A stretch of 41,841 nt of DNA, taken from positions 1 through 41,841 of the forward strand of contig NZ_JAUXNK010000054.1 in the NCBI RefSeq assembly GCF_030682845.1, in the 5' to 3' direction. Below are positions 1-41,841 of this stretch, one piece after another (within the stretch, counting starts at the first letter, position 1; each line of letters starts with the position of its first letter). This DNA is from Methanolobus sp. GTDB taxonomy: Archaea; Halobacteriota; Methanosarcinia; Methanosarcinales; Methanosarcinaceae. A model generated the notes under the pieces. The model saw only the letters and a program-made list of their open reading frames with translations, was not told the origin of the DNA and made no database searches. The translations under genes were made by a program, and so were the position numbers.

Positions 1-180
1 TACTGCCACAATAGTTCCGACAGGAAAGCATATATTCTCGTTAGGAATAATCTCGTATGTTCTTAGTTTTTGTTGCATTTTTGGTCGAATACATCAAGGC
101 TAAGAACACTATTATTACTTTTGACTGTCAAAGTTTGGTTACTAAACTAATGCCTTCGCAGGGACGATACTAACCCCCGT
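1..180. other. Gene-free left edge with inverted repeats
   Basis: I see no convincing coding sequence here. Two structures stand out. A 9-bp perfect inverted repeat (positions 58-66 and 100-108) is separated by 33 nt. A nested hairpin begins at 164 and runs into the end of the glutamine amidotransferase gene; it is listed separately. The segment may be the decayed edge of a small insertion element, but no transposase fragment is readable. Confidence 0.4.
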
Positions 181-205
181 CTAAAGACGGGGGAATGCGT
201 ATCGT
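164..205. repeat. Nested hairpin, possible IS200/IS605-type end
   Basis: An inner 9-bp stem (174-182 paired with 185-193, C5GTCT against AGACG5) closes on a 2-nt loop. It is enclosed by a 7-bp outer stem (164-170 with 199-205). The TAG stop of the neighbouring gene lies in the inner loop region. No T-tract follows on either strand, so it does not look like a simple terminator. Short GC-rich hairpins with a CTAAAG core are common at the ends of IS200/IS605-type elements; assigning this one to that class is inference. Confidence 0.45.
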
Positions 206-897
206 AATTCTTCAAACCTGTCAAGGATAGAGAACATTATCCCGGCAGAGTTTTCTACCATTTCCGGCCTGTTACGGATACCTGCTTCTCCCTGTACATA
301 CGGGCCTCCATCCTTCAGGTCAGCACCGCATTTTGTTATCAGATTTGATATACATTGTTCATCCACCTCAGGGTGGAACTGTACAGCAAGCACATTATCC
401 CTGTAGACAAAACCCTGTTCCCTACAGGCTTCTGATGAGAAGAGCCTCCTTGCAACGGCCGGAAGGGTGTAAGTGTCGCCATGCCACTGGAAAACGGTAA
501 AACTCCGGGGCAGGCACTTCTGAAAGGGCTCGTTCCCTGGAAGAGATGTCAGTTCTACATCGTGCCATCCTATCTCCCTGAAATTATTCCTGTGAACAGT
601 CCCACCCAGAACATCAGAGATCATCTGGGCACCAAAACAGATACCAAGAACAGCTTTACCGGCCTCGATAACACTTTTGACAAAGTCTTTTTCCTTTTTA
701 AGCCAGAGGTATTCACTTTCCTGATATACGCTCATAAGGCCACCCATAATGACCAGCAGGTCAAAAGAATCGATGTCCGGGAATTCTGCTTCTATTTACG
801 GAAGACTCTTTGAAAGCACATGTCCCTTGCTTTGCACCCATCCAGGGATATTGCCCAGTGTCTCAAATTCAAGGTGCTGCAAACAGTGAATCCTCAT
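181..897 (-). pseudogene. Class I glutamine amidotransferase, interrupted by an in-frame TAA
   Basis: The reading frame starts at an ATG at 897 (MRIHCLQHLEF, the usual start of GMP-synthase-like amidotransferases) and would give 238 residues, a normal length for the family. Codon 34 (796-798) is TAA. Downstream the frame is intact from MGGLMSVYQE onward, with the nucleophile in GICFGAQ (Cys87 in full numbering) and the His-Glu pair in FHPE (175-177). Such proteins take ammonia from glutamine for an acceptor that is unknown here. A restart at Met51 (747) would lack the first beta strand. UAA is not recoded as pyrrolysine, so this is a nonsense mutation or a sequence error. The gene ends in TAG inside a hairpin, so the last residues may have been altered by an insertion. 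Confidence 0.8.
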
Positions 898-953
898 GGC
901 GGTTCCCATGCCATATCCTAAGGTATACAACAGATTAAATCTTTTTCGCGAGG

Positions 954-1172
954 CTATTGACAGAAATATTCGCCTTCGAATCCGAACTTTCTGTGAATCT
1001 CACACCCGGTACATAAACATCCTGCTTTTTGCTGCACGTTGGAACTCCTGCCTTTGGCACAGAACATGAATGTGCCATTTCCAGGATAGGAAGGGCACCG
1101 GGGACAATTACAGCCTTTTGAGTGGTGATAGGATGTGCATACACCAAAGTATTTTGCGCGAATTTCAGACAT
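954..1172 (-). CDS. DUF2769-like cysteine-rich small protein
   Basis: A 72-residue protein with nine cysteines in a pattern of closely spaced pairs: CNCPRCPSY, then FCAKG, then GCLCTGC, ending EGEYFC. This layout (CxCPxCPSY...FC..G...GCxCxxC...YxC) is how I recognise the methanogen family DUF2769, whose function is unknown; metal or Fe-S binding is a guess from the cysteines. The ATG at 1172 is chosen over a GTG at 1184 because GGAAGTGA lies 8 nt upstream of it. The stop is TAG. It sits 57 nt upstream of the broken amidotransferase on the same strand. Confidence 0.7.
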   Translation of the reverse strand: MSEIRAKYFGVCTSYHHSKGCNCPRCPSYPGNGTFMFCAKGRSSNVQQKAGCLCTGCEIHRKFGFEGEYFCQ

Positions 1173-1253
1173 ATGAGATCTCACTTCCAGATTGGCGTGC
1201 TGGCCTAAAACATTTACGCATGGACCATATCACTGGAAAGACGGCATATTCGG

Positions 1254-2027
1254 TCAGGCTACAAGCAGCCCTTTTTGCCAGTCATCGATTACCTTCCGGG
1301 CCACACGCATCTCATCTATCTCGCCCTTTTTCTTCAGGAAATTGCTCTTTTGACCTATGAGTTCGACAATTCCATAGGTGTCCTGTCCTTCGATAGTTAT
1401 GTTATATAAGGATTCAAGGGCAGCTTTGTTTTCAGCGCATAGTATCTCGATCATCCTGAGGGCCACACCAAGGGTGTCCTTCAGGTGTGTTGCATCCTTT
1501 ATCCCCAGAAGGCCCTGCATGCATTCATCATGTTCATCAAATGGTATCACTCCGGGGGTGTCAATGAATTTGATGTTTGAGCCTGCGTTCACAAGCTGGA
1601 CTCCTTTTGTATAGCCGGATATGGACGATGTGCCGGCCCTGTGTCTCCCGGTCACACCGTTTATGACAGATGATTTGCCGACATTGGGGTAGCCAAGACA
1701 GCCTACCAGGATATCCCCGTCCTTGAGATTGTTTATTCCGGCAATCTCCATTATCTTATGCCTGAGGATAGTCGTGCCGGACCTGTCCTTGCCCGATACG
1801 AAGACTGTTGGCGCAATGGATGAAAGTGCGGATTTGGAATCGTCAAGACTTTTCTTTGAAACAAGGTCGCATTTGTTAAGGACTATTATGAAAGGCTTGC
1901 CCGTGCGGATTATATCGTTCTCCACATGACTGTTCCTTGTCTCCTGCGGAAAACGCGCATCCACTATCTCAAGAAGGATGTCTGCTTTCTTAATTACATC
2001 GTTTACGAGCATTTTGTAACTTGCCAT
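1254..2027 (-). CDS. Circularly permuted GTPase (YlqF/MMR1-HSR1 family)
   Basis: A 257-residue protein whose GTPase motifs come in permuted order: G4 NKCD at residues 51-54, then the G1 P-loop GYPNVGKSS at 112-120, then G3 DTPG at 156-159. This order is diagnostic of the YlqF/YawG family, whose members mostly act in ribosome assembly. A role in large-subunit maturation is the likely but unproven function. The C-terminal 90 residues are helical and charged. A TATA-like element at 2048-2057 is centred about 25 bp before the ATG and there is no Shine-Dalgarno site, so the message is probably leaderless. It is divergent from the nitroreductase gene. Confidence 0.88.
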   Translation of the reverse strand: MASYKMLVNDVIKKADILLEIVDARFPQETRNSHVENDIIRTGKPFIIVLNKCDLVSKKSLDDSKSALSSIAPTVFVSGKDRSGTTILRHKIMEIAGINNLKDGDILVGCLGYPNVGKSSVINGVTGRHRAGTSSISGYTKGVQLVNAGSNIKFIDTPGVIPFDEHDECMQGLLGIKDATHLKDTLGVALRMIEILCAENKAALESLYNITIEGQDTYGIVELIGQKSNFLKKKGEIDEMRVARKVIDDWQKGLLVA

Positions 2028-2047
2028 GCTATTGCTACAGCATTTGA

Positions 2048-2057
2048 GGATATAGAC
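2048..2057 (-). promoter_or_regulatory. TATA box of the permuted GTPase gene
   Basis: On the minus strand the sequence reads GTCTATATCC, centred about 25 bp upstream of the ATG at 2027. That spacing puts transcription start at or next to the start codon, so the message would be leaderless. Confidence 0.45.
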
Positions 2058-2090
2058 ATATTGTGCAAGCTGTCAGGACCAGGGATGCAA

Positions 2091-2100
2091 ATATTTATTA
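2091..2100 (+). promoter_or_regulatory. TATA box of the ferredoxin-nitroreductase gene
   Basis: The sequence ATATTTATTA lies about 25 bp before an expected start near 2120. That would give a leader of about 15 nt carrying the GTGGAG ribosome binding site. Confidence 0.45.
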
Positions 2101-2135
2101 GTCTCTCTTGCCAGTAATTAGTGGAGTTCTACACC

Positions 2136-2957
2136 ATGATGACAATTTCTATTGACCCGGACACCTGCTCGAAATGTGGCACGTGCATCGAGATCTGCGC
2201 CCTTGGCCTGATAATGAAAGGTAAAGGCAATATGCCGTTCATGCCTGATGAGGTCGGAGCCTTCTGTACAAAATGCGGTAATTGCGAAGCCTTCTGCCCC
2301 GAAGGAGCAATCCTGCCTGAATATGATACCCGGTACCCGACACTTTCTGAAGAGGCGACGCAGGATATCACTGCCGGAAGCCTTGGACTGTACATGCGCC
2401 AGCGCAGGTCTGTACGTAACTACCAGGATAAGATAGTAGACAGGAAAACCATAGAGGACATAATTGATATCGTGCGCTATTCGCCTTCCGGGATGAACAA
2501 CCAGCCGGTACACTGGCTCATTGTCCACGACCCGGCACAGGTACGTAAACTTGCGCACATTACCATTGACTGGATGCGCAGTATCATGGACAGCGGCATA
2601 GAGCACCCCCTGAAGCCAATCCTTCCATCACTCATTGCTGCATATGATAACGGAAAGGACCCCATCTGCCGTGGTGCCCCGCATGTTGCCATCGCATATG
2701 CGGCTGCTGCAAATCCCATGGCTTATACTGACAGCCTCATCGCCCTTTCATGGTTCGAGATTGCCGCTCCGGCATTCGGACTGGGTGCCTGCTGGGCGGG
2801 CTTCCTCAAGATAGCCGCATCCTACTGCCAAGAGCTGAAGGACGAGCTTGGCCTGCCGGAAGGACATGAAGTGCAGTATGCCATGATGTTCGGATATCCG
2901 AAGTACAAGGTATATGGCATCCCCGGACGCGAGCCCGCAAGGATCACCTGGAAATGA
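2136..2957 (+). CDS. Ferredoxin-nitroreductase fusion protein
   Basis: A 273-residue two-domain flavoprotein. The N-terminus carries two 4Fe-4S motifs: CSKCGTCIEIC (Cys11, 14, 17, 21) and CTKCGNCEAFCP (Cys44, 47, 50, 54). A nitroreductase fold follows from about residue 85, beginning RQRRSVRNY and including the FMN-contacting segment SPSGMNNQPVHW. It probably passes electrons from ferredoxin clusters to FMN and on to an unknown acceptor in the cytoplasm. Such fusions are frequent in methanogens and other anaerobes. The start at ATG 2136 is preferred over GTG 2121 because GGAG lies 9 nt before it. It is divergent from the GTPase. Confidence 0.85.
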   Translation: MMTISIDPDTCSKCGTCIEICALGLIMKGKGNMPFMPDEVGAFCTKCGNCEAFCPEGAILPEYDTRYPTLSEEATQDITAGSLGLYMRQRRSVRNYQDKIVDRKTIEDIIDIVRYSPSGMNNQPVHWLIVHDPAQVRKLAHITIDWMRSIMDSGIEHPLKPILPSLIAAYDNGKDPICRGAPHVAIAYAAAANPMAYTDSLIALSWFEIAAPAFGLGACWAGFLKIAASYCQELKDELGLPEGHEVQYAMMFGYPKYKVYGIPGREPARITWK

Positions 2958-3137
2958 GAAGATGAGGGAAGTACCTTTCTATGAACTCCAGGTCCTCCGT
3001 GGTCATTAAGTGCCGGTCAAGGTGAATAGAAGCGGCACGTCCCCTCTTGATGACAGTGATGTTTCCTGAACCTGCGCCCGGGAGTCCTGCTTAGCCAGAC
3101 GGACGTATCCTGAGAGAGCCGGGATATTGGCCAGGCC

Positions 3138-3458
3138 TCACTTTTCGAAGGCGATGCTTATGTTGCCTGCCTGTTTTACCAGGGACCGGGACATCATTCC
3201 GGATTCGATGTGGCATACGTGCAGGATGGCACACGGGACGATGCAGGTCACGTCACAGCCTGCCTCCTCCGCCATCCGGACCACGCAGTTGTCCCTGAAC
3301 CCAAATATCTCCATAACAGGCACTTCCATGTGCTGCATCGACTGAATCTTGTCACATGGGCTTTCAATGGATATTTCGATCGTTTCGCCTTTGTTCTCTC
3401 CTTTGATCCTATGGGTCAGATTACATATATTCGAATTTACAGTGACTTCCGTTGTCAT
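3138..3458 (-). CDS. DUF6951-like small protein
   Basis: A 106-residue protein resembling the methanogen DUF6951 family: it begins MTTEVTVNSNICN, has an alternating beta-strand start, then a central cysteine (ESPCDKIQ) and the conserved VPCAILHVCHIESG segment near the C-terminus. It contains six cysteines and has no known function. The ATG at 3458 is chosen because AAAGGAGGGA lies just upstream; longer in-frame starts lack a site. A TATA-like element at 3521-3528 fits a leader of roughly 40 nt. It lies between the nitroreductase and flavoprotein genes, which suggests a redox or cofactor context only by association. Confidence 0.7.
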   Translation of the reverse strand: MTTEVTVNSNICNLTHRIKGENKGETIEISIESPCDKIQSMQHMEVPVMEIFGFRDNCVVRMAEEAGCDVTCIVPCAILHVCHIESGMMSRSLVKQAGNISIAFEK

Positions 3459-3520
3459 GTTCCCTCCTTTCCTGGAGATATCCATGCGAAGAATACCTAA
3501 AAGGACTCTCATTTACCCGC

Positions 3521-3528
3521 TTATATAG
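3521..3528 (-). promoter_or_regulatory. TATA box of the DUF6951 gene
   Basis: On the minus strand the element reads CTATATAA. Transcription would start near 3500, giving a short leader that includes the AAAGGAGGGA site before the ATG at 3458. Confidence 0.4.
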
Positions 3529-3546
3529 GTTGCGTTCCTCCAGATA

Positions 3547-4128
3547 CTACTCCCCTGAGTGGATCTTCTTCAGCAGCCATGCCATATTGGAGGCCAGGTC
3601 CCTCATGGTCTGCATGCCCTCCGCATCATCGATGACATCCCCTGGATTGAGCCCCACGCCCAGGTTCCAGTAAGAAGAGCCCACGGTGAACATATTCGAT
3701 ATCCCGAAGAGATGGTTGATGGAATCATAAGCATGCACCGCCCCAGCCCTGCGCACAGCCACCACCGCTGCGCCCACTTTTCTGGCAAGGAAGCCCCCGT
3801 TCGCCATAGACACAAATCCCGTGCGGTCGATGAGCGCCTTCACCTCGGTTGACACATCAGCAAAATAAGTCGGCGACCCGATAACAATCCCGTCCGCCTC
3901 CCTCATCTTTGAGATGCACCCGTTGATCGGATCATCATCGAACACGCATTGCCCGTTCTTCATCTCAAAGCACTTCATACAGGCAGTGCATCCATGAACC
4001 TTCTGCCCGCCTATGTGTATGAGCTCAGTCTCCACGCCCTCGCCCTCAAGCCCCGAAAGAAGCTCTTTCAGGAGGGCGGCTGTGTTGCCCTCTTTCCGGG
4101 GGCTGCCGTTTATTGCGATTACTTTCAT
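3547..4128 (-). CDS. Iron-sulfur flavoprotein-like NADPH-dependent FMN reductase
   Basis: A 193-residue flavodoxin-fold protein. It starts MKVIAINGSPRKEGNT, the phosphate-binding loop of the FMN reductase family, and has GSPTYFADVS as the flavin-contacting loop. Cysteines 47, 50, 53 and 61 form a CX2CX2CX7C motif very close to the cluster-binding motif of methanogen iron-sulfur flavoproteins (Isf). I infer a cytoplasmic FMN/4Fe-4S electron carrier or detoxifying reductase. GAGGA lies 8 nt before the ATG. The stop is TAG. It is the last gene before the restriction locus, 41 nt downstream of the hsdR stop on the same strand. Confidence 0.82.
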   Translation of the reverse strand: MKVIAINGSPRKEGNTAALLKELLSGLEGEGVETELIHIGGQKVHGCTACMKCFEMKNGQCVFDDDPINGCISKMREADGIVIGSPTYFADVSTEVKALIDRTGFVSMANGGFLARKVGAAVVAVRRAGAVHAYDSINHLFGISNMFTVGSSYWNLGVGLNPGDVIDDAEGMQTMRDLASNMAWLLKKIHSGE

Positions 4129-4169
4129 GATATTGGTCCTCTATATACTAATTACTAATTCCAAGTGCC

Positions 4170-7100
4170 TTATACTGTCCATGAATTTGAAAGTGCCTCA
4201 GCTTGTTTCAGTACTAACTCAATAGCATCCGGAGCCATGTCCGGAGGATATTTATACTTCTGCAATGTGAGGCGAACAAGAATGCGTAATTTAGCTCTAA
4301 CACTATCACGAACCTGCCAGTCTACGGTTGTGGAGTTGCGTAGCTTTTCGGTTATTTCCCTTGCTATCTTTTTGAGAGTTTCATCACCCAACTCTCGTAC
4401 AGCACTTTCGTTATTTGCCAGGGCATCATAAAAAGCGATCTCATCAGGGTTAAGGCCGAGATCTTTTTCGTGTTCCAGGTCTTTGCGATAATCCTTTGCC
4501 ATCTGGATAAGTTCTTCGATGACCTGAGCGGTTTCAATAGCACGATTGTTGTATTTACGCAAAGTTTCCTGCAAACGGTCACTGTATTTCTTTTCCTGAA
4601 CAACATTATTTGAAGATTTTGATCGGATCTGGTCTTTTAGTAGTTTCTCTAATAATTCAACTGCTAAGTTACGATATTCCATGTGCCGGACATCTTCCAG
4701 GAATTCGTCGGACAATAAACTGATATCTGGTTTTTCTAAACCGGCCAGTTCGAATATATCGACGACACCTTCAGCGATTATGGAATTATCAAGTATCTGT
4801 TTGAGGAGGGAATCCTTTTCTTCCTGCGTCCGTTTTTTATCAACAGATGTGAATTTACCAATAGCTGTTTTGATGGCTGAAAAAAATGCAATTTCGGTGT
4901 GTAACGGTTCAACTTCATCTAAAGTGCTGCATAAAGAGTATGCTTTGGTGATTGCAAGCACTGTGTCCATATAACGCTTTTTACCGTCATCAAGACCTAA
5001 TATATGGTTGGCTGCAGGCACAAGTAGTTTGTAGGCCCGGGTTTCAAATCCGCTGTAATCGAAGCCATGGAAAAGACCACGTACGATATCCATTTTTTCC
5101 AGTAATATGGAGTAGGCTTCTTCGGCATTTTTTGTGGGTTCACCTCTGCCTTTGGCTTCGGTGTAGTTATTAAGTGCTTGCTTTAGCTCATTTGCAATTC
5201 CGATATAATCTACTACCAGCCCGCCGGGCTTGTTACCAAATACCCTGTTAACTCTTGCAGTGGCCTGTATCAGGTTGTGATCTCTCATGGGTTTGTCTAT
5301 GTACATGGTATTGCAGCAGGGTACGTCAAACCCGGTGAGCCACATGTCACGCACTATGACCAATTTTAGAGGATCATCACTGTCTTTGAAACGGTTTTCG
5401 ATATCCTTTTTGGTCTTCTTATTGTAGATGTGCGGCTGAAGTTCTTTTTTATCGGATGCTGAGCCGGTCATCACGATCTTTATTGTGCCTTTTTTCGGGT
5501 CAGGGTCATGCCATTGCGGGCGTAGTGCTATTATTTCATCATAAAGATCAACACATATCCTGCGACTCATGCCGACAATCATTGCTTTGCCTTCCAGAGA
5601 CTCATTGCGCTTTTCAAAATGCCGGACAAGATCAATGGCTATCTGCTGAATACGTGGTTTTGATCCTACTAGTTTTTCCAGACGGCTCCAGTTGCTTTTT
5701 GTCTTTTCACGACTGGATATCTCTTCTTCGTCCTCGACTATCTCTTCGACCTTTGCAGATAGCTCTGCGATGATTTCATTATTTATGTCAAGCTTTGCCA
5801 GACGGGATTCGTAGTAAATGGGCACAGTTGCCCCATCATCTACCGCATCCTGTATGTCATAGATGGATATCTCTTTGCCAAATACGTCATAGGTGTCTTT
5901 GTCATCGGTTGATATGGGCGTGCCTGTAAATCCGATGAATGTGGCGTTTGGCAGAGCATCACGCAGATATCTGGAATATCCGAATACTGTTTTGCTGCCT
6001 ATCACTTTGCCATTCTCATCTTTTATATCAACCAGGCGGGCTTTGCTTCCATACTGGCTGCGGTGGGCTTCATCCGAGATGACCACGATGTTGTGGCGGG
6101 AGTTCAGGACCGGATGTGTGGTTTCATTCCCGATCGGTGAGAATTTCTGTATAGTGGTAAAGATTATGCCCCCGGATTCTCTTTCAGAGAGCATGAGACG
6201 TAAGTCTTCCCGGCTTTGGGCTTGCACGGGTGCTTGTTTGAAGAGTTCCTGCAGATTGGAAAAGGTGTTGAAGAGTTGTCCATCAAGATCGGTGCGGTCT
6301 GTTACTACCAGTATGGTAGGATTGTTCATTTCCGGCTGCTGCAATAGTTTTCCGGCATAACAGCACATTAAGATGCTCTTGCCGGACCCCTGGGTATGCC
6401 AGATGACTCCGGCCTTTTTGTTGCCGGGCACTACTTCTCTGCCATAGCTTGCACGACTCTCATGACTTATGTGCTCATCCGGCATCTGTGAAGCTATCAG
6501 TGTAACCCTTACTGCTTCACGGACTGCATGGAACTGGTGGTACCCGGCTATTTTTTTGATTAAGCTTGCGCCATCGTGCTCAAAGAGTATGAAATATCGA
6601 AGATAATCAAGCAGCAATTCCCGGTCAAAGAATCCCCGCACAACTGTCTCCAGCTGCCATTCCAGTAACGGTTTATCATCTTCATCTTTGATAGTACGCC
6701 ACGGTCCGAATCTTTCCTTGTTGGCTGTCAGTGACCCGATGCGTGCATTGAACCCGTCACTTATTATGAGTGCTTCATTGAACACAAACAGGTCACTTAT
6801 CTCGTCCTTGTAGGTCTGCAACTGGTCGTATGCATCCCAGATATCTACGTTCTCATCACCCGGAGTCTTAAGCTCCAGTATAGCAACAGGCAACCCATTG
6901 ATAAAACAAACAATATCCGGCCTTCTGGGCTGTTTCATCCCCTGGATCGTAAACTGATTGACCACCAGGAACCGATTATTCTCCAGTCTCTCAAAATCGA
7001 TCAAAAATGCCCTGTCATGAACGATCTTATCATCTTTACGATACTCAACCGGCACCCCTTCCAGCAAGAACCGATGGAATACCCGGTTATTGATCGTCAG

Positions 7101-7337
7101 GTCCAGCCCCTCTGGTTTTAAAACACTTGCTAAAGCCTGCTCAACAGCACTCTCCGGTAATCCCCCGTTGATACGCACCAGTGCTTCGCGCAAATACCTC
7201 TTTAACACAACCTCATGGTAATCACCACGCTCAGGACGATAAGAATCACAAGCAATATCAGGACCATGAATTACATCCCAGTCCTTCTCCCTGAACCAGT
7301 CAAGACATAGCTGTTCCAGTTGATCTTCGTTCATCAT
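4170..7337 (-). CDS. hsdR: Type I restriction enzyme, R (endonuclease/translocase) subunit
   Basis: About 1055 residues, normal for HsdR. The N-terminal PD-(D/E)XK nuclease is visible as RPDIVCF followed by AILELKTP (about residues 141-160). The SF2 helicase motor follows: Walker A HTQGSGKS (about 316-323), Walker B DEAH (about 424-427), then TGFDVPCCN and the arginine-finger motif [10 protein letters not shown]. The C-terminal 250 residues are helical and would dock onto the methylase. It cleaves unmodified DNA after ATP-driven translocation. The start is placed at ATG 7337, 6 nt after AAAGGG, rather than at the ATG touching that site. It is the last gene of the operon, 78 nt beyond hsdS. 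Confidence 0.96.
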
Positions 7338-7415
7338 GAGCATCCCTTTGTCAGTTGTAAGTGTTTACTCCCAGCACTTATTTAATCTTTTTTAAATTGA
7401 AATGATGAATTACAC

Positions 7416-8837
7416 TCAAGTTTCGCTAAGTTCAATTCCCTCAACTGACAATTCACCGGACAGAAGTTTCGGGAGGAGGGTGTCACGAAGGTTGGAGAGT
7501 TGAATATTCTCCTCATCTTTCAAATACCGTTCTTGCATAAAAGGTGCGAGAATTGATTTAGAAAATGTATGAATTAGTGCATTATCTTTTGGTCCGAAAA
7601 ATTCAACTTTAGATATAATATTAAAGGTTATTTGTGGAAAAGTGCCTGATCGAGATTCGGCCATCATTTGTAAAAAATCAATAGTATTCTGCTGTGTAAG
7701 AATAAAATAAAGGAATTTAGAATCAATATCGGCAATTGGCCTTAATACCATTAATTTTGTAGATACAACATGTTCTTTTCCATCAAAAAAAACATAAGCA
7801 AATCTTTTGTTTTCAGGACGAATTTCACTATATAATATATCATCTTTTTGAATTGATTTTTTAGCTTGCCCGGGAAGTGTTTCAACGATTGAGTAATTGG
7901 AATGTAAAACTTTTCCATTTTGAATATCACCAGTATTGAGAAAAATCACTTCGGATACAGTTTTTAATGGATAAGTTTTCGAAATAGTATTTAAGTAATC
8001 ACCAATTTTCTTCACTTCCCACCCCTCCGGCACTTCCCCCAACTCCGCTTCCCACATAGCCGCCGGGAATAACTCAGCAATGCCTTCAAGCTGTACATAA
8101 TCATCCGGCTGTTCAGCCTGCATCTTATCCAGCTCATCATCGGATTTGCCGGAAATGGTACGCATGGCGGCTCGGTTTACGCTTTCGGGATTTTCGTCTG
8201 CTTCAATGGCTGCTATTTTAGCTTTGACTGGGTCGAAATCCACGAACCAGCTTTTGAATATGGCTTGTGCCATGGATTCCAGGGTTTGGTTGATCTGGGT
8301 GTTGAGGGTGATTTTGTCGTCTAGCAAAGCCAATTTGTCTGCGATAGATTTTTGGATATCTAAGCTTGGCTTAGGTACTTCTAATTGCTCAATCATACTT
8401 TTTGTTAAAGCATTTCTAGTTGCACCAGAACTAGCAATTATTAATAATAAATTTTGCATTTTTGATGATGCTAAAAAATACCTCACAAAACGAGCATCTA
8501 ACTCAATTGGATTAACTCTAATTAGAGCTACATGTTGATTAACTCTTGAAGGTAAGTATTCATCTTTTACTAAACAAACACGAGCAACTGAATCACCTGT
8601 GATATTTAGCAGTATATCGTTTTTTTCAACAATAACATTTTTTAAATTGTCTGCTGCTTCCTTATCTATATAAACAAGGCCGTCTGGTCTAAATCCTTCA
8701 TTATACACGTTTTGACTTCTGATAAGGCAAATTTCACCTTCACTGTGATATACACTGTTTCCACCTTTAGGTGTGGCACCACTCCCTATTTTAAGGCAAT
8801 AATTCTTGAGTTTAATTACTGGCCAATCGTTATTCAT
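7416..8837 (-). CDS. hsdS: Type I restriction enzyme, S (specificity) subunit
   Basis: A 473-residue protein with the classic two-half layout. Target recognition domain 1 covers about residues 1-150, starting WPVIKLKNY. The conserved spacer helix follows around 165-215 (LALLDDKITLN, IFKSWFVDFDPVKAK). Target recognition domain 2 begins near 275 (EGWEVKKIGDYL) and the second conserved helix ends the protein (RDTLLPKLLSGEL). It sets the DNA sequence recognised by both methylation and cleavage. The recognition domains are visibly richer in A+T than the spacer, as expected for exchangeable modules. The ATG overlaps the stop of a 39-codon ORF upstream, and GGTGGA lies inside that ORF. Confidence 0.95.
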   Translation of the reverse strand: MNNDWPVIKLKNYCLKIGSGATPKGGNSVYHSEGEICLIRSQNVYNEGFRPDGLVYIDKEAADNLKNVIVEKNDILLNITGDSVARVCLVKDEYLPSRVNQHVALIRVNPIELDARFVRYFLASSKMQNLLLIIASSGATRNALTKSMIEQLEVPKPSLDIQKSIADKLALLDDKITLNTQINQTLESMAQAIFKSWFVDFDPVKAKIAAIEADENPESVNRAAMRTISGKSDDELDKMQAEQPDDYVQLEGIAELFPAAMWEAELGEVPEGWEVKKIGDYLNTISKTYPLKTVSEVIFLNTGDIQNGKVLHSNYSIVETLPGQAKKSIQKDDILYSEIRPENKRFAYVFFDGKEHVVSTKLMVLRPIADIDSKFLYFILTQQNTIDFLQMMAESRSGTFPQITFNIISKVEFFGPKDNALIHTFSKSILAPFMQERYLKDEENIQLSNLRDTLLPKLLSGELSVEGIELSET

Positions 8838-8949
8838 TAATTAATTCCACCAAAAATTGCCTGTACTGGTGTTTGGGTTTTGTCAAAAACTGTGCGTTCA
8901 TTATCGACAGAACATCCAGTGTTTTTTCGTTCAAATCATCAGCAATCAT
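8830..8949 (-). CDS. 39-residue ORF coupled to hsdS
   Basis: An ATG at 8949 opens a 39-codon frame (MIADDLNEKTLDVL through FLVELINE) ending in TAA at 8830. The start overlaps the last 11 nt of the upstream membrane-protein gene, and its stop overlaps the hsdS start (ATGAATAA). GGGTG lies 6 nt before its ATG. It fills the gap between those two genes exactly, with overlaps at both ends, which is typical of translationally coupled genes. The peptide is helical in character, acidic at its start and basic in the middle (TKPKHQYRQ). I recognise no family. It could be a small regulator or assembly factor of the methylase or specificity subunit, or only a coupling leader for hsdS. Confidence 0.55.
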   Translation of the reverse strand: MIADDLNEKTLDVLSIMNAQFLTKPKHQYRQFLVELINE

Positions 8950-9586
8950 CAACTGCACCCATTTTTGTGATTACATTTTTTTTGGATATGTAATGGCTGT
9001 TTCTTTTGTTCCAATTATTAAAAACGACGTAAGGTTCCGACTCTAATTTGCTCCACTCAATTGTGTAGCTATCTTTTAATGTATGTTTTTTAATATTCAA
9101 GAATAAAGGATTGTATTCGACAAACAGATCGAGATTCATTTCTAATTTTCCTTTAGGTCGAATCAAAGTTGTGTTATCATCAAGATTAACTGTTTCAAAC
9201 TGATCTGGAAACTTATCTCTGACTATTTTAGTGTAAAGTGAAAATTGTGCCATTTCCGATGGATTTAAATAATCTAATTCTTCTGTTTTTTCAGCAGATT
9301 TTGCAGGGTCATCTTTTAAACTTATTCTGTAAGTTAATTTTAGTTTCTTTGCTTCATTCTTTGAAACATTAGTTATACGTATATATTGATGCTCAAAATT
9401 GTAGGCAGAGGTTGATTCAAGCACATCAGATAATTCAATTTCATTTTTGAGATTTGAAACAATATGCGTGGACAAAATAGGTTTTTTAGCCTCTCGAAAT
9501 TGGCAAATCAAGATGGATATGAATATTACATTTACAATAATTAACACGATATTGAGCATATTTCCAATGGCATCGAAAAACTGCAT
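8939..9586 (-). CDS. Membrane-anchored protein of unknown function in the hsd operon
   Basis: A 215-residue protein with one N-terminal membrane segment (about residues 9-29, LNIVLIIVNVIFISILI), followed at once by QFREAKKP. The rest is a soluble, beta-rich domain with no cysteine before the last residue and no motif I recognise. Positive charges after the helix suggest that the soluble part faces the cytoplasm. CAGGAG lies 7 nt before the ATG. Base composition is clearly more A+T-rich than the housekeeping genes around the locus. Its end overlaps the 39-codon ORF and it sits inside a type I restriction operon, so it is probably an accessory factor of that system, perhaps membrane tethering or sensing. 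That role is inference. Confidence 0.7.
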   Translation of the reverse strand: MQFFDAIGNMLNIVLIIVNVIFISILICQFREAKKPILSTHIVSNLKNEIELSDVLESTSAYNFEHQYIRITNVSKNEAKKLKLTYRISLKDDPAKSAEKTEELDYLNPSEMAQFSLYTKIVRDKFPDQFETVNLDDNTTLIRPKGKLEMNLDLFVEYNPLFLNIKKHTLKDSYTIEWSKLESEPYVVFNNWNKRNSHYISKKNVITKMGAVDDC

Positions 9587-9696
9587 ATTTGGTCTCCTGA
9601 TACTCTACATGTAACTTTCATTATGCACACAGGGTAATTGTCCAACAAGCCGTTGGACAATTCTGGCGCAAGCTGTGCCAGAACTAGACTTATACC

Positions 9697-11124
9697 TCAT
9701 CTACCAACTACTTCCCATGAACCTGCTTTTGTCGAACCGATCCTTTTCAATAAACCTTCATCCTTTAGTTTTTTGATGTGCCATTCAACGCCTTTGGCCG
9801 TTATACCTGTCAATTCAGCCAATTCATCAGTTGTTATCTGTGGAGTCTGAGATATAATCTCAATTATTTTCTCCTTGGTTTTTTTCCTAGTTTCTTCCCT
9901 AGTTTCTTCCCTAGTTTTCTCCGACGCTTTTTCGGAGATGATATCTCTTGTCAGTGGGAAAGTGATCTTGTAGAAATCCACATCGTTTGAAACCAGAGGT
10001 TCGGTATTATAATAGGACTTCCAGCCGGTGAACATTTTATCAAAGCCGGAACCTGCGTTTTCGGAGAGTTTGATGACCCTGAAAATTTTCGTAATAATGG
10101 GATTTCTTGGCATCGTGAAATCTTCTTTCATGATGGACTCGATATCTTTTGGGAGGCTGCCGGGGTTTAAGAACTCTATCCTGTCAAGGAAAACTCTTAT
10201 CCTTGGCTTCATAGGGCTGAAATAATCAGAATGCATCAGAAGATTCACAAGAGCCTCACGAATAGCAACAAGCTGGGGCTGGCTGTCAGTGGCAAAGCCA
10301 TCTGCTCTTAATGTGAACGGAAGGTCGATTTTTTTCATAAGGCGTTCAAAAATGCTGAAATAGAACCGGAACAGATTCTCTTCCTCATAAAGCCTGTAAT
10401 TATACCGTGTAGGAGCATCAGAATAGGACGTACCCATGATCTCAAGATAATCTATCCGAAAATCAGTAAGCATACGGTTAAGGTTATCCTCATTTCCAAA
10501 GACCAGCAAACCACCGATAGTGACCCTGCCATCGACTACAACCTGTAGCTTCTCCAGCAATTGTTCTGTTGACAATTTATTATATCTGTGCTCAGGGTTC
10601 ACATTCTCAAGATAAGTCCTGTAATCAGAAATCGTCCTCTCATCCAGATCATCAATAGTAAACCCGGTAAGTTCCTTATCCTTTAGACCGAACGAAGAAT
10701 CCCTGTACATCGCATCGATCTCAACATCCGTCGCACGTTGATCTCCACTGCCGGTTCGTATAAACGTATTTTTTCTTGAATTGAAATAGACGGGCTTCTG
10801 CTCAGATGCAGGAATATAAAAAGCAAGCACAACTTTCCCATCAAAATCATACTTCACACTTCTGACCCTGATCTTCTGGTTGAACTTGTCCCCCCGAAGA
10901 GCCGTGGTAAAATCCTGCTCTATTCGTTCAGCATCTTCAACACCACTGATCTCAAAACCGCTATTTTGATGCCTAACTCCAAAAACAAGCCAGCCACCAT
11001 TTGTATTCGAAAACGCACTGACTGTTTCAAAACTGCTTTTTGGAATAGAAAATTTTGCCTCCTTCACCTCAAAATCTTCCCACTCAAGCTCTTCCAGCCG
11101 GTTGAACAGTTCCGTTTTATCCAT
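9697..11124 (-). CDS. AlbA_2/ATPase-like regulator with C-terminal winged helix
   Basis: About 475 residues. The N-terminal AlbA_2 (divergent AAA-4) domain is recognisable from ESKEAK-like EVKEAKF, the segment SAFSNTNGGWLVFGV and IRTGSGDQRA (residues 15-145). A GHKL-like ATP-binding region follows (REALVNLLMHSDY, then NAGSGFDKMF). Next comes a charged tetrapeptide-repeat linker (SEKASEKTREETREETRKKTKEK), then a winged helix-turn-helix (DELAELTGITAKGVEWHIKKLKDEG). Such proteins are regarded as nucleic-acid-binding regulators and are often found beside type I restriction genes. The ATG at 11124 is preferred because AAAGGGA touches the upstream ATG at 11133. It is 31 nt or less downstream of hsdM and likely cotranscribed. 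Confidence 0.85.
   Translation of the reverse strand: MDKTELFNRLEELEWEDFEVKEAKFSIPKSSFETVSAFSNTNGGWLVFGVRHQNSGFEISGVEDAERIEQDFTTALRGDKFNQKIRVRSVKYDFDGKVVLAFYIPASEQKPVYFNSRKNTFIRTGSGDQRATDVEIDAMYRDSSFGLKDKELTGFTIDDLDERTISDYRTYLENVNPEHRYNKLSTEQLLEKLQVVVDGRVTIGGLLVFGNEDNLNRMLTDFRIDYLEIMGTSYSDAPTRYNYRLYEEENLFRFYFSIFERLMKKIDLPFTLRADGFATDSQPQLVAIREALVNLLMHSDYFSPMKPRIRVFLDRIEFLNPGSLPKDIESIMKEDFTMPRNPIITKIFRVIKLSENAGSGFDKMFTGWKSYYNTEPLVSNDVDFYKITFPLTRDIISEKASEKTREETREETRKKTKEKIIEIISQTPQITTDELAELTGITAKGVEWHIKKLKDEGLLKRIGSTKAGSWEVVGR
9887..9922. repeat. 12-bp tandem repeat coding the regulator linker
   Basis: Three consecutive 12-bp units (CTAGTTTCTTCC, CTAGTTTCTTCC, then a variant CTAGTTTTCTCC) code for the repeated tetrapeptide in the regulator's linker. 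The 12-bp period keeps the reading frame, so copy-number change would lengthen the linker rather than switch the gene off. Confidence 0.75.
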
Positions 11125-11164
11125 ATTCAGCATTCCCTTTTAATGATCCGGCTTCGTTCATGTA

Positions 11165-12871
11165 TCATATCTCAAAACCCAGACCTGCCAGATTCTTTCT
11201 GATCTCAGCTTCCAGTTTGTCGCTCTCTTCAAACTGACCCTTCAACTTGCTCGTAAGTGATCCCATCTTCTCGGCAAAAGGAATACCATCATCCTCTTCT
11301 TCCTCTGCACCAACGTATCGACCGGGAGTAAGGACAAAATCGTGCTTTTTGATAGTCTCATGGTTTGCTGAGAAACAGAAGCCTGGCTCGTTGTCCTCCT
11401 CGGTCCATTCTTTTTTCCACTTGTGGAAGGTATCGGCTATCTTTTGTATATCCTCATTCTTAAAATCACGCAGCACACGGTCTTTCATATAACCAAGGTT
11501 GCGGGCATCAATGAACAGGACCTCACCATACCTGTCCCTTTTACCATCCTTTGCTGACTTGTCCTTTGTTAAGAACCATATACAGGCAGGGATCTGAGTG
11601 TTAGTGAACAACTGACCGGGCAGTGCAACCATGCAATCCACGATATCATTCTCCACAAGAGCTTTGCGTATCACGCCTTCATTGTTAGTATTACTGCTCA
11701 TGGAACCGTTAGCAAGAAGCAGTGCCATACTGCCTGTTGGTGCCAGATGGTATAGCATGTGCTGCATCCACGCAAAGTTAGCATTGTTCTGGGGCGGTGT
11801 ACCATACTCCCAGCGCGGATCCCCTAACAGTTTCTCATGCCACCACTCTTTCATATTAAAAGGAGGGTTCGCCATTACAAAATCAGCACGCAGGTCAGGA
11901 TGTTGGTCATCAAGGAAGGAATCGGCGTTCTTCTTACCGAAATTAAAATCAATGCCTCGAATAGCCATATTCATAGCAGCCAGTTTCCATGTGGTCGGAT
12001 TTGACTCCTGACCGTAAACCGATATCTGCTTTTTCTGCTCAGCGGCCTTATAGTGCATCACATTAGCATGCTCTTCAATGAACTTATCACTGGAAACAAA
12101 GAACCCGCCGCTTCCCATAGCAGGGTCATAGACACGTCCCTTATAAGGCTCCAGCATCTCAACTATCAGGGTAACAATGGATTTAGGTGTGTAGTACTGG
12201 CCACCCTGCTTCCCTTCGGCAAGTGCGAACTGGCCTAAAAAGTACTCGTAAACATGACCAAGAATATCTTTTGATTTCAGGTTAAGCTTTTTGCCCTTAT
12301 ATTCAGGATCATGGAACCGAGTAGTGCTGAATTCATTGATCAGGCCTATGAGTTTGTCAGAATCCAGCTGATACTGGCTGATCCTGTTGAGAATGCCTTT
12401 AAGCTTCAGGTTTGCCTTTTCGATCTCGTCGAAGGCATTATCGATCAACCATGACACTGAACGCAGTTTAACGTCTTCACCCTGTTCGTTTTGCCATATC
12501 ACACTGCCTGTGGGAAGGGTGACAGTTTCCTGAAGAGTGTTCCAGCGGGCGGTCCTGGGTACCCAGAAAACATTCTTCTCTATGTAATAGTCCCCGATCT
12601 CCAGCTCCCTTGCTATGGCCTCCTGGTAGTCTTCGTCGCTATCGTAATCTTCACGAGGCAAATAATAGATGTTGTCCTCATCGTCATTTTTAAACAGCTC
12701 AACCAGTTCTTGCTGACGCTCTTCAAAGGCATCTGATACATATTTAAGGAAAATAAGTCCTAATACCACGTGTTTATAGTTGGCAGCATCCAGGTTAGAG
12801 CGTAGTCTGTCAGCAGCCTTCCAGAGCTTGGTGTCAAGATCACTTAAAAATTGCTGTTCATTGTCAGTCAT
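11165..12871 (-). CDS. hsdM: Type I restriction enzyme, M (DNA adenine methylase) subunit
   Basis: A 568-residue N6-adenine methyltransferase. The N-terminal helical HsdM domain (KLWKAADRLRSNLDAANYKH) is followed by GQYYTPKSIV, the SAM-binding motif YDPAMGSGGFF (about residues 246-256), and the catalytic ANPPF motif near 331. With HsdS it methylates the recognition site and protects host DNA. It is the first gene of the operon, with about 400 nt of A+T-rich sequence upstream and 40 nt to the regulator downstream. The Shine-Dalgarno match is weak (GAAGG). Confidence 0.96.
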   Translation of the reverse strand: MTDNEQQFLSDLDTKLWKAADRLRSNLDAANYKHVVLGLIFLKYVSDAFEERQQELVELFKNDDEDNIYYLPREDYDSDEDYQEAIARELEIGDYYIEKNVFWVPRTARWNTLQETVTLPTGSVIWQNEQGEDVKLRSVSWLIDNAFDEIEKANLKLKGILNRISQYQLDSDKLIGLINEFSTTRFHDPEYKGKKLNLKSKDILGHVYEYFLGQFALAEGKQGGQYYTPKSIVTLIVEMLEPYKGRVYDPAMGSGGFFVSSDKFIEEHANVMHYKAAEQKKQISVYGQESNPTTWKLAAMNMAIRGIDFNFGKKNADSFLDDQHPDLRADFVMANPPFNMKEWWHEKLLGDPRWEYGTPPQNNANFAWMQHMLYHLAPTGSMALLLANGSMSSNTNNEGVIRKALVENDIVDCMVALPGQLFTNTQIPACIWFLTKDKSAKDGKRDRYGEVLFIDARNLGYMKDRVLRDFKNEDIQKIADTFHKWKKEWTEEDNEPGFCFSANHETIKKHDFVLTPGRYVGAEEEEDDGIPFAEKMGSLTSKLKGQFEESDKLEAEIRKNLAGLGFEI

Positions 12872-13282
12872 TATTCAGGCCTTCATAATTCAAATTGTTA
12901 AATTATTATGATGAAACTTACAAACAGTCACATTATTAATGCAGAATCTATTCGGTTTTAATTATAAGACCTATTCAGGAGCTAAAATTTTGTGTTCCCA
13001 TGACTTTAAATTTACTGAGCAATGCTCCTGAGATTCTATTTTGATTGTATTATGAACTTATTTGAAGATACATACAAACATAATAAACTATCTTCTAAGT
13101 TAGAATATAGTTGTTAATATAAATCATTTACTAAAAATCTTTAAGTCTATTTAATAATTACAGTTTAAATGGCTCTGTAGGAAACCTATTGAAATCATAA
13201 TCTATAGACAAAATTCTGCAAAAATACAAAGCATAGCACTAAAGAGAAGAGATCTAAATGTCTTATGAGAAATAGTTCCTGG
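12872..13282. other. A+T-rich gene-free gap between hsdM and tRNA-Leu
   Basis: About 410 nt with no open frame worth calling on either strand. It must hold the hsdM promoter; on the minus strand a TTATAATTA element near 12959-12967 is the best TATA candidate but lies about 90 nt upstream. The composition is markedly A+T-rich compared with argF or purD. A stretch near 13169 (GGCTCTGTAGGAAACC) resembles insertion-sequence termini but has no partner. Confidence 0.5.
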
Positions 13283-13367
13283 TGCGGGAGATGCGATTCG
13301 AACGCACGAACTCCTACGAGACTAGACTCTGAATCTAGCGCCTTTGACCTGGCTGGGCGACTCCCGC
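13283..13367 (-). tRNA. tRNA-Leu (anticodon CAG)
   Basis: An 85-nt gene with a 7-bp acceptor stem (GCGGGAG/CTCCCGC), a five-pair anticodon stem (CTAGA/TCTAG) around the loop TTCAGAG (anticodon CAG), a long class II variable arm and a T-loop TTCGAAT. The discriminator base is A, as leucine tRNAs require. CCA is not encoded. Its 3' end faces the restriction locus, a common arrangement for islands inserted at tRNA genes. Confidence 0.96.
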
Positions 13368-13431
13368 ATTGTGAATGATGCTTAGTAGCGCTTTTTCTAG
13401 TTAAACTTTGTGTTTGGGTGAGAATGTTGGG

Positions 13432-13449
13432 GATGGCCTTCAGGCCATC
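13432..13449 (-). terminator. Hairpin at the argF stop codon
   Basis: GATGGCC and GGCCATC form a 7-bp stem with a 4-nt loop that contains part of the argF TGA stop. No T-tract follows, so it may be an mRNA 3'-end stabiliser rather than a true terminator. Confidence 0.4.
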
Positions 13450-14345
13450 ATTCTCAGCAGGAGGGCTTTCTGTGAGTGCAGACGATTCTCGGCCTGGTCG
13501 AAGACTACGGAGTGAGGGCCGTCCATGACCTCAGCGGAGATTTCCTCGCCGCGGTGTGCGGGGAGGCAGTGCATCACGATGGCATCTTGTTTTGCAAGGT
13601 TGACAAGCTGCATATTTATCTGGTAGGGGGCGAGGTCCCTGAGGCGCTTTTCGCGCTCGTCCTCATCTCCCATGGACACCCATACGTCGGTATAGAGGAC
13701 ATCGGCATCCTTTGCAGCCTCTGCCGGGTCGTTGGTGACCGTCACTTTGCCGCCAAGCCGCCTGGCCTGTTTCACTATCTCCGGGTCGGGTTCATATCCT
13801 GGCGGGCAGGCAACCGCGATTTCTATTCCCGCCAGCGTACAGCCAAGGATGGCGGAATTGCACACATTGTTACCGTCGCCGACCCAGGCATATTTCAGGC
13901 CCTTGAGCCGGTTCTTGTATTCGCGGATGGTCATCAGGTCTGCGATTATCTGGCAGGGATGCTCCCTGTCCGAGAGTGCGTTGATGACAGGCACATCAGA
14001 GTGTGCCGCAAGCTCACTAACAGTATCGTGGCTGTACACCCTTGCAACAATACAGTAGAGGTAGCGCGAGAGCACTTTGGCGGTATCGCCCACTGTCTCT
14101 CCGCGGCCAAGCTGCATATCCCTCGGGTTCAGGTAGAGCGCATGGCCCCCGAGGTCGTTCATGGCAACCTCGAAAGACACCCTGGTGCGTGTGGATGACT
14201 TCTCGAAGATCATCCCGATGCTCTTGTTCTTCAGAAGGTCAGTGACCTTGCCCTTCACACGCTTTTCCTTCAGGTCTGTTGCCACATCAAGGATTTCGAT
14301 GATCTCTTCCTGCGAGAGGTCAGCCATTGAGATAAGATGTTTCAT
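13440..14345 (-). CDS. argF: Ornithine carbamoyltransferase
   Basis: A 301-residue enzyme of arginine synthesis that joins carbamoyl phosphate and ornithine to make citrulline in the cytoplasm. The carbamoyl-phosphate loop SSTRTR (residues 50-55), the HPCQ motif (129-132) and the ornithine-binding [10 protein letters not shown] near the C-terminus are intact, and the length is normal. The ornithine-side SMG loop (VSMGDE) separates it from aspartate carbamoyltransferase. AAGGGA lies upstream of the ATG. It follows purD by 20 nt on the same strand and is probably cotranscribed with it. Confidence 0.97.
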
Positions 14346-14365
14346 GCTATCATTCCCTTGGTCAG

Positions 14366-15673
14366 TTACTGCATATTGCGTATCGTCCTCATGTGATCGA
14401 TACGCCTCTGTATGAGCCCTGCAGTGCCGATATCCCGCCTGGAATGCAGGTCCCCTTTAAGATTGTCCAGCGCATGCTGTGCGATCTTCTCAGCCTCAGC
14501 AATAGTATCCGCGACGCCCACCACTGCCACAGCCCTTGATCCGGTCGTATAGACCTTGCCATCACTCTCATAGACGCTTGAATAGAAGAGCAGGGCGTCA
14601 CCAATATCCCCCACTGTGACTTCCCTGTCACTCGTCGGAGCGTCAGGATAGCCTGCAGGAACAGCGTATTTGCACACAGTAGCCTTCCTGCTGAACTTCA
14701 CATCAAGCTTGTCAAGTGTGCCCGTAACAATAGCTGACAGCACATCAGTATAGTCGGTCTCCAGAAGGGACAGCACATTCATAGCCTCAGGGTCTCCAAA
14801 GCGCGCATTGAATTCTATCACTTTGGGTCCGGCCCTGGTTATCATGAACTGGCCGTACAGGGCTCCCCTGTAACCGACGCCTGTGACCCTGCGCAGGGCC
14901 CTGATGGTATCCAGCATTATCTGCTTTGCCTGGCTTACGTCTTCCTCCACAAGGAATGGCAGGATCTCTCCCGCATCATTGTAAGAGCCCATACCTCCGG
15001 TGTTAGGCCCAAGGTCGCCCTCAAAGGCACGCTTGTGATCCTGCACCGTCGGCATGAAAGCCAGGTGCTCGCCATCCACGAAAGCCTGCAGGGTGAATTC
15101 CTCGCCCTTAAGGTTCTCCTCCACGACCACGCTGCCGGTTGCAAGCAGGCTTGCTGCATACTCCTTAGCAGCATCCAGGTCAGGCAACTGATCGCCCATT
15201 ACCTTTACGCCTTTGCCACCTGTAAGGCCGGCAGGCTTGACAGCAACATCGCCAAGCTCGTCAATGAAAGAGTCCATAGGCCCTCTCTCCGTGAACACTT
15301 CAAATCTCGGGCAGCCTGCTATTCCGTTATCCTTCATGAAATTGCGAGCCCAGCCCTTATTGAACTCTATTTGTGCCACTGCTTTTTTAGGGGCGGCAAC
15401 ACTGATACCGGCATCCTCCAGGGCATCGGCAAGGCCCACGGAAAGCGGGGCCTCGGGCCCTATAACTGCTATTTCGATATTCTTTCTGACTGCGAACCCG
15501 ACTACCTTCTCAACATCTGTTTCCTTGGCAAGAAGGAAATCCTCACATAGTTCTGCGATTCCCGGATTCTTCTTTGACATTACTGCAAATAGAGAAGGGT
15601 CTTTCCTGCTCCTCGCCAGTGCTGCCGTGATAGCGTGCTCCCTTCCGCCACCACCTACTACTAGAATGTTCAT
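14366..15673 (-). CDS. purD: Phosphoribosylamine-glycine ligase
   Basis: A 435-residue ATP-grasp enzyme of purine synthesis that forms glycinamide ribonucleotide. It starts [15 protein letters not shown], the PurD N-domain nucleotide loop. It carries [14 protein letters not shown] in the ATP-grasp domain, [10 protein letters not shown], and [10 protein letters not shown] as the metal-binding motif. GAGG lies about 11 nt before the ATG. It is upstream of argF with a 20-nt gap; the pairing of purine and arginine genes suggests a shared biosynthetic transcript. About 190 nt of noncoding sequence upstream, with several T/A-rich boxes, separates it from pyrE. Confidence 0.97.
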
Positions 15674-15859
15674 GACTTAAAACCTCGTTATTGAAACAAT
15701 TATGACTACGACATGTTGCTAGATAGGGATTTGTTTGTTAGGACATGGTTTAGGTCTGCAATCGGACCCCTGATTCATTAGAAATTGGAATAGCATAAAG
15801 TGCTAGTTATTGTAATAAATAATTTACTATTTCATTTTCCCGTAAAAACTCCGCAAGGA

Positions 15860-16396
15860 TCATACCAGATCACTCGCCCTCACAAGCGGTATAAGCTTGA
15901 CACCGATGGAAGCGAGATTCTCCGTAGCTCCCGATTCACGGTCCACGACAGTAACAACATGCTGAACTTCACCACTTTGCGCGCGTATCGCCTCAATGGC
16001 ATCCTTCACAGAACCACCGCTTGTGGTCACATCTTCCAGAAGCAGCACTTTTGAGCCTGCTCTGAGTTCACCCACAAAACGCCCGCCTGTGCCATAGCTT
16101 TTATCATCTTTGCGTATAAGCAAGAGAGGCAGTCCGGATTCCAGGGACACGGCAGTAGCCAGGGGGACGCTGCCAAGCACCACGCCGCCAACCGCATCTA
16201 CCTGCATGCCCGTTATAATCTTTGTAGCTTCCTGCGCAATGATCCTGAGGGTCGCAGGGTCAGTGCTTGCTTTTTTGATGTCGATATAGTAAGTGCTCTT
16301 CTTTCCGGAGGCAAGTGTGAAATCCCCGAACCTGACAGCACCGCAGGCTTTCAGCGCATCGGTAAGTAACTGTTTGCTTTTCTCTGATCCTGGCAT
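15860..16396 (-). CDS. pyrE: Orotate phosphoribosyltransferase
   Basis: A 178-residue enzyme that joins orotate and PRPP to make orotidine monophosphate in pyrimidine synthesis. The PRPP-binding motif VLLLEDVTTSGGSV and the substrate-side segment FTLASGKKSTYYIDIK are typical of PyrE, as is the length. The ATG at 16396 is chosen because AGGTG precedes it by 7 nt, so the GTG at 16405 is probably part of the ribosome binding site. It sits between carS and purD on the same strand, with more than 60 nt on either side. Confidence 0.94.
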   Translation of the reverse strand: MPGSEKSKQLLTDALKACGAVRFGDFTLASGKKSTYYIDIKKASTDPATLRIIAQEATKIITGMQVDAVGGVVLGSVPLATAVSLESGLPLLLIRKDDKSYGTGGRFVGELRAGSKVLLLEDVTTSGGSVKDAIEAIRAQSGEVQHVVTVVDRESGATENLASIGVKLIPLVRASDLV

Positions 16397-16474
16397 AATG
16401 ATCACCTGATTGGAAATGTAAATATATCCCCATCTGCTGTAAAATCATAAATAAAAGTATATAATGCCCGGGCT

Positions 16475-17032
16475 TTACCAAGGCTCTTTCTTTACCCCTA
16501 TAAAGTATCCGACAATGTTTGTAGAAACATGCAGCAGAGGAGTGACAAGAATTACTGCAAGTGCTACGTAGAATGTAAAATTGGCTGTGAACCACGAAGG
16601 TGCGACGATATACGTCAGTACCCATGCCCCAAGTACAAAATCAAGCTGGTCAACACCCGGAAGTGGAGCACCCCTTTTAAGACCCAGCCTGCGTTTAAAG
16701 AAACTCATGGAAAGATCACCAAGCAGTGCCCCGAAAGCCAGCGCAAATATTACCAAAAGGGCGCCCGGCATCGCGCCAAAGGATGGAAGTTCTATTCCAA
16801 AGATAGTGGTCTGCCGTGACATATAATACATCTGCAGCAGGCCAAGCAGCATTCCGCACACGGTGCCTGCAATAAGTCCACGGAATGTCTTGCCGTCACC
16901 CAGTATGCGGCGCCCATCCTTAAGCGTCTTTCCACCATCCAGGGGCCTGCCACCACCAAATACGGCAGCTGTTGAATTTGGGATATATGCAGGAAGCATC
17001 AGCCAGAGAGCAGTAAGCAGTATCTCTATCAT
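16475..17032 (-). CDS. carS: CDP-archaeol synthase
   Basis: A membrane enzyme of about 185 residues that transfers CMP from CTP to unsaturated archaetidic acid, making the activated precursor of archaeal phospholipids. Diagnostic segments are LPAYIPNSTAAVFGGG near the N-terminus and the cytoplasmic motif DGRRILGDGKTFRG. Four to five hydrophobic segments follow, including the last 40 residues. I place the start at ATG 17032 (MIEILLTALW), which matches the usual family N-terminus and has GGATGG 7 nt upstream; an ATG at 17041 is possible. It is divergent from the ccmF genes. Confidence 0.9.
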   Translation of the reverse strand: MIEILLTALWLMLPAYIPNSTAAVFGGGRPLDGGKTLKDGRRILGDGKTFRGLIAGTVCGMLLGLLQMYYMSRQTTIFGIELPSFGAMPGALLVIFALAFGALLGDLSMSFFKRRLGLKRGAPLPGVDQLDFVLGAWVLTYIVAPSWFTANFTFYVALAVILVTPLLHVSTNIVGYFIGVKKEPW

Positions 17033-17153
17033 TATGTCCATCCGTTTTATCACATTTATATGCACATGATTGCACGGCATCTATTTAAATTATGATGCAT
17101 GCAAGAGAAAACTCTATATTACATACCTATTGTAAGATTAAGGCTGACAACAG

Positions 17154-18110
17154 ATGAAAAATACAAGGCCCCTTCTGACACCTAAAAATACAATGCTTGC
17201 TGCTGTTGTTGTCTTTTTGCTCCTGGCAACAATAATATTGATGGGTATGCTTACGCCGCTTATTGCAAAGCTGACCACAGGAGCGGAGATACGTCTTGAA
17301 CCCAGTTATTTCAACTACCGGACAGCTTTGCCCACAGCCGGGCTTGTAATACTGCTGAGCGTGTGCATGCTCGCAGGCTATCTGGGGCAAAAGAACACTG
17401 CCTTGATAGTAGCAGGCTATACGGCACTTGCAGCTTTCTTTGCATTTATATCGCCTTTTGGGAACCTGGCCATAGATGTTTCCATTCCCATAATTGCGCT
17501 TGCCGTGTTTGCAACCATATACAAGATCGGAAAAACATTCACAAGGAGTTCCTTCGTCGCAACAGCCAGGGGTGCAAGCGCACACATCATCCACCTGGGA
17601 ATACTTTTCATCCTGCTCGGAATAGTGCTTAGTGCCAATATGAAAGTGGAAGGGTCAAATTTGATCAGTTCTGGTAATATGGGGCAGTTCCCCGGGCAGG
17701 ACTATGCAATAAAGGTCAGCAATATGAGTTCATACTACTCAGGCGACCCATACCAGACATATCCCGGATCCGCGTATACAACTGAAGTGGATTTTGACAT
17801 ATACAGGAATGGAGCTTACTTCCGGGAAGGTCAGGTAAAGTACATTACTGATTTCAAGTGGGGCCAGAGTTATACGACTACCTATATACACCGCGGGCTC
17901 ACTGAAGAGCTCTTCATCGCTCCCAGGGCCATCAGCCTGCAGAAAGGAGAGATAGACCTGTACATGAGAACCGTACCCTACATAAACTTCCTCTGGGGCG
18001 GTTTCTATCTGATGGTCATAGGTATCACTGCACTCATCGCAATAGATTACGGAAGCGATAGAAGATCCCGGGTTCAGAAACAGGATAAGAACATAAGAGG
18101 CAAAGTATGA
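17154..18110 (+). CDS. CcmF C-terminal half (cytochrome c haem lyase, split)
   Basis: A 318-residue membrane protein matching the C-terminal third of CcmF. After several membrane segments it has HIIHLGILFILLGIVLSANMK, a soluble extracytoplasmic domain (about residues 165-275, SNMSSYYSGDPYQTYP onward) and a final membrane helix. CcmF works in system I cytochrome c maturation, taking haem from CcmE and attaching it to apocytochrome on the outer face. The product ends four bases into the next gene (ATGA overlap), which supplies the N-terminal half, so the two must act together. The gene order is the reverse of the fused protein. A TATA-like CTATATTA near 17112 could drive both. Confidence 0.82.
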   Translation: MKNTRPLLTPKNTMLAAVVVFLLLATIILMGMLTPLIAKLTTGAEIRLEPSYFNYRTALPTAGLVILLSVCMLAGYLGQKNTALIVAGYTALAAFFAFISPFGNLAIDVSIPIIALAVFATIYKIGKTFTRSSFVATARGASAHIIHLGILFILLGIVLSANMKVEGSNLISSGNMGQFPGQDYAIKVSNMSSYYSGDPYQTYPGSAYTTEVDFDIYRNGAYFREGQVKYITDFKWGQSYTTTYIHRGLTEELFIAPRAISLQKGEIDLYMRTVPYINFLWGGFYLMVIGITALIAIDYGSDRRSRVQKQDKNIRGKV

Positions 18111-19174
18111 ATTTTGGGATGATCCTTATCTGGGTAGCCTTCCTCACAGGACTGGGAGCCACAGTATTTTCACTTGCCTATCACCTGAAAGGACGGCACA
18201 CCCACAGCAACCGCTCCAAAAAAATGGAGATGGCATGTGCGGTATCGGCCACACTATCCATAGTGCTGCTCGTTGCACACCTTTTGAGAGTCAATGCATC
18301 CTACTATTATGTTTACAGCCACTCCAGCATGGACCTTGCATGGTATTACAGGATCTCGGCTCTCTGGGCAGGCCAGGAGGGCTCACTACTGCTCTGGGCA
18401 TGGGCAATACTTGCAATACTACTGCTTGTGCAGTACACCGGACAGAGTAAAGAACTCGCAGATACGAAACTGATGAACATCACCAGAATGGTGTCTCTGG
18501 CCATCGCATCGGTCTTCCTGCTGATACTGGTCATCAAGAACCCCTTTGCCACCTACACCATTGCAGGCACAGGTATCGGGATCAATTACTGGGACCCTTT
18601 TGCAACTCTTGTAGAAGTACCCTACGGGCAGGGCATGAACCCTCTGCTGCGCAACCCCTGGATGGCTATACACCCGCCGGTGCTGTTCCTGGGATATGCG
18701 GCTTTCACGATACCCTTTGCAGCAGCCGTTGCTAACCTCCTTATAAAAGATGGCAGATGGACGAACATCGCAAGGGACTGGATGCGTATAGCATGGCTCT
18801 TCCTTACCCTTGGCATCGGACTCGGAGGCTTCTGGGCGTACGAAGTGCTTGGATGGGGAGCATGGTACTGGTCATGGGACCCGGTGGAAACATCATCACT
18901 CATCCCATGGATAACAGCCACTGCGTTCCTGCATGCCAGGACACGCACATCCCACGGAGAATATGGGTTCCTTGCGCCCCTGCTTGCGATGGCATCATTC
19001 ATACTTGTGATATTCGCCACCTTTGTGACCCGCAGCGGCATGTGGGCCTCGGTCCATTCATGGCAGGATTTCAATACAGAAGGAATGGTAATAGCAATAT
19101 TCCTCTTGATCCTGCTGGGAAGCAGCACGTTATTACTGGCAAGGCGTTACTTTGAGGATGAGAATAAGGCTTAA
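18107..19174 (+). CDS. ccmF: CcmF N-terminal half with WWD haem-handling domain
   Basis: A 355-residue polytopic membrane protein with the hallmark CcmF features: WAGQEGSLLLW (88-97), IHPPVLFLGYAAF with a haem-ligand type His189, the tryptophan-rich WWD segment GWGAWYWSWDPVE (249-261), and GMWASVHSW with His317. The WWD domain presents haem at the outer membrane face. At 355 residues it stops about where bacterial CcmF (around 650) continues into the part coded by the preceding gene; together they give 673. GAGG precedes the ATG, which overlaps the upstream stop. No ccmA, B, C or E is present in the window. Confidence 0.9.
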   Translation: MNFGMILIWVAFLTGLGATVFSLAYHLKGRHTHSNRSKKMEMACAVSATLSIVLLVAHLLRVNASYYYVYSHSSMDLAWYYRISALWAGQEGSLLLWAWAILAILLLVQYTGQSKELADTKLMNITRMVSLAIASVFLLILVIKNPFATYTIAGTGIGINYWDPFATLVEVPYGQGMNPLLRNPWMAIHPPVLFLGYAAFTIPFAAAVANLLIKDGRWTNIARDWMRIAWLFLTLGIGLGGFWAYEVLGWGAWYWSWDPVETSSLIPWITATAFLHARTRTSHGEYGFLAPLLAMASFILVIFATFVTRSGMWASVHSWQDFNTEGMVIAIFLLILLGSSTLLLARRYFEDENKA

Positions 19175-19206
19175 GCCCACTATTTTTCAATCCCGGGAAA
19201 CGCCTG

Positions 19207-19539
19207 TTATTCTTCCATGAAGGTCACGGTCTTCAGGCTGCCGTTCTCTTCAATGAGCAACTCTATCTTCCTTTCTGCTTTTGATAACTTCCTGTTGCAT
19301 ATACGGGCAAGTTTCATGCCTCTTTCAAACAGTTCCAGGCTTTCGTCCAGAAGCAGCTGGCCTCTTTCGAGCCTGTCCACCAGGGCTTCAAGCTCATCCA
19401 GGGATTCCTCGAAGCTTGTTTCATCTTCGCAGGCTTCATTATCCATATTAGCAGCTTGATTTCTCTTATCAGCATTAATCACGTCCTGATTCCCCGCAAC
19501 TTTCTTCTTCCCGGCACTCTCGCCAATACCTTTACTCAT
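19207..19539 (-). CDS. xseB: Exodeoxyribonuclease VII small subunit
   Basis: A 110-residue protein whose C-terminal 70 residues are the XseB core: SFEESLDELEALVDRLERG, then LDESLELFERGMKLAR, a two-helix hairpin that coats the large subunit. The first 40 residues are a polar, low-complexity extension that is absent from typical 75-85 residue bacterial proteins. The start is firm because GGAGGG lies 8 nt upstream. With XseA it degrades single-stranded DNA to oligonucleotides. It lies 28 nt downstream of xseA and is cotranscribed. Exonuclease VII is mainly bacterial and was probably acquired by methanogens. Confidence 0.92.
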   Translation of the reverse strand: MSKGIGESAGKKKVAGNQDVINADKRNQAANMDNEACEDETSFEESLDELEALVDRLERGQLLLDESLELFERGMKLARICNRKLSKAERKIELLIEENGSLKTVTFMEE

Positions 19540-19567
19540 GATTATTTCCCTCCGTCCTATGTTCCCC

Positions 19568-20776
19568 TTATTCCGGTATTACGCTTTTTGACACATCTTT
19601 CACACTACACATGATAGTACCATCCTTTACCTTAAGACTGAGATCGTCTCCCGTATTGACATCGTACACGCCACGAACGGGCCTGCTCCCGTCAGCCATC
19701 ATCGCAATGCAGTACCCACGTTCCAGAGTGCTCAGGGGACTTACCGCATTCAACCGGCCTGCCAGACCACTCAAGGAAGTGCGCTTGGATTCCATTACCC
19801 TTCCCGCATGGCGCTCCAGCCTGATGTTCAGCTCATCCACCCTCTGATAGTTCTGGCGCAGGAATTCATTGAGCTTTTCAGGACCAATCCTGCCGGAGAG
19901 GTGATCAAGCCTGTCAGAAAGTTCAGACATGTAATGTATTGCAGCCTTCCCCATACGTACCGACAGGGAGAGTATATGCCTTTTCAGGTCTAAACTGTCC
20001 GGAACTGCCAGCTCAGCCGCGGCTGATGGCGTGGGAGCCCGCATATCTGCCGTAAAATCAGCTATTGTATAATCGGTCTCATGCCCCACGGCCGATATCA
20101 CAGGAACCCTTGATTCGAATATTGCCCTTGCAACAATTTCTTCATTGAATGACCAGAGGTCCTCCAGCGAGCCTCCTCCCCTGCCTACGATGATGACATC
20201 GACATCCGCCCTGTTGAGGTGCTCAAGGGCTTTTACAATGCTTGGCGCAGACATCTCCCCCTGCACGACAGCAGGGGCCAGCAGCACATCCACAGGATAC
20301 CTGCGTCCAAGCACATGCAGGATATCATGGATCGCTGCACCTGTGGGAGAAGTGGCAACACCTATCCTTTGCGGGAATCTCGGAACTGGCCTCTTGCGTG
20401 ACCTGTCGAACAGCCCTTCAGCCTCCAGCTTTGCCCGCAGTTGCTCGTAGGCCTTGTACAGTTCGCCTATACCGTCCGGCCTCATATCAAGTATATGGAG
20501 CTGATACTGTCCGCGAACCGTATAAACGTCCAGCGAGCCAAATATGAGGACTTTCATGGAGGATTCCGGTTCGAACTTGAGCGACCTGTTGGTCGACCTG
20601 AAGCTGACACAGCTTATCTGGCTGCCTTTGTCCTTCAGGGTGAAATAGTAATGGCCGGAACTATGTTTTGTGAGGTTTGATATCTCCCCGCGCACCCAGA
20701 CCTGGTTGAGCAGGGGATCCTGGCACAGTAACTGTTTGATATGGTCGTTCAGTTGTGAAACAGTATAGATTCCCAT
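19568..20776 (-). CDS. xseA: Exodeoxyribonuclease VII large subunit
   Basis: A 402-residue nuclease subunit. The N-terminal OB-fold is seen as VWVRGEISNLTKHSSGHYYFTLKD (positions 27-50 in part). The catalytic domain follows with RIGVATSPTGAAIHD, IIVGRGGGSLEDLWSFNEE and SAVGHETDYTIADF, all conserved in XseA. A long coiled-coil region and the C-terminal segment LERGYCIAM complete it. It forms the metal-independent single-strand exonuclease with XseB. GGGAGA precedes the ATG. It is divergent from the pilus ATPase, with 212 nt between. Confidence 0.96.
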   Translation of the reverse strand: MGIYTVSQLNDHIKQLLCQDPLLNQVWVRGEISNLTKHSSGHYYFTLKDKGSQISCVSFRSTNRSLKFEPESSMKVLIFGSLDVYTVRGQYQLHILDMRPDGIGELYKAYEQLRAKLEAEGLFDRSRKRPVPRFPQRIGVATSPTGAAIHDILHVLGRRYPVDVLLAPAVVQGEMSAPSIVKALEHLNRADVDVIIVGRGGGSLEDLWSFNEEIVARAIFESRVPVISAVGHETDYTIADFTADMRAPTPSAAAELAVPDSLDLKRHILSLSVRMGKAAIHYMSELSDRLDHLSGRIGPEKLNEFLRQNYQRVDELNIRLERHAGRVMESKRTSLSGLAGRLNAVSPLSTLERGYCIAMMADGSRPVRGVYDVNTGDDLSLKVKDGTIMCSVKDVSKSVIPE

Positions 20777-20929
20777 AGTTATCTCCCGGCCTTTATGAGA
20801 ACGCTTTGCTGGTATTATATCATAAAGGAAGTCGTGTGAAAGTATTATGCCAACTTTTATATTACTATTCCCGACACGATTACTTTTAAAATATTAGTAC
20901 ACTAAGAAAATTTATCTGCAGATTTATTT

Positions 20930-20945
20930 CGAAATGTTTTAATAG
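20930..20945 (+). promoter_or_regulatory. BRE/TATA element of the pilus motor operon
   Basis: CGAAATGTTTTAATAG combines a purine-rich BRE-like box with a T/A element. Transcription would start near 20965, giving a leader of about 20-25 nt that includes the GAGGAGA ribosome binding site. Confidence 0.4.
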
Positions 20946-20988
20946 TTAGTCAAATTCCTTTCTAAAATATCCAAAGAGGAGAGACGAT

Positions 20989-23568
20989 TTGACCAAAACG
21001 AAAGCAAGACCGGATATTTACCTTGGGGAAGAGCAAGGACTGCATGATATCAGGGCAATCAATGCAGAAGAGTTACACAAAGAGGAAAATATAGAAAACA
21101 GCACCCTTGTGGAAATACACACATATGCACCCAAAAGCGGGTTCATCCGCAAGGTAAGGGCTACAAGTACATGGTGTTCTCTCTTGATAGACAATATCAT
21201 ATCAGGGATATCCCTCCTGAATAAGAGCAGTGAGAACGAAGAGACGCTCTGTCCCTACAAAATGAGGTCCTCAAAAAAACACGGGATAATAACTGTGAAC
21301 TGCAAAGAGTGCTCCCATGGGTCCACATTCCAGAGCCCGGTCTGCAGAAAGAATGTCTTCAACATACTCCTCAGAGAACCCGTAATTGACAGGCTTGTTC
21401 TCTCAAACCTATATGAGAGGGACTATGAAGGAAAAACTCTTGCAATTATCTACATGATGGCACATCTCCACGACCGCCTGAGCTCTTATTCCACTGCAAG
21501 GTTAACACATGAGGATTGCACCTACAGGGAATGCAGGAAATGTGCATCCATCCGTCAGCAATTGATAGAGGATATCATTATAAAATCCGGGCAGGACCCT
21601 TTGAAGGCCTGTTCTATGATCAACCGGTACTGCGATCCGTACAGTCTTGGAGATATGAGAGCAGGAGAATACGAGGAATGTGAAAAATGTCTTCAGGATT
21701 TCATGAGCATCCTTCAGGAGATGTCAACTTACTCTCTCGACATAAAAAGATCCTTGCACACTAAAGTTACAGGGCCTTCCGATGGTGTTGAAGATGCAGA
21801 TTACGAAGTATACCTGAGATCGTATGTCAGACCGCCCTTTTCCACTTCACGCATATACATCGAGCCTCCGGACAATACGGTCTTCCTTGAGTGCTACGAC
21901 ATTGATCACATGAACGAAAGGTCACTTCCCGTATCTATCTACCAGCTGACCGACCGGCCGGAGAAGATGTATGTCATAAACCCTGCGGAGTATTGCCTTG
22001 AAGCAGATGAGCTGGAGATCATTGAAACCGTGAGAAAGAAGATGATCAGGCATCGTCCCAAAGACCTGCAGTTCGCAAACCCCTCCAGCTCAAGGAACTA
22101 TTTCAAGCTCCTGGGAAAACGCCTGTTACTGGAAGAGGCTGAACTTCGGAGAATGGCACTGGAACCTTCGAAAGTTAAACTTTACACAGACATCCTCGCC
22201 AAGTACACAACCGGCCTTGGCATACTTGAGGACCTGCTCTCTGATGAAAGGATCACGGACGTGTATGTCAATGCACCGGCTGACAGGAACCCTGTGCATG
22301 TTGTGCTGGACGGGGAAGAGTGCGTCACCAATATTTTCCTGTCCCAGGATGACATGGACTCGATGGTATCCAGGCTCCGGTCGATAAGCGGTCGCCCCTT
22401 TGGGGAAGCCACCCCTGTGCTTGAGATGTTCCTGAAGGAATATAAAGTGCGTGTGTCGGTCATCGGGGATCCCCTCAGTGCAAAAGGAATAGCCTATGCT
22501 TTCCGGAAGCACGCAAAGGACCCATGGACGCTTCCAAAACTCATCAACACCGGTTCCATATCCCCGCTGGCTGCGGGGCTGCTGAGCTTTATCATGGATG
22601 GACAGGCCTCTGTACTTGTTGCTGGTGGTGTGGGAGCCGGCAAGACATCCCTGCTGAGCGCCATGCTGCTGGAGATACCCCAGAAGTACAGAATACTCAC
22701 CATAGAGGATACACCGGAAATACCAATCGAACAGCTTCAGGAGATGGGGTGGAAGGTGCAGGGACTTAACTCACAATCGGCCATCATAAAATATGGCATC
22801 GAAATAGAGCCTTCAATGGCACTGAGGGCTTCCCTGAGGCTTGGGAGCTCATCCCTTGTAATGGGAGAGGTCAGGGGTCCCGAGGTTTCGGTCCTTTACG
22901 AAGCCATGCAGGTTGGAGCCGCCGGTAATTCGGTCATAGGCACTATCCACGGCTCATCAACGCGTTCGGTCTACGAGCGCATAGTGCATACACTTGGCGT
23001 CCCGCCTGCATCTTTCAAGTCAACGGATGCAGTTATAGTTTGTAGCAATACCAGAATCGAGGGAAGCATGGTTTCAAAGCGCAGGGTTATCCAGATAGCC
23101 GAGGTCAACGAGAATTGGGACCCCCGGGACACCGACACAGTGTTCTCTGATGTACTGAAATATAACGCATCCATTGATACTCTGGTACCGGCTGATATAA
23201 TGGACAGGGGACAGTCGGTGCTCATCAGCAAGATAGCAGGCAAATGGGGCATGAGCATCGACCAGGCCTCCCAGAATATACGCCTGAGAGCAAAGATCAA
23301 GGAGAAAATGGCGGATTACGGCAAGAAGGATGCATTCTTTGTGGAATCAGTCACTGTAGGCACAGCAAACAATATGTTCTGGCTGCTAACAGAAGAAGAG
23401 AAAAGCTCTCAGGGAGGATCTGATCCGGAGAGGATCTACAGGAGATGGTCGGAGTGGTTTGAGGATTTCGCATCAAAGCACTCACCCCAATTTGCGCAGC
23501 ATACGCATGAATTTCCTGTCACGGACGAAAACGCCCTGATAACAGCAGGTGGTTTCTCTGAGCAATGA
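20989..23568 (+). CDS. Archaeal type IV pilus-like secretion ATPase (GspE/TadA family)
   Basis: An 859-residue ATPase expected to power pilus or pseudopilus assembly at the inner face of the membrane. The catalytic core spans roughly residues 390-690, with ERITDVYVNAPADRN, Walker A AGGVGAGKTS (about 544-553), the Asp box EDTPEIPI, Walker B SSLVMGEVRG (about 620) and the His box GTIHGSS (about 650). The first 300 residues are unusual: they contain cysteine clusters (NCKECSHG, DCTYRECRKC, ECEKC) that look like metal sites, and the protein is far longer than FlaI-type ATPases. The start codon is TTG with GAGGAGA 6 nt upstream. It overlaps the membrane-platform gene. Pilin, prepilin peptidase and archaellum genes are absent nearby. 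Confidence 0.88.
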   Translation: MTKTKARPDIYLGEEQGLHDIRAINAEELHKEENIENSTLVEIHTYAPKSGFIRKVRATSTWCSLLIDNIISGISLLNKSSENEETLCPYKMRSSKKHGIITVNCKECSHGSTFQSPVCRKNVFNILLREPVIDRLVLSNLYERDYEGKTLAIIYMMAHLHDRLSSYSTARLTHEDCTYRECRKCASIRQQLIEDIIIKSGQDPLKACSMINRYCDPYSLGDMRAGEYEECEKCLQDFMSILQEMSTYSLDIKRSLHTKVTGPSDGVEDADYEVYLRSYVRPPFSTSRIYIEPPDNTVFLECYDIDHMNERSLPVSIYQLTDRPEKMYVINPAEYCLEADELEIIETVRKKMIRHRPKDLQFANPSSSRNYFKLLGKRLLLEEAELRRMALEPSKVKLYTDILAKYTTGLGILEDLLSDERITDVYVNAPADRNPVHVVLDGEECVTNIFLSQDDMDSMVSRLRSISGRPFGEATPVLEMFLKEYKVRVSVIGDPLSAKGIAYAFRKHAKDPWTLPKLINTGSISPLAAGLLSFIMDGQASVLVAGGVGAGKTSLLSAMLLEIPQKYRILTIEDTPEIPIEQLQEMGWKVQGLNSQSAIIKYGIEIEPSMALRASLRLGSSSLVMGEVRGPEVSVLYEAMQVGAAGNSVIGTIHGSSTRSVYERIVHTLGVPPASFKSTDAVIVCSNTRIEGSMVSKRRVIQIAEVNENWDPRDTDTVFSDVLKYNASIDTLVPADIMDRGQSVLISKIAGKWGMSIDQASQNIRLRAKIKEKMADYGKKDAFFVESVTVGTANNMFWLLTEEEKSSQGGSDPERIYRRWSEWFEDFASKHSPQFAQHTHEFPVTDENALITAGGFSEQ

Positions 23569-25498
23569 AGAGAACTGGTATTACCACGGCTGCAAGTTCA
23601 CATTCAGGAACTTTAGCTGGCTCCTGTGGAACCCTGCTTCCTTTAGAAAGAAAGCAGATAAGGCTGTAAGCGAAGAATACAGGGATTCGCTTGTATATAC
23701 GGGACTTGATCTGGAACCTTATGAAACTGCATTCTTCGCGTATACAGTATCAGGTTTTATGTTCCTTTGCTTCCTCATTGCTGATTTTATCATATTCAGG
23801 CTTACCAGCTTTGAGGCTGCCACGCTCAAGATAACCGTGGCCATAAGCCTTATTCTCCCCCTTCTTACGCTGATATACCTCAGCGAGTACCTCAAAATAT
23901 ACTCCAGGTGGATGAAGGTCCGCTCCCTTGGAGATATGCCCGAGATCCTGAGCTATATAGTCATGTCAATGAAGCTTGTCCCTAACATGGAAGTAGCTAT
24001 CCGGTTTGCTGGCGAGAGCTCGGACAGGCCTCTGGCAAAGGATCTGAGAAAGATGCTATGGAACCTTCATGTTAGGGAATACAGGGGAATGGATGATGCC
24101 ACACTGGAATTTGCTAACATATGGGGCAAGAACAGTGAGTATTTCAAACGGGCCCTGCACCTTATCAAGAGCTCGACCAGTGAACCGGACGAAGCCCAGA
24201 GGGTGATCACCCTGAACAGGGCCCTTGACATAGTGCTGGAGAACACAAAGAGACTGATGGAGAACTTTGCATCAAAGCTGAAAAGCCCTACATACATCCT
24301 GTACTCCATATTCATCCTTATCCCTCTTGCACTGGTCGCCCTCATGCCTGCGATAACCGTGGTAGGCATCCGCTTTGGCATAGGCACTCTTGTTGCATTG
24401 TATAACATAATCCTGCCGCTGGCGACATTTGCCTACGCGGAATATATCCTCATGCAGAGGCCTGCCACGTTTGTTCCACAGAATATCCCCGACAGTCACC
24501 CGCAACTGACGGGCATAAAGAAGAAAAAGGCGACTGCTGCGATGATATCTACGGTTCTGGGCATTGGAATAATCTTCCTTGGCTATGTATGGATGGTCCT
24601 GGGAAATCCCGGCAACATCATATCAACCGCAACGCTTGAGGGCGTCCTGCCTCCGGGACTGCTTATCCTGTGGGGGCTGGTCTTTGCAATTGCATTCTAC
24701 CTGAACATGAGTTATACACCCTACAAGAAGATACGTGACGAGATTAAGAGGATGGAAATAGAATTCTCAGATGCCCTTTTTGTACTGGGCAGAAGAATAT
24801 CTGAGGGCAGGGCCACCGAGGAGGCATTTATGCATGCGGCATCGACCATGCAGGGATCACAGATAGCCGGAGCATTTGAAAGGATATCCCTGAACCTGCT
24901 GAGCATCAGGGCGGATATCATGACAGCCATCTTTGACGATGAGTTTGGAGCATTCAAGGATATTTACTCTGACAGGATACGGACCACCATGAAGCTCTTT
25001 GTAGAGAGCGCACACAAAAGCCATGAGGCGGCAGGCGTGGCCATTGTCAAGCTTGCAGACCACCTCAAGGAACTGCAGGATGTCGAGCAGAACATTAAGA
25101 GGTCGCTATATGACATGACATCCACAATGCGCTCAACAGCAGCCATCTTCGCACCCCTGATAGCAGGAGTCACCATGGCCCTGTCTGAGGTCATTGCAAA
25201 GATACTTCAGAACATATCCCACAGCATGGCGAACCTTCCGGCAAATATGATACCTGGACCAGGACAGATATCCCCGGCAGACCTTGAGCAGTCCATCCCG
25301 TCTGACCTGTTCATGCTCTCCATAGGCGTATACCTTATCATGATAACGGTAATACTCACCCGTTTCTCAGGCACCATCGAATACGGAGGCGACAGGGCTC
25401 AGCTGATGTACGACCTGGGACAGGTGCTTCCATTATCCATAATCATATTCACTCTTTCAACAGTGGTGTCAAGGGTCATCTTCAGGGGGCTTGTGTAA
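23549..25498 (+). CDS. TadC/FlaJ-like membrane platform protein with two F domains
   Basis: A 649-residue protein with about nine membrane segments and two copies of the type II secretion F-domain pattern: MPEILSYIVMSMKLVPNMEVAIRFAGE in the first half and ALFVLGRRISEGRATEEAF in the second (each quoted in part). It would be the membrane anchor on which the upstream ATPase acts. The GTG start at 23549 overlaps the ATPase gene by 20 nt, so translation is coupled. The double-F-domain form is typical of archaeal pilus systems of unknown substrate rather than archaella. The C-terminus ends in a hydrophobic helix. Confidence 0.85.
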   Translation: MVSLSNEENWYYHGCKFTFRNFSWLLWNPASFRKKADKAVSEEYRDSLVYTGLDLEPYETAFFAYTVSGFMFLCFLIADFIIFRLTSFEAATLKITVAISLILPLLTLIYLSEYLKIYSRWMKVRSLGDMPEILSYIVMSMKLVPNMEVAIRFAGESSDRPLAKDLRKMLWNLHVREYRGMDDATLEFANIWGKNSEYFKRALHLIKSSTSEPDEAQRVITLNRALDIVLENTKRLMENFASKLKSPTYILYSIFILIPLALVALMPAITVVGIRFGIGTLVALYNIILPLATFAYAEYILMQRPATFVPQNIPDSHPQLTGIKKKKATAAMISTVLGIGIIFLGYVWMVLGNPGNIISTATLEGVLPPGLLILWGLVFAIAFYLNMSYTPYKKIRDEIKRMEIEFSDALFVLGRRISEGRATEEAFMHAASTMQGSQIAGAFERISLNLLSIRADIMTAIFDDEFGAFKDIYSDRIRTTMKLFVESAHKSHEAAGVAIVKLADHLKELQDVEQNIKRSLYDMTSTMRSTAAIFAPLIAGVTMALSEVIAKILQNISHSMANLPANMIPGPGQISPADLEQSIPSDLFMLSIGVYLIMITVILTRFSGTIEYGGDRAQLMYDLGQVLPLSIIIFTLSTVVSRVIFRGLV

Positions 25499-25563
25499 TA
25501 TGGCAGAAAGTTCCGTAAAGTTCAATATCCATCGTTCAAATATAGCTCAGGGAGTTGATATCA

Positions 25564-26133
25564 ATGAAAAGATCCATAGGAGCTAAACCATTTGTTTATC
25601 CTGCACCTGCATGGGTGATCGGTACATATGATGCGTTCGGCACCCCGAATGCAGCGACCATTGCATGGGGAGGCATTTCCTGCTCAAGCCCTCCCTGTGT
25701 TAGCATATCCCTTCGGAAAGCGACCTACAGCTACACCAATATTATGGAAAAAGAGGCGTTCACTGTAAACATACCTTCGGAAGAATATGTGAAACACACG
25801 GACTATTGCGGGATGGCAAGCGGAAAGGATGAGAACAAGTTCGAGACTACCGGCCTCACCCCCGTGAAAAGTGACCTGGTGTATGCACCTTACATCCAGG
25901 AATTCCCAATTGTACTTGAATGCAAACTGGTACACAGTTTTGAGATCGGGCTCCATACGCAGTTCATCGGAGAGATCATGGACATCCGGGCAGAGGAATC
26001 CGTGCTGGATGAGAGAGGCGTGCCTGACATAGAAAAGGTGAGACCGATCATATTCGGACCTGAGATCCGGAATTATTACGGAGTTGGCAAAGTACTGGGC
26101 AAGGCTTTCTCAATCGGAAAGGAAATAAAATAG
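25564..26133 (+). CDS. Flavin reductase family protein (flavoredoxin-like)
   Basis: A 189-residue FMN-binding split-barrel protein. ATIAWGGISCSSPPCVSISLRK is the characteristic flavin-binding strand pair (about residues 30-52, quoted here only as a region), followed by FTVNIPSEEYVKHTDYCG, which also marks the family. It probably transfers electrons between a ferredoxin or pyridine nucleotide and an unknown partner. The ATG at 25564 is chosen because GGGAG lies 9 nt upstream, over the TTG at 25555. The stop is TAG, with a second stop five codons later. It converges with the small ferredoxin gene, 11 nt away, and may read through from the pilus operon. Confidence 0.85.
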   Translation: MKRSIGAKPFVYPAPAWVIGTYDAFGTPNAATIAWGGISCSSPPCVSISLRKATYSYTNIMEKEAFTVNIPSEEYVKHTDYCGMASGKDENKFETTGLTPVKSDLVYAPYIQEFPIVLECKLVHSFEIGLHTQFIGEIMDIRAEESVLDERGVPDIEKVRPIIFGPEIRNYYGVGKVLGKAFSIGKEIK

Positions 26134-26144
26134 AGAGTGCAGCT

Positions 26145-26330
26145 TTAATCGATATGTATCAGCGCCTTGTTAGGGCATACTTTAATGCATGCCATGCAGA
26201 GAGTGCATTTACTGTAATCAACCCTTGTAAAGCCATTAACCCTGTAAAGGGCTCCGTAAGGACAGGAATTGTCGCATCTCGAACATTTCCTGCACCCTAT
26301 GACTGCTATGTGTCCCTCCTTTCCGTGCAT
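26145..26330 (-). CDS. Small two-cluster ferredoxin
   Basis: A 61-residue electron carrier with two 4Fe-4S motifs: CRKCSRCDNSCP and CTLCMACIKVCP, both CX2CX2CX3CP. The start is uncertain. The only standard start codon is ATG 26330, but a strong AAGGAGGG site lies inside codons 4-7, five bases before an ATA codon at 26309, where homologous proteins would be expected to begin (AVIGCRKC). The gene may start at ATA, or the message may be almost leaderless from 26330; a TTTAA box near 26358-26362 would allow the latter. It is divergent from the radical SAM gene, which could be its redox partner. Confidence 0.85.
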   Translation of the reverse strand: MHGKEGHIAVIGCRKCSRCDNSCPYGALYRVNGFTRVDYSKCTLCMACIKVCPNKALIHID

Positions 26331-26390
26331 GCGGGAACATATCAGAAGGATGATACATTAAAGTATTGAACCATGTCTGATAACTAAGTC

Positions 26391-26398
26391 TTATATAT
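26391..26398 (+). promoter_or_regulatory. TATA box of the radical SAM gene
   Basis: TTATATAT is centred 25 bp upstream of the ATG at 26420, and no Shine-Dalgarno site lies between them. This points to a leaderless message. Confidence 0.6.
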
Positions 26399-26419
26399 GA
26401 CCAGAGTATAGAGTCCGAA

Positions 26420-27481
26420 ATGAGTAACTTGAACCAGACTGAATCAGGATCATTCCATACATACCTGTCCGAGGGCTGCAAGCTGTGCCAGCAGGGAGCC
26501 AAGATGGTTCTCTTTATAACAGGGGTATGCCCCAGGGACTGCTTCTATTGCCCGGTTTCTGTTGAGAGAAAAAAGGATGCGACTTATGCGAATGAAAGGT
26601 CTGTCAGTTGCGATCAGGATGTACTGGAAGAGGCAAGGCTAATGGATGCCCTGGGAACAGGCATTACCGGGGGGGAACCCTTATTGGTGCCTGAAAGGGT
26701 GCTTCATTACATGAGGCTCCTCAAATCAGAATTTGGCAAGGGACACCATATACACCTGTACACCTCGCTTGCACCTGATGAGGACACTATGTCCAGGCTT
26801 GCAGAAGCAGGGCTTGATGAGATAAGATTCCACCCCCCTGTTGCCATGTGGAGCGTACTGGACACCAGCCCCTATGCCAGGTCCATAAGGTTCGCCAGAA
26901 AGTGTAATATCATGGCCGGAATAGAGATCCCTGCTATTGAAGGTATAGACAAGGTCGCACTTTTTGCCAGAGAGATGGATTGTTTTCTCAATATGAACGA
27001 ACTGGAATTTTCAGACTCAAATGCGAGGGATATGAAACTCAAAGGTTTTGTACTTGAAGGTGATATATCTAACGCCGTTGCTGGCTCAATGGAACTTACA
27101 AGACGCATATTCAGCGAGGATAATACAGGCAAAGTGCATTTCTGCTCATCAACATACAAGGATGCTGTGCAGCTCAGGGAACGCCTGTTGCGTGTCGCCC
27201 GCAACACAGCAAGAGCATTTGATGACACAACCGAGGATGGCACTGTTGTTTACGGGCAGATAATATGCAAGGACGCAATGGCTGCACAGAAAGTGACAGA
27301 ACTGCTTATTGAACAGGAAATCCCTCCGGAAATGGTAGAAACAAATGAAGTATCTGTTGAAACTGCCTGGTGGATACTGGAAGATGTTGCAGAGATGGTA
27401 AGAGAAATTACAAATAATATGTCTATTGTGGAGAGGTATCCTTTTGAGAATGGATTGGTCGTTGAAAGGATACCTCTTTAG
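26420..27481 (+). CDS. Radical SAM protein related to pyruvate-formate-lyase activase (COG2108 type)
   Basis: A 353-residue protein with the radical SAM cluster motif CPRDCFYC (CX3CX2C) near residue 36 and GGEPLLVPERV as the SAM-contacting loop. Two upstream cysteines (EGCKLCQQG) and FCSSTYKDAVQLRERL in the second half match the archaeal group COG2108 as I remember it. The substrate is unknown. It would use a reduced 4Fe-4S cluster to cleave S-adenosylmethionine and start a radical reaction, and the ferredoxin gene divergent from it is a natural electron source. The gene is probably leaderless. The stop is TAG. Confidence 0.85.
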   Translation: MSNLNQTESGSFHTYLSEGCKLCQQGAKMVLFITGVCPRDCFYCPVSVERKKDATYANERSVSCDQDVLEEARLMDALGTGITGGEPLLVPERVLHYMRLLKSEFGKGHHIHLYTSLAPDEDTMSRLAEAGLDEIRFHPPVAMWSVLDTSPYARSIRFARKCNIMAGIEIPAIEGIDKVALFAREMDCFLNMNELEFSDSNARDMKLKGFVLEGDISNAVAGSMELTRRIFSEDNTGKVHFCSSTYKDAVQLRERLLRVARNTARAFDDTTEDGTVVYGQIICKDAMAAQKVTELLIEQEIPPEMVETNEVSVETAWWILEDVAEMVREITNNMSIVERYPFENGLVVERIPL

Positions 27482-27488
27482 AGCCAAC

Positions 27489-27496
27489 TTATATAT
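27489..27496 (+). promoter_or_regulatory. TATA box upstream of the DUF2551 gene
   Basis: TTATATAT lies 8 bp after the radical SAM stop codon. Transcription would start near 27518, leaving a leader of 70-90 nt before the DUF2551 coding region. Confidence 0.4.
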
Positions 27497-27586
27497 CTTA
27501 GAATTGTATAAGTAGTACGATTTTCATTACGCGCGCAGGTTTTGCGTGCTCACAGGTACAATAGTTTTATAAGATAAAATAACATA

Positions 27587-27910
27587 TTGAAAAAAGAGGT
27601 GTTTGTACTGGAAACGATAGAAGAGCGAGTAAGGGATAGGTTAATAAAATATCTCAGTCGCGATGATACGGGTATACGTAAAGTAGTATTGAAATTGTTC
27701 CTGAGTGGTGGTAAATTCACTACAGGTGACGTGTACGAACATCTTAACAATGCGGATTTTGATGTGAGCTACAGGGGAGTTTCTGCGATGGTCGGTCTTA
27801 TGAACACAAGACTTGGAATCCTTAGCATTGATGTGACTGGCGATCATAATATATATCTGCTGAAGGAAGACTATAAGAACATAGTCAAGTCTGTCCTGGA
27901 GAATTATTAA
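27587..27910 (+). CDS. DUF2551-like archaeal winged-helix protein
   Basis: A protein of about 100-107 residues with the DUF2551 pattern RLIKYLSRDDTGIRKVVLKLFL, then a helix-turn-helix-like stretch (TTGDVYEHL, VSYRGVSAMVGLMNTRLGIL). I infer a small DNA-binding regulator; its targets are unknown. The start is uncertain. TTG at 27587 and GTG at 27599 have no good site, whereas GAGGTG at 27596-27601 is followed 6 nt later by an in-frame CTG (27608) that would give the length expected for the family. It stands alone between the radical SAM and uppS genes. Confidence 0.75.
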   Translation: MKKEVFVLETIEERVRDRLIKYLSRDDTGIRKVVLKLFLSGGKFTTGDVYEHLNNADFDVSYRGVSAMVGLMNTRLGILSIDVTGDHNIYLLKEDYKNIVKSVLENY

Positions 27911-28057
27911 TTATTGGATTTTTGTGCTTGCTTTCATCGTTGTTATACAACTACGACCATCAATCATTATTATCCCAATACCCTTACCTGCTTATTTATT
28001 TTAAATGGAAAAGCAAAACGCCATACATAGTTGAGTGAGATATTCGATTGATATTGA

Positions 28058-28963
28058 ATGGTGTTCCGTATGCTAAAGCACATACCCCCGTGGATCTATA
28101 AGGGATACGAGCATCTCCTTACACAGGAGGTCAAAAATGCACCTATTCCAAGGCATGTCGCCATAATAATGGATGGTAACCGCAGGTATGCACGTAAGCT
28201 GGGACAAATGGCTTCTTTTGGCCATATTAAAGGAGCCGATATCACTGAGAAGGTTATTGAGTGGTCCTGCGAGCTGGGCATCGAACACCTGACGATATAT
28301 GCATTCTCCACAGAGAATTTCAGCCGCTCAAACGCTGAGAAGGATAAACTGTTCGAGCTGATCGGACTGAAGTTCGACGAAATAGGAGAGGATGAAAGGA
28401 CCCATGAGAGAAGGATGCGCGTTCATGCCATCGGTGACATCGATAAATTGCCGGATATGCTCCGGGAGTCCATAAAGAACGTGGAGCTTGTGACATCAGG
28501 CTATGACCGGTTCAATCTCAATGTTGCAATTGCCTACGGAGGTCGCCAGGAAATTGTGCAGGCAGTAAGGGAAATAGCCGTGATGGTCGAAAATGGCGAA
28601 ATTGAACTCAATAACATTAATGAGGACACTATCTCAGACCACCTCTACCCGGCCGGCGGATCCGCTCTTCCCGACGTAGACCTTATAATCCGTACCGGAG
28701 GCGATGAACGCGTATCCAATTTCCTGCCATGGCAGGCAAACGGTAATGAGTGTGCATCCTATTTTTGTGCGCCTTTCTGGCCGGAGTTCCGCAAGATAGA
28801 TTTCCTGCGCTCCATACGGGTCTACCAGGCCCGCGTAGAAGAAAGGAAACAGCATGCAACTGTGCGTGCTGCTCATTTCCTGAAAGCGCTTGGCAAGGCA
28901 GAGATAAGTGAAGTAAAACATGCCTCGCTAACAGAGAGTGCACATAACAGAATAACTGACTAG
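28058..28963 (+). CDS. uppS: Cis-prenyltransferase (undecaprenyl/dolichyl diphosphate synthase)
   Basis: About 300 residues. It extends farnesyl or geranylgeranyl diphosphate with cis-isoprene units to build the lipid carrier for glycosylation. Conserved segments are present: HVAIIMDGNRRYARK with the catalytic Asp, TIYAFSTENFSR, NVAIAYGGRQEI, and DLIIRTGGDERVSNFLPWQ. The length and order fit the UppS family. The ATG at 28058 is given, but GGTG 6 nt before ATG 28070 makes a start four codons later equally plausible. The gene ends in tandem stops, TAG then TAA. A TTATTTATT box at 27993-28001 is a possible TATA. Confidence 0.94.
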   Translation: MVFRMLKHIPPWIYKGYEHLLTQEVKNAPIPRHVAIIMDGNRRYARKLGQMASFGHIKGADITEKVIEWSCELGIEHLTIYAFSTENFSRSNAEKDKLFELIGLKFDEIGEDERTHERRMRVHAIGDIDKLPDMLRESIKNVELVTSGYDRFNLNVAIAYGGRQEIVQAVREIAVMVENGEIELNNINEDTISDHLYPAGGSALPDVDLIIRTGGDERVSNFLPWQANGNECASYFCAPFWPEFRKIDFLRSIRVYQARVEERKQHATVRAAHFLKALGKAEISEVKHASLTESAHNRITD

Positions 28964-29023
28964 TAAGTACAGCACATGGAGTTCATATTAAAAGCTCTTT
29001 TTAAAAACTATAGAAGAATAGTA

Positions 29024-29108
29024 TGCGGGAGGTGTGATTCGAACACACGAACTCCTACGAGACTAGGCCCTCAACCTAGCGCCTTTGGCCTGGCTGGGCA
29101 ACCCCCGC
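29024..29108 (-). tRNA. tRNA-Leu (anticodon GAG), copy 1
   Basis: An 85-nt gene with an acceptor stem formed by GCGGGGG and CTCCCGC (one G-T pair), an anticodon stem CTAGG/CCTAG around TTGAGGG (anticodon GAG), a long variable arm and discriminator A. It is identical base for base to the copy 165 nt away. It has its own TATA-like box at 29131-29140. Confidence 0.95.
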
Positions 29109-29130
29109 AAATGATCAGTAAATTGAATGT

Positions 29131-29140
29131 GTTTATATTA
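29131..29140 (-). promoter_or_regulatory. TATA box of tRNA-Leu(GAG) copy 1
   Basis: On the minus strand TAATATAAAC is centred about 27 bp before the mature 5' end of the tRNA, the usual distance for archaeal tRNA promoters. Confidence 0.5.
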
Positions 29141-29188
29141 ACTAAGAGATATTGTTTAAATCAACCTTATCAAATAAGAGAAATATGG

Positions 29189-29273
29189 TGCGGGAGGTGT
29201 GATTCGAACACACGAACTCCTACGAGACTAGGCCCTCAACCTAGCGCCTTTGGCCTGGCTGGGCAACCCCCGC
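29189..29273 (-). tRNA. tRNA-Leu (anticodon GAG), copy 2
   Basis: Identical in sequence to the gene at 29024-29108, with anticodon GAG and discriminator A. It lies 49 nt downstream of rpo3. The flanks of the two copies differ, so the duplication covers little more than the tRNA. Confidence 0.95.
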
Positions 29274-29286
29274 ACGAGTGCAAATG

Positions 29287-29315
29287 AAATAAATTTCCAG
29301 GAGATGTATCTCCTG
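29287..29315 (-). terminator. rpo3 terminator hairpin overlapping the tRNA-Leu promoter
   Basis: Seven base pairs (29298-29304 with 29309-29315, CAGGAGA/TCTCCTG) close on a 4-nt loop just after the rpo3 stop. On the minus strand they are followed by GAAATTTATTTC (29285-29296), which can act both as the T-rich tract of a terminator and as the BRE/TATA box of tRNA-Leu copy 2. Confidence 0.55.
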
Positions 29316-29321
29316 ACCGGA

Positions 29322-30119
29322 TCACAAGGACTCTAGAATTTCCCTCATCCGGGTGGCTTTGTCCTTAATGCTCTTCCCTGCATTTATAATTAACTGTTGG
29401 ATTGTATAGGAACCATCTGATTCCATAGTGAAAACAAACGCACGTTCATCCTGAGAAACAGTAATTGCGTCAATTTCACAAATCCCTTGGCAGAGTTTAC
29501 AGAGTATGCATTTAAGAATGTCATCCTCGGAGATCCCTGCTCCTTCTGGTCCCATTTTGATGATACCCTGAGGACATTCCCCTATACAGGCACCGCAACT
29601 ATCGCATTTGTTGAATGTGACCAGAGGCATGTTCTTGTATCCACAAGCAACACCTGCCTGCCACCGAGCATGCTGGTTACCGTAGCCCATGTGGGCTATG
29701 GCTTCAAGCACAACTTTCTGGCCTTCCTTCAGTTCAATGATCGGAATGTTGGCCTCGGCAGGCTGTACAGTTTCATCAGATGAAACGAAGTCACCTGAAT
29801 GGACCACCTTCGGGCCTTCGGCACTAAGTGTAAGAGAGACCCTGCAAGCAGGGCACTCTGAGCCACCACATATGCACTCTTCAACAGGTACGAACTCTTC
29901 AATGTTTGCGGCTAAAGGAATAAGGGCAAGCCTTAATCCAAGCTGTTCATCAAAGAGGACGGAGGTATTGTTGTAGATGTTCACGTAGGTTATTGCAAGT
30001 GTAGGTACGTCAGAGAGCGCTGCTCTCCTTATACCGTTTGCAAAAGCTGCGCTCACATCGGACAATACGAACTTTGCAGACCTCTCTGACATCTCCAGTA
30101 TGTCTACTTCCATTGTCAT
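29322..30119 (-). CDS. rpo3: DNA-directed RNA polymerase subunit D (Rpo3)
   Basis: A 265-residue alpha-like subunit that dimerises with subunit L to nucleate RNA polymerase assembly. The N-terminal assembly domain shows FANGIRRAALSDVPTLAI. An insert carries two complete 4Fe-4S motifs, CDSCGACIGECP (Cys172, 175, 178, 182) and CILCKLCQGIC (Cys204, 207, 210, 214), as in Methanosarcina-type Rpo3 proteins. A further four-cysteine group, CICGGSECPAC, lies at 82-92. It ends the uS13-uS4-uS11-rpo3 operon. Confidence 0.97.
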   Translation of the reverse strand: MTMEVDILEMSERSAKFVLSDVSAAFANGIRRAALSDVPTLAITYVNIYNNTSVLFDEQLGLRLALIPLAANIEEFVPVEECICGGSECPACRVSLTLSAEGPKVVHSGDFVSSDETVQPAEANIPIIELKEGQKVVLEAIAHMGYGNQHARWQAGVACGYKNMPLVTFNKCDSCGACIGECPQGIIKMGPEGAGISEDDILKCILCKLCQGICEIDAITVSQDERAFVFTMESDGSYTIQQLIINAGKSIKDKATRMREILESL

Positions 30120-30147
30120 GAGTCCATATCCATTAGATTATATACAA

Positions 30148-30531
30148 TTATACCCTTCTTCCACCCTTTGGACGGGTTCCGTCGTGTGGTACAGGAGTTA
30201 CATCCTGTATTCTGCCGATCTTGATCCCTGCTCTTGCAAAGGACCTGATAGCAGCCTGAGCTCCGGGCCCCGGGCTTCTCTGCTTGTTGCCTCCGGGAGC
30301 GCGTACCTTGATATGGATACCTTCGATACCCTTGTCCCTGAGCATATCTGCGAGCTGGCTTGCCATCTGCATAGCAGTGTATGGTGAACTCTCATCACGT
30401 GCTGCCTTTACGACCATGCCACCTGAGGACTTAGCCAGTGTTTCAGCGCCTGTAATATCAGTTACAGTGATGATAGTGTTATTGAATGAGCATTTTATGT
30501 GAGCTATGCCCCATATTCCGTTTATAGCCAT
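30148..30531 (-). CDS. rps11: Small-subunit ribosomal protein uS11
   Basis: A 127-residue ribosomal protein of the 30S platform. [22 protein letters not shown] and [17 protein letters not shown] (each read in part) are family signatures, and the C-terminus is the usual basic [16 protein letters not shown] lies before the ATG. It is cotranscribed with rps4 (15 nt upstream) and rpo3 (28 nt downstream). Confidence 0.98.
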
Positions 30532-30546
30532 GTCTTATTCCTCCTT

Positions 30547-31092
30547 TCATGCCCCTGCGACATTAGATGCTACCTGGGCCGGCCTCTCCGGATGCATTTC
30601 ACTGGTCAGCGGGGAGTTGCCATAGTAGTCAATGAGCATCTCTTCATCCTTGGATATAAGCATACTCGGGATAGTTACTCTCTTGCCATTGAGAGCAATA
30701 TGACCATGAGTGATGAACTGCCTTGCCTGCCTGGGACTGCGTGCAAGTCCAAGTCTGTGCACCTGAGTCTGCAACCTGCGCTCAAGGATTGAGTTGGTCT
30801 GCAAACCAAGGATATCATCAATATTGGAATCGGTGCTCAACATGGAAAAGCGTATGAGCCTTGCCAGAATCTGGTCAGCTTCAGTCTTGTTGTGACCTGA
30901 AAGTTCACCCTCTGCCAGAAGCCTGCGTGCATCCGCCCTATATCTTCTGAGGACACTGTGTGCCTTCCAGAGTTCCTTCTTGTTACGAAGACCGTATTTT
31001 TTAACAAGCTCAAGTTCGCTTGCCATCCTGGCTGCCTGCCATGGATGCTTCGGAGTATCGTAGCTCTTTCTCTTTTTACCTGGATATCCCAT
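30547..31092 (-). CDS. rps4: Small-subunit ribosomal protein uS4
   Basis: A 181-residue primary 16S rRNA-binding protein. It begins [18 protein letters not shown], the archaeal form, and has the S4 RNA-binding domain [20 protein letters not shown] followed by [16 protein letters not shown] (each read in part). In bacteria S4 represses its own operon; whether it does so here is unknown, but the structured leader before uS13 makes the question relevant. AGGTGA precedes the ATG, 9 nt after rps13. Confidence 0.98.
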
Positions 31093-31101
31093 AAAATCAC
31101 C

Positions 31102-31548
31102 TTACTTCTTCTTGCTCACACCAATGGTGGAACCACGCCTTCCGGTGGATTTTGTTCTCTGACCTCTTACCTTGAGACCCCTCTCGTGCCTGAGACCACG
31201 GTAGGCTCTGACCTTCTTAAGGTTGTTTATATCTTCTCTGAAGGTAAGGAGTATGTCCTGTCCAAGCAGATGCTTGTCCTCTCCACTAAGGGGGTCCAGG
31301 CGTCTGTTGAGCATCCAGGTTGGCATCTTCTTCTCAAATTCCCCAACAGCTGCATCCAACTTTGCAACATCTTCATCAGGGAGGTAACCAATAACGCCCT
31401 TAGGGTCAATACCGGTTCCGTCTACGATAATCCTTGCTGTCCTTAATCCTATACCACGGATACCGGTCAGCGCATACATTACGGACTGACTTCCTTTAAG
31501 GTCAGTATTCATGATACGGACTAAATGTCTTATTTCCTCATCTGCCAT
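31102..31548 (-). CDS. rps13: Small-subunit ribosomal protein uS13
   Basis: A 148-residue protein of the 30S head that contacts tRNA and the 50S subunit. It starts [17 protein letters not shown], has [13 protein letters not shown] as the helix-hairpin-helix, and ends with the basic tail [22 protein letters not shown] (read in part). AAGGAGGAAATTAA leads into the ATG, the strongest ribosome binding site in the window. It opens the operon, behind a leader with three hairpins. Confidence 0.98.
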
Positions 31549-31640
31549 TTAATTTCCTCCTTAAGGATGCAATGCATCCCGTAGCCCCGGAGCACAGAAA
31601 CTCCGGCACACCCGACTTTGCGGGTAATGTTATTCTAAAT
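31549..31640 (-). promoter_or_regulatory. Structured 5' leader of the uS13-uS4-uS11-rpo3 operon
   Basis: Between the predicted transcription start (near 31638) and the Shine-Dalgarno site lie three consecutive hairpins. In mRNA order they are ACCCG/CGGGT (31625-31621 with 31614-31610), CCGGAG/CTCCGG (31606-31601 with 31592-31587), and GGATG/CATCC (31579-31575 with 31569-31565). The last is followed within five bases by AAGGAGG. The leader could be a translational control element, but no binding partner can be named from the sequence. Confidence 0.5.
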
Positions 31641-31660
31641 AATAGAACATGACTCGGCTG

Positions 31661-31670
31661 TATATACTAT
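31661..31670 (-). promoter_or_regulatory. TATA box of the rps13 operon
   Basis: On the minus strand the sequence reads ATAGTATATA. Transcription would begin near 31638, producing a leader of about 90 nt. Confidence 0.5.
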
Positions 31671-31784
31671 CTTTTGTATTTAATGCTATTGTGCAACACA
31701 AAATAGTAGTTAAAGCGAACTTCACTACAGTATTATTACATAAATACTTTCCCCAGAACAGCAGGCTAATACCATGACAATGAT

Positions 31785-32894
31785 TTAATCCGTTAGGGAA
31801 TTACCCACCTGCGGTTTATCAGAGGCAGCCAAAGACGAACTGACCCTTATTTTAAAAAAGGCCATGCCCAGCAAAGAGCATACTATTGCGAAGATCAGGG
31901 TTTCCTTATACCCGAATTGTTGAAGCATTACTCCTCCTGCGATCGATCCCACGATACTGGCTGCAGCTATGACCGAGTTAAGAATGCCGGTAGCCGTTGC
32001 CTTTTCAGCATTGCGGCTCACGAGAAGTTGGTTACCGCCCACATACAGGAAAGACCACCCAAATGCCACACAGACCATCCCAGGTATCACATAAATGAAA
32101 CTGGGAGCAAGCAGATAGCAAGTAAACGCCAGCCCGGATGTGATGCATCCCCACTTGATAAGCCATTCATTATCAAGTCCGTCCATCCTGCGCATAACAA
32201 TGAACTGCACGAGAGGATTTATAGCGTAAATAACACCTATGGAGAAATTTGTGGCCCCCAGATGGAGCAAATACAGAGGCAGCATTGTCCAGACTGCAAC
32301 CGCACCTACATGCCTGACAAATATAGAGAGGTACACGTCAATATTACGGGAGAATGTGTCAACTGAAAAATAACTGATATTCATAGAAGGTTTTTCGATA
32401 TCCTTTAGTTTCAAGGCATTCAGGAAAGCTACGAAATAAAATACTGATGAGAGTATGAACAGGAAATGGACATCCTCGATCACGGCTGCAAGCAGATAGC
32501 CTATCATCCACCCCAGTGAGCCAAAGGAAGTAAATTTCCCAATGCTGCCCTTCTGATAATAGATGTACACGGTGAGTGCAGCCGGATATATGCTCATGCA
32601 AAAACCCACAAGCGCCCTGGAAAGCGCCAGAGAAAGGGCATCATATGCGAACACTTGCAGGAAGAACGCTACCCCGGAGACCACCAGGCCGATAAGCACT
32701 ATAGGGCGCAGACGATTGATGTCCGCAGCCTTCCCGAATATAAATGAAGACACAAAAGAAGCCAGGCCGAACAGAGCGCTTATCAGCCCTATCTCAAAGA
32801 AGGAAGCACCCAGAGAAGCTGCAAATATCGGGACGAACACATTGGACATTGTATGCGAGGTATTCGTCAGAAGCTGGATCGTGTTTATTCGCAT
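31785..32894 (-). CDS. Major facilitator superfamily transporter
   Basis: A 369-residue membrane protein with about eleven to twelve hydrophobic helices. ASLGASFFEIGLISALFGLASFV opens the first bundle and FGKAADINRLRP follows as the loop 2-3 signature of the superfamily (read in part). The second half begins near residue 185 (NIDVYLSIFVRHVG). I cannot predict the substrate; the general look is that of drug or sugar exporters. No Shine-Dalgarno site is evident. It lies between rps13 and the divergent metalloprotease gene and interrupts an otherwise conserved ribosomal cluster. Confidence 0.85.
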   Translation of the reverse strand: MRINTIQLLTNTSHTMSNVFVPIFAASLGASFFEIGLISALFGLASFVSSFIFGKAADINRLRPIVLIGLVVSGVAFFLQVFAYDALSLALSRALVGFCMSIYPAALTVYIYYQKGSIGKFTSFGSLGWMIGYLLAAVIEDVHFLFILSSVFYFVAFLNALKLKDIEKPSMNISYFSVDTFSRNIDVYLSIFVRHVGAVAVWTMLPLYLLHLGATNFSIGVIYAINPLVQFIVMRRMDGLDNEWLIKWGCITSGLAFTCYLLAPSFIYVIPGMVCVAFGWSFLYVGGNQLLVSRNAEKATATGILNSVIAAASIVGSIAGGVMLQQFGYKETLIFAIVCSLLGMAFFKIRVSSSLAASDKPQVGNSLTD

Positions 32895-33006
32895 CGTATA
32901 ATCGGACCATAATCCTGTTTGTCTATTTCAACCTATTTACGCATAATTTGGTGAGAGTCTTTTATTTTAGACAGCTCCCTAACAGATAGCAAAATGTGGT
33001 TGCAAT

Positions 33007-33049
33007 CTATTTTATACTTAAAATAGAAATATAATATAAATAATATTAT
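33007..33049. promoter_or_regulatory. Two adjacent palindromes upstream of the metalloprotease gene
   Basis: CTATTTTA/TAAAATAG (33007-33014 and 33019-33026) forms a perfect 8-bp dyad around a 4-nt centre. ATAATAT/ATATTAT (33031-33037 and 33043-33049) is a second dyad 4 nt further on. Both overlap the likely TATA region of the plus-strand gene, so they may be an operator pair, although A+T-rich sequence yields dyads easily. Confidence 0.4.
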
Positions 33050-33074
33050 AATACTATTTATTGTGGGCGATGCT

Positions 33075-36000
33075 ATGAGCAACAACAACAACAACAGCAA
33101 GAAGCCATGTACTGACAAACAAAATATTAGGCTAAAACAGTATTTTACAATATTGATACTGTTCATTCTGTCCCTGACACCTGCATCCGCGCAGGACAGC
33201 GTCCGGATAGAGATGCCTGATAATGTAGCATCCGGAGAGATGTTCAAAGTAGTCCTTATTATCGATGACCCGCTGGTAAGGGAACTGACACAAACCATAG
33301 ATATAACGAGGAACGGCGGAAGAATCCAGCTAAAGGTGGAGGGAGACATAAATAACCCCTCACTGATAGAATACGCCGGACAGGAAAGGATAGTATTCGA
33401 TGCTGTCAAGTTCTCAGGTTTCCAGGACGGGGATGAAGAGTCTACCCTGATCTTCCAATTCTTTGGCAACACCGGAGAAATACAGAAAAAATATCCGGAC
33501 TGGAAGCCATCGTATCCTGACTACATCGTCAAAATTTCAAAGAAGGTGCATGCATCTCCCGTAAGCTTCTCTGTTGAGACACCCGAATTCCCCAATACTG
33601 AAACGAGCAGGTTTGAAACGGATTACTGGGACAAGGTTATTTTCACTCCTGTATTCAGGTATGTTGAGAGTGACTTCTATGCAGAGACAAAACTTTACAG
33701 AGGAAGCTTTAGCAGGGAGACCAGTTATCAGACGCTTGATGATTACCTTGTTGGGAGTTATATAAGAAAAGAATATATGAGCAATCCTCCCGAACGTATG
33801 AAAGTATCCGGTTACAATTATGGTTCATTCGGACAGGGCGGGACATCAACAGGTTACTATATATTGCAATGGTCACCAACCATGAAGGTCACCCGAATTG
33901 AACCCGGCACGAGTGAGCGTTATGAGGAGTACGACATAAGTATAAGCTACAACTACGCCGTGCTGATCAATGATTTCCTCCTGTACAACGGGAACATCAT
34001 AAAACAGATGAAGGTCAGAGAATCGGAGATAGAGGATGTTGTAAGTGAATTTGAGGAAGAGTGCCACAAAATAGTCATGAGCCAGAAATATGCACCCATA
34101 GCAACGGGGAGTGGTACACACCCATCTGTCCTTGAAACAAACCTGCCGATCTCCGGAAAGAAGAGTGTTTCAATTTACGGTTATGTGGTCGATGCTGATG
34201 GCAATCCTATGCCGTATGCTCAACTGACCGCTAAGGTGAAAGGTGAAACATTCAAAGGCAGTATTGACAAGGACGGAGACTTCAGAATACCGCTTACATT
34301 AGACCTAAAGGATAAAGAGGACGATGTGAAAGTACAATTATGGGTTGACTTCGTTTACAAAAGGGACGGAAAGAACTATTTCACGGTATATGATCTGAGC
34401 GGCAGCACATACAAAGGTGTATGGTACTATAAGGAATTCAGACTGCAAGACCATCAGGACATAGAGGCAAACATCAGGCTTAACGGTGCTTGGGACACAA
34501 AGGCTGGCAGCAGCACAGGACTGCTTTCTGATCTCAAAAGCCTTTCAGTTATATATTCCCACATGCACGAGGCAGTGGATTTCTGCCTTGTGGAATTGAA
34601 AGCGGATGTTGATCACAAGCTGCCTGTGAAGGTGCTTGTAGGAAATACGGAAGATAAGACACTCTACTCACCCTCTCGTTCGCAGATACTTATTTCCACG
34701 AATGATGCGGGATACTCAAACTCCAACAGACCGAAGAACCGGGAGTACCATGAGTTCGCCCACCACCTGATGTATGCCACCTATGGAGGATGGACACATG
34801 GAAGCAATGTATCTGGCACTGTCAACCACAATGGTTTCCTTAACCCCAATACAGGAGATTCTTACGAGGAAGGTTTTGCCGAGTTCATAGCACTGGCAAT
34901 ATCTGACAAGTACGGGGACTCCAACCCTGCGGACGGTGTCACAAGGCCGGAGATCTACGCATCGTTTGGAAGCTTGGAGAACAACTACCGTCCCTGGGAC
35001 AGTCGGGGGTACTTGGAGGAGTTTGCCGTTGCCTCCCTGCTCTGGGACCTTTACGACAGCAACAATGAGGAAGGTGACTCCATTACCATGTCCCTGGAGG
35101 ACATCTGGTCCGTGCTGAAGGTCCAAAGGAATGACTTCTACGATTATTACCTGGCATTCAAGCAGGCCAATCCCAGTAAGGCTGACGATATCGACAGGCT
35201 CTTCATTGAACATGGATTCTTCGCGGACACCACTGAAGGCAACCGCATACGGGATTCGTTTGAAGGCTTCATAGATGCCAATAGCAATAATGCATACGAT
35301 ATCGGAGAGTATTTCTTTGACCTTGGCTGCCTGAACTCCACAAACGAGATACAGTACAGGAAGGGCATGATCGTCGGGCGGGCTGCAAACTATGAGAGGC
35401 TCAACAGGAGCACTGCAGTGAGGCTGGATGGCGCCTACCTCAAGGTCAGCGACAAGGAATTAAAACAGTACCTTGTCAAAGTACACTATACCGAACCGGG
35501 AAGAGGGGATGACTACGAGTATGTCGTGGATCTCAGGGACGGTCTGCTGTACGTGCAACCCCTGCCCGGAAATGTGCATGCGGATATCAGTATCACCCCT
35601 TATTCTGTTGAATATGCCGCAAAGGAAGACTATACCATAAGCAACCAGGAGCTTGTCAGCCGGCTGGAGCAACCCGGAAAGTATTTTGACAGCCACAAGT
35701 TTTCCCTGAAGAAGACCGGTGTTGTGGGCGACATGCCTTATGAGACCTACAAGGATACAGACCCGGTCTATGCCTATGAGGGCGACCTGGGTGAGGAATT
35801 CGACCTGAAGATAGCCGACGGGACAGACCACGACGACAGTGACAGGAAGTTCCCGCTTATGTGGCTGTTGCTCCCGATACTTGGAGTAGGGCTCATTGTG
35901 CTCGGAAAAAAGAACGCCAGGGTTGGAGAGCTTTCGAGAAGAGGAGTCAAAGAGTTCAATGAAAAAGGTCTCCCTGCAATCAAACAAGGAAGCAGGAAGG

Positions 36001-36143
36001 CTGCCGAGCTGACCGTAAAGGGGACAAAAGAACTTGCCCGTCAGAGCAAGGTAGCTTATGAACAGACAAAACCTCACATTAAGAAGGCACAGGAGGATAT
36101 CAAAGAAAAAGTAGAGGGCATGAAAGAGAAGAGGGATAAGTGA
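33075..36143 (+). CDS. Secreted, membrane-anchored zinc-metalloprotease-like surface protein
   Basis: About 1022 residues. A basic N-terminus and hydrophobic stretch ending LTPASAQ form a signal peptide (to about residue 45). A beta-rich region follows, then a carboxypeptidase-regulatory-like beta domain near 365-420 (VSIYGYVVDADGNPMPYA). The zincin motif is HEFAH at about 559-563, with EEGFAEF about 40 residues later supplying a likely third zinc-binding glutamate. A calcium-loop-like DANSNNAYDIGE lies near 735. The protein ends with one membrane helix (about 926-944) and a 65-residue, Lys/Glu-rich cytoplasmic helix. I infer a surface protease anchored in the membrane; its substrate is unknown. 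ATG 33075 is taken over GTG 33063. A hairpin terminator follows the stop. Confidence 0.8.
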   Translation: MSNNNNNSKKPCTDKQNIRLKQYFTILILFILSLTPASAQDSVRIEMPDNVASGEMFKVVLIIDDPLVRELTQTIDITRNGGRIQLKVEGDINNPSLIEYAGQERIVFDAVKFSGFQDGDEESTLIFQFFGNTGEIQKKYPDWKPSYPDYIVKISKKVHASPVSFSVETPEFPNTETSRFETDYWDKVIFTPVFRYVESDFYAETKLYRGSFSRETSYQTLDDYLVGSYIRKEYMSNPPERMKVSGYNYGSFGQGGTSTGYYILQWSPTMKVTRIEPGTSERYEEYDISISYNYAVLINDFLLYNGNIIKQMKVRESEIEDVVSEFEEECHKIVMSQKYAPIATGSGTHPSVLETNLPISGKKSVSIYGYVVDADGNPMPYAQLTAKVKGETFKGSIDKDGDFRIPLTLDLKDKEDDVKVQLWVDFVYKRDGKNYFTVYDLSGSTYKGVWYYKEFRLQDHQDIEANIRLNGAWDTKAGSSTGLLSDLKSLSVIYSHMHEAVDFCLVELKADVDHKLPVKVLVGNTEDKTLYSPSRSQILISTNDAGYSNSNRPKNREYHEFAHHLMYATYGGWTHGSNVSGTVNHNGFLNPNTGDSYEEGFAEFIALAISDKYGDSNPADGVTRPEIYASFGSLENNYRPWDSRGYLEEFAVASLLWDLYDSNNEEGDSITMSLEDIWSVLKVQRNDFYDYYLAFKQANPSKADDIDRLFIEHGFFADTTEGNRIRDSFEGFIDANSNNAYDIGEYFFDLGCLNSTNEIQYRKGMIVGRAANYERLNRSTAVRLDGAYLKVSDKELKQYLVKVHYTEPGRGDDYEYVVDLRDGLLYVQPLPGNVHADISITPYSVEYAAKEDYTISNQELVSRLEQPGKYFDSHKFSLKKTGVVGDMPYETYKDTDPVYAYEGDLGEEFDLKIADGTDHDDSDRKFPLMWLLLPILGVGLIVLGKKNARVGELSRRGVKEFNEKGLPAIKQGSRKAAELTVKGTKELARQSKVAYEQTKPHIKKAQEDIKEKVEGMKEKRDK

Positions 36144-36166
36144 AGGTTAAACCTTCACTGTCTTTT
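36140..36166 (+). terminator. Hairpin terminator after the metalloprotease gene
   Basis: GTGAAGGT and ACCTTCAC pair over 8 bp with a TAA loop (36140-36158), overlapping the TGA stop. They are followed by TGTCTTTTC, a short T-rich tract. Confidence 0.6.
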
Positions 36167-36185
36167 CTGGTGCAGCTCCTGGCAA

Positions 36186-36643
36186 TTACAGATAACCGCT
36201 GTCCCGGTCAGACATAAAAGGATTCAGTTTCGCCATTGCAGTACGCATTTTTCTGAAGCCGCATTTCATGTAAAAATCCTCACGACCCGGGACTGAATAC
36301 AGAATTATGTTTTCAACAGGCAGTTTTTCACATATCCTGAAATTATCTCTTTTCCGATGCCTTTGCCCTGATACTCCGGCAGCACCACCATATCATATAT
36401 GGCAGCCTGATATTCACCATCACAGAGGGCACGGCCCATACCAACCAGTTTACCGGAATCGTGCACAACTATAACAGCGTAACTTGCCTCAAAAGCACGC
36501 TTAAGTTTTTCCGGTTCACGCTTCTGCCTTCCAAGAGGAGGAAGCTCAAATACTGTCGAGGCTTCCTCCCAGTTCACTTCCCGCAAGCAATCACTAAAAG
36601 TGATGCATGATAACTCCACGGAGGATTCATTTTCAGCAACCAT
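36186..36643 (-). pseudogene. GNAT N-acetyltransferase, frameshifted near its C-terminus
   Basis: The frame from ATG 36643 carries the GNAT acetyl-CoA loop (VVLPEYQGKGIGKEII) and stops at 36305 after 112 residues. In the next frame the missing C-terminus continues directly: ICEKLPVENIILYSV, PGREDFYMKCGFRKM, ending at a TAA at 36186. The segment GREDFYxKCGFxxM is the standard GNAT end. One base lost near 36335-36345, around TTTCAGGA, explains the break. The full length would be about 152 residues. The short product lacks the last strand and helix and is unlikely to fold. It could be a real mutation or a sequence error. The substrate is unknown. Confidence 0.8.
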
Positions 36644-36737
36644 ACCTTTAACAAAAGAAATAAAAACAGATAAAGTAATCGCTGAATAATCACATCAGGA
36701 TTGAGTCTGGCTCAATGACTGATTTTTTTTAAAAAAG

Positions 36738-36821
36738 CGCCGAGGGGGAGATTCGAACTCCCGAGGGGCGGATGCCCCACAAGCTTTCCAGGCTTGCGCC
36801 CTACCACTAGACTACCTCGGC
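36738..36821 (-). tRNA. tRNA-Ser (anticodon GGA)
   Basis: An 84-nt gene with acceptor stem GCCGAGG/CCTCGGC, anticodon stem CAAGC/GCTTG around CTGGAAA (anticodon GGA), a long variable arm and discriminator G, all as serine tRNAs require. Its 5' end is separated from the cbf5 stop codon by a single base, so it is cotranscribed with cbf5. A T-run (minus strand, 36731-36736) follows its 3' end and should terminate transcription. Confidence 0.96.
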
Positions 36822-36822
36822 A

Positions 36823-37863
36823 TTATGTTTCGCGGGGTTTGCTCTTCCAGCCTTGCGGATAAGTGCCAGCAACCATTATTACTCTTTCGGTCAATGCAGC
36901 AAGACCATGCTCCGAACTGAGCATTTCCTCAGTGTCCATGAGCGCTCTGGACAAGGACACTGCCTCACCTTTCAGGCTGAAGATGCATACCTGGTCATCT
37001 ATCCGGATGCTTTTTTCAAGGCTTACTATCCCCGGCACAGCAAGTGCGGCGCCCTGGCATACTGCATCAATGGCACTATCCCGGACGATAATCCTTGGCA
37101 GGTGGGCAAGACCTTCTTCAAGGGGTCTGACCACCCTGCGAAGACATGATTCATCGTTGTCCTCTTTCCAGAATACATAAGCATCCTTCAGTTCATGAAG
37201 ATTTACAAGGGTATCTTCCCTGAAAGGGCCTGTTTTGGTCCTTCGCAATTGCTGCATGTGGGCGCCGGTGCCAAGGGCCATACCGATGTCATGGCACAAT
37301 TTACGCATATATGTGCCCGCCTCACAGCCAACCTTCATAAGTACGGACTTGTCCTTTATCTCAAGCACTTCGAGATAATAGATCATTCTGACCCTCAGTT
37401 CACGCTTCACGGCAGATATCACGGGAGGCATCTGAAATAGAGGGCCTACGAACTCGTCACACACGGTACGCACCTTTTTCTCAGGAGCCGGTTCATGAAG
37501 ACGCATGTGGCAGATATATTCCTTGCCTGACAGGCGCAAGGCTGAGACCACTTTTGTTGCCCTCCCAAGCATTATTGGCTGGACGCCGGTGACACCCGGA
37601 TCCAGGGAACCCGAATGTCCGGCACGGCGCAGCTCAAGTATATCCTTGACCCATGCAGTCACTTCGTGGCTTGTAGGACCTTGCAGCTTATCGAGGTTCA
37701 CCACACCCATTTCCACATACTCCCGGATAGGACGTTCAGCAGGTAAGCACCCATATGACGGATTTGTTGTTGCCTGTGTCCTTTGAACCAGTTCACGTGG
37801 ATACTCTGAGGGTAGCATCCCAGCAGACCTCACGCCATCAAATATCATTTCATCAGATTTCAT
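36823..37863 (-). CDS. cbf5: H/ACA RNP pseudouridine synthase Cbf5
   Basis: A 346-residue archaeal TruB-family enzyme that isomerises uridine in rRNA, guided by H/ACA RNAs, and also acts on tRNA. The catalytic aspartate is Asp88 in HSGSLDPGVTGV. GCEAGTYMRKLCHDIG and the C-terminal PUA domain (RIIVRDSAIDAVCQGAALAVPG, read in part) are intact. The last codons run directly into tRNA-Ser. It lies 19 nt downstream of cmk and ends the spc-like operon. Confidence 0.97.
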   Translation of the reverse strand: MKSDEMIFDGVRSAGMLPSEYPRELVQRTQATTNPSYGCLPAERPIREYVEMGVVNLDKLQGPTSHEVTAWVKDILELRRAGHSGSLDPGVTGVQPIMLGRATKVVSALRLSGKEYICHMRLHEPAPEKKVRTVCDEFVGPLFQMPPVISAVKRELRVRMIYYLEVLEIKDKSVLMKVGCEAGTYMRKLCHDIGMALGTGAHMQQLRRTKTGPFREDTLVNLHELKDAYVFWKEDNDESCLRRVVRPLEEGLAHLPRIIVRDSAIDAVCQGAALAVPGIVSLEKSIRIDDQVCIFSLKGEAVSLSRALMDTEEMLSSEHGLAALTERVIMVAGTYPQGWKSKPRET

Positions 37864-37882
37864 ATCATAACCTGCCGGAAAA

Positions 37883-38410
37883 CTATTGTTCAGAAAAGCG
37901 TTCTATCGCACAGGAGATAATATCTGCAACCTGGAACTGGTCCCATTTCATGGAATCGATGACCAGGTCATAGACTGAGAGATCGCCTATGTCAATACTG
38001 TATATGCCTTTGTACCGGATAGATTCCGATGCTTCGCGCTCCCTCGTTTCCTCAAGTTTCTGTTCGAAGGAACCACATTCACGCGTCACTATGCGCCGGA
38101 CCCTTACTTCCACAGGGGCTTTTATCCATACCTTGAGAGCACGCGTTGCCATATGACCCGCGAGCCTTCCTTCGAGGATGATGTTATCTCTTGTACGGGC
38201 CATCTCCTTCTGGCGCTCGTCTATCTGGAGATCTATGGAATCATCCGACTCAGCCAGTTCTCCGAACTCTGCAAGGGTCATACCGTACTCCTTCGCAAGG
38301 GAACGGAAAACCTCACCTGCAGAGATCATCTCCAGACCGTGATTCTGGGAAAGGATACGGGAAACAGTGGTAGTACCACTGCCCGGAAGACCGCTGATTG
38401 TCAGCAGCAA
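37883..38410 (-). CDS. cmk: Cytidylate kinase (archaeal type)
   Basis: A 175-residue kinase that phosphorylates CMP and dCMP with ATP. The P-loop is ISGLPGSGTTTVSRIL at the N-terminus; ILEGRLAGHMA and the lid segment RVRRIVTRE follow. The start is TTG at 38410, directly after the TAA of the DUF106 gene, and GGTGGA in the end of that gene serves as its ribosome binding site, so translation is coupled. The stop is TAG. Confidence 0.94.
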   Translation of the reverse strand: MLLTISGLPGSGTTTVSRILSQNHGLEMISAGEVFRSLAKEYGMTLAEFGELAESDDSIDLQIDERQKEMARTRDNIILEGRLAGHMATRALKVWIKAPVEVRVRRIVTRECGSFEQKLEETREREASESIRYKGIYSIDIGDLSVYDLVIDSMKWDQFQVADIISCAIERFSEQ

Positions 38411-39031
38411 TTAAATTCCACCGACATCCAGTGCTTTTCTCATTAACTGGCTTACTGCCAGGGACGCTATGAAGTACCAGAATATCCAGTAATGGAAAGG
38501 ACCAAGCAATCCATCTGTCAGTATATGCTCGCCCCAGAATGGGAAAACCATGGTCGCGGCTTCATGGCTGTTGATGTAAAAGTAAGCCCACATGAACAGA
38601 GGCAGAGAGATTATACTTATATATGCCATTGGCTTGAACTGCTGCTTTGACATTTCAAGTTGCTGGGTCATCATCTCAGAGCGCTGGTTCTCCATTTTTT
38701 TCATCAGGGCAGTGTTGTTAGAGAGCTGTGCCTCCCTGAACTCTTTCTGGAATACGCGCATCTTCTCCTGAACGTTGCGCATAAGATCCCAATCCATAGT
38801 GTATTTCTGGATGAGCGTTGCGTAAAGAGCAGTTATGGCTGCCATTATGAACAGCACAATATGAAAATTGCTGTCTCCCAGTAGAGTGATCAGAGGATTC
38901 ATGAAGAATCCCACTGAGTTTCCCAGTGAATTCCTGAACTCCTCCCCCAGGACCACAATGCCTATCATCATGGAAATACCCAGAGCAAGCAGCGCTCGCT
39001 CAAACTGTTTCTTATAATTGGCAGTTACCAC
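38411..39031 (-). CDS. DUF106 protein, archaeal YidC/EMC3-like insertase
   Basis: A 206-residue membrane protein with three main helices (residues 12-30, 48-66 and 134-152 in outline) and a cytoplasmic charged helix pair between the second and third (NVQEKMRVFQKEFREAQLSN). This layout identifies the DUF106 family, distant relatives of YidC, Oxa1 and EMC3 that assist insertion of membrane proteins. The position beside secY and adk is conserved in archaea and supports the role. The start is GTG, with AAGGTGAT 8 nt upstream. Confidence 0.88.
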   Translation of the reverse strand: MVTANYKKQFERALLALGISMMIGIVVLGEEFRNSLGNSVGFFMNPLITLLGDSNFHIVLFIMAAITALYATLIQKYTMDWDLMRNVQEKMRVFQKEFREAQLSNNTALMKKMENQRSEMMTQQLEMSKQQFKPMAYISIISLPLFMWAYFYINSHEAATMVFPFWGEHILTDGLLGPFHYWIFWYFIASLAVSQLMRKALDVGGI

Positions 39032-39064
39032 GGGTTATCATCACCTTATTTTATTAATCAGTTA

Positions 39065-39712
39065 CTAGTATTTGTCCATTACCCCGGAAACCGTCTGGAA
39101 TACCTCATCGACATTACCACTGCCATCGATATTGACAAGGATACCTGCTTTCCCATAGTAATCGATCAGTGGCTTTGTCTTTTGGTTATAGACAGTGAGC
39201 CTCTGCCGGATGACTTCTTCCCGGTCATCGTCTCTCTGGTAGAGTTGGGAACCGCACACGTTACATATACCCTGCTTTTCAGGAGGATTGAACACAATAT
39301 GGTAGCTCTCACCGCAATTTGGGCATGTCCTGCGTCCACTTAGCCTTTCCACTAGATTATCATCTGAAACATCGATATTAATTACCACTTCAAGAGGTTT
39401 ACCGATCTCCCGGAGAATCCCATCAAGAGCATCTGCCTGAGGTATAGTCCGTGGATAACCATCAAGAAGATAGCCATCCACGCAGTCTGCTTCATTGAGC
39501 CTGTTCCTGATAAGACCAATAAGTACGGTGTCCGGGACAAGCTCGCCCCGGTCCATGTAACCTTTTGCCTCCTTACCAAGTTCAGTCGCATCGCGGACAT
39601 TTGCCCGGAGGATGTCTCCTGTGGATATGTGAGGAATGCCGTATTTCTTTGTCAGTTCTTTGGCCTGGGTGCCTTTTCCAGCACCCGGCGGACCAAATAA
39701 TACTACGTTCAT
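39065..39712 (-). CDS. adk: Adenylate kinase
   Basis: A 215-residue enzyme that equilibrates ATP, ADP and AMP. It has the P-loop FGPPGAGKGTQ (residues 5-15), the AMP-binding segment ISTGDILRANV and LLDGYPRTIPQA. A four-cysteine zinc lid, CPNCGESYH then CNVCG, is of the bacterial long-lid type. The ATG at 39712 fits both the family N-terminus and an upstream AGGTG. The gene ends in tandem stops, TAG then TAA. It is 14 nt downstream of secY. Confidence 0.96.
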   Translation of the reverse strand: MNVVLFGPPGAGKGTQAKELTKKYGIPHISTGDILRANVRDATELGKEAKGYMDRGELVPDTVLIGLIRNRLNEADCVDGYLLDGYPRTIPQADALDGILREIGKPLEVVINIDVSDDNLVERLSGRRTCPNCGESYHIVFNPPEKQGICNVCGSQLYQRDDDREEVIRQRLTVYNQKTKPLIDYYGKAGILVNIDGSGNVDEVFQTVSGVMDKY

Positions 39713-39726
39713 ACTCAACACCTGAT

Positions 39727-41202
39727 TTATTTTCCGAAGAAGGACCTTACCATCGGATGCATTTCCATCATCTGTTCGGATGCTATATCCTCATAGAGAC
39801 GGTAGGTGATACTGACTGCAAGCAAAAGCCCCGTACCTCCTGCACCTCCAAGAGTGCCCAGCATGCTTGCAACAAGAGTAAGGGCACCTATGAAAGCACC
39901 ACCGATAATAGTGACTTTTGGAATGTAGCGTATCATTACCTTTTCAATGCTTCCTATGTTCCTTCTGAAACCGGGAATCTGCATACCCGAGTTAAAGATC
40001 TTCTTTGCAGTCGGCTTTGGACCCATTCCGGTTGTTTCTATCCAGAACAGAGCGAAGATCATACCTCCCCCTATCAGGAATACTGCATCGACCAGGACGT
40101 GTAAAGCTATCTGCCATGTTGCCGGGGCAACAGCGCCCAAACTGGTAAATGACTCCCTTACAAGGGATGGTATCCAGTCATAAGGACTGTTGATAGGTGA
40201 CAGATAATACATTACTCCGTTGATTGGTGTCGAACCCTGGAACTCACCCAGGATAGTGATCCCCCTGCTACTGAGCAGGAGCCCTATCAACTGGATATTG
40301 GCCTGCAATGCCCTCACAAGGATCATTGGAAGGACTGATGCATAGATAAGTTTTACCGGGAACTTTCCTCTTGCTCCCCTGACAGCACTGTGCGCCAGAG
40401 GAATCTCGATACGGGTACTTTCAACATATACCACAATCAGGAATATAAGAATCGTGCTACTAAGAGCAAGTATGCCTCCCCTGATCAGCATGAACATTAG
40501 ACCGTCACCTGTGAACAGGTAATCAGTGCCAACATTCTGTATTATGTAGATCCATTTGGGGAAGAAACCTGCTGGCAAGCCAGTTGAATCCCTGACCCAG
40601 CTGAACAGACCTGTAACTATCTGCTGTGATACACCGGCCACGATGAACAGGCCTACACCTGAACCGATTCCCCATTTGGCAACGACCTCATCCATGAAGA
40701 GGATCAGCACACCGCCTATACATATCTGGAGGAACAGTATGAACGTGAGAGCACCCACACTGATACCAAGAGTGGCCGCTATACCCGCATCTGGCAGTAC
40801 GAATCCACCAACTATCTGTGGCAGAGACTCAAGGACTATCATCACGAAAACCAGAGCTTTTTGTGCACCCTGGAAGAATGCCTGGTCCTCCGGGTTAGAC
40901 ATATCCAGATTTATGACATTGGCACCTACCAGCAACTGGAGAACGATGGATGCGGTGACTATTGGTCCTATACCAAGGAGCATCAATGATCCGGAAGCTC
41001 CTGCAAAGAATGCTCGATAAGATTCGAACAGGTCAATCGAATCCGGTGACAATCCAAACAGCGGGACGTTAGCAAGTATGAAATAAAGCACGAGTATCCC
41101 AAGTGTCCACATCAACTTGTTTTTGAAATGCACGTGCCCTTCAGGACTTGCAACCGCAGGTAATTTATTAAAAATTGGTTTTAAACTTTCCTTAAGACTC
41201 AT
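39727..41202 (-). CDS. secY: Protein translocase subunit SecY
   Basis: A 491-residue protein that forms the Sec channel. About ten membrane helices are visible. The plug region follows the first helix (PLFGLSPDSIDLFESYRAFF, in part), and the cytoplasmic loops carry the motifs SAVRGARGKFPVKLIYASVLP (in part) and GMQIPGFRRN. The length fits archaeal SecY plus a modest extension. ATG 41202 is preferred over GTG 41211 because GGGTGG lies just before it. It has its own TATA-like element, although the operon continues from uL15. Confidence 0.97.
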   Translation of the reverse strand: MSLKESLKPIFNKLPAVASPEGHVHFKNKLMWTLGILVLYFILANVPLFGLSPDSIDLFESYRAFFAGASGSLMLLGIGPIVTASIVLQLLVGANVINLDMSNPEDQAFFQGAQKALVFVMIVLESLPQIVGGFVLPDAGIAATLGISVGALTFILFLQICIGGVLILFMDEVVAKWGIGSGVGLFIVAGVSQQIVTGLFSWVRDSTGLPAGFFPKWIYIIQNVGTDYLFTGDGLMFMLIRGGILALSSTILIFLIVVYVESTRIEIPLAHSAVRGARGKFPVKLIYASVLPMILVRALQANIQLIGLLLSSRGITILGEFQGSTPINGVMYYLSPINSPYDWIPSLVRESFTSLGAVAPATWQIALHVLVDAVFLIGGGMIFALFWIETTGMGPKPTAKKIFNSGMQIPGFRRNIGSIEKVMIRYIPKVTIIGGAFIGALTLVASMLGTLGGAGGTGLLLAVSITYRLYEDIASEQMMEMHPMVRSFFGK

Positions 41203-41226
41203 TAATTCCACCCTTGACTGGGAAAT

Positions 41227-41253
41227 CCATACTATTGATTTAAACGAGTATGG
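41227..41253 (-). promoter_or_regulatory. Inverted repeat in the secY leader
   Basis: CCATACT (41227-41233) and AGTATGG (41247-41253) form a 7-bp dyad with a 13-nt spacer, next to the start predicted from the TATA box at 41274-41284. It could be an operator or an mRNA hairpin. Confidence 0.35.
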
Positions 41254-41273
41254 CTAAATAATCTTAAATATTA

Positions 41274-41284
41274 ATAAATATACG
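41274..41284 (-). promoter_or_regulatory. TATA box of secY
   Basis: On the minus strand the sequence reads CGTATATTTAT, preceded by a purine-rich stretch (AAAGAAAG) that could be a BRE. Transcription would start near 41254. Confidence 0.5.
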
Positions 41285-41316
41285 CTTTCTTTGCGATATA
41301 GAACAATGAATAAATA

Positions 41317-41339
41317 AGTAATGCCATTAAGGCATTACT
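41317..41339 (-). terminator. Hairpin at the end of rpl15
   Basis: AGTAATGCC and GGCATTACT form a 9-bp stem with a 5-nt loop that includes the rpl15 stop codon. The minus strand then continues TTATTTATT. It probably ends or attenuates the upstream ribosomal transcript ahead of secY. Confidence 0.6.
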
Positions 41340-41772
41340 CTTCAGGTCCTGTGCAGGAACCACCTGCATTTTCGATCTTGGCCTTTGCTGTCGCTGAGAA
41401 TTCACATGCAGTAATGGCCAGTTTCTTTGATATCTTGCCAGTACCGAGCACTTTCTCAATGTAAAGATCATCCAGATCGATGTGGTAAACTCCATCCTTG
41501 AGCTCAGCAAAACCGTCTTCTACAAGCTGGTCTGCCAGTTCATCGAGTTCGCCTACATTGACAATGGAGGTGTCGTGCAGTGTCTTGAAAGGACGGACAA
41601 ATCCTTTCTGCAAACCAAGGTTGTAGCCTCGCTGCATTGCACGGGTGTGATGATGGGCGTTTCCACCACATTTACCTCTTCCACCACGGTTTCCGGCGCC
41701 ACGCCTGTTCTTGCCGGTGCCTCCACCGCAGGTGCGTGATCCCCTGAATTTCTTAGTGTTACCTTTTACCAT
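41335..41772 (-). CDS. rpl15: Large-subunit ribosomal protein uL15
   Basis: A 145-residue 50S protein. The start [20 protein letters not shown] with glycine/arginine-rich sequence to about residue 40 is typical of the archaeal family; the globular part follows ([18 protein letters not shown]). It ends [15 protein letters not shown] lies upstream of the ATG, and the gene starts 6 nt after the uL30 stop, as usual in the spc operon. Confidence 0.97.
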
Positions 41773-41778
41773 CCCGGC

Positions 41779-41841
41779 TCACCTCATCTTCTTCAATAAC
41801 TGGTTGATATCCTCACCATGGTTACCAAGAACGCCGCCCTG
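41779..41841 (-). CDS. rpl30: Large-subunit ribosomal protein uL30, C-terminal fragment
   Basis: The last 20 codons before a TGA at 41779 read QGGVLGNHGEDINQLLKKMR. A glycine turn followed by a short amphipathic helix of this kind is how archaeal uL30 proteins end, and uL30 is the usual neighbour upstream of uL15. The rest lies beyond the window edge. Confidence 0.8.
   Translation of the reverse strand, partial: QGGVLGNHGEDINQLLKKMR

Follow-up and report, generated by a model that had tools for sequence, protein, structure and literature searches.

Type I restriction–modification (RM) operons are known to carry embedded genes with defence functions, including prrC (PMC3874165), tgvAB (PMC11411939) and darTG2 (PMC12255303). 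The studied examples that were found are bacterial, and few of them are understood. PrrC, an anticodon nuclease with a known trigger, is encoded by an extra gene inside the type IC RM operon EcoprrI and steps in as a back-up once restriction is inhibited. TgvAB and RloF, which are GmrSD-like, represent unrelated genes placed inside an hsd operon; TgvAB is a modification-dependent restriction system, and RloF lies between hsdR and hsdS. DarTG2 is toxin-type cargo of a type I RM system in the RptR island of EPEC, located between hsdS and hsdR at a likely recombination hotspot of the hsd operon. In BREX-type operons, proteins that combine a Schlafen core, a GHKL domain and a winged helix (wHTH) have been described as back-up suicidal effectors (PMC12839542).

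An arrangement of this kind is present in the window, the whole 41,841-nt stretch of Methanolobus sp. DNA analysed here, whose contig belongs to a 2.87-Mb genome. Its minus-strand operon has the order hsdM, AlbA2, p215, (p39), hsdS, hsdR, in which AlbA2 is a Schlafen-GHKL-wHTH protein and p215 a membrane protein of an unnamed family. The extra genes lie inside a type I RM operon, as in EcoprrI, but the proteins are unlike PrrC and a back-up role is only proposed here. The occupied gap is that between hsdM and hsdS, in contrast to RloF, and it holds no domain of the TgvAB type; DarTG2 differs from the window both in cargo and in position. AlbA2 has a domain order identical to that of the BREX effectors, but it belongs to a type I RM operon and the third acid of its RNase site is replaced in its lineage. 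The best reading assigns the locus to a known kind, that of defence cargo embedded in type I RM operons, with p215 as a new cargo family.

Layout of the restriction operon

The operon contains hsdM, hsdS with two target-recognition domains (TRDs) and hsdR as open frames on one strand, and NPPF and DPAMGSGG motifs are present in HsdM. As far as the sequences can tell, the restriction genes look intact. An earlier note, made from the sequence of the window, had placed three accessory genes between hsdM and hsdS. Two of them, AlbA2 and p215, are certain, while the third, p39, is doubtful. The description of the first as a winged-helix AlbA_2/ATPase-like protein was borne out by matches above the Pfam cut-off for all three of its domains, and that of the second as a membrane-anchored 215-aa protein agrees with its single predicted N-terminal membrane helix. 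The coordinates of all features are presented in Table 1. A tRNA-Leu (CAG) gene is located at 13280–13367, about 400 nt upstream of hsdM; tRNA genes are a typical border of inserted defence genes.

Table 1. Features of the operon in the window and TIR genes of sister operons.
Feature	Coordinates	Strand	Basis or remark
hsdR, restriction/translocase subunit, 1057 aa	4170..7343	-	HSDR_N, SWI2_SNF2, T1RH-like_C
hsdS, specificity subunit, two target-recognition domains, 473 aa	7416..8837	-	Pfam Methylase_S in 2 stretches; PADLOC Specificity_I over full length
p39, 39-codon ORF, doubtful gene	8830..8949	-	ORF present
p215, N-terminal membrane helix and predicted beta-sandwich domain, 215 aa, unnamed family	8939..9586	-	
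p215 predicted Ig-like beta-sandwich, residues 38-178	9053..9475	-	AlphaFold2, mean pLDDT 61.5
p215 membrane helix, residues 10-28	9503..9559	-	mean hydropathy 2.9
AlbA2-p215 spacer, 110 nt, with AGGAG ribosome-binding site before p215	9587..9696	-	AGGAG read from the sequence
AlbA2, Schlafen/AlbA_2 core, GHKL (HATPase_c_4) and winged helix, 478 aa	9697..11133	-	Pfam; profile match to solved Schlafens 5yd0, 7lrc
HTH_24 winged-helix domain of AlbA2	9745..9882	-	Pfam E 3.7e-11
HATPase_c_4 (GHKL) domain of AlbA2	9958..10209	-	Pfam E 1e-15
SLFN_AlbA_2 domain of AlbA2	10732..11085	-	Pfam E 5.8e-18
hsdM, type I methyltransferase subunit, 568 aa	11165..12871	-	Pfam N6_Mtase, HsdM_N, E 1.2e-113
Slot TIR proteins of sister operons	L064 11500-11997; L078 9899-10438; L087 844-1401; L096 2935-3477		

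A swap slot between hsdM and hsdS

In type I RM operons of the archaeal class to which the window belongs, hsdM and hsdS enclose a swap slot, in which p215 occurs repeatedly and alternates with TIR and PIN genes. Sixty loci were fetched from a class-wide hsdM search, and their genes were labelled with purpose-built profiles. Among the 54 complete hsdM–hsdS pairs in the class, the gap is empty in 15 and holds extra genes in 39; AlbA2-type proteins, fragments included, occur in 16 pairs and p215 in four. The non-hsd genes lie between the hsd genes on the same strand and are present in some sister operons and absent from others.

The remaining cargo is varied. Pfam matches identify TIR_2 in L064, L078, L087 (where an OLD-like TOPRIM gene follows) and L096, PIN_12 in L105, a YhcG/DUF1016 PDDEXK nuclease in L073 and L116, ORF6N in L110 and Mrr in L081, as well as SIR2 beyond hsdS in L061. 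The TIR, PIN and YhcG nuclease genes in the slot of neighbouring operons point to interchangeable defence cargo rather than to a sensing layer. The TIR proteins occupy the same slot as p215, after AlbA2 in three of the four operons, yet they consist of a TIR domain that ends in a short hydrophobic tail, as against the membrane helix and predicted beta-sandwich of p215, and no sequence kinship between the two was seen. This C-terminal stretch has a mean hydropathy of 1.2–1.6 and is perhaps a weak membrane tail. An unnamed cargo family of 308–367 aa with the motif SLSEYL-PDTPEI was observed in L015, L018, L075, L077, L083, L097 and L098, and no Pfam match was found among the members tested. A conserved ORF of 127–169 aa lies between hsdM and AlbA2 in L013, L014 (10541–11050), L078 (11963–12346) and L087.

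The exchange is visible when sister operons are compared at the DNA level. The window and L064 share 83% nucleotide identity through hsdM and AlbA2 as far as the AlbA2 stop codon, after which p215 stands in one and the TIR gene in the other. Similarly, hsdM shows 94% identity between L016 and L105 up to its stop codon, and similarity resumes in hsdS (97% in part); the p215 gene and a 168-aa ORF of L016 stand opposite the PIN gene of L105. A TIR gene is also found opposite p215 when L014 is compared with L087. Operons with p215 are spread over four separate positions in the hsdM tree, with close hsdM genes from operons without p215 around each. The tree of p215 has weak support, with the window copy on a long branch, and therefore does not settle how many gains took place.

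Distribution of p215

A search of 200 related genomes yielded seven further copies of p215 with 35–45% identity, and profiles added more, so that relatives are known from at least 13 other genomes (33–45% identity where compared). These relatives, of which most in the class are located beside hsd genes, put the p215 reading frame beyond chance. The neighbourhood search that the earlier note had proposed found p215 inside hsd operons of other archaea. The gene order is hsdM, AlbA2, p215, hsdS, hsdR in L017; hsdM, AlbA2 remnant, p215, hsdS in L014; hsdM, AlbA2 remnant, p215 and then the contig end in L013; and hsdM, p215, the 168-aa ORF, hsdS, hsdR in L016, which is devoid of AlbA2. In L015 and L018, p215 accompanies only hsdS remnants and is truncated in the latter. 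The gene is found directly before hsdS; in L015 and L017 the two share 4 nt.

Whether the family is mostly found away from restriction genes, on which the earlier note had staked its proposal, receives a divided answer. In the archaeal class of the window, seven of the eight copies, the window included, lie at hsd genes (two of them only at remnants), L012 being the sole exception. Outside the class but within the phylum, none of six copies (L032, L052–L056) has hsd genes beside it, as judged with the window Hsd proteins as queries and with some flanks short; the neighbours are instead housekeeping genes (for example aroE/valS) or MutS-like genes. In the ANME-1-type genomes L032 and L052, p215 comes immediately after a gene for a MutS-like ATPase. 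The family is sparse, as it occurs in only one of the 19 genera in the class of genome G268. No match was found in viral contigs or plasmids, and a scan of contigs with short peptide patterns, a method that is weak for bacteria, returned archaeal matches only.

The trio as a unit did not hold up. No p39 was found elsewhere, only the window and L017 have both AlbA2 and p215 in intact form, and the partner of p215 varies. A fixed AlbA2–p215–p39 module was rejected in view of L016, which has p215 without AlbA2, and of the many hsd operons with AlbA2 and without p215.

Predicted structure of p215

The membrane helix of p215 is directly followed by the invariant residues Q29, R31, K35 and P36, on the predicted cytosolic side. 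According to the positive-inside rule, basic residues tend to flank membrane helices on the inner side, and the conserved basic residues after the helix are therefore the ground on which the soluble part is predicted to be cytosolic. A second AlphaFold2 model from the family (pLDDT 66.5) has the same strand order, with a helix and then a beta-sandwich. With these low-confidence models, the fold search gave a best Z of 9.6 (106 residues, rmsd 3.1) and a further match at Z 7.8 (123 residues, rmsd 3.4). The matches comprise only generic sandwiches, such as the transglutaminase C-terminal domain, Asf1 and arrestin, with no clear leader, and the models support an Ig-like arrangement and no more.

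The sequence of p215 has no match above the cut-off among Pfam, NCBIfam, PADLOC and PHROG families and no significant match among solved structures. Eight members of the family gave no Pfam match to a TIR or PIN domain, and no catalytic motif was seen in p215.

The Schlafen-GHKL-wHTH protein

AlbA2 contains the AlbA_2 core, HATPase_c_4 and the wHTH in that order, and its close relatives hold the same position in about ten related hsd operons. Relatives with 73–79% identity are among the proteins at this position in other hsd operons. In SLFN13, the catalytic residues are E205, E210 and D248, and both glutamates are essential (PMC5862951). An alignment identifies E17 and E22 of AlbA2 as the counterparts of E205 and E210, and both are invariant. 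The position of D248 is occupied by H55 in the window protein and by Q in near relatives, while the more distant hsd-linked homologues of L017, L075 and L093 have D. An RNase action of AlbA2 appears doubtful because this third Schlafen acid is replaced.

The same internal deletion in AlbA2 was observed in two related genomes (L013, 3788–3826; L014, 10404–10442). In the L014 remnant, the first residues are joined to the winged helix in a 109-aa open frame, and p215 is kept.

Possible roles of the cargo

The whole reading preferred here is that AlbA2 and p215 are cargo of the swap slot and serve as back-up components of defence that are maintained alongside the restriction enzyme, and its probability is estimated at roughly 0.45. 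The part that concerns the swap slot and embedded cargo is, on its own, very probable. A back-up role of p215 is suggested by the known or suspected cell-suicide enzymes that close relatives carry in the slot. AlbA2 would either sense failed or inhibited restriction or serve as an RNase or regulator in its own right. The membrane helix of p215 would hold the protein in the cell membrane, with the predicted beta-sandwich on the cytosolic side, and p215 would work there in the way expected of TIR and PIN proteins in the sister operons, by stopping growth or killing the infected cell. Such a membrane-acting effector step is the preferred mechanism, and it is put forward tentatively. A bolder form of this reading, judged somewhat unlikely, makes p215 the first member of a new family of effectors that act on the membrane and are guarded by archaeal type I restriction systems; it would be switched on when restriction is blocked, would damage the membrane, and would trade places with TIR and PIN effectors from one hsd operon to another. 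Against an effector count the missing catalytic motif, the generic sandwich in low-confidence models (pLDDT 61–67) and the varying partner gene.

Other roles of p215 have to be weighed against these. The earlier note had proposed a layer that senses membrane state or phage entry, which amounts to one unlikely option, a tether or a sensor. In the version closest to it, p215 is a membrane tether, whose cytosolic sandwich would bind HsdS/HsdM (or AlbA2) and hold the restriction enzyme where phage DNA enters. Sandwich folds often serve binding, and that of p215 would suit such a role, as would the membrane helix with conserved basic residues on its predicted cytosolic side; moreover, hsdS is the most constant neighbour of p215, with stop and start codons that overlap in L015 and L017. 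A tether is harder to reconcile with close sister operons that lack p215 and carry TIR or PIN proteins, and with the presence of p215 in other archaea without hsd genes. The latter copies, beside housekeeping or MutS-like genes, mean that p215 need not be a defence protein.

Alternatively, p215 may play no part in restriction, being a passenger of the slot or a membrane protein of housekeeping type that was trapped there. Within the available flanks, no hsd gene lies near any of the six copies found outside the class, and the same applies to the L012 copy within it. This explanation is nevertheless rather improbable, given that seven of eight copies in the class lie at hsd genes or remnants, though such slots make up a tiny part of the genome, and that four separate hsdM lineages hold p215 in operon order. 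In yet another explanation, which is very unlikely, AlbA2 and p215 form a regulator–target pair that controls hsd expression, for example by delaying hsdR, with the wHTH binding the operon promoter. The wHTH of AlbA2, the wHTH gene that overlaps a standalone p215 in L053, and the reduction of AlbA2 to its HTH end in L013 and L014, with p215 retained, would fit such a pair; yet p215 also occurs without AlbA2 or an HTH protein, in L016 and, with another protein family, in L015 and L018.

With AlbA2, TIR, PIN, YhcG nuclease and p215, the slot in methanogenic and ANME archaea supplies a natural set of candidate immune effectors of archaea, and whether an unnamed membrane protein can replace known suicide enzymes becomes testable.

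The 39-codon frame and the AlbA2–p215 spacer

The 39-residue ORF named in the earlier note exists and shares 11 nt with p215 and 8 nt with hsdS. Its codon usage is coding-like: among 151 spurious ORFs, no more than 1.3% reach such a score. Its standing as a gene is weakened by two results: no homologue was found in 100 related genomes, 72,556 plasmids and the fetched hsd loci, and shuffling the region produces an ATG-started ORF of this length in 10% of cases. The similarities of p39 to HTH_70 (E 0.028), AlbA2 and HsdR are weak and near chance level. The proposal of a conserved micro-protein, being without a homologue, was rejected as unproven; p39 could be a genuine small gene, but also a remnant or a product of chance.

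The spacer between AlbA2 and p215 contains two adjacent inverted repeats (9636–9662 and 9661–9683). RNA hairpins were considered for this region and set aside, as the folding z-score of -1.4 against shuffled sequences is not significant. The similarity between the L064 operon and the window ends at the border of this spacer.
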